A stretch of 64,000 nucleotides of DNA from Clostridia bacterium (GTDB taxonomy: Bacteria; Bacillota; Clostridia; UMGS1840): positions 1-64,000 of the forward strand of contig JAFUIN010000008.1 of assembly GCA_017468465.1 (NCBI GenBank). Reading direction: 5' to 3'. The notes under the pieces were generated by a model. The model ran no database searches and was not told the origin of the DNA. It saw nothing but the letters and a program-made list of their open reading frames with translations. The position numbers and the translations under genes are program-made. This document shows positions 1 to 64,000 of this stretch, piece after piece; within the stretch, counting starts at the first letter, position 1, and each line of letters begins with the position of its first letter.

Positions 1-241
1 AACCTATAATTCCTATGATAATTCCCACAATAACAGCTACAGTTCCGCTACCGATTGCCTGCATAGCAAGACTCATACCTGTGCCAACAATGAGTGCTGA
101 GACAATACCAAATGTGTAAGTAAAAATTGTTGCCGGAAGTTTTGCCTTTTTGTCAAGTTTTTTCAGGGCAACTATTTTTGAATTATCCTTTGGTGCATAA
201 TCCTTTGCGATTGCGTCTGCTAAAATTTTGTCTGTATTCAT
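1..241 (-). CDS. Small integral membrane protein, cut by window edge
   Basis: The visible 80 residues start at the ATG ending at 241, preceded on the minus strand by AAGGAGG at about 247-254. The N-terminus is soluble (MNTDKILADAIAKDYAPKD, then a Lys-rich stretch), followed by two hydrophobic segments at about residues 39-60 and 65-80. I recognise the pattern from short Clostridia membrane proteins that databases often label dihydropteridine reductase. That label is not supported by any catalytic motif I can see, so the function is unknown. A TATACT -10 box at 272-277 with a poor -35 could drive it. The C-terminus lies outside the window. Confidence 0.7.
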   Translation of the reverse strand, partial: MNTDKILADAIAKDYAPKDNSKIVALKKLDKKAKLPATIFTYTFGIVSALIVGTGMSLAMQAIGSGTVAVIVGIIIGIIG

Positions 242-414
242 AATAAGTCCTCCTTTTCAATTTACACTTTAAGTATAAATGAAAGTAAGAATAAAAGGAA
301 CAACATAATTTGTGTTTTTTGTTGGTTTAAAACTTATTATATTTATATATTATCAGAACCAACATTAAATATCAATAATATAAAAACAGAACGGTTTAGA
401 TGACATATAAAAAT

Positions 415-536
415 AAGCTTTGCATTAGCAAAGCAATATTGACTTCTTCCTTATTCACTATTACTTATTACTTTCCAAAAATCGATTAAGTATTTTTAGG
501 GAATAGTGAAGAGTGAAGAAGTAATAAGTAAAATCG
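415..536. repeat. Small hairpin plus imperfect inverted repeat
   Basis: GCTTTGC-ATTA-GCAAAGC forms a perfect 7-bp hairpin at 418-435. It is followed by an imperfect inverted repeat: an arm rich in TTATTCACTATTACTTATT at 450-475 and a partial complement (GAATAGTGAAGAGTGAAGAAGTAATAAG) at 501-530 when read in two parts. This is the only structure I see between the membrane-protein gene and the tRNA. It may be an eroded miniature repeat. Confidence 0.4.
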
Positions 537-566
537 ACATTCCTCTATCGAAGAATGTCGATTTTT
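532..566 (-). terminator. Terminator of the CAU tRNA
   Basis: Perfect 13-bp stem AAAATCGACATTC with its complement at 554-566, loop of about 9 nt. On the minus strand it lies directly after the tRNA CCA end and is followed by a T-containing tract. Confidence 0.75.
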
Positions 567-642
567 GGTGGGCCTTCAGGGACTCGAACCCCGGACCGAC
601 CGGTTATGAGCCGGTTGCTCTAACCAACTGAGCTAAAGGCCC
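566..642 (-). tRNA. tRNA with CAU anticodon (Met or lysidine-modified Ile2)
   Basis: A 77-nt cloverleaf with encoded CCA. The acceptor arm GGGCCTT pairs with AAGGCCC, the D-arm is TAGCTCAGTTGGTTAGAGC, the anticodon loop is CTCATAA on a CCGG stem, and the T-loop is TTCGAGT. The anticodon is CAU. The body resembles the GGxCCTTTAGCTCAG class that includes Ile2 (AUA-reading after TilS modification) as well as elongator Met, and sequence inspection cannot separate them. It does not look like initiator tRNA because its first pair is G-C. Confidence 0.95.
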
Positions 643-671
643 GCATTATTTCAGCGGATAACACCTCAAAA

Positions 672-700
672 AGTATATCAAAAAAGCAAATATTTGTCAA
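672..700 (-). promoter_or_regulatory. Promoter of the CAU tRNA
   Basis: On the minus strand, TTGACA (695-700), 17-nt spacer, TATACT (672-677), about 30 nt upstream of the tRNA 5' end. Confidence 0.85.
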
Positions 701-804
701 TAGTTTTTTAGAAATTCTTCCATTTTCGCTCTGTAATGTATAAATTACCAATTTCTACAACAAACTAAAGAAAAACATTTATTTCACGAAAAAGGAGTTT
801 TTTT

Positions 805-1863
805 ATGAAAGGCTATGCTATGCTCAAAATTGGGGAAACCGGTTGGATTGAAAAAGAAAAACCTGCCTGCGGTCCCTTAGACGCCATTGTAAAGCCCTTA
901 TGTATTGCACCCTGTACTTCAGATATCCACACCGTATGGTCAGGCGCAATCGGAGAACGTCACAATATGATTTTGGGACACGAAGCTGTGGGGATTGTGG
1001 ACACCGTAGGAGAATTGGTAAAAGATTTCAAGCCCGGCGATAAGGTCATTGTTCCAGCTATTACGCCCGATTGGGGGACTCTTTATTCACAGGCAGGCTA
1101 CCCTATGCATTCTTCCGGAATGCTTTCCGGCTGGAAGTTCTCCAACTTCAAAGACGGGGTGTTTGCAGAGTTTTTCCACGTGAATGAAGCGGATGCCAAC
1201 CTGGCACATTTACCCAAAAATGTTGACCCGGTGGCAGCGTGCATGCTGCCGGATATGGTGGTGACCGGATTTCACGGTGCCGAACTTTGCGACATTGAGT
1301 TTGGAGATACCGTCTGCGTTATCGGGATTGGTCCGGTGGGGCTTATGAGTGTTGCCGGTGCCAACAAACGCGGTGCCTCCAGACTGTTTGCAGTAGGCTC
1401 CCGCCCCAACTGTGTAGAAGCTGCAAAATACTACGGTGCAACCGACATCATCAATTACCGGGAAGGCGACATTGTGGAGCAGATTCTCTCAAAAACAGAT
1501 GGCAAAGGAGTAGACCGTGTCATCATTGCCGGCGGCGATAACGACACCTTTGACCAGGCGATCCGTATGCTTCGTCCCGGGGGTGCCATTGGAAACGTAA
1601 ACTATCTTGGAGAAGGCGACACTGTAAAAATTCCCCGGGTGGAATGGGGCGTAGGGATGGGTCACAAAAAAATAAACGGTGGCTTAACACCCGGCGGCAG
1701 ACTGAAAATGGAAAAAATGGCTTCTCTTTTAGCTACCGGAAAATTAGATACCACCCGTTTGGTAACACATGTATTTGATGGATTTGATAAAATTGAAGAT
1801 GCCCTGATGCTTATGAAAAACAAGCCTGCCGACCTGATTAAACCGGTTGTAAGAATTCAGTAA
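805..1863 (+). CDS. adh: NADP-dependent secondary alcohol dehydrogenase (zinc MDR family)
   Basis: The 352-residue protein interconverts secondary alcohols and ketones (isopropanol/acetone, 2,3-butanediol type) with NADPH in the cytosol. It aligns along its whole length with the Clostridium beijerinckii/Thermoanaerobacter brockii enzymes as I remember them. Catalytic zinc ligands are Cys37 (APCTSD), His59 (GHEAVG) and Asp150 (PDMVVTGFH). The Rossmann motif is GIGPVG near 174-179, and GSRP just after the second beta strand is the NADP-specific signature of this subgroup. The start has a good site (AAAAAGGAG) at 789-797. The gene at 1876 follows after 12 nt, so the two are probably co-transcribed. 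The physiological substrate is inferred. Confidence 0.95.
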   Translation: MKGYAMLKIGETGWIEKEKPACGPLDAIVKPLCIAPCTSDIHTVWSGAIGERHNMILGHEAVGIVDTVGELVKDFKPGDKVIVPAITPDWGTLYSQAGYPMHSSGMLSGWKFSNFKDGVFAEFFHVNEADANLAHLPKNVDPVAACMLPDMVVTGFHGAELCDIEFGDTVCVIGIGPVGLMSVAGANKRGASRLFAVGSRPNCVEAAKYYGATDIINYREGDIVEQILSKTDGKGVDRVIIAGGDNDTFDQAIRMLRPGGAIGNVNYLGEGDTVKIPRVEWGVGMGHKKINGGLTPGGRLKMEKMASLLATGKLDTTRLVTHVFDGFDKIEDALMLMKNKPADLIKPVVRIQ

Positions 1864-1875
1864 AGGAGAAACGCT

Positions 1876-2085
1876 ATGAAACATCCGCAAAAAATTTCCA
1901 TCACCCCTCGTGACAGATTACTTCGTGCCTGGGAAAACTCTATGGAGCTGGTACGGGATTTTGAATGCTATTCCAAGGAAATCAAGGACTCCCCAAAAAT
2001 TTCCGAAACATTTGCAGAGTTTGCAAAGGATGAAGGATTTCATGCCGCACGCTTCCGGGAATTACTGCTGGAAACACAAGAATAA
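1876..2085 (+). CDS. Small helical protein, ferritin/rubrerythrin-like fragment
   Basis: A 69-residue protein with its own AAGGAG site at 1863-1868. It is predicted almost wholly alpha-helical. The C-terminal part (EFAKDEGFHAARFRELL) resembles the E-x-x-H helix of rubrerythrin/ferritin-like proteins, but only one such helix is present and no full four-helix di-iron site can be formed by a monomer. Its position 12 nt after the alcohol dehydrogenase suggests a shared transcript. The function is not recognised; it could be a helper or redox-related small protein. Confidence 0.6.
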   Translation: MKHPQKISITPRDRLLRAWENSMELVRDFECYSKEIKDSPKISETFAEFAKDEGFHAARFRELLLETQE

Positions 2086-2124
2086 ATTTTTCTGTTTTTT
2101 TATGTGAAAAGTGTATGAACTTTC

Positions 2125-2153
2125 TTGACATTTTTGGCATTTAATGACATAAT
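2125..2153 (+). promoter_or_regulatory. Promoter of the UxaC-like gene
   Basis: TTGACA (2125-2130), 17-nt spacer, CATAAT (2148-2153). It overlaps an upstream in-frame TTG that would extend the next gene, which rules out that longer start. Confidence 0.8.
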
Positions 2154-2196
2154 AATCTCAAGTACTACAATTCACATAGAAAGGGGCTATTTCAAA

Positions 2197-3507
2197 ATGA
2201 AACCTTTTTGCAATCAAGACTTTTTGCTGACACAGCCCACGGCAAAAGGCTTATTCCAGGCGATTGCCGGCTTGCCGGTGGTTGATTTTTTCTGCAAGCT
2301 GAATCCTACAGAAATTGCAGAAAACCGTCATTATGAAAATATCACACAGCTGTTACTAAACGATGATGTTGAAAAGCTACAGGCAATGCGACTTCACGGC
2401 ATTGACGAATATTATATTACCGGAGAAGCCGGTGACTACGAAAAATTCCAGAAATTTGCAGAAACCATTCCCTGCCTTTTGGGAAATCCGCTGTACCACC
2501 GCACACATCTGGAGTTGAAGCGGTATTTTGACATTGTTACGCCGCTGTCACCTGCTACAGTGGAACAAATCTGGAACAGTGCCAACGAAAAAATTACAAA
2601 AGAAGACTTTTGTATCTATAAAATCTTCAAAAAATTTCATGTAGAAGCAGTTCACATTCCGGAAAACATCACCGAATCTCTTGACTGCTATCAGGGAATT
2701 TCAGAAAGCGGTCTGTGCCCTGCCAGAGTATTTCCGGCATTTTGTCCGGACCGGGCACTTTTTGCAAAAAACAAAGCCTTTACCGATTGGACACAAAAAC
2801 TGGAAGAATGCTGTTCTACCCCCATCGAAACCCTTTCTGCACTGCAGATTTGCCTGACGGAGCGGTTGCTCTATTTCAAATCTATGGGGACAAGAACAGC
2901 GGTGCACACTGTAGATTTCCCCTATAAAAAAGCACCGTCCTACGAAAAAGCAGATGCAGCCTTTCAGAAGGCAAAAGAAGGCATTTTGCTGAATCCGGAC
3001 GAGCTGGCAGAATATCAATCCGGCATCTTTTGCTTCTTGGTAAAAAAATATCGGGATTATGGTTTCACCCTTCAAATTCAAATCAGAAACCAAAATAATA
3101 TTAAGCCTCTGATTGCTCTGTTAGAACAGATGAATCAGGAACAAAAACTGCCCCAAATCATTATTTCATCAACAGATGCTGCACATTATAAAATCCTTGC
3201 AAAAGCCCTTGCTCAATCGAAAATTGCAGGCAGCATTAGAATGAGTGTGACAGGAATGCCGTATCAGAAAGATGCCTTATTTTCGGTGCTCGAAAATGTA
3301 GCAAGCTATGGAATTTTGCCAGGTTTTGCAGGATTTTCAAGTGGCTCCAGCCGCATTCTTTCTTATTCTTCACAGGAATATTTCCGTCGTGTGCTCTGTG
3401 AGTTTTTGGGCACCCTTGTGGAAAACGGAGAATATCCCAATTACCAGGATTTATTGAAAAAATTTGCAACAGATATTTCTTACGAAAACACCAAATTATT
3501 CTTTTAA
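2197..3507 (+). CDS. Uronate isomerase (UxaC) family protein with degenerate metal site
   Basis: The 436-residue protein is clearly of the UxaC/glucuronate isomerase fold: MKPF-N-DFLL at the start, the NITQLLL-(N)-MR-HGIDEYYITG block, IGNPLYH-type GNPLYHRTHLELKRYF at about 108-123, and SYSSQEYFRRVLCEFLG near 395-411. Functional UxaC proteins carry DYHCHL, whose two histidines bind the metal. Here the same place reads DFFCKL (residues 30-35), so both are gone. The later YHIGA and RNNN substrate-site segments also appear absent (LQIQIRNQNNIKPL instead). I infer a pseudoenzyme or repurposed protein. The ATG at 2197 has AGAAAGGGGC upstream. No hexuronate pathway genes are adjacent. Confidence 0.8.
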   Translation: MKPFCNQDFLLTQPTAKGLFQAIAGLPVVDFFCKLNPTEIAENRHYENITQLLLNDDVEKLQAMRLHGIDEYYITGEAGDYEKFQKFAETIPCLLGNPLYHRTHLELKRYFDIVTPLSPATVEQIWNSANEKITKEDFCIYKIFKKFHVEAVHIPENITESLDCYQGISESGLCPARVFPAFCPDRALFAKNKAFTDWTQKLEECCSTPIETLSALQICLTERLLYFKSMGTRTAVHTVDFPYKKAPSYEKADAAFQKAKEGILLNPDELAEYQSGIFCFLVKKYRDYGFTLQIQIRNQNNIKPLIALLEQMNQEQKLPQIIISSTDAAHYKILAKALAQSKIAGSIRMSVTGMPYQKDALFSVLENVASYGILPGFAGFSSGSSRILSYSSQEYFRRVLCEFLGTLVENGEYPNYQDLLKKFATDISYENTKLFF

Positions 3508-3512
3508 CTCCC

Positions 3513-3557
3513 ACAAAAAAGAGCTGTAAAAAATCAAATTTTTACAGCTCTTTTTTT
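3513..3557. terminator. Bidirectional terminator between convergent genes
   Basis: AAAAAAGAGCTGTAAAAA and its complement flank a short loop, with A- and T-tracts on both sides, so it can end both the UxaC-like gene (+) and the helicase gene (-). Confidence 0.85.
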
Positions 3558-5217
3558 ATTTTCGGAATCCTTTTTTATGTGCAGCAGTTTTCGATTTTGA
3601 CTTTTCTTTTTTAGGAGATTTTTGGGTTGCCTGAGCCTTTTCTGCAAATACCTGCCGTCCTCGGTAGGTCAAGTCCTTCAACGCTTCCAAAGCAGCCTCC
3701 GCTTTCTCTGCAGGCACTTCAAAAAAGGAATATTTATCAAAGATATCCACAGCCCCCACTTCTCCACCCGACACAGGCGTATTGGAGGAAATCAATTCCA
3801 CAATATGACGGGGGCGAATCTTATCCAGCGAACCAAGCCCGATAAAAATTCGTGTCATCCCTTGCTCTGCACCGGTTTTTTTGCTTAATTCTTTGGTTTC
3901 CTTTTGCTTTTTTTGAGGTTTCTTTTCTGCATTTTTCATCAAAAGCAGTGCTGCCGAAAGCTCCAATGCAGTCAGCTTTCCTTCGCTGACCAGCTGTTCT
4001 GCCAATTTCAGATATTTAGAAAAGGCTTCCTGCTGACTTGCCAACACAGCTTGCTGCAATGTTTTTTTCGCCCGCACTTCAAACACATCTGCTTCGGTGG
4101 GGGTTTTATAGGGTTCAATATTCGCTTTGGTATACTTCATAATATCTTTGAGCTTAAACATTTCCTTCCCCGCAACAAAGGTATAAGAAACGCCACTTTT
4201 ATTTGCTCTTCCCGTTCTTCCGATACGGTGCACATAATACTCTTCAAATTGGGGAACATCAAAGTTGAATACCGCTTCCACATTTTCCACGTCAATGCCC
4301 CTTGCTGCAATGTCAGTAGCCACTAAAATTTCCGTTTTTCCGCTTTTGAAACGGCTCATGACCCGTTCACGCTCCGGCTGTTTCATATCACCGTGTAGCA
4401 TTTCCGCCTGATAATTCATTTCACAAAGAGCCTCGGTCACCTCCGAAGTCTTCTTTTTGGTATTGCAAAATACCAGACAAAGTTTGTACCCTTGCAAATC
4501 AATTAACCGGGTTAAAGCCTCCAGTTTTTTCGGACCTTTTACTTCCAGGTAATACTGGCTGATATTAGACACCGTTAATTCTTCCGCGCTGACTTTGATA
4601 GAATAACGGTTCTTCTTTTGATAGGCTTTTGAAATTTCTTTGATTTCCGGCGGAATCGTTGCTGAAAACAGAACCGTCTGCCGGTTTACGGGAGCAGTTT
4701 CCAGAATGGTCTCAATATCATCGCGAAAGCCCATATTGAGCATTTCATCTGCCTCATCCAGCACAAGATACAATAAACTACCCAATCTCACGCTTCTTCT
4801 GCGCAAATGGTCCATCAACCGTCCCGGTGTTGCAACAATGATCTGGGGACGTTTTTTCAAATCGGTAATCTGCCGCTCAATCGGTTGCCCACCGTAAAGA
4901 GTAGAAATACGGATTCCCTTTTTGTAAAGTGCCACCTTTTGCAGTTCCTCTGCCGTTTGCATAGCAAGCTCACGGGTGGGACAAAGCACCAAGCATTGCA
5001 CCACTTCCTCTTCGGGGTCGATTTTTTCCACAAGAGGAATGCCAAAGGCGCAGGTTTTTCCCGTTCCTGTGGGAGATTGCACCATCACATCCTGCCCTTC
5101 CAAAATGGGAAGCAAGCACTCACTTTGTACGGGAGTTGCCTCAGAAAATCCCATTTTCAAAACAGCATTTTTAATTTCATCGGATATATTTAACTGTTCA
5201 AATACTAATGGTTCCAT
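3556..5217 (-). CDS. DEAD-box ATP-dependent RNA helicase with DbpA-type C-terminal domain
   Basis: The 553-residue protein unwinds structured RNA, probably in ribosome assembly or cold adaptation. All core motifs are visible: Q-motif region at the N-terminus, Walker A SPTGTGKT (about 49-56), PTRELA, TPGR, DEAD (about 154), SAT, and HRIGRTGR in the second RecA lobe. After a basic, low-complexity linker (about 425-450), the segment GMTRIFIGLGSLDKIRP onward fits the DbpA/CsdA RNA-binding domain, followed by a Lys-rich tail. The start ATG follows AGGAAAC. It is transcribed alone from its own promoter. Confidence 0.95.
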   Translation of the reverse strand: MEPLVFEQLNISDEIKNAVLKMGFSEATPVQSECLLPILEGQDVMVQSPTGTGKTCAFGIPLVEKIDPEEEVVQCLVLCPTRELAMQTAEELQKVALYKKGIRISTLYGGQPIERQITDLKKRPQIIVATPGRLMDHLRRRSVRLGSLLYLVLDEADEMLNMGFRDDIETILETAPVNRQTVLFSATIPPEIKEISKAYQKKNRYSIKVSAEELTVSNISQYYLEVKGPKKLEALTRLIDLQGYKLCLVFCNTKKKTSEVTEALCEMNYQAEMLHGDMKQPERERVMSRFKSGKTEILVATDIAARGIDVENVEAVFNFDVPQFEEYYVHRIGRTGRANKSGVSYTFVAGKEMFKLKDIMKYTKANIEPYKTPTEADVFEVRAKKTLQQAVLASQQEAFSKYLKLAEQLVSEGKLTALELSAALLLMKNAEKKPQKKQKETKELSKKTGAEQGMTRIFIGLGSLDKIRPRHIVELISSNTPVSGGEVGAVDIFDKYSFFEVPAEKAEAALEALKDLTYRGRQVFAEKAQATQKSPKKEKSKSKTAAHKKGFRK

Positions 5218-5252
5218 AAAAATGTTTCCTCAAAACACAAATTTTCTCATTT

Positions 5253-5281
5253 ATTATACAAGAATTTTCAAACGCTGTCAA
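5253..5281 (-). promoter_or_regulatory. Promoter of the DEAD-box helicase gene
   Basis: Minus strand TTGACA (5276-5281), 17-nt spacer, TATAAT (5253-5258), 36 nt before the start codon. Confidence 0.9.
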
Positions 5282-5395
5282 GCAGGAGCCGTTTTTTGAT
5301 GAAAAAGATGGAATCTCTTTTTTAGGGAAAACAATTTACTTCCTTCAAAATACTGACAAAGTCAAAGGTATATTTTGCCCAAATGAAATATTATA

Positions 5396-5440
5396 AAAAG
5401 GGCTGCGGCAAAATAAGATTCATTTTGCCGCAGCCCCTTT
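5396..5440 (-). terminator. Terminator of the LRR gene, GAGCTGTAGCAAAAT hairpin family
   Basis: Perfect 15-bp stem GGGCTGCGGCAAAAT / ATTTTGCCGCAGCCC (5400-5436), with a T-run on the minus strand, just after the LRR stop codon. It is the GC-richer member of a hairpin family seen again at 31495, 50884 and 63865. Confidence 0.85.
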
Positions 5441-5447
5441 TGGCTAA

Positions 5448-8400
5448 TTATTTCACGATTTCAACCTGATATTTTGTTTGAATGGTTTCAAAATTGCACC
5501 CTTCTTCTTCATCGGTAGCTTGATTATCCGAATCAAACGGATCTTCCCATACCATCACCTTAGCACAAGTATACTCTGTTGTCGGTTCACCAGATTGTGC
5601 CTTCTGTTCTGTGGTGTACTCCTTGGTGGTGGTAAAAGTGATGTCATTTTCTGCAGATGCCGCAAGCTGAACCTCTACCAGCTTATTTCCGTAATACAAT
5701 GCTAAAATCACAGTCTTTCCGTTTTCAACATTAAGCGTTCTCACGGTAAAGGTTTTGCTGTCTTGTGAAACCTGAGTTTTAATAACCGGCACAAAATGTA
5801 CTGTTGCAGCCGTGAAGTAATCATTGTAATTGCCCACTGAAATGTTACTCCACTGATCAGGTTCTCCATAATAATAAATATCTGTCAGCTTGGAATCCAT
5901 AAAAAATGCGTACTGACCAACGGTGGAAACATCCTGTGCAAACGTAATCTTTGCCAAGTTAGAACACTTTGCAAAAGCATGATCGCAAATTGTGGTCACA
6001 GTTTCAGGGAGGGTAATTGTTTCCAGCCCTACACAAGCAGAAAAAGCACGCTCTCCAATGGTTTGCAAACTTTCTCCCCAAATCACTTCGGTCAAATTGG
6101 CAGCCTCCTGGAATGCAGAGTTCCCCAAACCGGTTACACCATCGCCAATAATCACTTTGCGGATGTTCTCAATGTGATCATACCAAGGCATTGTATATGC
6201 AGTATAATCATACATGTCACCAGTTCCCTCCAAAGTCAAAACTCCATCAGAGGTTACTCTCCAGGTAAGATTATCTCCGCAGGAACCGGAGAAGTAATGT
6301 ATAGAAGCATTCCGGATACCATCGTTTTTATCTCCAATTTCCATATTATTCCAATCTGCCTCGGTTCCGTAATAGTATACAGTTTTCAGCTTTGTACAAA
6401 GGTCAAAAGCAGAATCTCCGATAGTGGTTACTGTTTCGGGAAGGGTAAGATTCACAAGGCTAAAGCAGTTATGGAACACATAGGGATTGATTGTGGTAAG
6501 CCCATTACCAATCATTACATCGGTCAAAGCCGTACAAGAGTTAAACGCACGCTCGCCCAACGAGGTAACGCTGTTTGGAATGTTGATTTGAATAAGGTTA
6601 ATACAGTTATAAAACGCAGAAGCACCAATAGTTTCCAATGTTTCTCCCAGAGTAAGTTTGTTCAAGCCTTCGCAGCTTGCAAACGCAAAATCGCCAACAG
6701 AAATGACACTTTCAGGAAGTGCAATTTCTGTAATGCCCTTACAGGAACCAAAAGCACGGTCGCCAATGCTCTCCAGGTCATTTCCGAAAGTAACATCGGT
6801 CACATTGGAACATTCGAAGAATGCCCCAACACCAACAGCAGTAACTCCGTCACAAATCACGACCTTTTGAATGTTGTTTCGCAAACTGTACCAGGGAGCT
6901 TTGCGCAGCTCATAGTCTGCCATAGCACCAGTTCCGCTGATAGTCAGTGTGCCAGCACTATCCAGCTGCCAAATCACCTGTTCTCCACAAGTTCCCTCGT
7001 TCCACGAGCATGAAACAGTAGCACTAAGCAAAGCTTCATTTCCGGCTGCGGCACTTGCAATCTCATTCCATACAGATGGGAAACCATCGTAATATACTTT
7101 AGTTAAAGCATTACAGGAAGCGAACGCATTTTCTTCAATCATAATGACACGATTGGGAACAGTAATTTCTTCTACGGCAGAAGAAGCAAAAGCCCCCTTA
7201 CCGATTGTCATAACCGTTTCGGGAATCACATAAGCTGCCTCCTGTTTTCCGGGCGCATATTGCATCAGAACAGTTTGGTTTTTATCAAATAATACATTTT
7301 CTACAGCACAGTATGCCGAATTTTCTTCTGCTACGATTATCGTTGTCAGACTCACGCAACCAAAAAATGCAGAATCTCCGATTGCAACAACACTTTCAGG
7401 AATGGTAACCTCTTCTAAACTGCCCAGAGCAGAGAAAGCACCATTTCCAATGGAAGAAACGCCGTTTGTAATTACAACCGATTGAATACTGTCAGCATCA
7501 TCTGCCCAAGGTTGAGCTTCCGCGCTGTAATCATACATATCACCGGTGCCGCTGATGGTTAAAATGCCTGCAGCATCCAGATACCAAACCAAATTTTCAC
7601 CACAAACACCTTCTTCACAGGCAAAGTGCATGTTTGCACTCTCTAAAGCTGTGTTTTGGATACCCAAAGAAATTTCATTCCACTGTTCTTCGCTACCCAT
7701 ATAGTAAATATCAGTCAGCGCAGAACAATCACGAAAAGCAGCATCGGAAATAACAGTTACCGTTTCAGGAAGCGTAAGAGTGGTCAAACTGTTACAACCG
7801 TGAAACATAGATACACTGGCAGTAGTGATTCCATCTTCCAACGTTACCTTAGCAAGACCAGTGCATGAAGTAAAAGCACGATCTCCCCAAGAAGTAACAG
7901 ATGCCGGAACCACCAATTCGGTCAATCCTTTACAGTTATAGAAAGCAGAATCTCCAACGGTTTTCAAATTAGCACCAAAGATAATTTCAGTTGCGCCTTC
8001 ACAGCTTGCAAATGCAAAATCTTCTACTAAAGTCACAGTATCTCCCAAATCAATGCTGGCGATTGCTTTACAGGAGGCAAACGCACGAACACCGATTGTT
8101 TTCACACTATTTCCGAGAGAAACTTCAACAAGATTGGGATGATTGTAAAATGCCCAGGTCCCAACATTGGTTACACCGTCTTCGATGACGACCTTTTTCA
8201 CATTGCTTCTCTGGCTATACCATGGCATGGTGCGGGCTTCATAATCATCCATTTTGCCGGTACCGCTGATAGTCAGTGTGCCATCATCATCCAGGCTCCA
8301 GGTCAGGTTGTCTCCACAGGTATTTGCAGTTGCAAAATGGAAAGTCGCACCGGTTAACTCTGTATTGTTGGAACCAATGGCAATACTTGCCCATTTTTGT

Positions 8401-9769
8401 TCGGTTCCTCTGTAATATACATCTTTTAAGGCAGAACAACCACGAAAAACATTTCCTGCAATGGTGGTAACAGCTCCACCAATGGTGACTTTTTCAAGCG
8501 AGGTACAATTACGGAATGCAGAATCTTCAATGGTTGTCACGCCACTTCCTATGGTCACTTCGGTCATGGAAGTACAGGTATTAAACGATTCTTCTCCCAA
8601 AGTCACTACACTGTTGGGAATATCAATATTTTTCAAAGAAATACAATTATAGAATGCTCGCACTTCAATGGTTTTCACATTGTATCCCAAATGAACGCTT
8701 TCCAGCTTTTCATCATTGGCAAATGCTCGGTCCCCAATTAAGGTTACACTATCAGGAATGGTGATTTCAGTTAAGGCTTTACAAGTGGAAAAAGCACGGA
8801 ATTCAATCCTGGTAAGCGTCTCCGGCAAAACCACCTCTGTCAGATTCGGTAACATATAAAACGCCCATGTTCCGGCACTGGTAATGCCTTCTTCAAGGAC
8901 TACCTTTTTGATATCATTGCGCAAATCAATCCAAGGTGCACTGTAAGCAGTGTAGTTCCCCATAGGTCCCTCACCGCTGATAGTCAGAGTTCCGTCAGAA
9001 TCCAGGCTCCACGTAGCATTGTTTCCGCAAGTATTATCCGGAGCTACCTGCACGGTTGCCTTGGTAAGCGCATCATTTTGCGAATTGATGGTAATTTTAC
9101 TCCACTGCAACTGAGTCCCTAAATAAGTAACATTTTTTAATGCAGTGCAGTTATGAAATGCGGATGTCCCTACTTCAGTTACACCACTGCCGATGGTCAG
9201 ATTGGAAAGTTTAGCGCAGCTGTGAAATGCAGACGCACCAATCACCTTAAGCCCGGCACCAATTACCAAAGTGGTAAGGGAGGAACAAGAAATAAACGCG
9301 TTGTCTCCCAAAGTAACCACGCTATCAGGGATACTAACACTGGTCAGTCCCTTACAGTTATAAAACGCATAAGGACTAATTGTTTGCAGTTTATTTCCCA
9401 AAGTCAGCTTGGTAAGTCCTTCGTCATTGGCAAAAGCATATTCACCAATAGAAAGCACACTGTTGGGAACAGTAACACTGGTAATTTTCTTACAGGTAGA
9501 AAAAGCACGGGTGCCGATTGCAGTAATTCCATCACCTATAACAACTTTTATGATATTGTCTCTTTGACTATACCAGGGAATGCTGCTTGCTGTATAGTCA
9601 GGAATCGCCCCGGTACCACTGATACTCAGGGTTCCTTCGGAATCCAAATTCCAGCTGACAGTGCTGTGCAAGACCCGCTTGCTACGGTTGCTGCTGATAC
9701 ACTCATTGCACCAAACAACGTAATGCAAAATACAATGGTCATCAGCAATGCTGTGATTTTTTGTTTCAT
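5448..9769 (-). CDS. Secreted BspA-like leucine-rich-repeat protein, frameshifted after signal peptide
   Basis: About 1,430 residues of LRR_5 (BspA/TpLRR) repeats in six tandem modules. Each opens with a CG-x-x-LTW-x-LD-DGTLTISGTG hairpin, then PWY-(S/D)-x-R, then 6-9 repeats of the type IG-x-x-AF-x-x-C-x-x-L-x-x-I-x-I, and closes with an (Y/V)YYxG-x-x-x-xW block. The C-terminus is a roughly 110-residue beta-rich domain. Such proteins are secreted and bind host or cell-surface ligands. The upstream ATG at 9769 (site AGGGGAG) encodes a textbook signal peptide (MKQKITALLMTIVFCITLFG then AMSVSA), but that frame stops after 47 codons. The body frame is reached only by adding one base near 9665-9675. 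The alternative open start at 9791 encodes no secretion signal. Confidence 0.85.
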
Positions 9770-9821
9770 AATGCTCCCCTTCCAAATACAAAATATTGAT
9801 ATAAAGATAAAACGCTATCTA

Positions 9822-9850
9822 ATTGTATCACAGTTACTATAATTTGTAAA
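9822..9850 (-). promoter_or_regulatory. Promoter of the LRR gene
   Basis: Minus strand TTTACA (9845-9850), 17-nt spacer, TACAAT (9822-9827), about 50 nt before the signal-peptide ATG at 9769. Confidence 0.75.
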
Positions 9851-9891
9851 TAGTTTTTTGATTTTTTCAAATCAACTCCTGTTTTAGAACT

Positions 9892-9924
9892 AAAAAAAGA
9901 CTTGCCAACTGACAAGTCTTTTTT
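9892..9924 (-). terminator. Terminator of tRNA-Val
   Basis: AAGACTTG / CAAGTCTT stem with 8-nt loop and T-run on the minus strand directly after the tRNA CCA. Confidence 0.8.
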
Positions 9925-9925
9925 C

Positions 9926-10001
9926 TGGTGGGAACAATAGGGCTCGAACCTATGACCCTCTGCTTGTAAGGCAGATGCTCTCCCAGCTGAGCTATGCTCC
10001 C
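9926..10001 (-). tRNA. tRNA-Val (UAC)
   Basis: A 76-nt cloverleaf with encoded CCA: acceptor GGGAGCA / TGTTCCC, anticodon loop TTACAAG region giving UAC, T-loop TTCGAGC. Confidence 0.95.
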
Positions 10002-10042
10002 ATATCGCGGCTGAACGGGCTGTCCCGTATCAAGCAAGAGCA

Positions 10043-10071
10043 ATTATAGCAGATTTCATTTTGTTTGTCAA
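10043..10071 (-). promoter_or_regulatory. Promoter of tRNA-Val
   Basis: Minus strand TTGACA (10066-10071), 17-nt spacer, TATAAT (10043-10048). Confidence 0.9.
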
Positions 10072-10302
10072 GTCTTTTTTTCATTTTTTCAGAAAAAATT
10101 TATTTCTTTGGTTTGCTTCCGGTTTTTCTCCATTCATTCAAGAAGTCAGCATGAAAAAAATGCCGTTTTCCGTTCTGTTTTACATGCGTGAAATTCGCTT
10201 CTCAAAAAATCCGGAAAATCCCCTCCTTTTGCAGAAAACCACACTCCCCTTTCCACAATCGAAAATTTTTTTATAAAAAATCAATATTTTTTTCAAAAGT
10301 AC
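10072..10302. other. AT-rich gap without recognisable feature
   Basis: About 230 bp of low-complexity, pyrimidine-rich sequence between the tRNA-Val promoter and the mraZ promoter. A 71-codon open stretch here (10061-10276) has no ribosome site or protein-like composition. Confidence 0.6.
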
Positions 10303-10330
10303 TTGATTTTTTTCAAAAATATGTTAAAAT
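10303..10330 (+). promoter_or_regulatory. Promoter of the dcw operon (mraZ promoter)
   Basis: TTGATT (10303-10308), 16-nt spacer, TAAAAT (10325-10330) with a TG one base upstream (extended -10). It lies just before the GTGG repeats, so MraZ bound there would affect initiation. Confidence 0.75.
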
Positions 10331-10340
10331 GTATATAAAA

Positions 10341-10377
10341 GTGGTTCAAAGTGGAGTCTGATTCCACAAAGTGGTGG
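10341..10377 (+). promoter_or_regulatory. MraZ operator repeats
   Basis: GTGG tetramers at 10341, 10351 and 10371 (10-bp phase, with the 10361 position occupied by a degenerate site) plus 10374. MraZ is known to bind such GTG(G/T) repeats at 10-bp spacing upstream of its own gene and to control the operon. Confidence 0.75.
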
Positions 10378-10487
10378 AAATCCTGTTGAAATTTCCATTT
10401 TTCTGTGGAAAACGCCTTCCATTTGTTCACAGAAACTCTTTTTGAGTTGATTTACCGTCAAAAATTTATGCAGGTAAGAGGTTCGGT

Positions 10488-10916
10488 ATGTTTTACGGAC
10501 AAGCAAAACATTCCATAGATGCCAAGGGCAGAGTTATACTTCCATCGAAATATCGCGAGAGTTTGGGTGAAAGTTTTTTTGTGCTGCGTGGGTTTGAAAA
10601 GTGTCTGTTTGTTTATACCGAAGCCGACTATCATGAGCTGGAAGCAAAAATCAAGGCACTTCCCATTTCTAACGACGGCGGTGTGATTCAGCGTTACATT
10701 TTCCATTATACCGAGCAGGTAACCATGGACAAGCAAGGCCGTTTCGTGATTCCGCCAAAGCTCCGTGAGTTTGCCGGGCTGGATAAAGACATCATCATAG
10801 CAGGCGCCTCCAGCCGTATAGAAATCTGGGATGAAAAAGAATACGATAAATACGAACAAAAAATCGAAGCAGATCCTCAGAAACTTTCTGAAATTTTGAA
10901 TCTGTTTGGAATTTAA
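10488..10916 (+). CDS. mraZ: Transcriptional regulator MraZ
   Basis: The 142-residue protein carries two SpoVT/AbrB-like halves. The signature D-x-K-GRxxxP occurs twice: DAKGRVILPSKYRE near residues 10-23 and DKQGRFVIPPKLREFAG near 82-98. It assembles into a ring, binds the GTGG repeats upstream and autoregulates the dcw operon. It is the first gene of the cluster, with an AAGAGG site before ATG 10488, and a leader of about 150 nt separates it from the promoter. Confidence 0.97.
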   Translation: MFYGQAKHSIDAKGRVILPSKYRESLGESFFVLRGFEKCLFVYTEADYHELEAKIKALPISNDGGVIQRYIFHYTEQVTMDKQGRFVIPPKLREFAGLDKDIIIAGASSRIEIWDEKEYDKYEQKIEADPQKLSEILNLFGI

Positions 10917-10920
10917 GCAT

Positions 10921-11841
10921 ATGGAATTCAAACATGTAAGCGTCCTTTTGGATGAATGTATCGAGGGCTTGAACATTCGCCCCGACGGTGTATATATCGA
11001 TGCCACCATGGGTGGTGCAGGCCATTCCCTTGAAATCTGTAAAAGGCTCACCGAAGCCGGAACCTTTATCGGTTTAGATCGGGACCAGGAAGCGTTTGCA
11101 GTGGCAACCAAGCGTCTGGAACACACGAATTGCAAAAAACAGTTTATCCGTTCCGATTTTTCCTGCATCGCTGATTACGTAACAGATGCGGCAGATGGCA
11201 TTTTAGCCGATTTGGGAGTCTCCTCTTATCAGCTGGACAACAAAGACCGTGGGTTTTCCTATCGGGAAGATGCTGTGCTGGATATGCGGATGGATCAAAC
11301 CTCCCCCATCAGTGCAAAAACAGTGGTAAACACCTACTCCGTTCAGGATCTGAGCTACATCATTTCCACCTACGGAGAAGAAAAATATGCAAAAAGCATT
11401 GCATCAAACATTGTAAAATATCGCGAAAATAAAGAAATTGAAACCACAGGAGAGCTGATTGACATTATCCGTTCTTCCATGCCGGCAAAAAGCCTGCGAG
11501 AAAAGCATCCGGCAAAAAGAACTTTTCAGGCAATCCGCATTGAAGTAAATACAGAGCTGGACTCCTTAAAAAAAGGGTTGGAAAGCTTTTTTCAGCTGTT
11601 AAAACCCGGTGGAAGAATGTGCATCATCACATTCCACTCATTAGAAGACAGAATTGTAAAAGAATATTTCAAAAGTCTGGTGAATGTCTGCACTTGTCCG
11701 CCGGAATTTCCGGTTTGCGTGTGCAACAAAAAACCGTTGGCAAAAATAATTACAAAAAAACCGATTCTTCCGTCCGACGATGAGCTAAGTCAAAACCCCA
11801 GAAGCAAATCGGCAAAGCTTCGGATTATCGAAAAACTGTAA
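10921..11841 (+). CDS. rsmH: 16S rRNA (cytosine1402-N4)-methyltransferase
   Basis: The 306-residue SAM-dependent enzyme methylates N4 of C1402 in the ribosomal P site. Motifs: GAGHS in the SAM-binding loop (about 36-40), FIGLDRDQEA, DGILADLGVSSYQLD, RGFSYREDAVLDMRMD, and ITFHSLEDRIVK near the C-terminus. A TTG at 10906 would add MEFKH in front of an almost identical MEFKH (a 15-bp imperfect tandem duplication). I prefer ATG 10921, 4 nt after the mraZ stop, although neither has a strong ribosome site, so translation may be coupled to mraZ. Confidence 0.95.
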   Translation: MEFKHVSVLLDECIEGLNIRPDGVYIDATMGGAGHSLEICKRLTEAGTFIGLDRDQEAFAVATKRLEHTNCKKQFIRSDFSCIADYVTDAADGILADLGVSSYQLDNKDRGFSYREDAVLDMRMDQTSPISAKTVVNTYSVQDLSYIISTYGEEKYAKSIASNIVKYRENKEIETTGELIDIIRSSMPAKSLREKHPAKRTFQAIRIEVNTELDSLKKGLESFFQLLKPGGRMCIITFHSLEDRIVKEYFKSLVNVCTCPPEFPVCVCNKKPLAKIITKKPILPSDDELSQNPRSKSAKLRIIEKL

Positions 11842-11879
11842 ATTGTTATACAATTATATTATAGAAAGGGTGAGCTGCG

Positions 11880-12347
11880 ATGGCACAGGAAAATTTAGCG
11901 TACAAAAGCAAGCGAAATCGAGAAGCCTACATACACGACATTCGACCTGTCATTGAGAAAAAGCAGGCAAAAGACAAACGGCTTGGTCACTTAAAAGTTG
12001 CGGTTGTGATTGCCTTCTTCATCATCGGCGGCATCTCTTTGATTCTTCAGAATGTTCAAATCACAGAACAAAGCAACAAAAACAACAAGCTCAAGGCTCA
12101 ATATGCAGAATTGTATTCCTCCAACAAGAAAAAAGAAATCGAAATTAACCAGAAAATCGATTTGAAAACGGTGGAAGAACTGGCTGTTGCCAGCTACAAT
12201 ATGAACCGTGCCAGAAAAGAACAGGTTGTATATATCGATGTAAAAGGTCAAGACTACGGTGTGATGGCAAAAAACACTTCCCCAGAGGAAGAGCCCACCG
12301 AAAACTTTAATGTACTCACCGGGTTAATGACATATTTGGAAGAATAG
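11880..12347 (+). CDS. ftsL: FtsL/DivIC-like septum protein
   Basis: The 155-residue bitopic protein has a basic cytoplasmic N-terminus (1-38), one membrane helix (about 39-59), an extracytoplasmic coiled coil rich in Lys/Glu/Asn (about 64-100) and an acidic tail. Size, topology and position between rsmH and the PBP identify it as the FtsL-type partner of DivIB/FtsQ and DivIC. Sequence conservation in this family is too weak to exclude a DivIC assignment. The ribosome site is GAAAGGGTGAG. Confidence 0.8.
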   Translation: MAQENLAYKSKRNREAYIHDIRPVIEKKQAKDKRLGHLKVAVVIAFFIIGGISLILQNVQITEQSNKNNKLKAQYAELYSSNKKKEIEINQKIDLKTVEELAVASYNMNRARKEQVVYIDVKGQDYGVMAKNTSPEEEPTENFNVLTGLMTYLEE

Positions 12348-12358
12348 ACTAATATGAT

Positions 12359-12391
12359 AAATTGAGGAATGAGCTTCATTCCTCAATTTTC
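12359..12391 (+). terminator. Intrinsic terminator-like hairpin inside the dcw operon
   Basis: ATTGAGGAATGA-GCT-TCATTCCTCAAT is a perfect 12-bp stem with a 3-nt loop, followed by TTT, in the 90-nt gap between the ftsL-like gene and the PBP gene. It would partially uncouple mraZ-rsmH-ftsL from the downstream genes. Confidence 0.65.
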
Positions 12392-12437
12392 CATATATTC
12401 CCCTGAAAATTCCCAGAAAAAGGATGGAATTTTTCCT

Positions 12438-14642
12438 ATGAAAAAAAACAGTTCCTTAAAAACTCAAAAAAGAATATTATGGCTTGCCGGCACCTTTTTG
12501 TTGCTGTTTTTATTGCTGGCAATTCGTGTTGCATATATCCAGTTTATTGATGGCGGATGGCTTGCCAAAGAAGCGATTGAACAACAAACCAGAGACCGTA
12601 TGATCAATGCAAAGCGAGGCACCATTTACGACCGAAACGGAAAGCAGCTTGCAGTCAGTGCCGATGTGGAAACTGTCAGCCTTTCCCCCATTACTGTGCG
12701 GGAAAACGGAGATCCGCAGAAATGCGCAGAAGCGCTCTCCGACATTCTGGGGTTAGAAAAAGAATCCATTTTGGAAAAAATCAATATGAACACCTCTTAT
12801 GTCCTGGTGAAACGAAAGGTGGAAAAAGAGCAGGCAGATGCCATTCGTGCCGCCGGATTGACCGGCGTGTATCTGGACGCAGACACCAAGCGATATTATC
12901 CCTACAACAACATTGCTTCCCACATTATCGGCTTCACCGGAACCGATAACCAGGGTTTACTGGGAATCGAACAAAAATATGACAACATCTTAAAAGGTCA
13001 GTACGGCAGAATCGTGACTGCAAGAAATGCAGACGGAACCGAAATGCCTTACAAGTATGACCGTTATTATACTCCCGAGGACGGCAGCGACATCACCTTG
13101 ACCATTGACGTTTCCATTCAGCACTTTTTAGAAAAGCATCTGGAGCAGGCATTAACCGATTTACAGCTTGGAAACGGTGCCGCCGGCATTATTATGGACG
13201 TCAAAACCGGTGAAATACTGGCAATGGCAACCAAGCCGGACTTTAATCTGAACGAGCCGTTTTTAATTACGGACCCCGCTGTCAAACAAAAAATTGATGC
13301 CATTACCGATAGCAAGGAAAAAGGAGAAGCAACCCAGGAATATCTGAACAAACTGCAAAGAAATAAGGCCGTGATTGACAGCTACGAACCCGGCTCCACC
13401 TTCAAAATCATCACTTCTGCGATGGCATTGGAAGAAAACGTGGTATCCTTGCAGGATACCTTCAACTGTACCGGAAGCTACAAGGTTGCAAAAGAAACCA
13501 TCGGTTGCTGGAAGCATGCCGGACACGGCATCTTGGATTTAACCGGCGCACTGATGAATTCCTGTAACCCCGCATTTATGCAAATCGGTGCAAGAATCGG
13601 TCAGGACACCTTCTACAAATATTACAAAGGCTTTGGCTTTACCGAAAAAACAGGCATTGAGCTTTATGGTGAAACCAGTGGACTGTTTTACCCTGCCGGA
13701 AGCTTTAACGAAGTGGAACTGGCAACTGCATCCTTTGGCCAGGGTCCTGTGGTAACCCCCTTACAGATGATTACCGCTGTCAGTGCTGTTGCCAACGACG
13801 GCAAGTTGATGAAGCCCCATCTTTTGAAAAACATCACAGATGCCAGCGGAACCATTCTTCAATCCTTCGACCCCGAAGAAGTCCGTCAGGTAATTTCTCC
13901 CCAGACTTCTCAGATTATGAGAAGTTTGATGGAAGCTGTTGTATCCGAGGGAACCGGTAACAAAGCCTATCTGGAAGGCTTCCGCATTGGCGGAAAAACC
14001 GGTACCAGTGAAAAAATCCCCCGTGGAAATCAAAAATATGTGGCATCCTTTGTGGGCATTGCTCCGGCAAACGACCCTCAGGTTGCAATTTTATTATTAC
14101 TGGATGAACCACCCGCAGGCAATCATATGGGCGGAACCATTGCATCTCCCCTTGCCGGAAAAATTTTAGACGATGTCCTTCGGTATCTGGATATCGAACC
14201 GGAAGTTCCAACCGGTGATGCGGTAGAAGGCGATGCGCAGGTGCCACACGTCTCCGGAATGAATTTAACCGAAGCGCGCCAGACCATCTCTCAAAGCGGC
14301 CTTCGCTGTGTAGTGGAAGGAAACGGCAGCGTAGTAACTGCACAGGTTCCCAACCCCGGTGTTACCATTGCCAGAAACGGCACCGTCATTGTATACACCG
14401 GTGATGCCCGCCCCTCCAACAGCGTGCAGGTCCCCTCGGTCATCGGCAAAAGCTTTGAAGAAGCAAAATCCATTTTAGAAAAAGCAAAATTCCAGTTCCA
14501 CCCTGTTGGAATTGAAAATACAACGCAAAACGCGCTGGCACAAACCCAAAGCATACAGCCGGGCGAATATGCAACCATTGGCAGTGAAATTACCGTAGAA
14601 TTCAGTTATCAGAATTCCACCCCGGTTACCCCCGAAAGTTGA
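12438..14642 (+). CDS. Class B penicillin-binding protein 2 with two PASTA domains (FtsI/SpoVD type)
   Basis: The 734-residue septal or spore-cortex transpeptidase cross-links peptidoglycan outside the membrane. There is one N-terminal membrane helix (about 12-34), a PBP-dimer domain (about 55-220) and a transpeptidase domain with S320-T-F-K323, S375-C-N377 and K520-T-G522. Two PASTA domains follow (about 600-655 and 660-730). FtsI and SpoVD cannot be separated by sequence here; dcw location and PASTA tail fit either in Clostridia. The open frame runs back to 12369, but that ATG sits inside the terminator hairpin, so I choose 12438 (AAAGGATGG upstream). Confidence 0.93.
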   Translation: MKKNSSLKTQKRILWLAGTFLLLFLLLAIRVAYIQFIDGGWLAKEAIEQQTRDRMINAKRGTIYDRNGKQLAVSADVETVSLSPITVRENGDPQKCAEALSDILGLEKESILEKINMNTSYVLVKRKVEKEQADAIRAAGLTGVYLDADTKRYYPYNNIASHIIGFTGTDNQGLLGIEQKYDNILKGQYGRIVTARNADGTEMPYKYDRYYTPEDGSDITLTIDVSIQHFLEKHLEQALTDLQLGNGAAGIIMDVKTGEILAMATKPDFNLNEPFLITDPAVKQKIDAITDSKEKGEATQEYLNKLQRNKAVIDSYEPGSTFKIITSAMALEENVVSLQDTFNCTGSYKVAKETIGCWKHAGHGILDLTGALMNSCNPAFMQIGARIGQDTFYKYYKGFGFTEKTGIELYGETSGLFYPAGSFNEVELATASFGQGPVVTPLQMITAVSAVANDGKLMKPHLLKNITDASGTILQSFDPEEVRQVISPQTSQIMRSLMEAVVSEGTGNKAYLEGFRIGGKTGTSEKIPRGNQKYVASFVGIAPANDPQVAILLLLDEPPAGNHMGGTIASPLAGKILDDVLRYLDIEPEVPTGDAVEGDAQVPHVSGMNLTEARQTISQSGLRCVVEGNGSVVTAQVPNPGVTIARNGTVIVYTGDARPSNSVQVPSVIGKSFEEAKSILEKAKFQFHPVGIENTTQNALAQTQSIQPGEYATIGSEITVEFSYQNSTPVTPES

Positions 14643-14650
14643 GGAATGCT

Positions 14651-16087
14651 ATGAAATTACACGAATTATTGCAAAACGCACAATCCTTGAATATCAACCT
14701 ACCAAAAGAAAATCCGGACATCACTAATATTTCTTTTGATACCAGAACCGTAACAAAAGGAAGCCTGTTTGTGTGCATCAAAGGAATTCGCTCCGATCGC
14801 CACGAATATGTAAAAGAAGCTGTGGAAAAAGGAGCTGCCGTAGTTGTGTCGGAATATCCGATGGAAGTTTCTCCCGCTATCAACTTAACCGTTGAAAACA
14901 CCAACGAAGCACTCTCGTTTCTTGCGGCATCCTTCCACCATAACCCTCAAACCAAGTTGCGCATGATTGGCGTAACAGGAACCAACGGAAAAACAACTGT
15001 AACCAATCTGGTAAAAAATATGCTGGAGGTATGCGGCTACAAAGCCGGTTTAATCGGCACCAATGAAATTGTCATCGGCAAAGAAACTTACCCTGCCAAT
15101 GCCACCACTCCCGAAGCACCGGAGCTGTTTTCCTACCTGGAAAAAATGGCAGAAGAAAACTGCGATTTTGCAGTAATGGAGGTTTCATCTCATTCGATAA
15201 GTTTGGGAAGAGTGGCAGCCATTCCTTACGAAATCGGCATTTTTACCAACTTAACACAAGACCATTTGGATTATCATATCACAATGGAGCACTATGCACA
15301 GGCAAAGGCGAAGCTGTTTTCACAGTGTCAGCACGCTGTAATCAACGCTGACAGCCCCTATGCAAATATCATGCAGAATGCAGCAACCGGAACGGTCGTT
15401 ACCTATGGCATCAAGAACCAGGCAGACTATACTGCAAAAGACATCGAAAGCCATGCCGGTGGTGTATCCTACACCGTACATTATAAGAAAGATCCTTTCA
15501 CCGTAAAATTCCCCATTCCGGGTGGATTTTCGGTATATAATTCTTTGGCAGTCTGTGCACTGTCCGGAGTGCTCGGTGTTCCCGACGGATTTGTCAGAAG
15601 AGCCCTTCGGGAAACCAAAACTGTAAAAGGAAGATGTGAACTGGTAGAAATCGACAAACCCTATCAGGTTATGATTGATTTTGCTCACACTCCCGACGGA
15701 ATGGAAAACATTTTGACAGCAGTCAACGAATATAAAGCTGCACGGGTGATCACCGTGTTTGGCTGCGGCGGTGACCGTGACAAAGGAAAACGTCCGCAAA
15801 TGGGCGAAATTGCAAAACGTCTGTCGGATGTGGTGGTAGTTACCAGCGACAACCCCCGTAGCGAAGATATGCAAGCTATCATTGACGATATTATGGCAGG
15901 CATCCCTGATAAAACCAATGTATACTCCAACCCCGACCGTAAAGAAGCCATTCGTATGGCAATGGACTTGGCACAGCCGGAGGATATTGTTCTTCTGTTG
16001 GGAAAAGGACACGAAATGGTGCAAAAATTCAAAGACTATGAAATAGAATTTGATGAAAGAGAAGTTGTGAAATCTTTATGCAATTAA
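14651..16087 (+). CDS. murE: UDP-MurNAc-tripeptide synthetase, meso-DAP type
   Basis: The 478-residue cytoplasmic Mur ligase adds the third amino acid of the stem peptide using ATP. The P-loop is TGTNGKTT (109-116), and D400-N-P-R403 is the motif that in MurE selects meso-diaminopimelate over lysine. The substrate assignment follows from that motif. The ATG at 14651 has TTGAGGAAT upstream; the in-frame TTG at 14639 is itself part of that ribosome site and is rejected. It begins 8 nt after the PBP stop and overlaps murF by 10 nt. Confidence 0.97.
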   Translation: MKLHELLQNAQSLNINLPKENPDITNISFDTRTVTKGSLFVCIKGIRSDRHEYVKEAVEKGAAVVVSEYPMEVSPAINLTVENTNEALSFLAASFHHNPQTKLRMIGVTGTNGKTTVTNLVKNMLEVCGYKAGLIGTNEIVIGKETYPANATTPEAPELFSYLEKMAEENCDFAVMEVSSHSISLGRVAAIPYEIGIFTNLTQDHLDYHITMEHYAQAKAKLFSQCQHAVINADSPYANIMQNAATGTVVTYGIKNQADYTAKDIESHAGGVSYTVHYKKDPFTVKFPIPGGFSVYNSLAVCALSGVLGVPDGFVRRALRETKTVKGRCELVEIDKPYQVMIDFAHTPDGMENILTAVNEYKAARVITVFGCGGDRDKGKRPQMGEIAKRLSDVVVVTSDNPRSEDMQAIIDDIMAGIPDKTNVYSNPDRKEAIRMAMDLAQPEDIVLLLGKGHEMVQKFKDYEIEFDEREVVKSLCN

Positions 16088-17439
16088 CAGTTTGTGAATT
16101 ATTGGAAGCAGTAAACGGAAGCTTGCTGTACGGCAACGAAAGCGAAACCTTTCGTTTTGTTTCCACTGACAGCCGTGACCAAATGACTACCCAGCTGTTC
16201 ATCCCCCTGGTGGGAGAAACCCACGACGGACACAATTATATTGAAACTGCAATCGAACATGGTGCTGTGGGCTTTTTAACACAGTATACCAACGCCCCCA
16301 CCACCGCAAAATTTGCAGTGAAAGTGGCTGACACCACCAAGGCACTGGGAATGTTGGCATCTTATGTGCTTGCAAAATCCAGAGCAACCGTCATTGGAAT
16401 TACCGGAAGTGTGGGCAAAACAACCACGCGTCAGTTTGTGGCAGCGGTTGTTTCCAAATTGGGAAAAACCATTGCAACCTCCGGCAATTTTAACAACCAC
16501 ATCGGGCTTCCCTTAACCATACTAAAAATGGAGGGTGACGAGGAGTATGTTGTGTTGGAAATGGGAATGAACCACTTGGGCGAAATTTCTTATCTTTCCA
16601 ACATCGCAAAGCCGGATTATGGCATCATTACCATGGTAGGAACTTCTCACATTGAATATCTCGGGAGCCGTGAAAACATTCTGAAAGCCAAACTGGAAAT
16701 CACAGACGGAATGAAGGAAAAGGGTGTGCTTCTCTTAAATGGAGATAACGACCTGTTATCCACTGTAAAGCCGTCTTTTCAAACAGAATATTTTGGAACA
16801 ACCAATGCAAAATACCCCTACGAAATTCTTTCGGAAACCGAACCTGCACAGTTTATATTAGACGGTTTCGCCTATCAAATCCCCATTTGTGGTGCACACA
16901 ACATTCAAAACGCATCTGCAGCAATTCTGCTTGGAAAACTGCTTGGTGCAACAAACGAGCAGATTCAAGCCGGTCTTATGGAATTTGAAACCGTAGGTTA
17001 CCGTCAAAAAACCGAAACCGTTGGCGACATCACCATCATCGCTGACTGCTATAATGCGTCGCTGGATTCTGATATCGCCGCTTTATCGGTGCTAAGTCAA
17101 ACCAGCGGACAACGAAAAGTGGCTGTTTTAGGCCCTATCGGAGAATTGGGAGAGCATTTATCTGCTATTTTGGAAGCAGTGGGGCATGCTGTTTTTGCCC
17201 ACAAAATTGACCGTTTAATCTGTGTGGAAGAAGACGCTTGCTTCATCGCAAAAGGCGCAAAAGAAGCCGGAATGGATGAATCTGCAATTTCCTGCTATTC
17301 CTCAAAAGAAAAATTTATTTCCAATATACCGGCTCTGTTTCATCCGGACGATGTAGTTTTATTCAAAGCATCCCGTAAATACCGATTTGAAGAGCTTTGT
17401 GAAAAACTCAAACAACACCTGATACAAAATAAGGAGTGA
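16078..17439 (+). CDS. murF: UDP-MurNAc-tripeptide-D-Ala-D-Ala ligase
   Basis: The 453-residue Mur ligase completes the pentapeptide by adding D-alanyl-D-alanine. The P-loop is GITGSVGKTTT (about 104-114), NFNNHIGLPLT follows, and EMGMNHLGEI is the conserved central motif. Its start overlaps the end of murE (ATG at 16078, murE stop at 16085-16087), indicating translational coupling; no independent strong ribosome site is present. Confidence 0.96.
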   Translation: MQLTVCELLEAVNGSLLYGNESETFRFVSTDSRDQMTTQLFIPLVGETHDGHNYIETAIEHGAVGFLTQYTNAPTTAKFAVKVADTTKALGMLASYVLAKSRATVIGITGSVGKTTTRQFVAAVVSKLGKTIATSGNFNNHIGLPLTILKMEGDEEYVVLEMGMNHLGEISYLSNIAKPDYGIITMVGTSHIEYLGSRENILKAKLEITDGMKEKGVLLLNGDNDLLSTVKPSFQTEYFGTTNAKYPYEILSETEPAQFILDGFAYQIPICGAHNIQNASAAILLGKLLGATNEQIQAGLMEFETVGYRQKTETVGDITIIADCYNASLDSDIAALSVLSQTSGQRKVAVLGPIGELGEHLSAILEAVGHAVFAHKIDRLICVEEDACFIAKGAKEAGMDESAISCYSSKEKFISNIPALFHPDDVVLFKASRKYRFEELCEKLKQHLIQNKE

Positions 17440-17447
17440 AATATTCC

Positions 17448-18410
17448 ATGAATCTTCCTATGCAATCGGCACTTTGCGCCATTATCGGCTTTTTGGTCAG
17501 TGCGCTTTCGGGGCCTGTTATTATCCCTTGGCTTCAAAAGCTAAAAATCGGACAACAAATTTTAGAAATCGGCCCGAATTGGCACAAATCCAAAGCAGGC
17601 ACTCCCACAATGGGCGGCATCATTTTTATTCTTGGCGTTTTGGTTGTCGCTTCCATTTTTGTGCGCGATTTGAAAGGTCTATTCGTCGTCTTATATGCGC
17701 TTTCCTGCGGATTGATTGGATTTTTAGACGATTACATCAAGGTGGTAAAGAAGAGAAACTTAGGCTTAAGTGCAAGCTGGAAAATGATTTTGCTTCTCAT
17801 TGCATCTACCGCCTTTTCCGTTGTGGGCATTGAGCTTGGTGTCATTAAAACCACCCTATGGATTCCCTTTACCGATATCTACCTGGAGCTTTCTTATTTT
17901 ATCAGCATTCTTTTGGTCTTTATTGCAGTGGGATTTGTCAATGCTGTCAATTTAACCGATGGAATTGACGGACTTGCAGGCTCGGTGACCTTTGTGGTAA
18001 GCTTGTTTTTCACCTTAACCTCTATGGTATTTTTATCGGAAGGACTGACCCTCTTTTCTGCCGGTCTTTGCGGAAGCCTGTGCGGATTTTTAATTTATAA
18101 TCTGCACAAAGCCAAAGTGTTTATGGGCGATACCGGCTCCCTGTTTTTAGGCGGTGCAGTGGTAGCACTTTCCATTCTCAATGATATGCCCTTCATTTTA
18201 ATTCTGGTGGGAATTATTTACTTAATTGAAGCCCTTTCGGTGATGCTTCAGGTAAGCTACTTCAAACTGACTCACGGAAAACGAATTTTCAAAATGACTC
18301 CTATTCATCATCACTTTGAAAAATCGGGCTACTCCGAAAATAAAATCGTACTTTTGTTTTCTGCAATTACCTTATTGGGTTGTACCCTGGCATTTTTATC
18401 GTTTGTATAA
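17448..18410 (+). CDS. mraY: Phospho-MurNAc-pentapeptide translocase
   Basis: The 320-residue polytopic membrane enzyme makes lipid I from UDP-MurNAc-pentapeptide and undecaprenyl phosphate. Signatures: KAGTPTMGG, LDDYIKVVKKRNLGL, NLTDGIDGLAGS with catalytic aspartates, MGDTGSLFLGG, and TPIHHHFEKSG. ATG 17448 is 12 nt after AAGGAG (17430-17435), which overlaps the murF stop. The GTG at 17436 is too close to that site. Confidence 0.96.
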   Translation: MNLPMQSALCAIIGFLVSALSGPVIIPWLQKLKIGQQILEIGPNWHKSKAGTPTMGGIIFILGVLVVASIFVRDLKGLFVVLYALSCGLIGFLDDYIKVVKKRNLGLSASWKMILLLIASTAFSVVGIELGVIKTTLWIPFTDIYLELSYFISILLVFIAVGFVNAVNLTDGIDGLAGSVTFVVSLFFTLTSMVFLSEGLTLFSAGLCGSLCGFLIYNLHKAKVFMGDTGSLFLGGAVVALSILNDMPFILILVGIIYLIEALSVMLQVSYFKLTHGKRIFKMTPIHHHFEKSGYSENKIVLLFSAITLLGCTLAFLSFV

Positions 18411-18449
18411 TGCTTTTTTCACTCTTACAGAAAGGAGTGTTTCGCTCTT

Positions 18450-19604
18450 TTGGGTCGGAACCGTTGGATGGCAGCCATGAAACTGAAATTCAAAATAAAC
18501 TGGCGGAATATGGACCATATTTTTTTGCTGACCCTTCTGGCACTCACCGCATACGGTCTGGTGATGGTGTTTTCCGCATCCGCTCCCAGCGCCTTCTACA
18601 TTAAAGAAGACAGCATGTATTTTTTCAAAAACCAGGCACTGTGGTCCGTAGTTGGCTTTGGTGTGATGTTTTTGTTTTCTGCCATCGACTATAAATTCCT
18701 AAAGAAGCTCATTCTTCCTATTTATGTGTTTGGGTTGATACTCCTTTTGGGTGTTGCCGTGTTCGGCAAAACCATCAACGGTGCAAAAAGATGGCTGGAC
18801 TTTGGTTTTTCCACCATTCAGCCCTCAGAATTTGTGAAAATCACCATTGTGATGGCGTGCGCACTGCTGTTGGCAGAAGTCAAAACCATTTCTGTCAAAA
18901 AAACGCTGGTGCATCTGGTAGGCTGTGGGTTGATTATTCTTCTGCCCGCCATTTTCCTGTTGTTTCAGCCTCATTTTTCTGCAATTATCATCATTTGTTT
19001 AACAGTTGGTGTAATGATGCTGGCTGCCGGAATTCCGTTTCGTATTTTTTCGGGCATTGCAGCCCTGGCTGTAGTATTAGGCGGCATTTTTATTCTTCTG
19101 GAGCCCTACCGTTTACAGCGTGTCCTATCCTTTATCGACCCCTTTGCCGATAAAACCGGTTCCGGCTGGCAGGCAGTGCAGTCTCTTTACGCAATCGGAA
19201 GCGGAGGCTTTTCCGGCTTGGGCCTTGGCAGAAGCCGACAGAAGTTTTTATACATTCCCGAGCCGCAAAACGACTTCATTTTCTCCATTGCCTGTGAAGA
19301 GCTCGGCTTTTTGGGTGCATTGGCAGTCTTGCTTCTGTTTGCACTGCTTTTGTATCGTGCAGTCCGCATTGCCATGAGAGCACCCGACCGTTATTCCATG
19401 CTGTTAACCTTTGGGTTAATTTCTTTGACCATTGTTCAGGTGCTTTTGAATCTGGGCGTTGCAACTTCGTCCATTCCGCCAACAGGGATTCCCCTGCCCT
19501 TCTTTTCCGCAGGCGGAAGCTCCTTTGTGTTCCAGATGATGTCGATGGGAATGATTCTAAACATTTCCTCACAGCGAGATTCCGGAGAGCTGACCCACAT
19601 TTAA
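18450..19604 (+). CDS. ftsW: SEDS peptidoglycan polymerase FtsW
   Basis: The 384-residue protein, with about ten membrane segments, polymerises lipid II at the septum together with the class B PBP. Family marks: FSASAPSAFY near the first helix, KRWLDFGFSTIQPSEFVK, GSGWQAVQSLYAIGSGG, and the C-terminal PPTGIPLPFFSAGGSS. The start is uncertain: TTG 18450 lies 12 nt after AAAGGAGTG and is used here; ATG 18468 or 18477 would remove 6 or 9 residues but have no close ribosome site. It follows mraY directly, where murD usually sits in related clusters. SpoVE is the alternative name. Confidence 0.92.
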   Translation: MGRNRWMAAMKLKFKINWRNMDHIFLLTLLALTAYGLVMVFSASAPSAFYIKEDSMYFFKNQALWSVVGFGVMFLFSAIDYKFLKKLILPIYVFGLILLLGVAVFGKTINGAKRWLDFGFSTIQPSEFVKITIVMACALLLAEVKTISVKKTLVHLVGCGLIILLPAIFLLFQPHFSAIIIICLTVGVMMLAAGIPFRIFSGIAALAVVLGGIFILLEPYRLQRVLSFIDPFADKTGSGWQAVQSLYAIGSGGFSGLGLGRSRQKFLYIPEPQNDFIFSIACEELGFLGALAVLLLFALLLYRAVRIAMRAPDRYSMLLTFGLISLTIVQVLLNLGVATSSIPPTGIPLPFFSAGGSSFVFQMMSMGMILNISSQRDSGELTHI

Positions 19605-19629
19605 CCACAACTTGTTCAGGAGGCATTTT

Positions 19630-20727
19630 ATGAAAGTTCTGATTTCCGGCGGCGGAACTGCCGGACATATCAACCCCGCCATCGCCATTGGCACCTGCTT
19701 ACAAAAAATGGGTGCCCAGGTGATGTATGTTGGCTCTGACGGCAGCTTAGAGCAAAAGCTCTATGGAAAAACAGGATGCCCCTTTGCACAATTCTCCTCC
19801 AAAGGATTAAACCGAAAAAATCTCTTCAAAAATTTTGAGGTTCTGTCCACAGACTTCAAAGCATATATTCAAATTCAAAAACTCATCGAAGAATTTAAGC
19901 CCGATGTGGGAGTTTCCACAGGCGGCTACATCAGCGCCCTGTGCATGTATGCGCTGAAGAAAAAAAACATCCCTTTTTTGATTCACGAACAAAACGCCTA
20001 CCCCGGTCTTACCACCAAGCTGTTAAGCCGCTGGGCGAAAAAATATGCTGTTGCCTTTCGGGAAGCTGTTCCCCACCTGAAGCATCCTAACAGAGCAGTC
20101 ATCACCGGAAATCCTATTCGCCAGGAGTTTTTATCGGTAAATCGGAAAACCGCAAGAGAAGCTTTGGGAATTTCGATGGATGAAACTGTGATTCTATCCT
20201 TTGGCGGAAGTCTGGGTGCGCTTCGGTTAAACGAAGCCATTGCAAAACTGCTGCCAATGGCACAACAGGCAAAGCTTACATTTATTGTGGGAACAGGAAG
20301 CCGCTATCACGAGCAGTTTCTTTCACAAATTTCTACACAAATCAAACAAGACAAAAACATCAGAATTTTACAATACATCGACAATATGCCCCTCTACCTT
20401 GCCGCTTGTGATGTTGCCATCACCCGTGCAGGTGCAATGACAGTCTCCGAGCTTTGCGCGATCGGAAAGCCATCAATTTTAATTCCCTCTCCCAATGTTA
20501 CGGCAAACCACCAGGATAAAAACGCACAGGCATTGGTTTCGGCAGGAGCGGCTGTGAAAATTCCGGAAACAAAATTAACACCGGAGCACTTGTATCAAAC
20601 CATTTTAGATATTGTAAAAAATCCCACCAGAATGGAAACAATGAAACAAAACGCATTAAAGATTGCCATTACAGACGGGGACCAGAGAATTGCTTCTTTG
20701 GTCAGAGAAATCACATCCAAACAGTAA
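19630..20727 (+). CDS. murG: Lipid II synthase (UDP-GlcNAc transferase)
   Basis: The 365-residue membrane-associated GT-B enzyme adds GlcNAc to lipid I. The N-terminal G-loop is GGGTAGHINPA (7-17), the second G-loop is GGSLGALRLNEA (about 190), and ITRAGAMTVSEL is the donor-site motif with the conserved glutamate. ATG 19630 has CAGGAGGC upstream; the open frame back to 19612 is disregarded. Confidence 0.96.
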   Translation: MKVLISGGGTAGHINPAIAIGTCLQKMGAQVMYVGSDGSLEQKLYGKTGCPFAQFSSKGLNRKNLFKNFEVLSTDFKAYIQIQKLIEEFKPDVGVSTGGYISALCMYALKKKNIPFLIHEQNAYPGLTTKLLSRWAKKYAVAFREAVPHLKHPNRAVITGNPIRQEFLSVNRKTAREALGISMDETVILSFGGSLGALRLNEAIAKLLPMAQQAKLTFIVGTGSRYHEQFLSQISTQIKQDKNIRILQYIDNMPLYLAACDVAITRAGAMTVSELCAIGKPSILIPSPNVTANHQDKNAQALVSAGAAVKIPETKLTPEHLYQTILDIVKNPTRMETMKQNALKIAITDGDQRIASLVREITSKQ

Positions 20728-20780
20728 CAAATAAAAGCACCTTTCATATAATGGCAATATAGAAGAAAGGTGTGAAATCT

Positions 20781-22067
20781 ATGAAATACCTGATTGAGGG
20801 CGGAAAAAAACTTTCCGGCACAGTGAGGATTTCCGGCTCTAAAAATGCTGTATTGCCCATTCTTGCAGCAACCATCATTACCGGAAAAAAAACTGTGCTA
20901 AAAAACTGCCCCGATATTTCCGATGTGCATTGCACTGTTGATATTCTTAAATATTTAGGGTATGATGTTACGATAGACGGCTCTACCATAACCGTAGATT
21001 CCTCGAAAAAAAGCACTCCCGAAGTACCAAGGGAGTTAATGTGTCGCCTGCGTTCTTCCATTATATTTCTGGGTGCCTTCATCAACCGTTTTGGCTATGC
21101 AAAGCTGTTTCCGCCGGGCGGCTGTGAATTGGGCAAACGCCCCATTGACATTCATCTTTCCATGCTGTCACAAATGGGGGTTGACATTATAGAAGAAGAC
21201 TGTCGCATTGTCTGCACCACCCCGAAGCTCTCAGGCGGAGAATATCGTTTTTCCTTCCCCAGTGTAGGTGCTACCGAAAACGTAATGATTGCTGCCCTCA
21301 AGGCAGACGGTCCCGTGGTTTTGAAAAACCCGGCAAAAGAACCCGAAATTGTAGATCTGCAAAATTTTCTGTGTACTGCCGGCGCAAAAATCACCGGTGC
21401 AGGAACCGACACCATTACGGTTTACCCCACCAATTCGTTTCACGATTGTGAATATACCGTTTCATCAGACCGAATCGAAGCTGCAACCTATATGGCAATC
21501 GCCTCAGCGACCCGCAGCATGTTAACCCTCACCAATGCACCCTGTAAAGACCTTTTTAGAATGGCTGAAGCCATGGAGCAAATGGGTGTGTATGTGATGG
21601 AAAGCAATTCGCACACACTCACCGTCATTCCGCCAAAAAGACTAAAACCCGTCAGCATGATTACCACAATGCCCCATCCGGGATTTCCAACCGATGCCCA
21701 GGCACTGTTAATGGCAACCCTATTGAAAGCAGAAGGCTGCAGCATGATTGTAGAGAATATCTTTGAAAACCGCTATAATCATGTAGAAGAACTGAACAAA
21801 ATGGGTGCAAATGTTTTGGTAGACGGAAACACTGCTAAAATTTTTGGCGTGGAAACACTATTCGGCGCACAGGTATATGCCAGAGACCTTCGTGCAGGCG
21901 CAGCATTAGTGATTGCCGCACTTTGTGCAGAAGGCACCACGCTGATTCACAATGTGCACCACATTGAACGGGGCTATGAAAAGATGATTGAAAAGCTGAA
22001 TCTTATCGGTGCAAATGCAAAAGTCATCAACAGCAAGGAACAAACAGACGAACCATACAGTCTATAA
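20781..22067 (+). CDS. murA: UDP-GlcNAc 1-carboxyvinyltransferase, dcw copy
   Basis: The 428-residue enzyme catalyses the first committed step of peptidoglycan synthesis (PEP to UDP-GlcNAc); the active-site cysteine is the fosfomycin target. The loop PPGGCELGKRPID has Cys115, so it should be fosfomycin-sensitive in principle. The N-terminal KNAVLPI carries the conserved Lys22-Asn23 pair. Its start at 20781 has AGAAAGGTG upstream. A second paralogue lies at 47782, as is usual in low-GC Gram-positives (MurA/MurZ pairs). Confidence 0.96.
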   Translation: MKYLIEGGKKLSGTVRISGSKNAVLPILAATIITGKKTVLKNCPDISDVHCTVDILKYLGYDVTIDGSTITVDSSKKSTPEVPRELMCRLRSSIIFLGAFINRFGYAKLFPPGGCELGKRPIDIHLSMLSQMGVDIIEEDCRIVCTTPKLSGGEYRFSFPSVGATENVMIAALKADGPVVLKNPAKEPEIVDLQNFLCTAGAKITGAGTDTITVYPTNSFHDCEYTVSSDRIEAATYMAIASATRSMLTLTNAPCKDLFRMAEAMEQMGVYVMESNSHTLTVIPPKRLKPVSMITTMPHPGFPTDAQALLMATLLKAEGCSMIVENIFENRYNHVEELNKMGANVLVDGNTAKIFGVETLFGAQVYARDLRAGAALVIAALCAEGTTLIHNVHHIERGYEKMIEKLNLIGANAKVINSKEQTDEPYSL

Positions 22068-22120
22068 AATAGAAAAAAATTTTTTTGATAAATTACAGAT
22101 ACATAAAAATGGGGATTGAA

Positions 22121-22906
22121 ATGAATCAAAAAGAAGGGTTGGGCACTACCCATGCCCAACCGTTTGCCAAACGAACAAAACATAAAAAAAGCAAGGTGTT
22201 CAAAACCGTGATGCTGGTCAATTTGTTTTTAATCTTATTGATTGTAGCAATCGGTCTTTTAACGCCTGCTTTCTATATTCATGAAATCACTGTTACCGGC
22301 ACCGCCAGGCTAACACCTGCCAAGGTGATTGACGCCTCCGGCTTGGATGTTGGAAAAAACATTTTCACCTTCCGGACAAGCACGGTGGAGGAGAATATTT
22401 CTCATCTTTCCTTTGTGAAGGAAGCAAAGGTGCAGCGGCAATTTCCCGATAAAGTAGCAGTCATTATTACAGAGCGAAAGCCGATTGCCCAGGTGCTTTG
22501 CGGAGAATCCCTCAACATCGTGGTGGATGAGCTGGGAAAAATTTTAGATACCACCAGCGAAAGTGCAAAATATGGGGTTCCGGTCATTGAGGGGCTGTTT
22601 GTAGAGCAATTTGAAGTAGGGCAGGAAACCACCACCTCCGAAAAAGAGGATTTTGAAAAGCTGTTGACACTTTCCAAGGAGCTTTCGGAAAACAACATCA
22701 TTGACCAGATTGCAAAAATTTCACTGGAAAAAAGTGAAATTTATCTTACATTTCAAAATGGCGTTACCTGCGATATCGGAAACGGAAAAAATGCTTCCTA
22801 TAAAATCCGTTTTCTAAAAGAAGTCGTTCAGAAAATTCCAAAAGGAAAAACAGGGACAATAGAATTTATAGATGAATATAAGGCGGTGTTCAAAGAAAAT
22901 GAATAA
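22121..22906 (+). CDS. divIB: Cell division protein DivIB/FtsQ
   Basis: The 261-residue bitopic protein has a basic cytoplasmic segment, one membrane helix (about 30-52), a POTRA domain beginning YIHEITVTGTARLTPAKV, and a beta domain ending in the typical GTIEFIDEY strand. It forms the DivIB-DivIC-FtsL complex that licenses the septal synthase. The ATG at 22121 follows GGGGATT; ATG 22109 and the upstream TTG are less likely. The first codons contain a perfect 9-bp inverted repeat (22137-22161). The 3' end overlaps the next gene by 8 nt. Confidence 0.9.
   Translation: MNQKEGLGTTHAQPFAKRTKHKKSKVFKTVMLVNLFLILLIVAIGLLTPAFYIHEITVTGTARLTPAKVIDASGLDVGKNIFTFRTSTVEENISHLSFVKEAKVQRQFPDKVAVIITERKPIAQVLCGESLNIVVDELGKILDTTSESAKYGVPVIEGLFVEQFEVGQETTTSEKEDFEKLLTLSKELSENNIIDQIAKISLEKSEIYLTFQNGVTCDIGNGKNASYKIRFLKEVVQKIPKGKTGTIEFIDEYKAVFKENE
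22137..22161 (+). other. Hairpin within the first codons of divIB
   Basis: GGTTGGGCA-N7-TGCCCAACC: a perfect 9-bp GC-rich stem, 16 nt after the start codon, in an otherwise AT-rich context. In the mRNA it would sit at the edge of the initiating ribosome's footprint. Confidence 0.5.
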
Positions 22907-23627
22907 CAAGTGGAAAATTCAATTATCAGTCGGTTTAATCTGTATGATTCTGGGCTTTGCCATTACCATACAGTTCCGCAGTGTGCAAAAAAACAACGGT
23001 GCCGGCACCATCAGCGGACTTCGTGCTGCCGAAATCCAAAGCATGTACCAAAAAGAAAAAGAAAAAAATGAAGCACTTTATATTGACTACGAACGAATCA
23101 AAAACGATTTGGACCAATATAAAGACGCCATTAACGACACCAACGCCACCACCAAGCTGATGAAAGAACAGCTGGACAATGCCGAAATTCTTGCAGGAAT
23201 GAAAGAAGTAGAAGGCCCCGGCGTTGTGGTAAAAATGAGCGACGGCACAAAAACACCCCTTCCCGGTGAATCGGAAAGCCTATACTGGCTGCACGATTCC
23301 GATTTGTTGCTGGTTATCAACGAGTTAAAAGATGCCGGTGCAGAAGCAATTTCGGTAAATGGAGAACGGTTGATTTCCACCTCGGAGGTGCGTTGTGTGG
23401 GTTCGGTTCTTAGTGTCAACAACGTAAGAACCGGTGCTCCCTTTATCATCAATGCAATCGGCGACCCGAAAACATTGGAATCTGCGTTGCTTTTTAAGGG
23501 TGGTGTTGTTGCAGACATCGCTTCCTATTGCGAGGTAGACGTAAAAACAGCCGACAAGGTGACTGTACCCGCCTATAAGGGTGCCGTTAACTTCAAATAT
23601 GCAACTCCCACCACTGTGAAAAAATAA
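22899..23627 (+). CDS. DUF881 family protein (YlxW/YlxX-like)
   Basis: The 242-residue protein has an N-terminal membrane anchor (about 8-25), a coiled coil (about 45-95) and the DUF881 globular domain with VEGPGVVVKMSDG, VNELK-type helix, AEAISVNGERL and NGAPFIINAIGDP-like motifs. Members sit between divIB and ftsZ in Bacillota and are thought to act in division, but the mechanism is unknown. ATG 22899 overlaps the divIB stop; AAGGCGG lies about 10 nt upstream. Confidence 0.88.
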   Translation: MNNKWKIQLSVGLICMILGFAITIQFRSVQKNNGAGTISGLRAAEIQSMYQKEKEKNEALYIDYERIKNDLDQYKDAINDTNATTKLMKEQLDNAEILAGMKEVEGPGVVVKMSDGTKTPLPGESESLYWLHDSDLLLVINELKDAGAEAISVNGERLISTSEVRCVGSVLSVNNVRTGAPFIINAIGDPKTLESALLFKGGVVADIASYCEVDVKTADKVTVPAYKGAVNFKYATPTTVKK

Positions 23628-23645
23628 CGAAAGGCGGTTAGTGCT

Positions 23646-24008
23646 ATGCTCCTTCCCATTTTAGGTCTTATTATCGGCTGCCTGGCAGCATATTTTCTTC
23701 CTTGGAATGTAAACCCCGCATATTCTGTCTATGTAGCCATCGCCATTCTGGCTGCGCTGGATTCGGTTCTGGGCGGTATTTCAGCCATTGTTAACAAAAA
23801 ATTCTCCATGGAAATTTTCCTGTCCGGCTTTTTTGGTAACGCCCTGCTTGCAGCATTTATTATCTTTCTTGGCGAAAAGCTGGGACTGGATTTATACATT
23901 GCGGTGGTTGTGGTATTCGGAACCCGACTCTTCCAGAATTTTGCTGTAATCCGCAGAACCTACATTGTGCAGCGGAACAAAAAACACGAAGCAAAGAGCG
24001 AAAATTAG
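23646..24008 (+). CDS. sbp: Small basic protein Sbp (DUF1290)
   Basis: The 120-residue membrane protein has three hydrophobic segments (about 3-20, 29-45 and 56-100 with a break) and a basic C-terminus. The NKKFSMEIFLSGFFGNALLAA segment is the family core. It is known as sbp in Bacillus, upstream of ftsA-ftsZ; the role is unknown. Here ftsZ follows directly, with no ftsA between them. The ribosome site is AAAGGCGG. Confidence 0.88.
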   Translation: MLLPILGLIIGCLAAYFLPWNVNPAYSVYVAIAILAALDSVLGGISAIVNKKFSMEIFLSGFFGNALLAAFIIFLGEKLGLDLYIAVVVVFGTRLFQNFAVIRRTYIVQRNKKHEAKSEN

Positions 24009-24053
24009 CCCTTCTGTTTTCGTAAGAAAATTTCATATTTTTTCAGTTTTCGC

Positions 24054-24082
24054 TTGCTTTTTTCAAAAAATGGTGCTATAAT
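24054..24082 (+). promoter_or_regulatory. Promoter of ftsZ
   Basis: TTGCTT (24054-24059), 17-nt spacer, TATAAT (24077-24082). It gives ftsZ a transcript of its own with a leader of about 85 nt. Confidence 0.85.
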
Positions 24083-24172
24083 ACAAGAATAGTATGTATT
24101 CGTGTGCATAAATTTAATATATTTCGCAAATTTTCTATGAATCAGTGAGATACATTAGGAGGTATTTTCAAA

Positions 24173-25288
24173 ATGGCATACCGTAACGAATTAGACACAT
24201 TCGCAAAAATTAAAGTAGTTGGAGTGGGCGGTGCCGGCAACAATGCTGTAAACAACATGGTTGACCACAATATGGACAAGGTTGAGTTTGTTGCCATCAA
24301 TACCGATAATCAGGCGTTACATAACTCCAAAGCGCAAATTAAGCTTCGCATCGGTGAAAAAGTTACCAAAGGCTTGGGTGCCGGTGCAAATCCCGAAATG
24401 GGCGAAAAAGCTGCTGAAGAAAACAGAGAAGAAATTGCTGCTGCACTCTCCGGCGCTGATATGGTATTTGTTGCTGCCGGTATGGGCGGCGGAACCGGAA
24501 CCGGTGCTGCACCGGTGGTTGCATCCATTGCAAAAGAAATGGGCATCTTAACTGTTGGTGTTGTAACCAAGCCCTTTGCTTTTGAAGGTATGAAGCGCGG
24601 CAATGCAGCAAAAAAAGGCGTTGAAAACTTAAAAGAATATGTTGATGCTTTAATCGTTATCCCCAATGACAAGCTTTTAAGCATTGTGGATAAAACCACC
24701 ACCTTCCAGGAATCCTTCCGCATTGCTGACGATGTGCTTCGCCAGGGTGTTCAGGGGATTTCCGATGTTATCGTTGTACCCGGCTTAATCAACTGTGACT
24801 TTGCCGATGTTAAAACCATTATGAAAAACACCGGTTATGCTCACATGGGATCCGGCTGTGCAAGTGGTGACAATCGTGCAGAAGAAGCTGCAAAAGCTGC
24901 AATTTCCAGCCCGCTTTTGGAAACCACCATCGACGGTGCAAAAGGCGTGCTTGTAAATATCACCGGTGGTTCCAATATGTCCCTCATTGAAGCAAGCCAG
25001 GCGGCTTCCTTAGTTCAGGAACATGTTGACCCGGATGCAAACTTAATTTTCGGTGCTGTGATTGACGAAAACTTGAAAGACGAAATCAAAGTTACGGTTA
25101 TTGCAACCGGCTTTGCAACCAGAGAAGTGTTCAAAGATACTTTCTTCACCTCTTCTATGAACAAACCGAAACAGGAAGAAAAGGCAACTGCTCCGTTAGA
25201 CACTCCTTCCTTTATGCAAACCTCTCAGTCTCAGGAAAGAAAAACCGCAGAGCTGGATGTTCCGGAATGGATGAGCGGCTTAAACTAA
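24173..25288 (+). CDS. ftsZ: Cell division GTPase FtsZ
   Basis: The 371-residue tubulin homologue forms the Z-ring. Seen: [11 protein letters not shown] at 17-27, tubulin signature GGGTGTG at 105-111, NxxD-type T7 loop [11 protein letters not shown], a short variable linker (about 320-355) and a C-terminal peptide LDVPEWM that would bind membrane-tethering partners. The linker is short compared with many Clostridia. The ribosome site TAGGAGGT is strong. Confidence 0.98.
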
Positions 25289-25304
25289 ATCCGATAAACG
25301 TAGT

Positions 25305-25342
25305 AAAAAAGGCTATGACAAATGCTGTCATAGCCTTTTTTG
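25305..25342 (+). terminator. Terminator of ftsZ / end of dcw cluster
   Basis: AAAAAAGGCTATGACA / TGTCATAGCCTTTTTT, a perfect stem with 5-nt loop and T-run. The A-run on the other arm means it could also serve the convergent DUF6514 gene. Confidence 0.9.
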
Positions 25343-25367
25343 ATGCCCTGCTACGGTTCCATGCTGT

Positions 25368-25622
25368 TTACAAATAATTTTCCAGCGTTTCTTTCAGCGC
25401 AATGGGAAATACACTCTCTTCGGCAAACAATTTGACAATTTTGTAAGCCTGATGTTTTGTTCCCAAAAAGAACGCTTTTTCCCGTTCTGTTTCTCTGTTG
25501 CATTTGCAAAGAATTTCAATTTGGTGACGATTTGGAGCATGTGTAATGAGCCGGTAGGTCAAAAAATAACATTTGTCCCGAAACAAAACCCGTTTCTTTG
25601 CAACGGTGGTTTCCATAACCAT
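25368..25622 (-). CDS. DUF6514-like small protein
   Basis: The 84-residue protein is predicted beta-rich with a C-terminal helix. The end (AEESVFPIALKETLENYL) matches my memory of the DUF6514 family of Clostridia, whose role is unknown. The ATG follows AAAGGAAT, and a good promoter lies upstream. It converges on ftsZ, with a shared terminator between. Confidence 0.7.
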   Translation of the reverse strand: MVMETTVAKKRVLFRDKCYFLTYRLITHAPNRHQIEILCKCNRETEREKAFFLGTKHQAYKIVKLFAEESVFPIALKETLENYL

Positions 25623-25724
25623 ATGAACATTCCTTTCTGATTTTTCTAAAAGCTTACAAAAAAATTCTCAATTTGTATCCGCTAAATTTTTCCGAAATAT
25701 GTCAAGGCTGACAAGCTTTTCTTC

Positions 25725-25753
25725 ATTGTAGCACACAATTTCTATCGATTCAA
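25725..25753 (-). promoter_or_regulatory. Promoter of the DUF6514-like gene
   Basis: Minus strand TTGAAT (25748-25753), 17-nt spacer, TACAAT (25725-25730). The leader of about 100 nt shows no clear regulatory structure. Confidence 0.75.
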
Positions 25754-25893
25754 CCCAAAAAAAGCACCGTTTTAACACCAAAAATCCTCTAAATCCACCA
25801 AAAAACAACAATTTTTTATATAGTATCCTCTTACATTTTGAAATAAGAACAGCAAGTCCCGCAAGAAATACGACGGTTTTTCACAAAAACACC

Positions 25894-25922
25894 TTGAATT
25901 TACAGACGAAATCGTGTATAAT
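25894..25922 (+). promoter_or_regulatory. Promoter of the HAD-hflX-mtaD-azlCD gene run
   Basis: TTGAAT (25894-25899), 17-nt spacer, TATAAT (25917-25922). No terminator is seen until 31495, so it may serve all seven following genes. Confidence 0.8.
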
Positions 25923-25973
25923 AATGATGTATGCATATTTTGCAGGACAACCAAACGAAAGGAACTATTACCT

Positions 25974-26792
25974 ATGAAATTTGACGGAATCACCATCGTT
26001 TCCGATATGGATGGAACCCTCCTCAAAGAAGACAAAACAATTTCTCAAAAAAATCTGGATGCCATCCGCTATTTTCAAGAAAATGGCGGCAGCTTTACCA
26101 TTGCATCGGGACGGGTTTATCAATCGGTTGCCTGCTATTACGAGGAGCTTCGCCCCCGTCTTCCCATTATTTCGCACAATGGCGGTGTCATCACCGACCC
26201 CATTACTCATAAACCGCTCTACTGCAAGCTATTGGAAGGCCCTTACCGTGAAATTGCAAACGAAATTCACCGCCAGTTCCCCTGGCTGGGCATCGAGGGC
26301 TTTACCCCATCACAAATTTTATTTTTTACCGATAATCCCTATGTAAGAAAGCACATTAACGACGAAAAACTGTTTCCCGATAATCAAATCCAGTGGCATT
26401 CCTTAGACGAAGAAACAGAAGAATGGTGCAAAATTCTCTTTGCCTGCGAAACCGACCAGGCAGACGAATTGGAAAAGCATTTGCCGCCGCTCTACCCTGC
26501 GTATCATTTTGTCAGAAGCGAAGCCCATTATTTTGAACTGCTTCCGCCGGGTGTCAACAAAGGGACTGCGCTGGCAGAATTGTTGAAAATTTGTCAACTG
26601 AATGCTGATAAATGCTATGCTGTGGGAGATAATATGAACGACAAAGAGCTTCTTAGCGTGGCAGGCATCGGTGTTGCTGTCAAAAATGCGTCGGAAGGCC
26701 TCAGGCAACTGGCAGACATCGTACTCGACGCCACCAACGAAGAAGATGCAATCTCCCACCTCATCGAAATGATTGATAAAGGAACGGTATAA
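25974..26792 (+). CDS. Cof-type HAD superfamily phosphatase
   Basis: The 272-residue cytoplasmic hydrolase dephosphorylates sugar phosphates or similar small metabolites. Motif I is SDMDGTLLKEDK with the nucleophilic and acid/base aspartates, motif II is IASGR, the conserved lysine lies in NKGTAL, and motif IV is GDNMNDKELL. A C2B-type cap lies between motifs II and III. ATG 25974 has AAAGGAAC upstream; the open frame back to 25914 overlaps the promoter and is rejected. The substrate cannot be inferred. It is followed by hflX with no gap (stop TAA, then ATG). Confidence 0.92.
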   Translation: MKFDGITIVSDMDGTLLKEDKTISQKNLDAIRYFQENGGSFTIASGRVYQSVACYYEELRPRLPIISHNGGVITDPITHKPLYCKLLEGPYREIANEIHRQFPWLGIEGFTPSQILFFTDNPYVRKHINDEKLFPDNQIQWHSLDEETEEWCKILFACETDQADELEKHLPPLYPAYHFVRSEAHYFELLPPGVNKGTALAELLKICQLNADKCYAVGDNMNDKELLSVAGIGVAVKNASEGLRQLADIVLDATNEEDAISHLIEMIDKGTV

Positions 26793-28025
26793 ATGGAGCA
26801 AAAATTAGAAAAATGTATTGTTTGCGGAGTCTTTTACGGAACCGGAAAATTGGAAGATTCCGACCCGGAATCTTTAGAAGAATTAAAAGCCCTGTGCGAA
26901 GCATCGGGTGCTGTTGTGGTAGGCGAAATTACACAAAACAGAGAAGCACCGGACTCCCGCACCGTGATTGGAAAAGGGAAAATTGAAGAATTGAAAAACG
27001 CCATTTTGGAGCTGGATGCTAACCTGGTGGTATTTGACTGTGAGCTTTCCGGCTCTCATACCAGAAATATTGAAGAAGAGCTGAATGCCAGAGTCATCGA
27101 CCGTTCCCGTCTGATTTTAGATATTTTTGCCCTTCGTGCCACAACCCGTGAGGGGAAATGCCAGGTAGAGCTGGCACAACTGTTATATCACCTGCCTCGC
27201 CTGTCCGGCATCGGCACCTCCCTGTCTCGTCTGGGTGGTGGAATCGGCACCAGAGGTCCCGGAGAAACCCAGTTGGAAACCGACAAACGTCACATCCGGG
27301 AACGCATTTCCAATTTACGAAACGAACTTAAGGAAATCGAAAAAAACAGGGAAACCCAGCGCAAACAGCGCACCAAAAACGAAGTGACAAACATTGCTTT
27401 GGTGGGTTACACCAATGCCGGAAAATCTTCTCTCCTAAACGCTTTAACCGGCTCGGAGCAATATGTGGAGGATATGCTCTTTGCAACCTTGGACCCTCTC
27501 TCCAAAAAGCTTACACTAAAGGATGACCGTCCTGCTGTTTTAACCGATACGGTAGGATTTATCCGGAAGCTTCCTCATCACCTGGTGGAAGCCTTCAAAT
27601 CCACGTTGGAGGTCTGTACCACAGCGGATTTACTGCTCCACGTGATGGACGCCACCGACCCCAATCTTTCCAACCACAAAAAAACGGTGGAAAATTTACT
27701 CAAGGATCTGGGTGCCGAAGCAAAACCCATTCTTTCGGTGTATAACAAAGCAGATTCCTTATCTGAAGAATTTATCTCGGAAAAAGACAGCATCTTAATT
27801 TCTGCAAAAACAGGCTTTCAGCTGGAAGAGCTGATGCAGAAAATCACCGATATGACCCGCACGACAGAAGTGGAAAAGGTGGTAAAAATCCCTTATGATA
27901 AATCCCATTTGGTTGCAAGAATCCACGAAAACTTAAAAGTTCTTGACATTTCTTACGAAAACGAATATCAAGTATTAACCGTATACGGAAAAGAGGAGCT
28001 GATTGCCCCCTATGAGCAGTTATAA
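26793..28025 (+). CDS. hflX: Ribosome-associated GTPase HflX
   Basis: The 410-residue GTPase splits or rescues stalled ribosomes under stress. The N-terminal HflX domain has VIGKGKIEEL and DCELSGSHTRNIEE; then comes GGIGTRGPGETQLETDKR, a helical linker, and the G domain with G1 GYTNAGKSS, G3 DTVGFI and G4 NKAD. The start codon directly abuts the HAD stop. It overlaps the next gene by 14 nt, so translation is coupled. Confidence 0.95.
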   Translation: MEQKLEKCIVCGVFYGTGKLEDSDPESLEELKALCEASGAVVVGEITQNREAPDSRTVIGKGKIEELKNAILELDANLVVFDCELSGSHTRNIEEELNARVIDRSRLILDIFALRATTREGKCQVELAQLLYHLPRLSGIGTSLSRLGGGIGTRGPGETQLETDKRHIRERISNLRNELKEIEKNRETQRKQRTKNEVTNIALVGYTNAGKSSLLNALTGSEQYVEDMLFATLDPLSKKLTLKDDRPAVLTDTVGFIRKLPHHLVEAFKSTLEVCTTADLLLHVMDATDPNLSNHKKTVENLLKDLGAEAKPILSVYNKADSLSEEFISEKDSILISAKTGFQLEELMQKITDMTRTTEVEKVVKIPYDKSHLVARIHENLKVLDISYENEYQVLTVYGKEELIAPYEQL

Positions 28026-28632
28026 GACCGTAAAAAAAGAAAGCATCACCGAAGTGATCGAAAAAAAATCACGTTTTATCGCACTCACCTATCCTGTTAC
28101 AACCGAAGCGGAAGCACTCTCTCATTTGGAGGCTGCCCGAAAAAAATACTACGATGCCACCCATGTGGTATTTGCCTATCGCTTAAGAAACAATCAGATT
28201 CAACGCTTTTCTGACGACGGAGAACCCCAGGGTACAGCAGGCGTGCCCGTTTTGGAGGTGCTTTCCAAAGGCGAAATCACCGACACCTTATCCATTGTGG
28301 TGCGTTACTTTGGCGGTACACTGCTGGGTGCCGGTGGTTTGATTCGCACTTACTCCAAAGCAGCTCACGAGGGTGTGGCGGAATCGGGCATTAAAACCAT
28401 GGCAGAATGTGTGGAATTTTCCATCACCTGTCCCTATCATCTACTGGGTAAAGTAGAACACATTCTGATGGAACAGGATTGCCGCAAGCTGAATGTAGAA
28501 TATGCCGACCAGATTACCATGCAATATTATATTGAGCAATCTGCCTTTCCAAAACTGGAGGCTGAGCTCCGGGAAGCAACCAATGCTACCCTGTCAGCAA
28601 CCATCTTGAACCAAAGCTTCTATGAACTCTAA
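28012..28632 (+). CDS. YigZ/IMPACT family protein
   Basis: The 206-residue protein has an N-terminal UPF0029 (Impact) domain with DDGEPQGTAG and VVRYFGGTLLGAGGLIR, and a C-terminal DUF1949 ferredoxin-like domain. Members are linked to translation control, but the bacterial role is undefined. I choose ATG 28012 (MSSYKTV) over TTG 28003. Its start lies inside the end of hflX. Confidence 0.92.
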   Translation: MSSYKTVKKESITEVIEKKSRFIALTYPVTTEAEALSHLEAARKKYYDATHVVFAYRLRNNQIQRFSDDGEPQGTAGVPVLEVLSKGEITDTLSIVVRYFGGTLLGAGGLIRTYSKAAHEGVAESGIKTMAECVEFSITCPYHLLGKVEHILMEQDCRKLNVEYADQITMQYYIEQSAFPKLEAELREATNATLSATILNQSFYEL

Positions 28633-28644
28633 AGGAGTGTTATT

Positions 28645-29922
28645 ATGTTATTTGAAGATATTACCATTTTAGACGAAAATCTGGATGTCAAAGAACATCA
28701 GTATGTGCTGACCGAAGGAGAACGGATTACCTATATTGGAGACACCTGTCCCGATGCAACCGGTCACAAACGCTACGACGGAAAAAACAAGCTCCTGATG
28801 ACCGCTTTCATCAATTTACATAGTCATACGCCTATGACTCTGATGCGCGGCTACGGCGAAAACCTCTCCTTAAACGATTGGTTAAACAAAAAAATCTTTC
28901 CCTATGAGGACAAGCTCACCTCAGAAGATGTCTACCACGGAACCCTGCTGGGTATTGCAGAAATGCTTCGGTTTGGCATTGTCTCTACCAGTGATATGTA
29001 TTATTTTTGCGAGGATATGTTAAAAGCGTTTTTGGAATCCGGCGCAAAAGTCAACCTAAGCCGCGGTATCACCTGCTTTTCCGACGCATCTTACCACGAC
29101 CTTCCCGCCTATGAAGAAAACAAGCTTTTAATCCGGGAATATCACGGGCTGAATCAGGACCAAATCAAGATTGATATGTCTATTCACGGCGAATATACCA
29201 ACACCGAACGTACCATTTTGGAAATTTCGGAACACGCCAAAGAAGCAGGCCTTCCCTTACATATTCACGTGTCCGAAACCGAAAGTGAACACAAAGAATG
29301 TATGGCACGCCATAACGGAATGACCCCCATAGAATATTTCAATCATTTAGGCGTTTTGGATTCCAGAGTGTTAGCCGCACATTGTGTTCACCTTTCAGGC
29401 GAGGATTTCGCCATTATGAAGGAGAGAAACGTCTCTGTTGCCAGCTGTCCTGCCTCCAACCTGAAGCTTGCCAGCGGTATCTGTGACGTGAAAAAACTGA
29501 TGGATTATGGCATTAATGTAGGCATCGGTACCGACAGTGTAGCCAGCAACAACAGCCTCAATATGATAGAGGAAATCAAGCTGTTTGCACTCTTACAAAA
29601 GGTGCGTCAGAATAACCCTGCAGTCATTACCCCGAAGGAAGCACTCTATGCCGCTACCAAAGCAGGTGCCATTGCACAGGGCAGACCCGACTGTGGTGCA
29701 TTAAAAGTGGGAAACCGTGCCGATTTAATTGTTTTGGATAAAAAAGAACCCTACTGGACTCCTGTGCATAATCTGATAAATAACCTAGTTTATTCCGCCT
29801 CGGGAACCGATGTATGCCTCACGATGGCAGACGGTAAGATATTATACCAAGACGGTAACTTCCCCACCATTGATGTGGAAAAGCTTGCCAGAGTACAGGC
29901 GCTTTCGCAAAAAGAAATCTAA
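28645..29922 (+). CDS. mtaD: 5-methylthioadenosine/S-adenosylhomocysteine deaminase
   Basis: The 425-residue amidohydrolase deaminates MTA/SAH to the inosine derivatives in SAM recycling. Metal and catalytic residues are visible: HSHTPM (HxH), HIHVSETESE, AAHCVHL, and GTDSVASNN with the final Asp. NLKLASG and the C-terminal GNRADLIVLD strand complete the fold. The assignment relative to other amidohydrolases (guanine deaminase, chlorohydrolase) rests on the HVSETE-x-E pattern and is probable. The ribosome site is AAAGGAGTG. Confidence 0.88.
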   Translation: MLFEDITILDENLDVKEHQYVLTEGERITYIGDTCPDATGHKRYDGKNKLLMTAFINLHSHTPMTLMRGYGENLSLNDWLNKKIFPYEDKLTSEDVYHGTLLGIAEMLRFGIVSTSDMYYFCEDMLKAFLESGAKVNLSRGITCFSDASYHDLPAYEENKLLIREYHGLNQDQIKIDMSIHGEYTNTERTILEISEHAKEAGLPLHIHVSETESEHKECMARHNGMTPIEYFNHLGVLDSRVLAAHCVHLSGEDFAIMKERNVSVASCPASNLKLASGICDVKKLMDYGINVGIGTDSVASNNSLNMIEEIKLFALLQKVRQNNPAVITPKEALYAATKAGAIAQGRPDCGALKVGNRADLIVLDKKEPYWTPVHNLINNLVYSASGTDVCLTMADGKILYQDGNFPTIDVEKLARVQALSQKEI

Positions 29923-29945
29923 GTTCCAAAAAAAGGAGTTTTTAT

Positions 29946-30434
29946 ATGTTAACCTTTCAACCGGTAGCATCACCGGAGGACATTTTGTGTCTGCAAAACC
30001 TTGCCAGAGAAATTCAAATTCCCTATTTCACTCCTATGATAGGCGAAGCGCAAATCACCTATATGCTGGATTTGTTTTTATCAGAAACCGCTGTAAAGGA
30101 ACAACTGCAAAAAGGCTATCAATACCGCCTGGTGTATGAAGAAGGAACACTTTGCGGCTATTTTGGCGTCTGTCCGGAGGGCGAAAAGCTTTTTTTGAGC
30201 AAATTTTATCTCAAGGAAAATTTCCGTGGAAAAGGAATCGCCTCAAAAATGATGGAAGAAGTTTGCAGCCTTGGCAAAGGGCTGAAAGCTGTGTATCTTA
30301 CCGTTAATAAAAAAAATCATCATCCCATTGCGGTATATCAATCCCTCGGTTTTTCCATTACCGACAGCGTAGAAACCGATATTGGAAACGGCTATATTAT
30401 GGATGATTATATTATGGAAAAACCCCTATCTTAA
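29946..30434 (+). CDS. GNAT family N-acetyltransferase
   Basis: The 162-residue acyl-CoA-dependent transferase. The acetyl-CoA pyrophosphate loop is NFRGKGIASKMMEE (motif A, about 93-107), followed by the YLTVNKKNHHPIAVYQSLGF beta4/5-helix signature. The substrate is unknown. The site AAAAAGGAG at 29930-29938 and a 23-nt gap place it in the mtaD transcript. Confidence 0.9.
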   Translation: MLTFQPVASPEDILCLQNLAREIQIPYFTPMIGEAQITYMLDLFLSETAVKEQLQKGYQYRLVYEEGTLCGYFGVCPEGEKLFLSKFYLKENFRGKGIASKMMEEVCSLGKGLKAVYLTVNKKNHHPIAVYQSLGFSITDSVETDIGNGYIMDDYIMEKPLS

Positions 30435-30455
30435 TTTTTATCTATTGGAGAAACT

Positions 30456-31145
30456 ATGAAACGAAAAGCTTTGAAAGCCGCTTTTATACATACCGTCCCC
30501 GTCATGATGGGCTATTTATTTTTAGGGATGGCATTCGGCATTCTGTTAAGCACAAAGGGCTACGGCGTCATCTGGGCTTTTATTATGAGCCTTTTTATCT
30601 ATGCCGGAAGCGGTCAGTTCGTGGCAATTACCCTGCTAACCTCACCGTTTGATATCATTGGTGCTGTATTTATCACCCTGATGGTAAATCTTCGCCATTT
30701 ATTTTACGGTCTGTCCTTACTGGAGCCCTTCAAACGTGCCGGTAAAAAGAAATATTATATGATGTTTACCCTGACCGACGAAACCTATTCGCTGCTTTGT
30801 TCCACCAAACCGCCAAAAGGTGTAGACGAAGGCTGGTTTTACTTTTTCATTGGTTTTTTAGACCATTGCTACTGGATTGGAAGCTGTGTGCTGGGAAACC
30901 TCTTACGAACAGCAGTTCCCTTTAATTCTAAAGGAATTGATTTTGTAATGACCGCCCTGTTTTTAGTAATTTTTATTGACCAGTGGAAAGATTCTAAAAC
31001 CCATATTCCTCAATTTATCGGTGTTGGAGCTTCTCTGTTATGTCTGGTAATATTCGGAGCAAGCCGCTTCTTATTACCTGCTATGGTGCTGATTCTTTTA
31101 CTGTCGGCAACCTGCCGGAAAAGATTGGAGGCGAAATTCCAATGA
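30456..31145 (+). CDS. azlC: AzlC-type branched-chain amino acid exporter, large subunit
   Basis: The 229-residue polytopic protein has the family signatures GMAFGILLSTKGYG, YAGSGQF, LMVNLRHLFYG and LTDETYSL. It exports leucine, isoleucine or analogues together with AzlD. It overlaps azlD in an ATGA arrangement (31142-31145). Confidence 0.93.
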   Translation: MKRKALKAAFIHTVPVMMGYLFLGMAFGILLSTKGYGVIWAFIMSLFIYAGSGQFVAITLLTSPFDIIGAVFITLMVNLRHLFYGLSLLEPFKRAGKKKYYMMFTLTDETYSLLCSTKPPKGVDEGWFYFFIGFLDHCYWIGSCVLGNLLRTAVPFNSKGIDFVMTALFLVIFIDQWKDSKTHIPQFIGVGASLLCLVIFGASRFLLPAMVLILLLSATCRKRLEAKFQ

Positions 31146-31474
31146 TTTTAACAACAAAGGAAGCCTTAATTTTGCTGGCAGCCATCGCTGTTGCCACCTT
31201 TTCCACCCGTGCACTTCCCTTTTTGTTGTTTCCGCCTCACAAAAAAACACCCGCTTTTGTCCAATACCTTGGCAAAATGCTGCCTTATGCCACCATCGGT
31301 ATGCTGGTGGTATACTGCCTGAAGGATGTGTCTTTGTGGTCAGGAAGCCACGGCGTTCCCGAAGCCATCGCTATGCTTGCCATCACCTTGGTGCATTTGT
31401 GGAAACACAACATCCTCTTAAGTGTGGGAGGAGGCACCCTCTTTTATATGTTTTTGGTGCAAGCTGTATTTTAA
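31142..31474 (+). CDS. azlD: AzlD-type branched-chain amino acid transporter, small subunit
   Basis: The 110-residue protein with about four membrane segments contains the AzlD signature TRALPFLLFP and LGKMLPYATIGMLVVYCL. ATG 31142 follows GGAGGC and overlaps the azlC stop. It is the last gene before a strong terminator. Confidence 0.93.
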   Translation: MILTTKEALILLAAIAVATFSTRALPFLLFPPHKKTPAFVQYLGKMLPYATIGMLVVYCLKDVSLWSGSHGVPEAIAMLAITLVHLWKHNILLSVGGGTLFYMFLVQAVF

Positions 31475-31494
31475 TCTCCGTTCCTCATTCAAAG

Positions 31495-31537
31495 GAGCTA
31501 TAGCAAAATAAATTCCATTTTTGCTGTAGCTCTTTTT
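31495..31537 (+). terminator. Terminator after azlD, GAGCTGTAGCAAAAT hairpin family
   Basis: GAGCTATAGCAAAAT pairs with ATTTTTGCTGTAGCTC (31517-31532, one bulge), followed by TTTTTT. Confidence 0.88.
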
Positions 31538-31585
31538 TGTGTTCAAAAAAGCGATTGCGTTCTCCTCTTTTTTTCGACAAAACTA

Positions 31586-31614
31586 TTGTTATTTTTCACA
31601 AACAATGCTATAAT
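31586..31614 (+). promoter_or_regulatory. Promoter of the giant STAND-HEPN gene
   Basis: TTGTTA (31586-31591), 17-nt spacer, TATAAT (31609-31614). Transcription would begin near 31621, so an ATG at 31623 would be leaderless; the start at 31689 is preferred. An ATGGGGTA / TACCCAT hairpin lies at 31622-31640, at the very 5' end of the message. Confidence 0.85.
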
Positions 31615-31688
31615 GGTATTAAATGGGGTATTTTACCCATAACGGAGAAAACTGCGCTTCCCAACAATGCGGAAAGGAAACGGACACA

Positions 31689-34600
31689 ATGATGAATAAA
31701 AATAGGTCTCCCCAATTTTTTGATAAGGAAAAACAAGATAAACTGTTTGACATTTTCTATGCACAATTTTCAGAACAGTTAAAAGTCGACAACTGTTTTT
31801 TGCTGACCACTGTAGGTCAGAAGCTGACAGGTGCTTTGCAGGAAAACGGCTTTCCCAACGCCAAGCTCCCTGTTTTTCGTGCCTGTCCCAAGCATTTTAT
31901 CTGTGGCTATGACTCTACCAAGCAAACTGCAACAGGCCCCGCCGCTGCAGTTGCCGTAAAGGGCTATCCCACCCCGGAACGCTTTGTTCCCTTAAAAGCA
32001 GCGTATACTGCCCCCGCCACTCTTTCCGAAAAACTGAAAGCCCATTTTCCCTATAATGAAGTGCCCCTGCGCGATGTGGAAGAATACTTAAAACAGCTTG
32101 GCATCGTTTGTGATGATGTTCAAGCCTATCTTTCAGAAAAAGCTCCTGACATGAAGCAAAAGGCGCTTTCCATGGGAGAAGGACATCCCTATGAACCATT
32201 TTTGATTGTAAATCCTCCCAGGGAAATCCCAGCCGAAATCCGCAATAGAGTAATCTGGGTTGCAAAAACAAAATTCGGAGATAAGCACATTGTAGAAAAT
32301 GCAGACATCGGAACAGCGTTTCGCAAGGTAGGTGTGAATTTCCGCAATTATAATTATATGCACCTGACCTCCTTCATCCGTTATTTTAAGGATATTTTTT
32401 CCATTATATCCATGAAAACAGGTGAAAAAAACAACTCCCGCATTTCCGTGCGCATTCTGCATCAGAATTTAAGCCGGATGCCACTTCCCGAAATAGACCC
32501 CTCTGTATTTGAAGCAGAACAAACAAAGGTACCGAAAAAACAAACTGCCAAAAACGTACTTCCGGAAAATGACTTCTTTCGAAACAGCATTTTTACCGCC
32601 TACGAAACCGGTGCTTATGAAAGCCTTCGCGAAAAAATATATATTTCCTACGGAATGCAGCACCCCGAAGACTGCGAGGTGTGGACTTTATATATCAACG
32701 CATTCTTAAAATTCTTCCCCTACCCCGCTCTTTCAGAATACACTTTGAACCCGTGGGAAAAAGCTGCAATGATTCCTGACACAGAGCAACTCAAAGAATA
32801 TTGTCAGGATTTGGAGCTGTTAAAAAGTTGGGGCTTTACTGACAACGACATTGGTCACTTGGATGATATGTTAAGACGGACTGCGCAACCCGCCACCACC
32901 ATCAGCGGATTGGCAACCCGTTTGACTCACACCTTGCCAAAGGCGTCCCTTCTGCCTGAAATTCTAAATTATATGAGTATCACCCAGGGAGAAAAAGTTG
33001 TGCGGGAAACCGCCATGAGAAACCTGTCTTTCGGTTATCTTGAAAAGGGAGAAACCGAAAACCTTGTAGACTTATGGGAAAATTTTCGTCAGGTTCTCTC
33101 TCCTAAAATTGTCAACCGTGTATTTTCCGCCATGTTTCAGGAAGGAAGCACTGCGCTCATTTTGAAATTGAAACACACGCTTTCGCAGGAAACGTGTGCT
33201 CACTCCCAGGTTGTCATGTATCTCACCATGGCAAGCTTCCTGGAAGGTGGCCACACAGCAAGCGACTTCAATCAGCTGATTGCCGAGCTTTCTGTCTATT
33301 CCTTCGACGAACAAATTGCCTATTTGAGTGATTTATACACCCTGCTTTTCACAGCAGAAAAATATGGTGCAGTTTGCATGCTGTCCGGAGAACTTCTGTT
33401 GCAGCTTCATAAAAGGGTTGCCCAAAAAGTGCTGCACGGACTGTGGATGCTTATGGCACCTCACAAAGAACAGCTTTTATTATATTTAGAAAAAGAATGC
33501 ACGCCCGATACTGTTTCTCTTTGTGCATTTTGGGAATACTTTTCGCAAAAGCAAGGCACAGATTTGCTTTGGGAAGAAAAGCGGAAACTAATCATAAGCG
33601 AATATATCAGCCGGATTGAGGCGGCTCCCCAATTAGAAGAAAAGCTGACACTCACAGAAACTGCATTGAATATGTTCCAAACCGAAAAGCAGTTCATTGA
33701 CATTCATATCCGCCTTTTAGAAGAAAAATATCCGGCAAACAGCAGCGAAGAACCCTACAAAGAAATCTTGTCGGAGCTGCACGAAAAACGAAACACCCTT
33801 GCTGTTATCAGTCTTGCAGAAAGCGGAAAGCTCGACCGCTACAAAGAAGAATACTGGTGTCAGAAAATATTGATTTCTGCCTACCGTCAGCAGTCCTTGC
33901 TTCTGACGGCTATTGTGCTGGGCGCAGACACCCTCCGGAATATGAAAACCGAGCAAGCAAAATATTATGTCTATGCGAATAAGCTTTCCGAAGACTTATA
34001 TGATTATTTCTATATTGAAGGAAACAACCGGCAACCGGAAGAGCTTCCTCCCTTTGCTTTGCTGCGCCACGTGAAAAATTTAATCAAAAATCCCGATACC
34101 AACGACTACCGTCACGCTATGGTCATTGTTAAGCTGCTCCTTTGGGCTGAAAAGCCGCTGTGCGCCGCCTTCATCTACTCCCTTTGTATGGCAAGCAGCA
34201 CCATGCCTTCTGACCTGAAGGAAATTCTGTCGGGGGTGGAAGAAGAATTAAAGCAAGCACTGCCCTATCCGGAAAGACTTTCTCTTTCCCGATTGGAGGA
34301 TGTTCTGAATACCCTGCTCACAACACTTCCCATCGAGGATATCAACCTGTGCTTATCCTACGGCAGAACCATTCTGGAGCTGGACCGTTTTGAAAGGGAT
34401 ATCAACTTCTACAAAGCAGAGCATAAATTCTGGAGAGAAGATTATTCTCTCCCCAAAGCTCTCATCGCTGCCAATAACTACGGAGAATCCTGGCGTATAT
34501 ACGGCAATGAATATCAGCATATGTCCAAGCTCAGCTATGTGGCAGATTTTATGTGTATCTATCAATTCCAGAATTTTGGTCCGTCGTTGAGCCGCTGTGT

Positions 34601-37600
34601 CTATGCCATGAACCAGAGCAAGCCGGAAGGCTTGCCGGACAACTTGATGGAATTAAACTATGCTCTATTATGCAAAAACTACGCAATTCCATCCTATTGG
34701 AATGCCTTTTGTGCTTATGCGAGCAGAAAAAAAGCATTTGAAAGCTGTAACGAGGAACTGTTAAGCCGCTACCTTTCCTATACCGACCAACATCCTCAAT
34801 ACAAACAGCTGACAACCGAGCTTCTGATACAATCCAAAAATCCCGACATTTTCTTCGGGCGTTATTTGCATGAAGACGGTGCTGTGAATGAATCCGCAAT
34901 AGAAAAAACGGAACTTTCCAATTTCATTCATTTGATTTTTTGCTATATTAAATATCTCCGAGAGGAAAACAAGCTCCTCTCTCCCTATACCGACTCCATC
35001 GCCATCCTCCTGAGCTATGTGAAGCAAGGGGCATCTGCCGCATCTGAAAAAGCTGTTGTTTTATGGTTGGAAGAATACGTTGAACTGCATTTGAAAGAGG
35101 ATGCCGATCCGGATTATTTTCTGGTTTCCGACCTGCTGTTGCGGGCTTATCCCAGAACGGAACATCTGATTTTCACCAACCGTGATGATAAGCTGCCCTA
35201 TGAAAAATACTATAACCTGCTGGACCGCTGGTTAGAAATCAACCCAACTCATGCCAACGCTCTGTCAATTTATTATTTTCACATTGACCAGCCAACCTTC
35301 CAGGATGAAGCAACACGTCACATTCAGTTTCGTTATTTGTCCAATGCACTCACCAAAATGTACGAAGCACAAACACAGTCAGAAAAAAACCGTGCTTCGC
35401 TTCTTAGAACCTGCAAAAGTATTCTGACTATGTATTTCTTAAACAATTTTGGAGCAGAAACCAAAATTCCCTATCCGCCGGCTCACTTTGTGGAAATGTT
35501 TGAAGATAGTTTAACTACCCTTCCGGAAAAGGCGCAAATCAGCCAGTTAGCTGCCGCTTTGACAAATTTATGGGAAGCGAACTTACCCCATTATTTAAGA
35601 GATTATTTGATTCTTTGTGGCATGACAAACTATTGGGACGTTTTTCTGTTAGACTTAATGAACACCACAACAAACCTCGACGTATTTTCTTGCGATGCGG
35701 TGCAACAATATATCGGTATCAGCGCATATTCTGCACTCAACCGTCGTTTATTCCAAATGCTCATTTATGCAAAAATTGCCCTTTGGAACGAGCACGCCTC
35801 TGCCGGTGAACAAATTTTTATCAACAATGATGACTACCCCACCTTCCGAAAAATGGCACAAAACGGTCAGATTGACACCCCCTATTTTGCAAAACTGTCT
35901 ACAATCTCCACCCTGGCCGGAAAAAATATGCAGTCGTTATTTGAAACCATCGCGCAAATAAGCAATGATGCACAAAAAAGCTGTTTGACACAAGCCTATA
36001 CCGTTATTCAGGGAAAAGTGTGCCATACCACGCTTTCTCTCCTGATGCAAACAGAAAATCCACACGATGCTGTGATGCAAATGTTCATTCTGTTGCAATA
36101 TCCCAACACGTTGACAGATGCGCTGGAGCATTTTATCAAAGAACACGCACACACCCGTGAAGAAGCTTTGGCTACCTTCTTGAATCATCCCCTGTTGGAA
36201 GAGACCATCGGCACTTTTTACAAGGCATATCTGATCACCTTGTTCCATCACACATTGAGCCGTTTTGATGAAGCGGCTGCTGCGTTACCCGCCGAAGAAA
36301 GCTGTCCGGAAGAGTGTGTGGTGAAATACAACAACTTAAAAAATGCAGTGCTCAACCGAACACTCCTGTCCGACACTGCAAATTTCACTGCGGTTTCCAA
36401 TCTTTTGAAGCTGAGCTTTATGGAATCTGCTGCTCCCTCTGCTTTGGAAAATTTCAACGATCTTCTCATCAGCTTTGATTCGGGAAATCTTGCCAACAAC
36501 GAAAAAAGCCAGATTTTACTGGCACGAAAAATCTATCATTATATCCTGTCGGGAGAAACTCATCCGGAATACGAGCGTTTTGTAATGCGATGGGGCTTCC
36601 TGGAGCTTTCCGTCTGCCAAAACTATGAACAAAGCCTTCGCATTTTGCTGGAGCTGTTAAATCATATTCACCTGATAACAGGTCACGCAGATTTTGAAAA
36701 CGAATTTCTGGAAGCCTTTTCGGAAATTTTCCTTTCCTTAAGCGAGCCGGTTATTTTATCCAAATTTGACAGTATCGGTCAAATCGGAACCCTGCTGGGA
36801 GACACCTACAAAAATTCGTTGATTACCAATATCACAAAGCTGCTGATCCCCATTTCTCAAACATATCAGGCACCCGATAAAGACTTCCATAGTGAGCTTT
36901 CCAAAGCCATTGAGGAAGCTATGCTCCTTCGTGCCGCACACCCCGGAAATCAGCTGGCTGACAAATGCTACGACATTCTTCTGGACTGCAAAACACAGCT
37001 GGAAAGCCGCGGCAGACTGCAGCTTGCCGTCTTAAACGAAGAAAACATCATCAGCGGGTCACTGTTTTACACCATTACAAACACCGGTTCTCATGCCGTG
37101 GAAGAATTGCTGATTACTGTCTCCGTTTTGAAAAACGGTGAAAAACTGCTGCGCTTCTTCAAAGAAGTGCCCCAGCTGAATAAAGGGCAAACCTATACGG
37201 AAGAAATCGAAATGGAACAATTTTTTGAGCAATTTCCGGAAGGCGAAGCAGTGGACATTCATCTTGATGTGGTTTACAACTGCATGGAGCACTCTGCCCT
37301 AACCTTACATATGGAGCAACAGCTTCTTTCCAAGCAAGAGGACTATGAGTATATCCACAGGGTTTACCCCTATGCTCCCATTGACCGCACAGAGCTGTTT
37401 CACCTTTACAATACGGTGCAAAACAGAAACTTTGTGATGCTGTACGGCACCAACGGAACCGGTAAAACAAGCTTGCTCACAATGCTGAAAAATCAACTGA
37501 CCAAGGAAAACACCACCACGTCAAAGACCTTTACGGTGATGCTTACCAACAACACCGAAAACCGTTCAGCTGCCGAAATCATCCATGATATTATGACATC

Positions 37601-39866
37601 GTTTTGCTACTGTGAAAACAGCAAAACCAATACAGAGTCGGTGTATAATCAATTACGTTCTTCCCTGGAATATGCGGTCAGCCAGGATGAAATCAACGAA
37701 AAAGCAAAGGAATTCATTCTTGCAAACTATCGGGAATATGTTTCCTGCAGTATGGATGAAAAAAGTTTCACATTTACCAATTTCATCAATCAGCTGAAAA
37801 ACCTGAACAATAAATTCAAAGAATTTAAGCTTCACACAGGTCTGGACTTCAAATTCTGTCTGCTGTGGGATGCTTTTGAAACTGTTATTTCTTCCAATCG
37901 GGTATCTCCCGAAGAAATGAATTTTAAGACCCTGATTGACACCTTCAAAAGCGAAGAAGCGCAAATTCGCATTGTGTTTACCGGCTCCAATAAGCTTTTG
38001 GAGGTGGCAGAAGTAAAAAATGATGCTGACCCCTGGAATATTATGTTCCGTGATATCAGCGGTGAAACCAGCATCAAGGTCGGAAATCTGCATAAAAAAG
38101 ACTTCTGTCGGATTATAACCGACAAAAATCTGCTAAACGGCGGCGAAATTCATTTTTCCGATGCTGCGCTGGACTATCTGTATCAATACACAAACGGCCA
38201 TATCAGCTATTCCAAAATGTTTGTAAATCAGGCCTTGGAAACTCTGCACGAGCGACGGGTCAACCGTCGCTGCATCTATCCGTCGGATATTAAAATTTTC
38301 GATTTTCATAAGAAAAAAGCCGAAAACGAACAGCGTGTTGCAAAAAATCTGACCGCACAGATTTTCCAGGACATCCAGAACGATTATGATGTCATCAATG
38401 TGGGAAAAACTCTGGCAGAAATCGCATCGGATGGAAACGCTCTCGTTTCTTCTGCCGAACTCAAAAAAACAGTGCTGTCCTCCTTCCACAATATTGGTGA
38501 AAAGCAGTATAACCGCGCCATTGAAATTCTCAAAGCACGTGACTTTATCACCGAGGAACAAGACAAATATCAAAAAGCAAATTATCGGTTCAACAGCGTA
38601 TTATACCTGAATCATTTTCTGTCCAGAGAAGCTGTTTTGCAGCAACCCGACGAAGAAATTCCGCTGGAAGAACTGATTGAAAAAATTCAGTCCAGAAATT
38701 ACAACTGGAAAGAAATTGATGAAATCAATAAGCTAAAAGGCGAAAAAAATGAAGTCAACGTGCATATTGAACGTCAGTATAATGACCACGCTACAGACCA
38801 GTCGGTCGGCACACAAACAAACATCCAAATCAATGCACAGTCCATCGCAACCACCTTCCACTCCATTTTGACTGCCGACACAAAAGACCTGCCGGAGCTG
38901 TTTTCTTCCTTGCCCATGCTTTCCGCATTTTTACCCGATGACAAACATGAGCAGTTAGCCTTGCTTTGCAACCGATTGGAAGAACAAACCTCTCGCAGTG
39001 TTGACCCCTTTGATGTGACAGAAACAAAACAGCTGCAACAGGAGCAGGCCCAGGTGGAAGCACAAATTGCAACCATTGCAGAGCCTGCAATCGCCGAAAT
39101 GCACAGCACTTACAAAAATGCTGTAGTGATGGCAGAAGATGTAGGGCACTTCTCTGTTTGGGAAACCTTAGGCATGAAAAACCAAGGGGAATACCAGTTG
39201 CTTTGCTCCAAACTGGATCCGGAATTTGTGGCAGATTTGTATTTTGCTGCCAAATTGGATTATGTGTTTAAGAATATGGAAGACGAAACCATCACCCAAA
39301 AAAACACTGACTTCAGCCCGGTCAGCATTATGTATTGCAAATTGATAGAAAAAATGCTCAAACACTATCACACGGACATCTACGCAGATAAACTGCAGGA
39401 ATCCTCTACCCAAAATACTATCAAAAATGCGCAAACCCAACAGGAACAGCTGGTTTTGTTCGGAGATTTGGCAAACGGCAGTGCCTTAACCGAATATGAA
39501 CAAAAGATGATTCGTCAACGCATTATGATCGGAGCATTTTTGTGGCCCATTAACCCCCGCTTTGACAACACCAAAAATCGCATTGAGCTTGCAGACGGGA
39601 TTTCAGATGTGGCAGAAAAATGGAATCTTCACGGCCATGCGCTGAACGATATCAGTCAAACCAGAAACGACTCCGCACACGGCTCTTCAGAAAAGCGTAT
39701 CACTTCACAACGGCTGAAAAAACTGAAATGTTGGCTCTTTGAACGAAAAGAAATTGCAAACTTGGTTGAGCTTTCGCAAATTCATAAAGAAGGTTATGAA
39801 AGCTATCTCAAGCACCGAAAAGAAGAAGAGGACCTGTTGAAAGTCTGGAACGGTGACCATTCTTAA
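31689..39866 (+). CDS. Giant OST-HTH / helical-repeat / STAND NTPase / HEPN protein, putative conflict system
   Basis: A 2,725-residue soluble protein I cannot match to a named family. In order: two LOTUS/OST-HTH-like segments (about 12-76, FLLTTVGQKL; about 175-240, NADIGTAFRKVGVNFRNYNY); about 1,500 residues of HEAT/TPR-like helices (245-1770); a beta-sandwich (about 1775-1880); a STAND-like NTPase with Walker A GTNGTGKT (1920-1927), Walker B FCLLWD (D2061) and sensor IVFTGSN (2095-2101); a winged helix (about 2220-2315); a polar NVHIERQYND segment (about 2355-2390); and a C-terminal HEPN-like domain with R2659-NDSA-H2664 (R-x4-H RNase motif). Known STAND conflict proteins pair an NTPase with a repeat sensor and a toxic effector. 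By analogy I infer an RNA-cleaving immune or dormancy switch. The start follows AAAGGAAACGG. Confidence 0.85.
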   Translation: MMNKNRSPQFFDKEKQDKLFDIFYAQFSEQLKVDNCFLLTTVGQKLTGALQENGFPNAKLPVFRACPKHFICGYDSTKQTATGPAAAVAVKGYPTPERFVPLKAAYTAPATLSEKLKAHFPYNEVPLRDVEEYLKQLGIVCDDVQAYLSEKAPDMKQKALSMGEGHPYEPFLIVNPPREIPAEIRNRVIWVAKTKFGDKHIVENADIGTAFRKVGVNFRNYNYMHLTSFIRYFKDIFSIISMKTGEKNNSRISVRILHQNLSRMPLPEIDPSVFEAEQTKVPKKQTAKNVLPENDFFRNSIFTAYETGAYESLREKIYISYGMQHPEDCEVWTLYINAFLKFFPYPALSEYTLNPWEKAAMIPDTEQLKEYCQDLELLKSWGFTDNDIGHLDDMLRRTAQPATTISGLATRLTHTLPKASLLPEILNYMSITQGEKVVRETAMRNLSFGYLEKGETENLVDLWENFRQVLSPKIVNRVFSAMFQEGSTALILKLKHTLSQETCAHSQVVMYLTMASFLEGGHTASDFNQLIAELSVYSFDEQIAYLSDLYTLLFTAEKYGAVCMLSGELLLQLHKRVAQKVLHGLWMLMAPHKEQLLLYLEKECTPDTVSLCAFWEYFSQKQGTDLLWEEKRKLIISEYISRIEAAPQLEEKLTLTETALNMFQTEKQFIDIHIRLLEEKYPANSSEEPYKEILSELHEKRNTLAVISLAESGKLDRYKEEYWCQKILISAYRQQSLLLTAIVLGADTLRNMKTEQAKYYVYANKLSEDLYDYFYIEGNNRQPEELPPFALLRHVKNLIKNPDTNDYRHAMVIVKLLLWAEKPLCAAFIYSLCMASSTMPSDLKEILSGVEEELKQALPYPERLSLSRLEDVLNTLLTTLPIEDINLCLSYGRTILELDRFERDINFYKAEHKFWREDYSLPKALIAANNYGESWRIYGNEYQHMSKLSYVADFMCIYQFQNFGPSLSRCVYAMNQSKPEGLPDNLMELNYALLCKNYAIPSYWNAFCAYASRKKAFESCNEELLSRYLSYTDQHPQYKQLTTELLIQSKNPDIFFGRYLHEDGAVNESAIEKTELSNFIHLIFCYIKYLREENKLLSPYTDSIAILLSYVKQGASAASEKAVVLWLEEYVELHLKEDADPDYFLVSDLLLRAYPRTEHLIFTNRDDKLPYEKYYNLLDRWLEINPTHANALSIYYFHIDQPTFQDEATRHIQFRYLSNALTKMYEAQTQSEKNRASLLRTCKSILTMYFLNNFGAETKIPYPPAHFVEMFEDSLTTLPEKAQISQLAAALTNLWEANLPHYLRDYLILCGMTNYWDVFLLDLMNTTTNLDVFSCDAVQQYIGISAYSALNRRLFQMLIYAKIALWNEHASAGEQIFINNDDYPTFRKMAQNGQIDTPYFAKLSTISTLAGKNMQSLFETIAQISNDAQKSCLTQAYTVIQGKVCHTTLSLLMQTENPHDAVMQMFILLQYPNTLTDALEHFIKEHAHTREEALATFLNHPLLEETIGTFYKAYLITLFHHTLSRFDEAAAALPAEESCPEECVVKYNNLKNAVLNRTLLSDTANFTAVSNLLKLSFMESAAPSALENFNDLLISFDSGNLANNEKSQILLARKIYHYILSGETHPEYERFVMRWGFLELSVCQNYEQSLRILLELLNHIHLITGHADFENEFLEAFSEIFLSLSEPVILSKFDSIGQIGTLLGDTYKNSLITNITKLLIPISQTYQAPDKDFHSELSKAIEEAMLLRAAHPGNQLADKCYDILLDCKTQLESRGRLQLAVLNEENIISGSLFYTITNTGSHAVEELLITVSVLKNGEKLLRFFKEVPQLNKGQTYTEEIEMEQFFEQFPEGEAVDIHLDVVYNCMEHSALTLHMEQQLLSKQEDYEYIHRVYPYAPIDRTELFHLYNTVQNRNFVMLYGTNGTGKTSLLTMLKNQLTKENTTTSKTFTVMLTNNTENRSAAEIIHDIMTSFCYCENSKTNTESVYNQLRSSLEYAVSQDEINEKAKEFILANYREYVSCSMDEKSFTFTNFINQLKNLNNKFKEFKLHTGLDFKFCLLWDAFETVISSNRVSPEEMNFKTLIDTFKSEEAQIRIVFTGSNKLLEVAEVKNDADPWNIMFRDISGETSIKVGNLHKKDFCRIITDKNLLNGGEIHFSDAALDYLYQYTNGHISYSKMFVNQALETLHERRVNRRCIYPSDIKIFDFHKKKAENEQRVAKNLTAQIFQDIQNDYDVINVGKTLAEIASDGNALVSSAELKKTVLSSFHNIGEKQYNRAIEILKARDFITEEQDKYQKANYRFNSVLYLNHFLSREAVLQQPDEEIPLEELIEKIQSRNYNWKEIDEINKLKGEKNEVNVHIERQYNDHATDQSVGTQTNIQINAQSIATTFHSILTADTKDLPELFSSLPMLSAFLPDDKHEQLALLCNRLEEQTSRSVDPFDVTETKQLQQEQAQVEAQIATIAEPAIAEMHSTYKNAVVMAEDVGHFSVWETLGMKNQGEYQLLCSKLDPEFVADLYFAAKLDYVFKNMEDETITQKNTDFSPVSIMYCKLIEKMLKHYHTDIYADKLQESSTQNTIKNAQTQQEQLVLFGDLANGSALTEYEQKMIRQRIMIGAFLWPINPRFDNTKNRIELADGISDVAEKWNLHGHALNDISQTRNDSAHGSSEKRITSQRLKKLKCWLFERKEIANLVELSQIHKEGYESYLKHRKEEEDLLKVWNGDHS

Positions 39867-39872
39867 CCAAAT

Positions 39873-39906
39873 AAAAATCCGCAAGGAAGATTCCTTGCGG
39901 ATTTTT
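39873..39906 (+). terminator. Terminator of the giant gene
   Basis: AAAAATCCGCAAGG / CCTTGCGGATTTTT, perfect 14-bp stem, 6-nt loop, 7 nt after the stop codon. Its closeness shows the gene is a single-gene unit. Confidence 0.92.
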
Positions 39907-39929
39907 CATACTCATCAGTTTTAACTTTC

Positions 39930-40015
39930 TTTTCAAGACCGGAAAAATTGCTTTCGAAAGAAGAAACCGAGCCAAAGCAGCGCTTTGGTAGCACCCGAAG
40001 CCGTACCGATACCTT
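39930..40015 (+). repeat. Structured intergenic element, partial copy A
   Basis: Contains GACCGGAAAAATTGCTT, then CCGAGCCAAAGC-AGC-GCTTTGG (stem 2), then ACCCGAAG. Its 5' flank and core match copy B 100 bp downstream, but the closing 3' arm is missing or eroded. Confidence 0.6.
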
Positions 40016-40022
40016 ACGCCAC

Positions 40023-40160
40023 ACTTTCAAAATCGGCAAAATTGCTTCAGAATTCAAAAACAGAGCCAAATTTTGTTTGGCAACCCCGAAGGCGTATATG
40101 TTATACGTCGAGGGTCTGTTTTTGGATAGCATAAGCGGTCTGAACAATTTTTACATCTTG
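40023..40160 (+). repeat. Structured intergenic element, full copy B
   Basis: Nested stems in order: AAAATTGCTTCAGA with TCTGAACAATTTT (outer, one bulge); CAAAAACAGA with TCTGTTTTTG (40056-40065 / 40115-40124); GCCAAA-TTTTG-TTTGGC (stem 2); conserved ACCCCGAAGGC; CGTATA-TGT-TATACG (stem 3); TCGAG. A conserved GCGGTCTG lies on the 3' side. It sits between the giant gene and the convergent dehydrogenase gene. Confidence 0.7.
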
Positions 40161-40161
40161 A

Positions 40162-41109
40162 CTATGCTAAAAATTCTTTGGTAATGCTATATACATTTTC
40201 CACAGACTTCTTCATCAACTCTTCTTCTTCGGGGGTTAGGGAAACGGGGATATCCATTTCAACGCCCTGGGTGCTGACGATGCGGGGCATACTTACAGCC
40301 ACGTTTTTGAAGCCGTAGAATTCTTCTTTGGTGATGCTTACGGGAAGCACACGGTCTTTTCCGTTGAGAATTGCATCGGTAATGTCACTAACAGCGCTGG
40401 CAACACCAAAATAGGTTGCGCCTTTGTTTTTGATGATTTCTGCACCACCGGTTTTCACTTCTTCTTTAATTTGCATTCTTTCTTCTTCTGTTAAGGGATG
40501 TCCGTTTACGGTATTCAGATGCAGTAAGGGTTCCCCTGCGATGGTCGCATGGCTCCAGTAGGGGAACTGGGTTTCACCATGTTCACCAATCATCATTGCA
40601 TGAATATTTTTTACGTTCATGTCGAATAAAGAATATAATTTCTGTTGCAGACGGATGGTATCCAGATAGGTGCCGGAACCAATGACTTTGCCTGCAGGCA
40701 GACCGGTCCATTTCTGCACCAGAGTGGTCAATACATCTACAGGGTTAGAAACGATAATAAAAATACCACCGTTGTAATATTTCATAATTTCGTCAACGAT
40801 GCTTTTGGTAATGCTGACGTTTTTGCTTGCCAAATCCATTCTGGTTTCGCCGGGCTTTCTGTTTACCCCTGCAGTGATAATGATGACATTGCTGTCTTTT
40901 ACATCGGGGTAATCGCCTGCAATGATTTTCATAGAACCAAATACAGGACAGGAATGGGAAATATCCAATGCTTCACCATATGCTTTTTCTCTGTTTACGT
41001 CAATTAAAACCATTTCATGTGCCAAATTTCTTGCAGCGATGGTATAAGCAATAGATGCACCGACAAAACCGGTTCCAACGACTGTAATTTTTTTCTTACT
41101 GTTGCTCAT
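40162..41109 (-). CDS. L-lactate/malate dehydrogenase family protein
   Basis: The 315-residue NAD-dependent 2-hydroxyacid dehydrogenase has a Rossmann motif GTGFVG (12-17), catalytic loop Arg90 (GETR), Asp150 and His177 (GEHGET) and substrate Arg153. Overall it looks like L-lactate dehydrogenase (GETR, GEHG). The position that decides substrate, Gln102 in LDH, is Arg84 here (GVNRKPGETR), the residue found in malate dehydrogenases. So lactate, malate/oxaloacetate, or both are possible; the usual annotation as ldh is not secure. The ribosome site is TGAGG. It is transcribed alone, convergent to the giant gene. Confidence 0.9.
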   Translation of the reverse strand: MSNSKKKITVVGTGFVGASIAYTIAARNLAHEMVLIDVNREKAYGEALDISHSCPVFGSMKIIAGDYPDVKDSNVIIITAGVNRKPGETRMDLASKNVSITKSIVDEIMKYYNGGIFIIVSNPVDVLTTLVQKWTGLPAGKVIGSGTYLDTIRLQQKLYSLFDMNVKNIHAMMIGEHGETQFPYWSHATIAGEPLLHLNTVNGHPLTEEERMQIKEEVKTGGAEIIKNKGATYFGVASAVSDITDAILNGKDRVLPVSITKEEFYGFKNVAVSMPRIVSTQGVEMDIPVSLTPEEEELMKKSVENVYSITKEFLA

Positions 41110-41180
41110 AATATAACCTCATTTTTTCTTATTAGTTCGTGGTAAATTTGGAATTTTACCCATTGTACTATACTATCATT

Positions 41181-41209
41181 ATTTTAACAAACAAAAGATA
41201 TTTTGTCAA
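41181..41209 (-). promoter_or_regulatory. Promoter of the lactate/malate dehydrogenase gene
   Basis: Minus strand TTGACA (41204-41209), 17-nt spacer, TAAAAT (41181-41186). Confidence 0.85.
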
Positions 41210-41302
41210 TGAATTTTTTGTTTTTTCCCGAAAGATTATTCTTTTTTCGAGACAACCCTCATATGATACAGTAAATTGCTATCATATCGGGAGGAATTTA
41301 CC

Positions 41303-41914
41303 TTGCTTCAACTTGGAACACTAAAGCAACATTTTATGCAGTATAAATTTTTATATCTATTCATTTTTATTCTGTTTTTTATCGGGTTTCTCATTGGTGG
41401 CTTCTATGCCAACACGGTTTCTTATGCCGATTTTGAAGTGGCAAAAAGCAATGCAGATTTGTTTATTTCTTCTGCAAAAAGAAGCAGCCTTGACTACCGT
41501 TTGATTTTGTGGGAGGACCTTACACCCTATTTGTGGCTGTTTCTTTGCGGACTTGTGCTGCTGGGGTTTCCCGGCATTTTATACTTTCTGTTTCAAAGAG
41601 GATTTTCCACCGGGTTTTTCCTTTCGTTTTTGATTAAGGCTTTTTCGATGAAAGGGCTTTTTCTTGCCTGTTTTTTTCTGGTTTGTGAGGTTTTGTTTTT
41701 TTTGCCGGCACTCATTCTTCTAACGGCTGGCGCAACACGCATCAATCTTTTTTCGCTTCGCAGCACCCTTCACACCTACCGGATGAAGCAAAGCTTAAAA
41801 TCGGAGCTTTTGTACTACCTTTTTGCCTTCTTATTCAGTGTCTCTCTTGTTGCGCTCGGCGGCATAACCAAATACTTTTTTCTGCCGCCTCTGTGTAGCT
41901 ATCTGTTTGTTTGA
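41303..41914 (+). CDS. spoIIM: Stage II sporulation protein M homologue
   Basis: The 203-residue membrane protein has about five hydrophobic segments. The N-terminal helix, a polar loop, then the FLCGLVLLGFPGILYFLFQRGFS region and the PALILLTAGATRI segment fit the SpoIIM/DUF95 fold. In spore formers SpoIIM joins SpoIID-SpoIIP in septal thinning and engulfment. TTG 41303 is chosen because CGGGAGGAA lies 8 nt upstream; the open frame back to 41276 precedes that site. No convincing sigma-E promoter was found, though GATACAGT at 41265-41272 is a loose -10 match. Confidence 0.8.
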   Translation: MLQLGTLKQHFMQYKFLYLFIFILFFIGFLIGGFYANTVSYADFEVAKSNADLFISSAKRSSLDYRLILWEDLTPYLWLFLCGLVLLGFPGILYFLFQRGFSTGFFLSFLIKAFSMKGLFLACFFLVCEVLFFLPALILLTAGATRINLFSLRSTLHTYRMKQSLKSELLYYLFAFLFSVSLVALGGITKYFFLPPLCSYLFV

Positions 41915-41929
41915 AATCTCCGTCGCCGA

Positions 41930-41958
41930 TTGACAAACCATTCCTTTTGGTATATAAT
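41930..41958 (+). promoter_or_regulatory. Promoter of the nif3-like operon
   Basis: TTGACA (41930-41935), 17-nt spacer, TATAAT (41953-41958). Confidence 0.92.
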
Positions 41959-41995
41959 AAGGTAAGACAAATTCTTCCGGAAAGGATGTCAACAT

Positions 41996-42748
41996 ATGAA
42001 ACTGGATGAAATTATAAAAGTTTTGGAAGCTTATGCACCCACTCACCTTTGCGAAAGCTGGGACAACTCCGGCTTAATGCTGGGCAGCCGAACGCAGGAT
42101 ATCAAAAAATGCTATGTTTCGCTGGATGTTACCGACTCGGTCATAAACTGTGCCATTGAAAATCAATGTGAGCTGATTGTGACCCACCATCCCTTTCTGA
42201 TGGAGGGGTTAAAATCCATTGATTTAGATACCCCCAAAGGAGCTCGTATTGCCAAGCTTTTGAAGCACAATATTGCGGTTTATTCTATGCACACCAATTT
42301 CGACAGCTGTATCGGCGGTGTCAATGATGTTTTATGCGAACGGTTAGGATTAACCGACTATCAGCCGGAGGAGCAATCCATCTGCCGGAAAGGAAGCTTT
42401 CCCGATGCAATGAAATTCCGAGATTTTATTTCTTTGATTAAGGACGTGCTTCAGGTTTCCTATGTAAACTATACCGGTGACTTAAACAAAACCATCAAAA
42501 CAGTCGCAGTGCTTGGCGGAAGCGGCGGAAGTCTCATCCATGATATGACAGATTGTGACGCTTACCTCACCGGAGAAGCAAAATATCACGAATTTCAACA
42601 GGCAGAGGATGCCGGCCTTTGCATGGTCACTGCCGGTCATTTTGAAACCGAAGCAATCTCGCTGGATAAAATTCGCCAACTGCTTTCCCAACTGAATTTA
42701 GAGGTTGTATTGCAGGAAACCTATCGGGGATTTTATCGGATTATTTAA
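41996..42748 (+). CDS. Nif3-like dinuclear metal center protein
   Basis: The 250-residue NIF3/YbgI family protein. Metal ligands: VTHHPF (His-His), the Asp of HTNFDS, and HFETE near the C-terminus. ESWDNSGL and GGVNDVL are further signatures. Members form toroidal hexamers; a GTP cyclohydrolase-related or metal-chaperone role has been proposed but not settled. The ribosome site is GGAAAGGAT. In many Bacillota it sits near sigA/trmK, but no such neighbours are seen here. Confidence 0.93.
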   Translation: MKLDEIIKVLEAYAPTHLCESWDNSGLMLGSRTQDIKKCYVSLDVTDSVINCAIENQCELIVTHHPFLMEGLKSIDLDTPKGARIAKLLKHNIAVYSMHTNFDSCIGGVNDVLCERLGLTDYQPEEQSICRKGSFPDAMKFRDFISLIKDVLQVSYVNYTGDLNKTIKTVAVLGGSGGSLIHDMTDCDAYLTGEAKYHEFQQAEDAGLCMVTAGHFETEAISLDKIRQLLSQLNLEVVLQETYRGFYRII

Positions 42749-42764
42749 TCAGAAAGGACAAGAA

Positions 42765-43253
42765 ATGGAAAGAATATTAGTATTTTCTGACAGCCACGGA
42801 AGCACCGAAAAAATGATTCAGATTATCCAAAATATGCCGGGTGTTTCTGCCGTGCTGCATTTGGGTGACATCAATCGGGATATTCAGGAATTAGAGGACA
42901 CTTTTTTTGATTTTCCGATCTACGGCGTGCAAGGCAACAACGATTGCTCCGGTCTTTATCCCAACGAAAAATCCATCACTATTGCGGAGAAAAAAATATT
43001 CATCACCCACGGACATTATTATCTGGTAAACGGGGATCCAGCCCCGCTAAAAACAGTGCCCGCTGCGGAGGATGCTCACATTATTTTGTACGGCCACACC
43101 CACATTGCATACGAAGAACGGTATAACGGCAAAATCCTTGCCAATCCGGGCAGCATCACCAAGCCCTTGGACGGACAAGCCTCATACGGTGTCATTGAAA
43201 TTGAGGACGGCATTTTACGCTATGCAACGGTAAAGCTCCCATCTCCTTTTTAA
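42765..43253 (+). CDS. YfcE/MJ0936-type metallophosphoesterase
   Basis: The 162-residue phosphodiesterase has the binuclear metal motifs DSHG, GDI, GNND, THGH and GHTH in order. It hydrolyses simple phosphodiesters in vitro; the natural substrate is unknown. ATG 42765 follows AGAAAGGAC, 16 nt after the nif3 stop, so they share a transcript. Confidence 0.93.
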   Translation: MERILVFSDSHGSTEKMIQIIQNMPGVSAVLHLGDINRDIQELEDTFFDFPIYGVQGNNDCSGLYPNEKSITIAEKKIFITHGHYYLVNGDPAPLKTVPAAEDAHIILYGHTHIAYEERYNGKILANPGSITKPLDGQASYGVIEIEDGILRYATVKLPSPF

Positions 43254-43328
43254 GAGAACAAAAGAGCTGAAAAAGCAGAACACACATCCCCGCCACACTC
43301 CGATGATATGTTTCAGGGGGTTATATCT

Positions 43329-43847
43329 ATGAAAAAGCAAATTGGATTCATCATAAAATTCTTGTTCGCCATATTGATTGTAGCCTTACTTATCTGGAGG
43401 CTTTGGCCGCAATCCTTCTCTGCCATAACAGTGCTTGACAAAAATGCTTTCACGAAAGTTTCCGCCTCTGTTATGGTTCATCGTTTGGAAAACGGACAAC
43501 CTCACACCGACACATATCGCATAGAAACCACCGAAAAGCAGGAAAACGAACCAAACGGTATTCTGGAAATTTTGGCTGCCACCCAATACCGACAGGATTT
43601 TCGTAATCTGTTGCCATGGAAAGCAGATAGCATTGATTCTGATAAAAGCTATGACGGACGTTCTGCGGTGTTAGTGTTTTCAACAGAAGACCAAACGGAT
43701 GAATGGCTTGAAATTTATTATTTGAGCAATAGCATCATGACCGTTTCTGTGGGAGGAAAAAATAAGCTTACTATATATCATCCAACCAACCGCAAAACAT
43801 TTGATGAATTGATAGAGTATATCAAAAGCCACAGCACCAAACAATAG
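43329..43847 (+). CDS. Membrane-anchored protein of unknown function
   Basis: A 172-residue protein with one N-terminal membrane helix (about 7-24) and a predicted mixed alpha/beta extracytoplasmic domain. No catalytic motif is recognised. It starts at ATG 43329 with CAGGGGGTT upstream and ends before a strong terminator. It could be the third gene of the nif3 transcript (75-nt gap) or independent. Confidence 0.7.
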   Translation: MKKQIGFIIKFLFAILIVALLIWRLWPQSFSAITVLDKNAFTKVSASVMVHRLENGQPHTDTYRIETTEKQENEPNGILEILAATQYRQDFRNLLPWKADSIDSDKSYDGRSAVLVFSTEDQTDEWLEIYYLSNSIMTVSVGGKNKLTIYHPTNRKTFDELIEYIKSHSTKQ

Positions 43848-43881
43848 CCATTCTGCTTTGTTTCCAAACCTACAATCACAA

Positions 43882-43918
43882 AAAGGGAGGTAAAAAACTA
43901 CGTTTTTTACCTCCCTTT
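43882..43918 (+). terminator. Terminator with perfect 17-bp stem
   Basis: AAAGGGAGGTAAAAAAC-TAC-GTTTTTTACCTCCCTTT, ending the nif3-side transcript. Confidence 0.85.
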
Positions 43919-43923
43919 GCAAT

Positions 43924-44068
43924 GGGGATAAGGAAAAATGCTCCAAAGCAAACAAACTGAGCCAAAGCATAAGCTTTGGAAACCCGAAGGCCTGCGATGC
44001 ACGTCGAGAAGCGAAGTTTGTTTGTTGCAAGAAATTTTTTCTTGCGGTCTGGACGCTTTTTCACATCC
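43924..44068 (+). repeat. Structured intergenic element, full copy C
   Basis: Nested stems: GGAAAAATGCTCC with GGACGCTTTTTC (outer); CAAACAAACT with AGTTTGTTTG (inner); GCCAAAGC-ATAA-GCTTTGG (stem 2). Conserved core: AACCCGAAGGC, then ACGTCGAG and AAGCGAAGT. The 3' side holds an extra hairpin (GCAAGAAA / TTTCTTGC) and the conserved GCGGTCTG. It lies between convergent genes. Confidence 0.72.
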
Positions 44069-44074
44069 CCTTTA

Positions 44075-44740
44075 TTATTCCTCTTTTTGTCTTAATTTGT
44101 AATAAATCAGCGACCCAACCATCATTACAATGGCAATGACAAAGGGCAGTATAAATTCCTTGGACAGCGGATTTTTCAATGCGTCACCCATAACTGTAAA
44201 GGGAATCAGCGTGGGAACCATCGCCAGAAGAGACAGCCCCAGAAAGCTCCAATAGCCGTAACCGGTGCATCCGCACACCAAAGAGATGAGTTCCACCGGG
44301 AAAATGCCCGAAGCACGCAAAGCGAATAAGGTAACATTGCTTTTATCGGTGTTCTCCATAAATTTTTTCACTTTTTTGGAACGGCTGACAATTTTCTCAA
44401 CAAATTCTTTCCCCAGCCGTTTCCCGATGAAAAAGGTAATGGTAAGCGTCAGTGAGATGCCGGCAATATTCAAAAGAATGCTGTAAAGCGGTGGAAACAG
44501 ATTCCCCGTCAAAATGTAGCAAAATGCAACCGGAATGAAAAACAGCACCGATTTCACCACATAAATCAGCAAAACAATGCCAACCTCAAACAGCACATTG
44601 CCATGCGTAAAGGCAGAAATATCATCCGGTGTCAGTCCGGTAATTTTTTTCGTTAATGTATACAGCAAAACCACCAACACGGGAAGTAAGATTACGCCAA
44701 CACCAATCCAAAAGAATGTTTTCTTTTTACTGTGTTTCAA
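44075..44740 (-). CDS. VTT-domain (TVP38/TMEM64, DedA-like) membrane protein
   Basis: The 221-residue protein has an N-terminal membrane helix, the VTT core with FIPVAFCYILTGNLFPP and FFIGKRLGKEFVEK, the RASGIFPVELISLVCG re-entrant segment, and a C-terminal helix. Family members are linked to lipid scrambling or undecaprenyl phosphate flipping. It starts at TTG 44740 with GGGTGATT upstream; no in-frame ATG is near. It follows the ECF gene by 25 nt. Confidence 0.87.
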   Translation of the reverse strand: MKHSKKKTFFWIGVGVILLPVLVVLLYTLTKKITGLTPDDISAFTHGNVLFEVGIVLLIYVVKSVLFFIPVAFCYILTGNLFPPLYSILLNIAGISLTLTITFFIGKRLGKEFVEKIVSRSKKVKKFMENTDKSNVTLFALRASGIFPVELISLVCGCTGYGYWSFLGLSLLAMVPTLIPFTVMGDALKNPLSKEFILPFVIAIVMMVGSLIYYKLRQKEE

Positions 44741-44765
44741 AAGCCAATCACCCGACTTTCAAATT

Positions 44766-45359
44766 TTATCCTCGTTTTATTTTTGCAAGAACAGGCACAA
44801 TTCCGGCGCTTGCAACCGCTCCTACCAGAATTTCCATCACGGCATTCACGCCGCCCCACAGGAGCAGTACATTCAGGTAGCTGTCACCCACTGTTTCATG
44901 TCCGCGGAAGCATACATATAAAAGGGATAACACCATCAGTGAATGAAGCAATGTGCCAACAGCACCCGCAACACCGGCAGAAACTGCCTTGTTGCATTTA
45001 TTCGCAAGCAAATCATAAATCAGGCCTGCAAACAGCGGAAACAAAATTCTGGGAAGCAAGCAAATCACCAGACTCCAGACATTTCCATTGGGGGCAAGGG
45101 GGGTAAAAGCAAATGCACTGGGAGAAGCCAGCAAACTGGTAGACCATACAATCAGGGAGCAAATGCCAAACACCAGCCCCATAAACACACCGTTTCTGCG
45201 TCCCAGTATAAACACTGCAACAAGCGGCGGAATGTGAGACAAGGTTGCTACAATCCCGGGTCCCAAAGGCAGCGAGCCTAACGGGGTAAAACAAAAAATT
45301 ACTTCAATGGCAATAAAAAGTGCCAATAATATCATGGTATTTATTTTTTCGCGTTTCAT
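44766..45359 (-). CDS. ECF transporter S component, probably pantothenate-specific
   Basis: The 197-residue protein with about six membrane helices has the S-component start ALFIAIEVIFCFTPLG and an AxxxA-type helix (ALFIA). ECF S-components bind one vitamin and share the EcfAAT module encoded elsewhere. The AAGGAGG ribosome site overlaps the stop of coaX (pantothenate kinase), so the two are co-translated; on that basis I infer pantothenate as ligand (PanT-like). Without a ligand motif this remains an inference. Confidence 0.82.
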   Translation of the reverse strand: MKREKINTMILLALFIAIEVIFCFTPLGSLPLGPGIVATLSHIPPLVAVFILGRRNGVFMGLVFGICSLIVWSTSLLASPSAFAFTPLAPNGNVWSLVICLLPRILFPLFAGLIYDLLANKCNKAVSAGVAGAVGTLLHSLMVLSLLYVCFRGHETVGDSYLNVLLLWGGVNAVMEILVGAVASAGIVPVLAKIKRG

Positions 45360-45376
45360 AACTAATTATTCCTCCT

Positions 45377-46147
45377 TTACGCTTTCACATTCATCCGATA
45401 CACAAGGCTCAGTCCTGTAAGCATCAGATTCTCGTTATAAACAATGGCTTTTTTACAATGAGGAATAATATATTTTGCATGGCCGCCGGTGGCAACCACC
45501 GTTGCATCGGTGCCAAGCTCTTCTAAAAATCGGTCAATCATGCCGTCCAGCATAGAAGCCCAGCCATACACCATTCCGGCTTTCATGGAATCCACAGTGT
45601 TTGTCCCAATCACCTTTTTGGGATTTTCCAGGCTGATGCCCTGAAGCTGTGCAGTGTTCTGAGAAAGTGCATTTAAGGAAATACCAACGCCGGGTGCAAT
45701 GGCACCGCCGCGGATATTTCCCTTTTCATCTGTGACAGACATAGTGGTTGCCGTGCCCAGATCAATCACAATCACCGCACCGTGATATAAATGCTGTGCT
45801 GCCACGTTATCCACCACAATATCCGAGCCAAGCTGCGAGGGATTGTCGATGGAAATGTTTAAGCCGGTTTTGATGCCGGGGCCAACAATTAACGGCTCTT
45901 TGCCGATAATTTTTGACACTGCCTTGGCAATCACACCGGTAACAGGCGGTACAACGCTGGAAATAATCCCTCCCTCAAAGGATGAGCCATCCATTTGATA
46001 AAGAGAAAAAATTTCCCGAAAATAGATTGCGTACTGGTCCTCGGTACGGCACCCTTCGGTTGCCATCCTGGATACAAAACGCACATCGTTTCCTTGGAGC
46101 GCCCCAATGACAATATTGGAGTTGCCCACATCGATTGCTAAAATCAT
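45377..46147 (-). CDS. coaX: Type III pantothenate kinase
   Basis: The 256-residue ASKHA-fold enzyme phosphorylates pantothenate, the first step of CoA synthesis. Phosphate-1 motif is DVGNSNIVIG (5-14), GPGIKTG binds substrate, and VIDLGTATTMSV is the second phosphate motif. The family GADR motif reads GSDI here, a variant known in other Clostridia to my recollection. ATG 46147 follows AAAGGAAACC; the longer open frame is rejected. Confidence 0.94.
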   Translation of the reverse strand: MILAIDVGNSNIVIGALQGNDVRFVSRMATEGCRTEDQYAIYFREIFSLYQMDGSSFEGGIISSVVPPVTGVIAKAVSKIIGKEPLIVGPGIKTGLNISIDNPSQLGSDIVVDNVAAQHLYHGAVIVIDLGTATTMSVTDEKGNIRGGAIAPGVGISLNALSQNTAQLQGISLENPKKVIGTNTVDSMKAGMVYGWASMLDGMIDRFLEELGTDATVVATGGHAKYIIPHCKKAIVYNENLMLTGLSLVYRMNVKA

Positions 46148-46253
46148 AACAGGTTTCCTTTCACTACTGCTCCGCATTTTGCGGATGCAATGTATTTTAA
46201 TTTTTTTTACAAAGTTATGGGTTCTCTTTTTGAGAAGTATTCTTTATTTTTTG

Positions 46254-47522
46254 TCAAATGTCTTTTTTAATCCGAAGTGCGCGGCGCATTCTGTCTTTGC
46301 GGCGCTTCTTTTTTTTGCGTTCCGCGTCAATAATGTAATATGCCACAACAGCTGCCAAAAACAAAACAACAAGCAGAACAATCAACAAAATGGTTTTCAC
46401 CACATTGTAAAACGTAATCTTTTTGGTTGCAATGCCGGTCAAAGGAATTTGGAAAAGCTGTTCCTCTTCCTTAGAAACTGTTAACATTGCCGTGTATTCC
46501 TTTGCCTTTTTGTAGCTCTTTTTGATGTCATAAGAATAAGAAAGCTGGTCTGTCCCCGTACCGTTGGGAAGCATTACTTCAATGTCCTCTTGCAACGAAA
46601 AGTCCACCTGACCGATGGCACCGAACCAACCGGAAAGCTTTGCCACCGGTGGCTGAATCACTTCATTGTCAATTTTGGTTTTATAAAAATTATCATAGCA
46701 AAAATCCAGAAGTTTGATAGCATCTGTATATTTCTGATTACCGTCGGAACAGTTCATCACCACGCATATCAGGTCCAAGCTGCCTCGTTTTGCTTCCACC
46801 ACCATGGTGTTTGCTGCTTGCGAGGTGTATCCGTTTTTTCCAAACTGGGCATATTCGTAGCCGTATTTTCCACCCTTGAGCATGGCATTCTGATTGGCAA
46901 GCATCCGCTCCTCACTCTGCTTATTGGTGGGAGACATGGTGTATAGCACCGTGCCGGAAATCTTGACAAAATCAGGATTTTTCATTGCTTCACCGGTCAT
47001 GAGTGCCATATCGTAAGCGGTGGTGAAATGGTCCTCCGCATGAAGTCCGTGGGGATTGGCAAAATGTGTTTTCAAAGCACCCAATGCCTTCGCTTTTTCA
47101 TTCATCATTTTGACAAATTCTTCTTCGGAACCGCCAATAAACTCTGCAATCGCAACAGCACAGTCATTTGCAGATGCCAGCATTAAGCCATATAAGGCTT
47201 CCTCCAGCGTGATTACTTCTCCGGGGCATAGTGCAATATGACTGGTGCCGGATACAGAATACACCGCATTTTCGCTAACGGTAAGCACATCATCCAGTTT
47301 CCCATGTTCCAATGCAACCAGCGCTGTCATTACCTTCGTGATGCTGGCAGGATACTCTTTGGTGTCCATATTTTTCTGATATAAGACCTGGCCGGTTGCC
47401 GCTTCGGTCACCACACCGCTCTGAGACATAATATCAAAATCAGGAACAGGATTTGCAGCGGCTACATAAGTTGTTGTCAATATCAAACAAAGCAATAAGC
47501 TCAACAGTTTTTTCACAATCAT
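46254..47522 (-). CDS. D-alanyl-D-alanine carboxypeptidase (DacF/PBP5-like) with altered KTG box
   Basis: The 422-residue serine peptidase S11 protein trims the pentapeptide terminus outside the membrane. It has a signal peptide (1-22), S60-ITK63, S117-A-N119, and a third box that reads K229-N-G231 (FGKNGYTSQA) where family members have KTG. The C-terminal beta domain is followed, unusually for a tail-anchored amphipathic helix, by a real membrane helix (about 378-400) and a very basic cytoplasmic tail. In spore formers such proteins act in cortex or vegetative wall. Its own promoter lies at 47567-47595. Confidence 0.92.
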   Translation of the reverse strand: MIVKKLLSLLLCLILTTTYVAAANPVPDFDIMSQSGVVTEAATGQVLYQKNMDTKEYPASITKVMTALVALEHGKLDDVLTVSENAVYSVSGTSHIALCPGEVITLEEALYGLMLASANDCAVAIAEFIGGSEEEFVKMMNEKAKALGALKTHFANPHGLHAEDHFTTAYDMALMTGEAMKNPDFVKISGTVLYTMSPTNKQSEERMLANQNAMLKGGKYGYEYAQFGKNGYTSQAANTMVVEAKRGSLDLICVVMNCSDGNQKYTDAIKLLDFCYDNFYKTKIDNEVIQPPVAKLSGWFGAIGQVDFSLQEDIEVMLPNGTGTDQLSYSYDIKKSYKKAKEYTAMLTVSKEEEQLFQIPLTGIATKKITFYNVVKTILLIVLLVVLFLAAVVAYYIIDAERKKKKRRKDRMRRALRIKKDI

Positions 47523-47566
47523 TCTCCATTTATCCTATAAATTTTTCCAAAACTTAATCATTTTAC

Positions 47567-47595
47567 AGTATAGCATATTTTTTTTCGTTTGGCAA
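47567..47595 (-). promoter_or_regulatory. Promoter of the D,D-carboxypeptidase gene
   Basis: Minus strand TTGCCA (47590-47595), 17-nt spacer, TATACT (47567-47572), with TG before the -10. Confidence 0.8.
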
Positions 47596-47696
47596 GAACG
47601 AATTGGCAATTTTTTTATTTTTCTTTGCAGGAAAAACCTATTTCTGAAAAATATCGTAAAAAAAGATAAAAAAAGCTTTATTTTTTTGTTTCCCTA

Positions 47697-47705
47697 TGCT
47701 ATAAT
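47697..47705 (+). promoter_or_regulatory. Extended -10 promoter of the second murA
   Basis: TGC-TATAAT (TATAAT 47700-47705); the -35 region (TTTATT, 47677-47682) is poor, as usual with an extended -10. Confidence 0.7.
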
Positions 47706-47722
47706 GAAATGAGATAATCATG

Positions 47723-47743
47723 TTGTTCTTGTAACAAGAACAA
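47723..47743 (+). promoter_or_regulatory. Perfect palindrome in the murA2 leader
   Basis: TTGTTCTTG-TAA-CAAGAACAA, 9-bp arms, about 10 nt after the predicted transcription start. It could be an operator or a 5' mRNA hairpin. Confidence 0.65.
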
Positions 47744-47781
47744 GTTTCGGATAAATTCTCAAAAAGAGAAAGGAATACGCT

Positions 47782-49041
47782 ATGGAAAAATATGTAATCA
47801 AAGGCGGCACTCCCCTTTCCGGCGAGGTAACCATAAGCGGTGCAAAAAACGCTGTGGTTGCCATGATTCCCGCTGCAATTCTGGCAGACGGTCCCTGCAT
47901 TTTGGAAAACGTACCGGATATTTCCGATGTACGTATTATGATTGATATCTTAAAACAGATGGACGTTGAAGTATACTATAAAGCACCCGGGATTTTATAC
48001 ATCAATGCCGAGCATATCAACGGCACAAAGGTCCCCTATCAGCTGGCGACCAAAATGAGAGCCTCCTATTATTTTTTAGGTGCGCTTTTAGGCAAATTCC
48101 GTCATGCAGAAGTGGCACTTCCCGGCGGATGCCATTTAGGTCCCCGTCCCATCGACCAGCACCAGAAAGGCTTTGAAGCGCTTGGTGTTCAAACAGAAGT
48201 CAAAGGCGGTGCAGTCATTGCCGATGCAAAATTCCTGGTTGGTGCTCCTGTGTTTTTTGACCAGGTTTCTGTTGGTGCAACCATCAACGTGATGCTTTGC
48301 GCCTGTATGGCAGACGGAATCACCACCATCGAAAACGTAGCAAAAGAACCGCATATCGTTGACGTGGCAAACTTTTTGAACTCCATGGGCGCCAAAATCA
48401 AAGGTGCCGGAACAGACACCATTAAAATCACCGGTGTATCAAAGCTGAAAGGCTCTGTTTATTCTGTCATTCCAGACCAGATTGAAGCCGGAACCTATAT
48501 GGCAATGGCTGCAGCAACCAAGGGCGACGTGCTGGTAAAAAACGTCATCCCCAGACATATGGAATGTATGACCGCCAAGCTGTTGGAAATGGGTGTCGGT
48601 GTTGAAGAAGGCGACGACCAGATTCGAGTGTATTACAAAAAGCGACCCAAGCCAACCTTGGTAAAAACCCTGCCCTACCCCGGTTTCCCCACAGATATGC
48701 AGCCGCTTATTACCACTTTGCTCACTGTGGCAGATGGTAACAGTACCGTAACTGAAACCATTTGGGATTCTCGGTTCAAATATACCGAAGAGCTGCAGAA
48801 AATGGGTGCCAATATCACCGTAAACGGCAAAACTGCTATGGTAACCGGTGTGGACGAGCTTTATCCTGCACCTCTGCAGGCAACCGACCTCCGTGCCGGT
48901 GCAGCTATGGTGATTGCCGGCTTAATGGCAAACGGAACCACCGAAATCACCAATATTCATTATGTAGAACGCGGATATGAAAACCTGGTGGAAAAAATCA
49001 CTGCAATAGGCGGTGATATCCGCAAAGAAGGAACCAATTAA
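47782..49041 (+). CDS. murA2: UDP-GlcNAc 1-carboxyvinyltransferase, second copy
   Basis: The 419-residue enolpyruvyl transferase has KNAVVAMIPA at its N-terminus and active-site Cys117 in LPGGCHLGPRPID. It is as complete as the dcw copy, so both should be active; duplicates of this kind are known in low-GC Gram-positives and give redundancy at the first step of wall synthesis. The ribosome site is GAAAGGAAT. It heads a transcript with walJ and rlmH. Confidence 0.95.
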   Translation: MEKYVIKGGTPLSGEVTISGAKNAVVAMIPAAILADGPCILENVPDISDVRIMIDILKQMDVEVYYKAPGILYINAEHINGTKVPYQLATKMRASYYFLGALLGKFRHAEVALPGGCHLGPRPIDQHQKGFEALGVQTEVKGGAVIADAKFLVGAPVFFDQVSVGATINVMLCACMADGITTIENVAKEPHIVDVANFLNSMGAKIKGAGTDTIKITGVSKLKGSVYSVIPDQIEAGTYMAMAAATKGDVLVKNVIPRHMECMTAKLLEMGVGVEEGDDQIRVYYKKRPKPTLVKTLPYPGFPTDMQPLITTLLTVADGNSTVTETIWDSRFKYTEELQKMGANITVNGKTAMVTGVDELYPAPLQATDLRAGAAMVIAGLMANGTTEITNIHYVERGYENLVEKITAIGGDIRKEGTN

Positions 49042-49044
49042 CCG

Positions 49045-49839
49045 ATGGAACAACTAAAATTTTGTCCGTTATTTTCCGGAAGCAACGGAAACTCTATCTT
49101 CGTTTCTTATAAAAACACAAAAATACTGATTGACTGCGGCTGCAGCTTCAAACGAATCAAGGAATCATTAGCTATGATTGATGAAGACATCAATCGTCTG
49201 GATGCTGTCTTTTTAACCCACGCTCACACAGACCACACCTCTGCGCTACCGATGATGATGAAGCATCTGGACTTAAAAGTGTGCGGTACCAAAGGAACTT
49301 TAATTGAGGTTTATCCCAAAATTTGTGACTATTCCGATCAAATTTTCCAGATAGACCGCAATCAGAATGTAGGCGTTCTGGATTTGCGCATCGAATCCTT
49401 TCCGGTCCCCCACGATGCCTGTCAAACCGTGGGTTATAACATTTATGCCGGCAATAAAACCGTCAGCATATTGACAGATGTTGGGCATCTGGCAGAAAAT
49501 TTATACACCGACGTAGCCGGGAAAGACCTTGTTTTTCTGGAAGCCAACCATGATTTGAACGCCTTGGAAAATTGCGCCTACCCCTTTCACTTAAAAGTGC
49601 GCATCCGGGGTGATGAAGGGCATTTATCCAACGAAAATTCCGGAAAGTTTGCAACACACCTGGTCAACAACGGCACAAAAAAAATCATTTTGGGACACTT
49701 AAGCGGAGAAGCAAACACCACCCAGCTGGCATACGAAACCGTTAAGGATGTTCTGTCAACAGGTGGCATCAAAACAAATCAGGATGTTTTGCTTTCCGTA
49801 TCCGAACGGGGCTGTATGGGAGAGATGGTGCTTCTATGA
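49045..49839 (+). CDS. walJ: WalJ/YycJ-type MBL-fold hydrolase
   Basis: The 264-residue metallo-beta-lactamase-fold protein has the metal motif THAHTDH and downstream SILTDVGH and LEANHD ligands. YycJ/WalJ proteins are dsDNA 5' exonuclease-like and affect wall and division coordination in Bacillota. It starts 3 nt after murA2 and overlaps rlmH by 4 nt (ATGA). The walRK genes are not in view. Confidence 0.92.
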   Translation: MEQLKFCPLFSGSNGNSIFVSYKNTKILIDCGCSFKRIKESLAMIDEDINRLDAVFLTHAHTDHTSALPMMMKHLDLKVCGTKGTLIEVYPKICDYSDQIFQIDRNQNVGVLDLRIESFPVPHDACQTVGYNIYAGNKTVSILTDVGHLAENLYTDVAGKDLVFLEANHDLNALENCAYPFHLKVRIRGDEGHLSNENSGKFATHLVNNGTKKIILGHLSGEANTTQLAYETVKDVLSTGGIKTNQDVLLSVSERGCMGEMVLL

Positions 49840-50312
49840 TTAAAACAAAAATTATTTCAGTGGGGAAATTAAAGGAACAATCTACCCGAGACTTAATTGC
49901 CGAATATGAAAAAAGGCTTCGCAAATACACCGATTTTTCTCATATTGAAGTGGCAGATTTATCTGTAAGCGACAATCCAAGCCAAAAAGAAATTGAAGCC
50001 GTGCTTCAAAAAGAAGGAGCACAAATCCTCAAGCAGCTCCCCAAAAACATGGTTACAGTTGCAATGGCGATTGATGGCAAGCAATATTCCTCCGAGGAGT
50101 TTTCCTCTCTGATTGACCAAAAATCTCTCTCCGGTGGGCTATGCTTTGTTATCGGAAGCTCTCACGGCTTACATCCCGAAGTGATAAGCGCCTGCAGCTT
50201 AAAAATCTCCCTGTCAAAAATGACACTTCCGCACAATCTGGCGCGGCTGATTTTAACCGAACAGATTTATCGTGGTTTCAAAATCTTAAATAACGAAAAT
50301 TATCATAAGTAA
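49836..50312 (+). CDS. rlmH: 23S rRNA (pseudouridine1915-N3)-methyltransferase
   Basis: The 158-residue SPOUT methyltransferase modifies helix 69 of 23S rRNA. Signatures: the N-terminal KIISVGKLKE, the knot motif FVIGSSHGLHPEV, and LPHNLARLILTEQIYRGFKI at the C-terminus. It is placed next to walJ as in many Bacillota. Confidence 0.96.
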   Translation: MIKTKIISVGKLKEQSTRDLIAEYEKRLRKYTDFSHIEVADLSVSDNPSQKEIEAVLQKEGAQILKQLPKNMVTVAMAIDGKQYSSEEFSSLIDQKSLSGGLCFVIGSSHGLHPEVISACSLKISLSKMTLPHNLARLILTEQIYRGFKILNNENYHK

Positions 50313-50342
50313 AAAAGTCCGTTTTGATAACGGGCTTTTTTC
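50311..50342 (+). terminator. Terminator of murA2-walJ-rlmH
   Basis: AAAAAAGTCCGTT / AACGGGCTTTTTT with one G-U pair and 5-nt loop, overlapping the rlmH stop. Confidence 0.85.
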
Positions 50343-50352
50343 ATTGCATAAC

Positions 50353-50388
50353 AAAAAAGCTGTGTGAGATTCACACAGCTTTTTCTTG
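50353..50388 (-). terminator. Terminator of rpmB
   Basis: AGCTGTGTGA-GAT-TCACACAGCT with a T6 run on the minus strand, 12 nt after the rpmB stop. Confidence 0.88.
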
Positions 50389-50400
50389 TTCTAATTTGAA

Positions 50401-50589
50401 TTAGATAGCTCTGATAACTTTTTCAGATTTTAAGCATTTAGAGCAAACGTTAATTCTTTTCGGAGCACCGTTTACCAATACTTTTACTTTTTTGATGTTA
50501 GGCTTCCAGGTTCTGTTAGATCTTCTGTGAGAGTGAGAAACCTGAATACCGAAAGTAGTAGCTTTGTTACAAATTTCACATTTTGCCAT
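50401..50589 (-). CDS. rpmB: 50S ribosomal protein L28
   Basis: The 62-residue basic protein has two CxxC pairs (CEIC near the start, CSKC near the end), the zinc-type form of L28, and the HSHRRSNRTWKPNI core. The ribosome site is GGAGGTGC. The tRNA-Leu gene lies upstream on the same strand. Confidence 0.97.
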   Translation of the reverse strand: MAKCEICNKATTFGIQVSHSHRRSNRTWKPNIKKVKVLVNGAPKRINVCSKCLKSEKVIRAI

Positions 50590-50659
50590 TGTTCATTGCA
50601 CCTCCAAACATTTGATATAACATTTATATATCAGCCATTTTTTACATTATTTATAATGG

Positions 50660-50741
50660 TGGTGCCGGTGAAGGGACTTGAACCCCCACGGTTTCCCTCA
50701 CGATTTTGAGTCGCGCGCGTCTGCCATTCCGCCACACCGGC
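50660..50741 (-). tRNA. tRNA-Leu (CAA)
   Basis: An 82-nt class II tRNA with encoded CCA: acceptor GCCGGTG / CACCGGC, anticodon loop CTCAAAA (CAA), a variable arm and T-loop TTCAAGT. Confidence 0.94.
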
Positions 50742-50770
50742 ATATAAAAACACAAATGCTGACTTGTAAT

Positions 50771-50799
50771 AATATACCACAAACCATATAATTTGTCAA
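50771..50799 (-). promoter_or_regulatory. Promoter of tRNA-Leu(CAA)
   Basis: Minus strand TTGACA (50794-50799), 17-nt spacer, TATATT (50771-50776). It may also transcribe rpmB. Confidence 0.85.
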
Positions 50800-50883
50800 T
50801 AGATTTTAAGAATTTTTTTCATTTTTCTTTGGATAAATTCAGAAGGAATCTCATTGGGTTTTCACGCTCTCCGGCGAAAAGCA

Positions 50884-50921
50884 GGAGCCATAGCAAATGA
50901 ACCTTATTTTGCATTGGCTCC
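50884..50921. repeat. GAGCTGTAGCAAAAT-family hairpin, degenerate copy
   Basis: GGAGCCATAGCAAAT pairs imperfectly with ATTTTGCATTGGCTCC. Neither flank has a strong T-run, so it is a weak terminator at best. The rest of the 50800-51037 gap shows only a short ACCG-TATA palindrome near 50971-50997. Confidence 0.6.
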
Positions 50922-51037
50922 CACCGATAAACCATACAATTTTAATGAATTGACAAAAATCATCCTCCGCACCGTATAAAAAGCCGGTATAACGGTTGAG
51001 ATTCATTGATTTTGCGCCTTTTATCGAAGCCCGGCAC

Positions 51038-51709
51038 TTAGGAGTTTGCGATTTGGTCCACTACTTCCATCCCTTCAATCACCATACCAAATGCTGCATA
51101 GTCGCCATCCAGGTGAGGTGCATCTGCGTGCATGATGAAGAACTGAGAGCCTGCAGAATCGGGATGCATTGCTCTTGCCATAGAGAGCACGCCTCTGGTA
51201 TGCTTCAGGTTATTTTCAAAGCCGTTGGAAGCAAATTCTCCTTTAATCTGATAGCCGGGTCCGCCGGTGCCAGTTCCATTGGGACAGCCGCCCTGAATTA
51301 CAAAGCCGGGGATATTTCTGTGGAAGGTTAAACCGTTGTAAAAGCCTTTTTCAATCAAAGAAACAAAGTTTTCTACAGTAATGGGAGCTACATCGGGATA
51401 TAATTCTGCTTTAATGATGCCGCCGGACATCATTTCGATGGTTACAACGGGTTTCTTTGCATCTGTTTTATCCACAGTAACGGTTTTCATGGTAACAATA
51501 GATTTCATATCAGTTTCTCCTTTTTGTTCGGTTTTTACCGGTGTTTCAACCGGTTTTGCAGTTTTGTCCGGAGTGGTTTCCGGAGTTTCTTCGGTATCGC
51601 CTGATGTGGTAAAGGTGTTGGTTGTCGAATCAGCATCACCGGGGGTGTTGTTGGAACATCCGCTTAATAAAAGACTTGCTGCCAACAATAACAAACAAAT
51701 TTTCTTCAA
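51038..51709 (-). CDS. Cyclophilin-type peptidyl-prolyl isomerase lipoprotein
   Basis: The 223-residue secreted lipoprotein has lipobox LLSGC (Cys about residue 18), a Thr/Pro/Glu-rich linker (about 20-65), and a cyclophilin domain with [33 protein letters not shown] and SQFFI. It should catalyse proline isomerisation outside the membrane. Starts at TTG 51709 with AAGGAG 11 nt upstream; no in-frame ATG is nearby. Confidence 0.94.
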
Positions 51710-51773
51710 AATATATAAGCTCCTTTTTCTTATTTTCTCTTATCTTAACATAAGATTGTGAACTTGGTGTGTT

Positions 51774-52262
51774 TTATTTTCCTGTACTGCCGAATCCGCC
51801 GGTGCGCATTCCCTGAGCACAGTCATTATCAGCTTTTAAGAATTTGGTAAAAATCCCCTGACCAATTTTATCCCCTTTTTTGATGGTAACCGAAAAGGGC
51901 ATAAAATTGTAAAACGCAAACATAATGTGCCCGTCATTATCGGGATTGGAATAGTAATCGCTATCAATAATTCCCACAGAATTTGCCAGAATCAACCCTT
52001 TTTTTCCGGGATTTGAGGAACGGTTATAGAGGGAAAGCACCTCATCCTCACCCATATATGCCTTGATGCCGGTTTTTACAAGCGTTGGTTTTACGGGTTC
52101 ACCGGAAACCACCTTCTCCAAAAGCTGCCCGTAATATGACGGAACTACAGTATCTTCAATGGCAAAAAAATCATATCCTGCACTGTTTTTCGTAGAACGT
52201 TCAGGTAATTGAATCTCCTGATTCAGAAAATCTTTCGCTACTTCAAAACCTCTTTGTTTCAT
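51774..52262 (-). CDS. dut: dUTP diphosphatase (trimeric type)
   Basis: The 162-residue enzyme hydrolyses dUTP to dUMP. The five motifs are present: AGYD, the RSS nucleotide loop, GIIDSDYY with the catalytic Asp, GDKIGQ, and C-terminal RTGGFGSTG. The middle (about 45-75) is longer than in minimal dUTPases, as in a Clostridia/phage subgroup. Strong site AAAGGAGATG. It is divergent from the spoIIA operon. Confidence 0.95.
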   Translation of the reverse strand: MKQRGFEVAKDFLNQEIQLPERSTKNSAGYDFFAIEDTVVPSYYGQLLEKVVSGEPVKPTLVKTGIKAYMGEDEVLSLYNRSSNPGKKGLILANSVGIIDSDYYSNPDNDGHIMFAFYNFMPFSVTIKKGDKIGQGIFTKFLKADNDCAQGMRTGGFGSTGK

Positions 52263-52304
52263 AGGAACATCTCCTTTTTGTAGAAATTACAATTCAACCT
52301 GTAT

Positions 52305-52333
52305 ATTATACAATGTTTTTGCCCAAAAATCAA
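52305..52333 (-). promoter_or_regulatory. Promoter of dut
   Basis: Minus strand TTGATT (52328-52333), 17-nt spacer, TATAAT (52305-52310). Confidence 0.85.
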
Positions 52334-52415
52334 CCGCTTTTTCTAAAAAAGAGAAAAATTGTCGAACGATTTTTTGAGTCTCACGACAAATTGCAACGGA
52401 TTTTTTATATCCGGT

Positions 52416-52425
52416 ATGCTACAAT
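52416..52425 (+). promoter_or_regulatory. Putative extended -10 promoter of the spoIIA operon
   Basis: ATGC-TACAAT (TACAAT 52420-52425). No good -35 lies at 17 nt. A sigma-H promoter is expected for this operon, but I could not place a full sigma-H consensus, so the sigma factor is left open. Confidence 0.45.
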
Positions 52426-52465
52426 GAAAAAAATACTTCATCACTCTAACAAGAAAGGACCGTCT

Positions 52466-52816
52466 ATGGATATTTTATTTGAAGAAACCAACCAAATCCT
52501 GACCATTTTTTTATCGGGCGAACTGGACCATCACAACTGTATTGCTGCCAAAGACCGCATCGGACTAAAGCTTTCTATGGGCAGCTACCATAAAATTCTT
52601 TATCATCTGGAAGGGCTTACCTTTATGGACAGCTCCGGCATCGGACTGATTGCCAACGGTTGTAAGATTGCATCAGTTTTTGATGCGAAAGTATATCTCT
52701 ACACCGAAAACGAAAAGCATCTGAAAATATTTACCATGTCAAATATGCAAGAACTTGTGACGCTGATTTCAAGCCGAAAGGAGTTAGACGCCGTATGGAA
52801 ATCATCAATGAAATGA
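52466..52816 (+). CDS. spoIIAA: Anti-sigma F factor antagonist SpoIIAA
   Basis: The 116-residue STAS-domain protein, when unphosphorylated, binds SpoIIAB and frees sigma F in the forespore. SGELDHHNCIAAKDRI is the STAS start, and the phospho-serine is Ser57 in FMDSSGIGLI. ATG 52466 follows AGAAAGGAC; the open frame reaches back to 52313 but crosses the divergent dut promoter. It overlaps spoIIAB by 22 nt. Confidence 0.94.
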   Translation: MDILFEETNQILTIFLSGELDHHNCIAAKDRIGLKLSMGSYHKILYHLEGLTFMDSSGIGLIANGCKIASVFDAKVYLYTENEKHLKIFTMSNMQELVTLISSRKELDAVWKSSMK

Positions 52817-53232
52817 GAGTAATGTTTCTTTCCAAATCGGAAAATGAAAGTTTTTCCCGAGTTGCCGCTGCCTCGTTTATTTCTCCGCTTGACCCTACCG
52901 TTTCCGAGCTGGTAGAAATCAAAACCGCTGTATCCGAGGCTGTATCCAACGCCATTATCCACGGATATGACGGAACAATCGGAGTGGTAACACTGGAAAT
53001 GCGGATTCTGGATACCCGTACGGTAGAAATCACGGTTACTGACCAGGGGAAAGGGATCCCAGACATCGAAAAGGCAAAAGAGCCACTTTTCACAACCAAG
53101 CCGGATGAAGAACGTGCCGGAATGGGCTTTACTGTGATGGAAACCTTTATGGATTCTATGGAAATTGACTCTGCCCCTGATAAAGGAACCCGTATTATGA
53201 TGAAAAAAAGCTTAACAACCGACCTTACATAA
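52795..53232 (+). CDS. spoIIAB: Anti-sigma F factor and SpoIIAA kinase SpoIIAB
   Basis: The 145-residue GHKL serine kinase holds sigma F inactive before asymmetric division completes and phosphorylates SpoIIAA. N-box E48-AVSNAIIH, G1 box DQGKGIPD and G2 box RAGMGFTVM are intact. The site AAAGGAG lies inside the end of spoIIAA, giving coupled translation. Confidence 0.95.
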   Translation: MEIINEMRVMFLSKSENESFSRVAAASFISPLDPTVSELVEIKTAVSEAVSNAIIHGYDGTIGVVTLEMRILDTRTVEITVTDQGKGIPDIEKAKEPLFTTKPDEERAGMGFTVMETFMDSMEIDSAPDKGTRIMMKKSLTTDLT

Positions 53233-53274
53233 AAAAAGCATCCAACGTATCGGAAGCAGAGTGAGGTGACCGTC

Positions 53275-53994
53275 TTGTTTGATAAAAACAATGAGCTGAT
53301 ACAGCGGGCAAAGGTCGGTGACACAAAAGCAACTGACGAGCTTTTCTCCTTAAATATGGGGCTGGTGAAAAAAATCGCCATGAAATTTTTGAATCGGGGA
53401 ATCGAGTTAGATGACGCCATTCAAATCGGCTGCATCGGGTTGCAAAAAGCAATCCAAAAATTTGATTTTTCTTATGACGTGCAATTTTCCACCTATGCTG
53501 TACCCATGATTATGGGAGAAATCAAACGTTTTTTGCGGGATGACGGAACAATCAAAGTCTCCCGAACCATTAAAGAAAACGCTTACAAAATCAGTCTTTA
53601 TGTAGAAAATTATAAAAATCAGTTTTTCAGAGAACCAAAAATTACGGAAATCTCAGAGGCTGTTCATTTGCAACCCGAAGAAGTGGTAACCGCCCTCTCC
53701 TACTCCCCCGTTTGTGAATCTATTTATGCACCGATGGGCGATGACGGCTCTACCATGCTATTGGATAAACTGCCCTCAAAAGAAAACGAAGAGGAAAAAA
53801 TCATCGAAAATATGATGCTCCACGAACTTTTGGATAGGCTTCCCCAGCGGGAAAAAACCGTCATCAAAATGCGCTACTTTCAGGAAAAAACGCAAAGCGA
53901 GGTTGCAAAAGCTTTGAATATTTCACAGGTGCAGGTTTCCCGCATTGAGAAGAAAATAATTGAATCGTTACGAAAAAAATTGCAATGTATATAG
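53275..53994 (+). CDS. sigF: RNA polymerase sigma factor SigF
   Basis: The 239-residue sigma-70 family factor is the first forespore-specific sigma. Region 2 has DDAIQIGCIGLQKAIQKFD and the FSTYAVPMIMGEIKRFLRDDG core, region 3 follows, and region 4 ends QSEVAKALNISQVQVSRIEK (HTH). TTG 53275 sits 5 nt after GAGGTGA and is preferred; GTG 53266 (three residues longer) overlaps that ribosome site. Gene order spoIIAA-spoIIAB-sigF is the standard sporulation operon. Confidence 0.96.
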   Translation: MFDKNNELIQRAKVGDTKATDELFSLNMGLVKKIAMKFLNRGIELDDAIQIGCIGLQKAIQKFDFSYDVQFSTYAVPMIMGEIKRFLRDDGTIKVSRTIKENAYKISLYVENYKNQFFREPKITEISEAVHLQPEEVVTALSYSPVCESIYAPMGDDGSTMLLDKLPSKENEEEKIIENMMLHELLDRLPQREKTVIKMRYFQEKTQSEVAKALNISQVQVSRIEKKIIESLRKKLQCI

Positions 53995-54005
53995 CTTTAC
54001 AGCTG

Positions 54006-54082
54006 GAAAAACACCGAATATGGCTGCCATTTTGTATCTTTTCCCCTTGGATACATCATTTGGTCATATTCGGTGTTTTTTA
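54006..54082 (+). terminator. Large two-part hairpin after sigF
   Basis: AAAACACCGAATATG pairs with CATATTCGGTGTTTT (15 bp, T-run after), enclosing a second hairpin TGTATC / GATACA. The enclosed region of about 40 nt makes it larger than a simple terminator. Confidence 0.75.
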
Positions 54083-54099
54083 TCAATTTCATTAATGTT

Positions 54100-54338
54100 C
54101 CATGCCTATTTTGAAAAACTTGACGCTACATCAGCAGAAAATGGTTTCTTCGCTACATGCAATGCTACGACGAGCGGTGAGATTCACAGATTTCAACTCA
54201 TTTTCTTTTTCGTACATTTTGCGCAGAAAAAAAGATGCAGAACAGAGAAAGCGAACCTGCAAAGGGACTCCCGAAGTCGTACCGAGTGTACGACGAGCGG
54301 TGAGATTCACGAATTTCAACTCATTTTTCAAGCAATAA
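54100..54338 (+). repeat. Fragmented copy E of the structured intergenic element, with internal direct repeat
   Basis: TACGACGAGCGGTGAGATTC begins a 39-bp direct repeat at 54166-54204 and 54289-54327 (2 differences, 123 bp apart). Before the second copy, GATGCAGAA...CCCGAAG-TCGTAC-N5-GTACGA-CGAG reproduces the core (CCCGAAG, stem 3, CGAG) of copies B-D. Located between convergent sigF and rplL. Confidence 0.6.
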
Positions 54339-54339
54339 A

Positions 54340-54386
54340 AAATGAGGCTACCGTGCGAATATTACACAATAGCCCCACAATTTGCA
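54340..54386 (-). terminator. Terminator of rplJ-rplL
   Basis: On the minus strand GGGGCTATTGTG pairs with CACGGTAGCCTC through several G-U pairs, followed by ATTTTTT. Confidence 0.7.
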
Positions 54387-54403
54387 ATATAGTGTTTCTG
54401 AAA

Positions 54404-54781
54404 TTATTTCAGTTCTACAGTTGCGCCAGCGCCTTCTAATTTAGCTTTGATAGCTTCAGCATCATCTTTGGAAGCGCCTTCTTTAACTTTAGAGGGAACA
54501 CCTTCTACCATTTCTTTTGCTTCTTTTAAGCCTAAGCCGGTGATTTCTCTAACAACTTTGATAACATCCAGTTTTTTGTCGCCGAAAGAGGTCATAACAA
54601 CGTCAAATTCGGTTTTTTCTTCAGCAGCAGCACCTGCAGCAGCACCGCCAGCAGCAACTACTACTGCACCAGCAGCAGCGCTTACGCCAAATTCTTCTTC
54701 TAAAGCAGAAACTAAGTCAGCCAGTTCCAGCACGGTTAATTCTTTAACTTCTTCAATTAATTTAGTAATTTTTTCGCTCAT
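54404..54781 (-). CDS. rplL: 50S ribosomal protein L7/L12
   Basis: The 125-residue stalk protein recruits translation GTPases. The N-terminal dimer domain (1-35), an Ala/Gly-rich hinge (about 36-52) and the C-terminal domain with [20 protein letters not shown] and [15 protein letters not shown] are visible. The ATG at 54781 follows GGAGGAAAT; the longer open frame is rejected. The gene is cotranscribed with rplJ. Confidence 0.97.
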
Positions 54782-54842
54782 TTTTATTTCCTCCATTTTC
54801 TGTGCATGATGCACCTATTTTTAGATGAACGTCAGGCAGCAA

Positions 54843-55349
54843 TTACGCTTCCTGTCCTTCTTTTTGTTCTTTGATCTGGTTGATAACTCTTGCAAATGCA
54901 GAAATCGGAGCTTTCAAGCCGCCGAATGCTTTTGCCAGTAAAGTTTCTTTGGACGGTAATTTTGCGATTTTTTCGATTTCCGCCTGTTCCAGCATTTTGC
55001 CTTCAAAGAAACCTGTTTTGATTTCTAATTTTTTGTTTTTTTCGATGAATTCGCTAACAATACGAATGGGAGCGATGGGATCATCAATACCAATTGCTAA
55101 TGCGGTGGGGCCTTCTAAGTAAGGGCACAGACCAGCTAAATCGGTATCTTTTACAGCAAAGTTTAATAAAGTGTTTTTTACAACGCTGTATTCAACATTT
55201 GCTTCTCTCATCTGTTTACGCAGTGCAGTGTCTTCTTCTACGGTGATACCGCAGTAGTTAACCAAAACACCGGAGTTTGCTCTATTCATTTTTTCAGCTA
55301 ATTCAACAACAACCTGCTGTTTTGCTTTTAATACTTTGTTACTTGGCAT
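54843..55349 (-). CDS. rplJ: 50S ribosomal protein L10
   Basis: The 168-residue base of the L7/L12 stalk. NYCGITVEEDTALRKQMREA and the NTLLNFAV segment mark the rRNA-binding domain; the C-terminal helix carries the L12 dimers. It represses its own mRNA through the leader upstream. The site GGAGGTG is strong. Confidence 0.96.
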   Translation of the reverse strand: MPSNKVLKAKQQVVVELAEKMNRANSGVLVNYCGITVEEDTALRKQMREANVEYSVVKNTLLNFAVKDTDLAGLCPYLEGPTALAIGIDDPIAPIRIVSEFIEKNKKLEIKTGFFEGKMLEQAEIEKIAKLPSKETLLAKAFGGLKAPISAFARVINQIKEQKEGQEA

Positions 55350-55370
55350 TTCTATACACCTCCATCTACC

Positions 55371-55411
55371 AAAAAAATAACTGTCCTCACAAAGACAAAA
55401 TGAGGACAGTT
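55371..55411 (-). terminator. Attenuator hairpin in the L10 leader
   Basis: On the minus strand AACTGTCCTCA pairs with TGAGGACAGTT, followed by a T7 run, 20 nt before the rplJ ribosome site. Read-through is expected to depend on L10/L12 levels. Confidence 0.8.
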
Positions 55412-55510
55412 GAAATAAAATACGTTATTATATAACAATTTTAATCGTCTTCCTCGATAGGCAAAATTTAAGGCTCAAAGACGCGCCGCCTATTGTCTTT
55501 GGAATAAACC
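55412..55510 (-). ncRNA. Ribosomal protein L10 leader
   Basis: On the minus strand the leader holds CCAAAGACAATAGGCGG, a long helix, GCCTTAAATTTTGCCTA and GAGGAAGACG, the conserved blocks of the Bacillota L10 leader as I know it (Rfam family L10_leader). It binds L10-L12 and controls the attenuator just downstream. Confidence 0.85.
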
Positions 55511-55518
55511 TTGATAAT

Positions 55519-55547
55519 TATAGCATAGCTGCCACAACTTGTCAAGG
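55519..55547 (-). promoter_or_regulatory. Promoter of rplJ-rplL
   Basis: Minus strand TTGACA (55542-55547), 17-nt spacer, TATAAT (55519-55524) with TG one base upstream. Confidence 0.93.
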
Positions 55548-55574
55548 GAAAAATATAAAATTTTTCAAATTTAA

Positions 55575-56270
55575 TTAGTCAGACAATTTGGACTGGTTGA
55601 TTTTTACACCGGGGCCCATGGTAGAAGCAATGGAAACGCTTCTTAAATACTGACCTTTTGCAGCTGCCGGTTTTGCTTTGATAACAGCACCCATCAGTGC
55701 GTTAAAGTTTTCCAGCAGTTTTTCTGCACCGAAGGAAACTTTACCAATCGGGCAGTGGATGATGTTGGTTTTATCCAAACGGTATTCAATTTTACCGCTC
55801 TTGATATCAGCGATTGCTTTTGCAACGTCCATGGTAACGGTGCCGGCTTTCGGGTTGGGCATTAAGCCTTTGGGACCTAACACTTTACCAAGTCTACCAA
55901 CAACGCCCATCATGTCGGGGGTTGCAACAACAACGTCAAATTCAAACCAGTTTTCACCCTGGATTTTGGTAACCAGTTCTTCTGCACCAACGTAATCAGC
56001 ACCAGCAGCTTCTGCTTCTGCTAATTTGTCGCCTTTTGCAAATACTAAAACTCTAACAGTTTTACCGGTACCATGGGGCAGAATAACCGCACCTCTAACC
56101 TGCTGGTCAGCGTGTCTGGAGTCTACACCCAGTTTTACATGCAGTTCAACGGTTTCGTCAAACTTTGCTTTTGCTGCTTTGCAAACCAATTCCATTGCTT
56201 CCTGAGAATCATAGAGTTTGGTTCTGTCAATCAGTTTCGCAGCATCCTGATATTTTTTTCCTCTAAACAT
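55575..56270 (-). CDS. rplA: 50S ribosomal protein L1
   Basis: The 231-residue protein of the L1 stalk that moves deacylated tRNA out of the E site. [22 protein letters not shown] is the family signature, with [18 protein letters not shown] near the N-terminus. The site CAGGAGGAT is strong. It follows rplK in the secE-nusG-rplK-rplA transcript; the rplJ promoter begins in the gap downstream. Confidence 0.97.
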
Positions 56271-56378
56271 AATTTATCCTCCTGTGGTTAAAATGAAAGT
56301 CCGAAAAATAGAGATTTCTCTGTTTTTCGGTTTGCGAGATTTAATAAATCTCTCCCACTTTGAAAAGAATCTACTGAA

Positions 56379-56804
56379 TTATTCACTAACAGTGATTCCC
56401 ATACTGCGGGCAGTACCTGCGATCATGCTCATTGCTGCTTCAACAGAACCTGCATTTAAGTCAGGCATTTTCTGTTCTGCAATTTTCTGCAGATCTGCTT
56501 TGGAAATCGTTGCAACTTTGGTTTTGTTCGGAACTCCGGAACCGCTTTCGATTTTGCAAGCTTTTTTCAAAAGTACTGCTGCCGGCGGAGTTTTGGTGAT
56601 GAAAGAGAAAGAACGGTCTGCATATACAGTGATAACAACCGGGATAACTAACCCCATATCGTTCTTGGTTCTTTCGTTGAATTCTTTTGTGAATTGCATA
56701 ATGTTTACACCGTGCTGACCTAATGCAGGACCAACCGGCGGTGCGGGTGTTGCCTTACCTGCTTCGATCTGAAGTTTGATAAAGCCTACAACCTTCTGTG
56801 CCAT
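56379..56804 (-). CDS. rplK: 50S ribosomal protein L11
   Basis: The 141-residue protein of the GTPase-associated centre. The N-terminal [20 protein letters not shown] proline-rich signature and [20 protein letters not shown] helix are present. ATG 56804 follows AGGAGGTG; the upstream extension to 56891 is spurious. Confidence 0.97.
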
Positions 56805-56942
56805 AAGAACACCTCCTATTAAGAAAAAATGTGGTAATGATGCGGGATCCGAAAAACTTTTTCTAAAAAGCCTTTCAACCCTCCCACGCAAAGTGATTTA
56901 CTTTGCTGTATCTAAGTGCACCTTTGTGCGCTTATTCAAAAA

Positions 56943-57461
56943 TTAGTCGACTTTTTCTGCCTGTCCGAATTCGAATTCTACAGGAGTTTCACGGCCGAGC
57001 ATAGATACCATAACGGTAAATTTCTCTTCTGCCATGTTGATGGACTGCACCACACCGATAAAGCCCTCGAAGGAGCCTTCGGTAATGCGAACATCGTCTC
57101 CGACTTCGAAATCCAACTCAATTACCCTCTGTTCCAGCTCCATGCTGATGATTTCATCTTCGGTGAGCGGAACCGGCTTGGACCCTGGGCCGACAAACCC
57201 GGTAACACCTCTGGTATTTCTAACGATATACCAGGTGTCATTGTCCATTGTCATTTTGAGGAAAAGGTAACCGGGAAATTTCTTCCGCTTGATTACTTTT
57301 TTCACATCATCTTTTATTTCAACTACTTCTTCTTCCGGAAACTTGATTTCCACAATGTTGTTTTGCAAGCCTCTGTTTTCAACCATCTTTTCCAGATTGG
57401 TTTTTACTTTGTTTTCATAACCGGAAAAAGTGTGGACGACATACCATTTTGCAGTTTCCAT
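56943..57461 (-). CDS. nusG: Transcription termination/antitermination factor NusG
   Basis: The 172-residue factor binds RNA polymerase. N-terminal NGN domain (KWYVVHTFSGYENKV at the start; FPGYLFLKMTMDNDTWYIVR core) and C-terminal KOW domain (VGDDVRITEGSFEGFIGVV) are complete. Confidence 0.97.
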   Translation of the reverse strand: METAKWYVVHTFSGYENKVKTNLEKMVENRGLQNNIVEIKFPEEEVVEIKDDVKKVIKRKKFPGYLFLKMTMDNDTWYIVRNTRGVTGFVGPGSKPVPLTEDEIISMELEQRVIELDFEVGDDVRITEGSFEGFIGVVQSINMAEEKFTVMVSMLGRETPVEFEFGQAEKVD

Positions 57462-57484
57462 AAAATTGCTGCCGCCTCCCTTAC

Positions 57485-57682
57485 TTATTTAATAAACAGG
57501 TTCAGAATTGCTCCAAAAGCAGTATCCAATAAGAAGATAAATAAACCAACAACAACTACAGAAATAATAACAGTTGAAGTGTTATTCACAATCTGTTTGA
57601 ATGTCGGCCATGTAATTTTTTTGAATTCAGATTTAATGCCTCTGAAATATTTTGCGATTGCATTTTCTTTCTTTTCAGCCAT
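57485..57682 (-). CDS. secE: Preprotein translocase subunit SecE
   Basis: The 65-residue single-span SecE has the amphipathic segment YFRGIKSEFKKITWPT and one membrane helix (about 40-60). Located between rpmG and nusG as in most Bacillota. Confidence 0.94.
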   Translation of the reverse strand: MAEKKENAIAKYFRGIKSEFKKITWPTFKQIVNNTSTVIISVVVVGLFIFLLDTAFGAILNLFIK

Positions 57683-57803
57683 GATTCACTCATTCCTTTC
57701 CAAAAGCAAATGAAATGCTTTTTCTAATGTAAGGCTAAACCAATAACCTTAAAAGAACGCTCGCTGCATAGTGCAGAAACCCTCCCTGCAAACATGCACC
57801 GAA

Positions 57804-57953
57804 TTATTTTGTTTCTTTGTGCAGAGTATGTTTTCTGCAGAATCTGCAATATTTGTTCATTTCCAGTCTGTCCGGATCGTTCTTTTTGTTTTTCATAGTG
57901 TCATAGTTTCTCTGTTTGCATTCGGTACAAGCTAAAGTAATTTTTACTCTCAT
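57804..57953 (-). CDS. rpmG: 50S ribosomal protein L33
   Basis: A 49-residue protein beginning [17 protein letters not shown], with two zinc-type CxxC pairs (CTEC, CRFC) and ending HTLHKETK. Too short for simple ORF cut-offs. The site GGAGGTGTG precedes ATG 57953. First gene of the secE-nusG-rplK-rplA transcript. Confidence 0.95.
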
Positions 57954-58110
57954 TGTTACACACCTCCGCCAAAAATATATTTTGAATTCTTTTACTGATT
58001 TATTTGCCCGAAAATGCGGATTTTCTGCACTTTTCGCTAAGCTTTTTTACTTCCTTATGCAACCTATTTTTTTGCACAAAAAAATAACGCCTAAACTAAG
58101 GGCATTACAT

Positions 58111-58139
58111 AGTATAACATACTCCGCAATTTTTGTCAA
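58111..58139 (-). promoter_or_regulatory. Promoter of rpmG-secE-nusG-rplK-rplA
   Basis: Minus strand TTGACA (58134-58139), 17-nt spacer, TATACT (58111-58116), TG before the -10. A leader of about 150 nt separates it from rpmG; I see no recognised riboswitch in it. Confidence 0.9.
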
Positions 58140-58250
58140 TACTTTTTTCAAACTTTTTTCTTTTCTGCCAAATATCGCTATTTTATATACAATTATATAT
58201 AAAGGGATAACTTTTTGCCAAGACAGCAGAAACTTTTCTTTGTCTTGACA

Positions 58251-58292
58251 AAAAAACAGCCCGACTTTTTGTTTGCCAAAAAGCCGGGCTGT
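58251..58292 (-). terminator. Terminator of secG
   Basis: On the minus strand ACAGCCCGGCTTTTTG pairs with CAAAAAGTCGGGCTGT, followed by a T7 run. Confidence 0.9.
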
Positions 58293-58304
58293 AACAGGCA
58301 TAAA

Positions 58305-58691
58305 TTATTCTGCAGTGGGTGCATCGGGTTCGTCCGGAGTGTCAACATCTACAACCGGAGTGTCGCCAGTTTCTCCGCCTTCAGCCGGAACAGTATCGGT
58401 AAGCGGAATGGTGGTAGCATCGTATTCTACATCATTTGCAGCTTGTTCCTTGGTAACCAAAAAGCTCAGCACGATAGAAGAAATCAAAAACAGAACTGCT
58501 ACAATAGAGGTCCATTTTTTCAGTTTTGCATCTAAGGTTCTGCCTTTGTTTTTACCAAAGAAGGTTTCTGCACCGCCGGCAATGCTTCCGGATAAACCGG
58601 TCTGATTACCGCTCTGGAATAAAACAACTACAACCAATATTAAAGATAAAATAATCTGTACAACTAAAGTTGCGATGATAAGTCCGCTCAT
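58305..58691 (-). CDS. secG: Preprotein translocase subunit SecG with acidic tail
   Basis: The 128-residue auxiliary SecYEG subunit has two membrane helices (about 3-23 and 60-80) joined by the conserved GLSGSIAGGAETFFGKNKGR loop. After helix 2, about 45 residues rich in Asp, Glu, Thr, Pro and Val form a tail that ordinary SecG (about 75 residues) lacks. ATG 58691 gives proper spacing from AAGGGAG; the ATG at 58697 is too close. Confidence 0.93.
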   Translation of the reverse strand: MSGLIIATLVVQIILSLILVVVVLFQSGNQTGLSGSIAGGAETFFGKNKGRTLDAKLKKWTSIVAVLFLISSIVLSFLVTKEQAANDVEYDATTIPLTDTVPAEGGETGDTPVVDVDTPDEPDAPTAE

Positions 58692-58797
58692 GTTCATAAC
58701 TCCCTTGTTTCATTTAGTATTTTAATTTCGATATGTATCGGCAATATCGCCGATAAAAATAGGCAGAATTCTACCCTTTGTTTTATATCACTAATGA

Positions 58798-58826
58798 ATG
58801 ATACCACAGTTTTCTGAAAAAATCAA
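58798..58826 (-). promoter_or_regulatory. Promoter of secG
   Basis: Minus strand TTGATT (58821-58826), 17-nt spacer, TATCAT (58798-58803). The leader contains a small ATCGGC / GCCGAT hairpin near 58737-58754. Confidence 0.7.
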
Positions 58827-58864
58827 GTGAATTATGAAAAAAAATTAAAAATTTTCAAAAAAAC

Positions 58865-58893
58865 TTGACACACCCCAGTTTTTTTGTTATAAT
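58865..58893 (+). promoter_or_regulatory. Promoter of tRNA-Leu(GAG)
   Basis: TTGACA (58865-58870), 17-nt spacer, TATAAT (58888-58893), about 40 nt before the tRNA. Confidence 0.93.
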
Positions 58894-58936
58894 TACCATT
58901 GTTCTTTGAAAGGACCACTTAATTTATATTGAATAT

Positions 58937-59023
58937 GCAGCTGTGGCGGAATCGGCAGACGCGCTACTTTGAGGGGGTAGTGAGAACACTCTCGTATGGG
59001 TTCAAGTCCCATCAGCTGCACCA
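58937..59023 (+). tRNA. tRNA-Leu (GAG)
   Basis: An 87-nt class II tRNA with encoded CCA: acceptor GCAGCTG / CAGCTGC, anticodon stem CTACT / GGTAG with loop TTGAGGG (GAG), a long variable arm and T-loop TTCAAGT. Confidence 0.93.
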
Positions 59024-59028
59024 AAAAA

Positions 59029-59068
59029 GAAACCTCTTAAGTCTACCACGACTTGAGAGGTTTTTTCT
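59029..59068 (+). terminator. Terminator of tRNA-Leu(GAG)
   Basis: AACCTCTTAAGTC / GACTTGAGAGGTT (one mismatch) followed by TTTT. Confidence 0.88.
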
Positions 59069-59069
59069 T

Positions 59070-59497
59070 GCATTTTGGGCTAAAATACCGAAAATCAAGG
59101 AAATATTATGCAAAAATAGCGTCAGAGAGGCAAAATACACCTTTCCGGCGCTATTTTTTTGTGAAAAATCCTGTTATTTTTGTATTTTCTTTACTTCTGC
59201 ATAGAAAATACAAAAGGCTGTGAGTATTGAACTTGTAAAAATTTACGCATCAAATTGCTTTTCTTTGTAGCAGCAAAGACCGCGCAAAAGTGCTGTCTTT
59301 GTTGGAGCTTTATCCTAAAAACCTTAATTTTAAGCCATTCTTTTAAATCTGTATATAAAAATATTTAGACATTCGAGTCTGGTACGTGAAACTTGTTTCG
59401 ATATGTAATCGCTAACTTTCGTTTTGTTGATATTATTGATAATTTTGATATCTTTTTTGAAATTAAGTCGTGAAAATTTGATTTTTATTGAGAAAAC
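59070..59497. other. AT-rich gap upstream of the accessory island
   Basis: No gene seen. It contains a terminator-like hairpin (AAATAGCG ... CGCTATTT, 59112-59160), a GCAAAGAC / GTCTTTG hairpin (59273-59304), and the left repeats ATTTACGCATCAAATTGC (59241-59258) and AAAGACCGCGCAAA (59275-59288) that recur at the other side of the island. Confidence 0.6.
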
Positions 59498-59526
59498 TTG
59501 AAAAATGAAAATATATGTGTTATAAT
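59498..59526 (+). promoter_or_regulatory. Promoter of the stalk-domain gene
   Basis: TTGAAA (59498-59503), 17-nt spacer, TATAAT (59521-59526). Confidence 0.88.
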
Positions 59527-59582
59527 GTATGTTAGATTACAGTAAATAAGCACACAATATACCAAATAAAGGAGCGAATGAC

Positions 59583-60935
59583 ATGAAAAAGATATTATCA
59601 ACTCTGCTTGCCATTATTATGTTAATGAGTTCTTTTTGCATGGTAGCCAGCGCAGATACAGAAATAGACATTTTTATTGATGGAATAAAGTTGCAATGCG
59701 ACAAAGCACCATACATAGAAAACGGACGCACAATGGTACCAATGCGAAAAATTTTCGAGAGCTTAAATTCAACAGTTGAATGGGAAGGCAGTACACAAAC
59801 GATTACGGCTACCAAAGGTGACACACAAATCGTTCTTCAAATAGGACGGCCAACATTATATAAGAACGGTGTTGCAGAGACACTAGATGTTTCTCCGATA
59901 ATAAAGGAAGGATCAACATTCGTGCCGGCAAGAGCTGTTGCTCAAGCGTTAGGCACAAAGGTAGATTGGTTTGGTGAATCATCGACAGTGTTTATTGCGT
60001 CAAAAGACACAAACGTGATAAAAGACTTTCCAGCGATAATACTTCCAGACTGGAACGGATTAGAGGTTGTTGAGGACCCGTATGGTGGCGATTATTCCTA
60101 CGCAATTTATAGCGGTAAGGACGAAATGGTGGATGAGAACGTTCCTAAAAAAATTGTTACTGTTATTGAAGATTGGTTTGATACATTAGAATATAACGGT
60201 TGGGTGAAATCCGAGCCAGAAGATTCATATCACTATATGGACTATGATTTCTTAGTGAATGAAAAGTCAGACATTTTATACGGATTCAAATTTTACCTTG
60301 GCGTTTCTTCTTATGGTTGGAATCATGCGTACTATAGCTTCAAAATCCAGCCGGTATATTATAGAATCATATATAAAAATAATGGTGAATATATGAAGGC
60401 TTTGTTTGATGATATTGATGATTACGTATATTTCGGAAGTGAGTGGCAATTATCAGATTATGAAAAAATAACCATATATGATTCTAACAACAACACGAAA
60501 ACATTATATGAATACGAAGCAGCGCCGCTGTTAGGTGCTGGATGGTCAACCGAACCTCATATGGTTACAATGTACGCCCCAGACGGAAGGATGATAACCG
60601 TGGGTGTTCAAGAAGTAGCAGCTTACCAGAATGTGGGCTGGTACACAGAACCGGTAGTTACGATGTATGCGCCTGATGGAAGAACAATTGTGATTTTGCA
60701 ATCCGAAGCGGCAGCATATAGAAATGTCGGTTGGTATGATACACAGTATGAGGCCGAAGAAGCAAACAGACCGAAACCGAGTCAATCTGAGTCGTATAAT
60801 CCTTCGGCGGATGGATACTACTATAGGACACCAACAGGAAAGAAGTACCATTTAGACCCGAATTGCGGAGGCGAAAATAGTTATAGAACAACGAACATAT
60901 CTGGACTTTCACCGTGCTCCAAATGTGCTAAGTAA
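59583..60935 (+). CDS. Secreted copper-amine-oxidase stalk-domain protein with C-terminal Cys/His motif
   Basis: A 450-residue exported protein. Signal peptide (1-24, ending VASA), then a copper amine oxidase N-terminal-type stalk domain (about 30-145: MVPMRKIFESLNSTVEW, STFVPARAVAQALG), an acidic tyrosine-rich central domain with no family I recognise, two imperfect repeats of MYAPDGR-(M/T)I...EAAAY-(Q/R)NVGWY (about 345-405), and a C-terminal YHLDPNCGG...PCSKC motif that looks metal-binding. The gene has more AT and a different codon style from the core genes. Strong site AAAGGAGCG. Function unknown; surface or wall association is likely. Confidence 0.85.
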   Translation: MKKILSTLLAIIMLMSSFCMVASADTEIDIFIDGIKLQCDKAPYIENGRTMVPMRKIFESLNSTVEWEGSTQTITATKGDTQIVLQIGRPTLYKNGVAETLDVSPIIKEGSTFVPARAVAQALGTKVDWFGESSTVFIASKDTNVIKDFPAIILPDWNGLEVVEDPYGGDYSYAIYSGKDEMVDENVPKKIVTVIEDWFDTLEYNGWVKSEPEDSYHYMDYDFLVNEKSDILYGFKFYLGVSSYGWNHAYYSFKIQPVYYRIIYKNNGEYMKALFDDIDDYVYFGSEWQLSDYEKITIYDSNNNTKTLYEYEAAPLLGAGWSTEPHMVTMYAPDGRMITVGVQEVAAYQNVGWYTEPVVTMYAPDGRTIVILQSEAAAYRNVGWYDTQYEAEEANRPKPSQSESYNPSADGYYYRTPTGKKYHLDPNCGGENSYRTTNISGLSPCSKCAK

Positions 60936-60955
60936 AGTGTTTTAGGAGGTATAGA

Positions 60956-61156
60956 ATGAAGTTTGGATTAAGAACACCGTCGCTTAAACGGTCATTAAAA
61001 GCACGTACTACCGGTCGAGCGAAGAAGGCAGTGAAGAAAGCCTTGCTACCTGGTTATGGCAGAAAAGGAGCTGGCTGGGTAAAAAATCCTAAGAAGGCGG
61101 CATACAATAAGGTGTATAAGAAAACGTCGTTTAGCATATGGGATTTGTTCAAATAG
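60956..61156 (+). CDS. Small basic protein of unknown function
   Basis: A 66-residue, strongly basic protein (about a third Lys/Arg) beginning MKFGLRTPSLKRSLKARTTG and ending KTSFSIWDLFK. The site TTAGGAGGT is strong, so it is very likely translated. I have the impression of similar small proteins in Clostridia accessory regions but cannot name a family. It lies 20 nt after the stalk-domain gene and is probably co-transcribed. Confidence 0.75.
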   Translation: MKFGLRTPSLKRSLKARTTGRAKKAVKKALLPGYGRKGAGWVKNPKKAAYNKVYKKTSFSIWDLFK

Positions 61157-61157
61157 G

Positions 61158-61215
61158 ATTTACGCATCGAATTGCGTTTTTTACCTATGTTTACGCACCG
61201 TTTGCGCGGTCTTTC
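61158..61215. repeat. Right-hand repeats of the accessory island
   Basis: ATTTACGCATCGAATTGC (61158-61175) is a direct repeat, 17 of 18 identical, of 59241-59258. TTTGCGCGGTCTTT (61201-61214) is the exact inverse of 59275-59288. Confidence 0.7.
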
Positions 61216-61216
61216 G

Positions 61217-61256
61217 CAAAAAAGAAACTATCATTTTTGGGTAGTTTCTTTTTTAT
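61217..61256 (+). terminator. Terminator of the accessory island genes
   Basis: AAAAAAGAAACTA / GTAGTTTCTTTTTT hairpin with T-run. Confidence 0.8.
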
Positions 61257-61284
61257 ACAATGGGACTGGAACCCTAAGAGGGCA

Positions 61285-61345
61285 AAAAAAGGACGTGTCT
61301 CAAATAGTGGTTTTTCACTCATTTGAGGCAAGCGCCCTATTTTTA
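61285..61345 (-). terminator. Terminator of the oxidoreductase gene
   Basis: On the minus strand GCCTCAAATGAGTG pairs with CACTATTTGAGAC across an AAAAAC loop, followed by a T7 run. Confidence 0.65.
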
Positions 61346-61365
61346 TTTCGTAAATTGTATGTAGA

Positions 61366-62640
61366 TTATCCTTGTAAGCCCAATTCTTCTGCAAATTCTT
61401 TCAGGTCGATGATTCTGTTTTCCAGGCGAGATTTTTCAGCTGCAAAGGAAATCAGGTGATTTTCTACAGAGATTGCGATGTTGCTCAACTGCTCTCCGTC
61501 GCATTCTCCTGCGATATAATCGTACAAAGCGTTCATCAAGCCCTGGTCTCCGCCGCCGTGACCGCCCACAATAGAATTGGATGCAGTTGCATTTTCCAAA
61601 TCAATAGAAGTTTTCTGACGGGTTCTGAAATCGAAGAAATCCAGCTGCATATCGCCGATGGAACCGCTCAACTCTCCATCGGTACCCATTACACGAATGT
61701 AACGGCCTCCTTCGTTGAATGCACTCATATTAAAGGATGCAACGGCACCGTTTTCAAATTCCAAGTTTACAACCTGGTGGTCCACTACATTGTTGTTGCA
61801 TTTATAGACACATTTTCCATACTGGGTGGTTTTCAGCGCTTCTTTAACATCTTCGTTGGTGGGACTTTCTTTTTTGGTTGCCGCCATACGGAACCAGGTG
61901 TTTTTTTCATCTTCCAGATACAGTTTTACTGCATTATAGTAACAGGTGTCATATACGGGACAGGTTTTATCGCAACGCTCGGGAGAGCCTTCGGGAGCGT
62001 TTTCTTTCGTAAAGTGACCGAGAGAACCGAAAGAATGAACCCGTTTACAGGGAGACCCCACTAACCACTGCATAATGTCCATATCGTGACAGCATTTCTG
62101 CAGAATCATACAGGAGCTTTCTTCCGCATTTCCCCAGTTTCCTCTGACAAAGCTGTGGCTCTGATGAACATGACCCACACATTCTGTGTGATGAACAGAA
62201 AGCACCTTACCAACCTTACCTTCTTCTATCATTTCTTTTATCTTCATAAAGAAGGGTGCATAACGCAACACATGGCAAACCAACACTTTTGTACCTTTTT
62301 CCTTTGCTGCATTTGCCATAGCAACACATTCGTTATAATCGGGGGAAACAGGTTTTTCAAGCAAGATATCATAGCCCAGTTCAATGGCTTTCATGGTGGG
62401 AGCATAGTGCATTCTGTCCATGGTGGAAATAATTGCAACATCGGCAAATTTAGGCTTTGCCAGAATATCCTCCCAGCTTTCAAAGCACATATCGTCGGAA
62501 AGCTGATATTCTTCTTTGATAAATTCCCGGAGCTTTGCTACCGGTTCTGCAACACCAACTACTTTGAATTTGTCTTTCGGCATTCTGCTGACATAAATAC
62601 GGCCACGGTCGCCGGCACCGATTAAAATTACTTTTAACAT
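61366..62640 (-). CDS. Gfo/Idh/MocA family oxidoreductase
   Basis: The 424-residue NAD(P)-dependent dehydrogenase has an N-terminal Rossmann motif GAGDRGRIY (7-15), EKPVSPDYNECVAM with the conserved catalytic lysine (EKP), and a C-terminal alpha/beta domain containing CHDMDIMQWLVGSP and a four-cysteine segment (CDKTCPVYDTC) that may bind metal. Such enzymes oxidise or rearrange sugars or inositols; the substrate is unknown. ATG 62640 is used; TTG 62646 lies at better spacing from AAGGAG and is an alternative. The divergent AraC gene probably regulates it. Confidence 0.9.
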   Translation of the reverse strand: MLKVILIGAGDRGRIYVSRMPKDKFKVVGVAEPVAKLREFIKEEYQLSDDMCFESWEDILAKPKFADVAIISTMDRMHYAPTMKAIELGYDILLEKPVSPDYNECVAMANAAKEKGTKVLVCHVLRYAPFFMKIKEMIEEGKVGKVLSVHHTECVGHVHQSHSFVRGNWGNAEESSCMILQKCCHDMDIMQWLVGSPCKRVHSFGSLGHFTKENAPEGSPERCDKTCPVYDTCYYNAVKLYLEDEKNTWFRMAATKKESPTNEDVKEALKTTQYGKCVYKCNNNVVDHQVVNLEFENGAVASFNMSAFNEGGRYIRVMGTDGELSGSIGDMQLDFFDFRTRQKTSIDLENATASNSIVGGHGGGDQGLMNALYDYIAGECDGEQLSNIAISVENHLISFAAEKSRLENRIIDLKEFAEELGLQG

Positions 62641-62672
62641 TTCCAAAAATTCTCCTTTACAAGATCACTTTG

Positions 62673-62697
62673 TTGTGCTATGATAAGTATAGCACAA
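62673..62697. promoter_or_regulatory. Palindromic operator between oxidoreductase and AraC genes
   Basis: TTGTGCTAT-N7-ATAGCACAA, perfect 9-bp arms. It overlaps the -10 box of the oxidoreductase promoter, the expected place for control by the divergent AraC protein. Confidence 0.75.
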
Positions 62698-62714
62698 CTT
62701 ATTTTATATGTAAA
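62686..62714 (-). promoter_or_regulatory. Promoter of the oxidoreductase gene
   Basis: Minus strand TTTACA (62709-62714), 17-nt spacer, TATACT (62686-62691). Confidence 0.75.
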
Positions 62715-62765
62715 TGCTAAAATAGCTCGTTTTTATGTAATTTCAGTTCAAGGTGGTTTCGGAAA

Positions 62766-63611
62766 ATGGCAGCATCTTATTTTGTAATAAAAGAAGGCAT
62801 CCGCATTTCACAGCTCAATTCCTTTTTCAAAATGCCCTGCAGCAGCACCTATGAATTTCTGGGAGAAACCCATAACTTCTGGGAGGCGTTGTATGTCCTG
62901 CGAGGCACTCTCTGTGTCACAGCAGATGACAGAGTATACCATCTGTCTGCCGGTCAGATTATATTTCACCAGCCTTTAGAGCTTCACAAATTTCACATCA
63001 CCGATAAAAACGGTGCAGAAATTATGGTCATATCATACGATGCGGAAGGTTCGCTCAATGACTTTTTTCGTGAAAAGGTATTTTCACTGAATAAAGAGCA
63101 GAAAAAGCTGATAGACAGCCTGCTCTCTTATGCAGATTCCCATGCGGAAGAAACTGACAATATCTATATCAGATATCACACTGCACTGCAAACGGTTCCG
63201 TTTTTTTCACAGCGTATCAGCTTATTGATACAGCTGTTGATGCTGTCTTTAGCGGAAAACAACAGCATTACTCCCCTTTCTCAAATTGAAGATTCGGGGC
63301 CCTACACGCTGGCTGTCCGATATATGACCGATAGAATTTCCGAAAATCTCACAGTGGAAGAAATTGCTGCAGCAGTGCATCTGAGCGTTTCCGCCTTAAA
63401 AAGAATCTTCAAAAAATATGCCGGAATGGGTGTGCACAAATATTTCTTAAAGCTGAAGCTTAAAACTGCGATTGAGCTGCTGGAAAACGGAGATTCGGTT
63501 ACAGAGATTGCCAAAAAGCTGAATTTTAGCAGTCAGGCATATTTTACCAATGTGTTCAAACGGGAAACGGGAGAATCGCCCTCATTATATCGCAATAAAA
63601 TGACCAAATAA
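62766..63611 (+). CDS. AraC family transcriptional regulator
   Basis: The 281-residue regulator has an N-terminal cupin sensor domain (about 10-110: YEFLGETHNFWEALYVLRG, LSAGQIIFHQPLELHKF) and a C-terminal pair of helix-turn-helix motifs (about 180-280) with LTVEEIAAAVHLSVSALKRIFKK and AKKLNFSSQAYFTNVFKRETG. It should bind a sugar-like ligand and control the divergent oxidoreductase gene through the shared palindrome. The site AAGGTGG precedes ATG 62766. Confidence 0.93.
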   Translation: MAASYFVIKEGIRISQLNSFFKMPCSSTYEFLGETHNFWEALYVLRGTLCVTADDRVYHLSAGQIIFHQPLELHKFHITDKNGAEIMVISYDAEGSLNDFFREKVFSLNKEQKKLIDSLLSYADSHAEETDNIYIRYHTALQTVPFFSQRISLLIQLLMLSLAENNSITPLSQIEDSGPYTLAVRYMTDRISENLTVEEIAAAVHLSVSALKRIFKKYAGMGVHKYFLKLKLKTAIELLENGDSVTEIAKKLNFSSQAYFTNVFKRETGESPSLYRNKMTK

Positions 63612-63613
63612 AA

Positions 63614-63629
63614 GAGCTGTAGCAAAATG
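63614..63629 (+). repeat. Half copy of the GAGCTGTAGCAAAAT hairpin
   Basis: GAGCTGTAGCAAAATG directly after the AraC stop, without the complementary arm. It is a 16-bp direct repeat of 63865-63880, so the structured element D lies between the two. Confidence 0.75.
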
Positions 63630-63684
63630 TGCAGACCGCACAAATGAGCAACCAGTAGATAGAACTGGTAATTTGAATTTTGAC

Positions 63685-63855
63685 ACGGAAAAATGAATAG
63701 TAATTCATTTAACAAAGAATAGAAACAGAATACTATGAAAAAACTTCGCCCCTCAACGTAGCATTGCATGCAGCATTAGTACGCCTTCGGGTAACCAAAA
63801 GCAAGGCTTGCCCTTGCTTTTGCTCAGTTTTTTCATTCTGCATCATTTTTCGTCC
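63685..63855 (-). repeat. Structured intergenic element, full copy D
   Basis: Read on the minus strand: GAAAAATGA pairs with TCATTTTTC, CAGAAT with ATTCTG, GAAAAAACT with AGTTTTTTC; then GAGC, an AAAAGCAAGG / CCTTGCTTTT hairpin, ACCCGAAGGC, a GTA-closed hairpin and ACGTTGAGGGGCGAAGT. Same architecture as copies B and C with different stem sequences. Confidence 0.7.
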
Positions 63856-63864
63856 AGCCAAAAG

Positions 63865-63905
63865 GAGCTGTAGCAAAATGAATTTCATTTTGCTACAGCT
63901 CTTTT
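63865..63905 (-). terminator. Terminator, GAGCTGTAGCAAAAT hairpin family
   Basis: GAGCTGTAGCAAAATGAA / TTCATTTTGCTACAGCTC, perfect 18-bp stem, just after the stop codon of the partial gene at 63904. T-tracts occur on both sides. Confidence 0.85.
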
Positions 63906-64000
63906 ACTGCTTTTTTGGGGAACGCAGCTTCCGGCGTTCCTGAAATTTTTTCTGTTTCTTTTCGTGGCGCATCTTTTTTTCACGGTAATATTCCATACGC
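63904..64000 (-). CDS. C-terminal tail of a very basic protein, cut by window edge
   Basis: The last 31 codons read (R)MEYYREKKMRHEKKQKKF and then QERRKLRSPKKQ before TAA. Almost half the residues are Lys or Arg, suggesting an RNA-binding or ribosome-associated protein, but no family can be named from the tail. The frame is supported by the terminator placed directly after the stop. Confidence 0.6.
   Translation of the reverse strand, partial: RMEYYREKKMRHEKKQKKFQERRKLRSPKKQ

Follow-up and report, generated by a model that had tools for sequence, protein, structure and literature searches.

In the window, by which we mean the whole 64,000-nt stretch of clostridial DNA that was analysed, two plus-strand units stand in tandem next to the end of the ldh ORF (40162-41109, opposite strand). 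The second of them, copy B (40025..40161), is a complete element whose right end abuts the ldh stop codon (CTA, 40162-40164) with a gap of 0 nt. The first, copy A (39931..40024), consists of a left half, with the left end, the 5′ side of stem P1, hairpin P2 and CCCGAAGCC, and of a degenerate 3′ half. The tandem likeness of A and B, pointed out in an earlier note on this DNA, stands in so far as the copies are spaced by 94 nt and share 78 % identity across 46 nt. However, copy A gave no match to our covariance model R1 at E ≤ 1 and has no recognisable 3′ half; it is a decayed partner of copy B. Just before copy A lies the end of a 2747-aa ORF (31623-39866), in which the segment LYGTNGTGKTS is Walker-A-like, and on this side the sequence flanking ldh differs in the congeners.

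Further copies were found in the window. Copy C (43924..44070, plus strand) is complete and lies between convergent ORFs, with 4 nt separating its right end from the stop of ORF 44075-44740 on the minus strand. A terminator-like hairpin (43883..43918, plus strand) is located upstream of it, and equivalent hairpins stand before copy D and before the copies in G054, a genome from another family. Copy D (63859-63614, minus strand) is also complete, has a long P4 arm and leaves 2 nt between its right end and the stop of an AraC-type ORF on the plus strand (62766-63611). The fourth copy (54238..54314, plus strand) is weaker and consists of the core only. A gap of 90 nt separates it from the stop of rplL (minus strand, 54404-54814), a gene with element copies in congeners too. 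An L10 leader (Rfam RF00557) occupies 55366-55520 upstream of rplJ-rplL, with the fourth copy at the opposite end of the operon. Model R1 scored B with 46 bits (E 3.4e-9) and C with 58 bits (E 2.9e-12), both outside the seed, the seed member D with 82 bits and the fourth copy with 25 bits (E 7e-4). The pattern CCCGAAGGC-N3..25-TCGAG occurs twice in the window, where 0.01 occurrences are expected.

Direct reading of the sequences and minimum-energy folds show one common architecture for copies B, C and D. The basal stem P0 of copy B (5′ arm AAAATTG-c-TTCAG, 40038..40050, paired with 40140-40151) joins AAAATTG (40038-40044) to CAATTTT (40145-40151) and TTCAG (40046-40050) to CTGAA (40140-40144); the arms in copy D read AAAATG-a-TGCAG and CTGCA-CATTTT. 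Stem P1 pairs CAAAAACAGA (40055..40064) with TCTGTTTTTG (40115..40124), the latter arm being placed by both the fold and the R1 match, and this stem covaries from copy to copy. Hairpin P2 (GCCAAA/TTTGGC, 40065..40081), which covaries at every pair where it is present, precedes the conserved CCCGAA block at the P1-P2-P3 junction (40085..40090), and this in turn precedes hairpin P3 (GGCGTATA/TATACGTC) with the conserved GAGGG behind it (40091..40109). The two hairpins surround CCCGAAGG and (T/C)CGAG. In all three copies GCGGTCTG sits just before the 3′ arm of P0, and in copy B this conserved block and the arm CTGAA-CAATTTT together span 40135..40151. All these features of copy B are on the plus strand. 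The P4 arm is very variable in length, with a few bases in B and about 100 nt in D. The unit of the family measures ~70-250 nt and consists of the basal stem P0, P1, the P2 and P3 hairpins and often the fourth arm P4. Its conserved junction reads GA[G/A]..CCGAAG..CGAG.GG[C/T]GA, with CCGAAG kept in 87 of 91 and in 112 of 127 aligned copies.

The fold and the model score of copy B bear out the earlier description of nested stems around conserved unpaired blocks, from which P0, GCGGTCTG before its 3′ arm and the end of the element directly at the ldh stop were absent. The stems of B, C and D do differ with pairing kept, as had been claimed: the P1-type stem is CAAAAACAGA/TCTGTTTTTG in B, CAAACAAACT/AGTTTGTTTG in C and GAAAAAACT/AGTTTTTTC in D. 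The blocks described as constant are shared broadly but are not strictly constant, since B carries CCCCGAAGGC and D carries TTGAG.

Model R1 has 98 positions and 30 pairs, and its seed was made up of D together with six copies found elsewhere; B and C were kept out of it. In an alignment of 91 copies, 95.6 % of the cells were paired, double-sided changes were seen at 27 of the 30 pairs, and 398 cells were doubly changed (99.5 ± 11 in shuffles); like those of the second set, these counts are biased towards structure because the alignment was fitted to the model, and the direct comparison of B, C and D is free of that bias. The second set, 120 distinct copies from the genome of the window and its congeners gathered mostly by the model and not by sequence pattern, gave 94.1 % paired cells, double-sided changes at 29 of 30 pairs and 524 doubly changed cells (155 ± 10 shuffled). 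The signal vanishes when the partners are slid by 1-3 columns. The covariation, for which a check in a wide alignment had been proposed in the earlier note, is therefore genuine and strong there. Subfamilies all preserve the pairing, old copies included.

G-T pairs outnumber A-C mismatches (136 versus 28 in the 91-copy set, 116 versus 58 in the genus set), and the strand given here has the more stable fold of the two in 83 of 91 copies and in 102 of 120. Folding is therefore a property of one defined strand. DNA energy parameters pick the same strand. The strand bias is thus no proof of RNA, and both RNA and single-stranded DNA are compatible with the strand evidence as the acting form.

A search of Rfam and of related Clostridia with the model had also been suggested. 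Using cmscan at the gathering threshold, we obtained no Rfam (release 15) match on any copy tested, the best score over the elements being 12.9 bits for Bacteroidales-1 with a cut-off of 60. The genome of the window (1.51 Mb) has 26 matches at E<0.05, and its congeners carry 48, 35, 20 and 32 copies. Matches were found in 33 of 293 genomes of the class, often as many near-identical copies in each, with many per-genome counts standing at the maximum number scored and to be read as "at least"; the remaining genomes had none. G054 contains at least 35 exact-core copies, single or in arrays at ~242 nt. This burst has 48 left ends and 42 right ends and is mostly full length, so that target-primed retro-insertion with 5′ truncation was rejected for want of a truncation bias. 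Applied to GTDB genomes, a strict sequence pattern recovered at least 120 stretches, almost all from gut Clostridia MAGs. Beyond Clostridia it matched Bifidobacterium leontopitheci (three in a row), B. ramosum and one MAG labelled Helicobacteraceae. One pattern match within a coding region (L007) was discarded as a chance match. Carriage by phages or plasmids was rejected as well, as there was one match among 2.9 million viral contigs and none in plasmids. Many copies in G002, G003 and G054 lie within ~200 nt of contig ends; since copies crowd there, the family probably breaks short-read assemblies, and the copy numbers are probably underestimates.

The orientation relative to gene 3′ ends is fixed. 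Considering adjoining genes of at least 120 codons, with ORFs from a simple script and no gene finder, we found the stop of an opposite-strand gene within 260 nt of the core 3′ end in 83 of 100 genus clusters. A sense gene ends upstream in 28 clusters and genes of both orientations adjoin in 24; outside convergent pairs, antisense outnumbers sense by 59 to 4 (p 1e-13). In the cases read by hand, with P4 and P0 included, the true right end is only a few nt from the stop. Judging from their sequences, the adjoining genes are ordinary and would encode LDH, EF-Tu, EF-G, L7/L12, HisD, PyrH, glutamine synthetase, LeuS, UvrA, UvrB and others. In B. leontopitheci and B. ramosum the copies are located antisense after nusG. 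Copies in G054 usually follow a terminator hairpin with a 3′ arm similar to the right end of the element, which gives the arrangement hairpin-(body-arm)n.

Empty sites occur in relatives that are only ~75-80 % identical and have other terminators. At site C, the three congeners G002-G004 have plain terminators only and lack the element, and the L038 site is empty in G003 and G004. At L038 (1340-1430) we also noticed a 5′-truncated element, its last ~65 nt, flanked by the terminator hairpin on one side and a full copy on the other. The element at ldh is present in every congener. At 11 of the ~22 sites in the genome of the window, the orthologous gene in a congener carries an element (~1 expected), which often belongs to a different subfamily or has a member of one as its tandem neighbour. 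This means either that sites are revisited or that resident copies are retained, and the pairing preserved in all of them hints at retention. The excess at orthologous sites, together with the pairing kept in old copies, suggests that resident copies are under selection and therefore have a function. We found no clean target-site duplication, including by eye in the G054 copies, and the empty sites are too diverged. No copy contains a gene, there is no recurrent neighbouring gene, and no transposase or other enzyme was tied to the elements. A repeat (TTACCATTTTGATATGCGCTGCGCTGAAGGAC..CAGAAGTCTACTTTTT) joins the right end of the element at L019, L032, L035 and L036 in G054, with unrelated genes adjacent. 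The partner gene considered on the basis of these four repeated right flanks was dismissed, as they are a different repeat beside unrelated genes.

Copy number, bursts, empty sites and orientation fit a propagated palindromic repeat, which the earlier note had mentioned as an alternative, better than the structured RNA it had concluded from covariation. The covariation and the single folding strand remain from that conclusion, but the dispersed bursts, arrays, empty sites and fixed orientation suit an RNA gene less well. Our assessment, with a chance slightly above even, is that A and B belong to a non-autonomous and probably mobile repeat family that is present in many copies in gut Clostridia and sporadically in other hosts. 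The family is dispersed and folds as a single strand; it is probably mobile and does not look like a single RNA gene. In the mechanism that we propose, a trans-acting enzyme would recognise the folded single strand and would copy or insert the unit, always the same way round, into the space that separates a terminator hairpin from the stop of an opposite-strand gene. Insertion would be tolerated at intergenic 3′ ends, and its repetition at the same sites along with array expansion would produce tandem copies. We infer that the element itself moves, that its fold could serve as the recognition signal and that single-stranded DNA could be the acting form.

A functional RNA seems unlikely to us. 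The folding strand would then be transcribed, by read-through or from its own promoter, as a structured non-coding or antisense RNA at gene 3′ ends. Strong covariation around conserved unpaired junction blocks, G-T pairs tolerated on one strand only, elements at orthologous genes above chance and pairing kept by every subfamily are all consistent with this. However, the adjoining gene lies antisense to the folding strand, for which an upstream sense gene that could transcribe it exists in only the 28 of 100 clusters noted above, the copies come in bursts and are wholly absent from most related genomes, no Rfam family covers them, and the choice of the same strand by DNA energy parameters deprives the strand bias of its value as proof. 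To a similar degree we doubt that these are domesticated genome-wide folding devices, that is, self-spreading gene-end elements lying antisense after housekeeping stop codons, kept by selection and acting, in the form of RNA or single-stranded DNA, through a binding partner of their own.

Improbable, and more so than either of these, is a REP-type repeat moved by a REP-associated tyrosine transposase (RAYT, a Y1 HUH enzyme). Like REPs, the element is a strand-specific, palindrome-rich folded repeat at gene 3′ ends (PMC3733652, PMC8266576). This mobiliser was suggested by two RAYT genes located 83-160 nt from elements in G003 and G002, and strong RAYT matches occur in 15 of 30 element genomes versus 4 of 20 without (p 0.04), an association that is at most weak across the 50 genomes. 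The candidate is weakened by the ordinary GTAG REPs, the usual RAYT substrate, found near several examined RAYT loci including the element-adjacent one in G002, and by G054, which has the largest burst and neither Y1 (PF01797) nor RAYT (RAYT profile A5). RAYT is likewise absent from the genome of the window, from G004 and from G007 (just a 5e-5 match in the latter). Moreover, GTAG is not conserved 5′ of the hairpin: the model begins, 5′ of P1, with four positions that read CAGA in 59 of 91 copies, and GTAG or ATAG follows the 3′ foot in 49 of 91. Clostridia RAYT genes near classic GTAG REPs (e.g. GTAGGGGCGATTCACGAATCGCCC) were seen at L195 (1516-2031) and L196 (1835-2326) and in the flanks of L201 and L203. 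These REPs form another repeat system of the same genomes, one that is unrelated to our element, and the genome of the window has them (L045) with no RAYT match.

Least probable is a 3′ untranslated-region element of the adjoining gene's own transcript, an mRNA stabiliser or terminator, as could be read from its location 0-10 nt past the stops of housekeeping genes with terminator hairpins adjacent, given that the fold and its G-T pairs lie on the other strand and that the T tract, present in some copies (L011), is absent next to either end in many copies and subfamilies (e.g. L041, L051), for which reason intrinsic termination was rejected as the function of the class.

Among known systems, the repeat family resembles several. 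GTAG/CGTC REP repeats and REPINs are simple hairpins of 20-40 nt with a 5′ GTAG or CGTC tag (PMC3733652, PMC3116915, PMC8266576). Shared with them are the high copy number, the intergenic and mostly downstream location, the palindromic and strand-specific folding, the tandem or clustered copies and the G-T pairs in stems; in contrast, our element is a multi-branched unit of ~70-250 nt with a conserved junction and no 5′ tag, and does not require RAYT. In the Bacillus cereus group, bcr1-bcr18 include the MITE-like bcr1-3 and, according to the summary in PMC3446304 (citing Kristoffersen 2011), bcr10 and bcr18 with conserved structures predicted to be functional RNA. These too are dispersed structured repeats of Firmicutes, a likeness drawn from description and not from sequence, but they belong to another host group, and fixed antisense placement after stop codons is not part of that summary. 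Like MITEs, the elements are short and non-autonomous, have inverted-repeat-like ends and occur in bursts, and they are multi-copy and dispersed with empty sites in relatives. They differ in having no transposase-bearing relative, a target-site duplication was not clearly seen in them, and the multi-branched conserved core would be superfluous for a simple terminal-inverted-repeat element. Integron attC sites are imperfect palindromes in which structure outweighs sequence; they follow the stop of a gene, and the strand that folds is the one antisense to this gene. Both properties recur here, whereas our elements are dispersed at housekeeping genes and show no GTTRRRY boxes by eye at their ends. 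The element works like REP or bcr-type repeats, the latter likened by description, and is placed in neither group. In openly accessible journals we found no paper on its sequence or on an equivalent family, and this folded-repeat family appears to be uncatalogued so far.

Several families of gut Clostridia carry the element at 20-50 copies per genome, and it was traced to Bifidobacterium. The element combines covariation of the grade seen in RNA families with the behaviour of a mobile element, so covariation alone is no proof of an RNA gene. In carrier genomes the elements may account for some of the assembly breaks. Their presence raises the question of which enzyme, in genomes without REP transposases, would read a multi-branched single-strand fold and place it antisense at stop codons.

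Follow-up and report, generated by a model that had tools for sequence, protein, structure and literature searches.

Copy C of the repeat family described here occupies positions 43924 to 44070 on the plus strand of the window, by which we mean the whole stretch of 64,000 nucleotides that was analyzed. As a sequence-only reading had stated, it lies between convergent genes and adjoins a terminator-like hairpin (43882 to 43918, minus strand); the neighboring gene (44740 to 44075, minus strand) codes for a VTT domain protein. The limits of the 147-nt element are based on sequence, fold, and full-length alignment with covariation. The start at 43924 had been placed correctly, but the end, put at 44068, was two bases short: GGGGAT/ATCCCC of the outer stem P0 (GGGGATAAGGAAAAATGC.. 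/ ..GCTTTTTCACATCCCC) closes 43924/44070. From its position right after a complete terminator, copy C had been argued not to serve as one itself. The hairpin is indeed there, but its T-tail is clear on the minus strand only, and therefore the transcript of the VTT gene would traverse copy C in antisense before terminating, which makes the argument uncertain. As to an own promoter at copy C, promoter-like matches were seen, but none was convincing.

The core of copy C (43951 to 44022; all parts on the plus strand) was delimited by a covariance model match (E 1.3e-15) and pair counts. Helix P1 (43951-43958/44015-44022) is followed by a tandem G.A step and encloses helix P2 (43962-43968/43973-43979), the motif ACCCGAA (43982-43988), helix P3 (43989-43995/43999-44005, with one C.C mismatch), and GAGAAGCGA (44006-44014). 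The short P4 region (44027 to 44051) consists of the hairpin GCAAGAAA/TTTCTTGC (44027-44034/44038-44045) and the conserved GCGGTCTG (44044-44051). The bases originally described for the copy are present in the sequence. The predicted fold has an energy of −46.9 kcal/mol, compared to −35.4 kcal/mol in dinucleotide shuffles (z = −3.08), and is better than 200 of 200 shuffles. Conserved words of copy C are commoner in the genome than expected by chance, because ACGTCGAGAAGCGAAGT has 2 sites within the window at ≤3 mismatches (0.05 expected) and the core pattern has 3 matches genome-wide, compared to 0 for a reversed-pattern control. The hairpin on the 3′ side had been taken for an extra, inserted one. 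This view has to be revised: P1′ and GGTCT are 21 nt apart in copy C but mostly 105 to 115 nt apart in other copies, and therefore copy C is a short-P4 member whose 3′ hairpin is the normal P4 arm in reduced form. Copy C had also been called the best-preserved copy; it does have the top model score within the window, but genome-wide seven other copies score higher, and the mismatch in P3 speaks against the label as well.

Full elements (~110 to 250 nt) have a long outer stem P0 that leads to a junction with the arms P1 and P4. The P1 arm contains the tandem G.A step, P2 as an optional side helix, and the motif ACCCGAA-P3-GAGNGGYGA; the P4 arm is usually ~110 nt long. In an alignment of 107 distinct copies, the 18 pairs of the model form in 94.6% of the cells, compared to 80.2% in shuffles, and double changes occur at 16 of the 18 pairs, a signal that is lost when the partners are slid; because the fitting of this alignment relied on the model and the P3 pattern had served to pick many of the copies, the P3 counts are biased. 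Outside the model, the pair beside the conserved GA/GA step is A-T in 46, G-C in 40, and C-G in 3 of 99 copies; the 86 of 99 with A-T or G-C compare to 45 expected, and 0 of 10,000 shuffles, which ignore kinship, reached this value. Furthermore, RNAalifold recovered P0, P1, P2, P3, and P4 in 21 full-length copies that had been excised manually and aligned independently of the model, with double changes at 25 of 43 pairs. In the cells of the model pairs, G.U is far more frequent than A.C (134 versus 20, or 73 versus 20 without one G.U-rich P3 pair), and therefore the plus strand, as given, is the folding strand. In sum, the family is real: its many copies are scattered behind genes and share a multi-branch fold that covaries and is specific to one strand. 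The family fold and its covariation bear out the view that a layout with conserved loops exceeds a REP or a terminator in complexity.

The window contains further copies. Copy B (40038 to 40155, plus strand; model match 40055-40124), a short-P4 member with an orthologous copy in genome G003, is located in a convergent gap at the downstream end of an L-lactate dehydrogenase (LDH) gene, in tandem with the degraded copy A (39944 to 40020, plus strand), which has lost the 3′ side of P3 and P1′. Copy E (54228 to 54332, plus strand, limits approximate; model match 54245-54308) belongs to a divergent subfamily and has a sigma-factor gene on one side and the L7/L12 gene on the other, with a further degraded unit nearby (~54150-54205). 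Copy D (63614 to 63859, minus strand, ends read by eye; model match 63738-63833) is a long-P4 member directly after a terminator-like hairpin. This hairpin is one of three near-identical terminator-like palindromes in the window (5395-5440, 31490-31535, and 63860-63905; AAAAGGxGCTGxxGCAAAATG..CATTTTGCxxCAGCTCCTTTT); their arms resemble long-P4 outer arms, which may make them relatives reduced to the stem, or else a favored neighbor of the elements. Elsewhere in the window, positions 31623 to 39866 form a single open frame of 2747 aa with one AAA ATPase domain and no other Pfam family, and a 3.5-kb block (5972 to 9518), in which numerous diverged direct repeats keep a register of multiples of 3, is probably a gene for a repeat-rich surface protein. 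Two paralogous stretches, 20902 to 22017 and 47906 to 48838, are separated by 27 kb, oriented alike, and 70 to 81% identical in blocks; they are possibly two MurA-type genes.

A DNA search retrieves close relatives only, and therefore we trained a covariance model (R1, 65 positions) on eight copies from the genome under study; in the model alignment, the long P3 loop of copy D had been manually exchanged for a short one. The model found 30 copies at E < 0.003 in the 1.51-Mb genome, including B, C, D, and E of the window, and 21 to 47 copies in each of the four congeners. Across the class, 18 of 99 relatives had matches; 81 of 99 had none at E ≤ 0.01, and therefore the model is specific. Among the matches listed from a pattern scan of named genomes, most were in MAGs of ruminant-gut Clostridia, and others in two Bifidobacterium species, B. 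leontopitheci and B. ramosum, and in a MAG of the Helicobacteraceae; one contig of a viral collection carries the element. In B. leontopitheci LMG 31471, 3 copies adjoin an apparent nusG gene. In the Helicobacteraceae genome, 21 matches reached E ≤ 0.01, and 7 of 30 relatives of it were positive, with 2 to 10 matches each at E ≤ 0.001. In those other phyla, the core GAACCCGAA-GGCGTAC..GTACGYC-GAGNGGTGA is surrounded by a P1 helix quite different in sequence. Pattern matches in Streptomyces (L207 and L233) were rejected, as their flanks look coding and the GGYGA part is missing, and a match in Acidobacteria is doubtful, its genome having no model match. An Acidobacteria MAG (L158, ~5600-6060, and L181) has a longer repeat with the ends GCCCGGATTATTCGTGGGGCATC and GATGCCTCATGAATAGT.CGGGCTA that encloses a core look-alike.

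According to simple ORF-based gene calls, the 100 non-redundant copies comprise 50 with convergent, 49 with codirectional, and 1 with divergent flanking genes; the remaining gaps at the same loci, obtained by subtraction, comprise 10 convergent, 20 antisense, 20 sense, and 31 divergent ones. The replication-strand bias of the copies is weak (38 versus 61) and in part follows gene orientation. Terminator-like sites are overrepresented next to copies on either strand: they were present upstream of 29/93 and 39/93 copies on the two strands and downstream of 23/93 and 29/93, compared to 45/465 random, mostly coding stretches. As convergent gaps hold half of the copies, and most copies have a 5′ A-tract and a 3′ T-tract, the element might be read as nothing more than an intrinsic terminator that works in both directions and has a decorated loop. 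We consider this very improbable: termination needs neither the invariant internal motifs nor the covarying helices P1 to P4, copy L135 has A- and T-tracts exchanged between the P0 arms with pairing kept, and separate terminator hairpins often adjoin the copies.

The main rival to the reading that we prefer below is a functional RNA element, located in mRNA 3′ ends or made as a small RNA, whose fold would bind a protein or processing enzyme via the tandem-GA and CGAA/GAGN core and would terminate or stabilize transcripts in convergent gaps. It is consistent with a covarying, strand-specific fold that has invariant unpaired motifs, with the near confinement of copies to 3′ gaps, and with the LDH- and L7/L12-gap copies kept across several congeners. 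Still, it appears rather unlikely, since codirectional copies are more often antisense to their flanking genes than sense with respect to the folding strand (33 versus 16), copies are numerous, patchily distributed, and in part the product of recent bursts, copy C is missing in congeners, and its promoter matches are unconvincing.

The copies are many and dispersed and have no coding capacity, as is typical of non-autonomous mobile repeats. Full-length copies at unrelated loci are 94.5 to 97.5% identical, genome G060 has many identical core copies, several of them at contig ends, and tandem arrays occur in G054 (period near 240 nt) and in the L7/L12 gap of G003. As to the LDH gap, G000 and G003 share one subfamily there, whereas G001, G002, and G004 have a different one. 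The LDH-gap elements of G001 and G002 are identical in 126 of 126 nt, compared to 90% identity for LDH; either recent homogenization or strong constraint would explain this, and together with the invariant unpaired bases it could reflect selection for a host function. The sequence-only reading had held that absence of copy C from the corresponding gaps of close strains, with a clean target-site duplication, would argue for a mobile DNA repeat. Indeed, the VTT-gene gap is without the element in four congeners, which are different species, but no clean target duplication is readable, and in the best-matching congener gap a neighboring 179-aa gene is missing too. Because of the copy number, the near-identical copies at unrelated loci, the tandem arrays, the absence from the VTT gap, the different subfamilies in the same LDH gap, the cross-phylum patchiness, the single divergent placement among 100, the covariation, and the G.U excess, we favor, at a probability of roughly 0.6, a non-autonomous mobile structured repeat that is recognized in trans via its folded strand. 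Counting against this reading, neither a clean empty site with a target duplication nor an enzyme was found.

Across 121 loci from named genomes and the viral collection, no mobile-element gene or other neighbor was found to recur close to copies, and neither the neighbors nor the families tested (IS200-like/Y1, RAYT, and reverse transcriptase) yielded an autonomous parent or transposase. A Y1 transposase had no match in G003, G006, and G054 nor in the Campylobacterota carriers G110, G112, and G113, and a RAYT gene is absent from the carriers G000, G004, G006, G017, and G054. IS200-like elements and RAYT were therefore rejected as movers: their presence does not track the element, and each is missing from copy-rich genomes. 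In two genomes, a RAYT gene is located just upstream of an element, behind the gene's own terminator, which is probably ordinary gene-end placement. Reverse transcriptase was rejected too, being missing from 8 of 10 carriers, including copy-rich ones, and present in 2 of 10, and no group II intron or other Rfam intron matched the element. Loci of congeners (L326 1501-1977, L304 1501-1998, and L243 ~1200-1330) feature RAYT-type transposase genes and GTAGGGG..CCCCTAC hairpins; the two seem to belong together and look like a REP system of these Clostridia that is distinct from the present element.

As a kind, the element resembles small repeats such as bcr1 of the Bacillus cereus group and ERIC/IRU (RU-1) of enterobacteria, which are intergenic, ~100 to 250 bp long, foldable, present in tens of copies (PMC2267715, PMC2229807), and likewise presumed to be non-autonomous and mobile. 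What sets it apart, judged by the descriptions of those families, and appears unusual, is the multi-branch fold with invariant unpaired motifs and a core found in several phyla. With REP/BIME, which are moved by RAYT transposases, it shares the multi-copy folded single strand, 3′ gaps, and tandem clusters, but it is far larger and branched, lacks the REP hallmark of a short hairpin headed by a GTAG-type tetranucleotide, and is abundant in G000 and G054 without RAYT. Hairpins of the IS200/IS605 type and HEARO/omega RNA are also structured, non-coding, linked to mobility, and able to stand alone; however, the Y1 transposase is missing in the copy-rich G003 and G054, HEARO of Rfam did not match, and no IscB/TnpB-like neighbor recurs. 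Rfam candidates such as Clostridiales-1 (PMC2864571) are structured as well and occur in gut Clostridia, but Rfam 15 gave no gathering-score match over the window and none of relevance at a permissive threshold (E ≤ 10) around copies A to C. Stem-loop families of C. perfringens and C. tetani are listed in PMC2267715, and the literature describes analogous repeats; no account of the present family was found in the literature searched. No described family was matched to that of copy C by Rfam 15 or by published descriptions.

An elaborate multi-branch fold, with invariant unpaired core bases common to three phyla in different helices, would also suit a ribozyme, or the RNA component of a ribonucleoprotein machine, by whose activity the element spreads or maintains itself. 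Such a catalytic or scaffold role seems improbable: the element matched neither ribozyme nor guide-RNA families of Rfam, self-cleaving classes included (window and copies A to C), and a partner gene was not found nearby.

According to our model of a mobile repeat recognized in trans, a candidate enzyme would recognize the folded single strand, either RNA or transiently single-stranded DNA, as it copies or moves the element. Insertions would survive mainly where the promoter stays joined to its gene, that is, in convergent and other 3′ gaps, and tandem arrays may grow through repeated insertion or unequal recombination.

In sum, we describe an uncatalogued class of folded repeats, with 20 to 50 copies per genome, that is common to gut Clostridia, Campylobacterota, and Bifidobacterium and not in Rfam. 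The copies at contig ends in G060 suggest that the element breaks the assemblies of such genomes. It is unlikely that a novel structured RNA class, acting as a catalyst or as the scaffold of an RNA-protein machine, is itself what spreads or maintains these repeats across phyla; if true, this RNA would act through its core with a tandem GA and a three-way junction, which resembles no family in Rfam. The strand-specific fold with its invariant unpaired bases makes it a testable question which enzyme or RNA-binding protein reads the core, and whether it does so on RNA or on single-stranded DNA.
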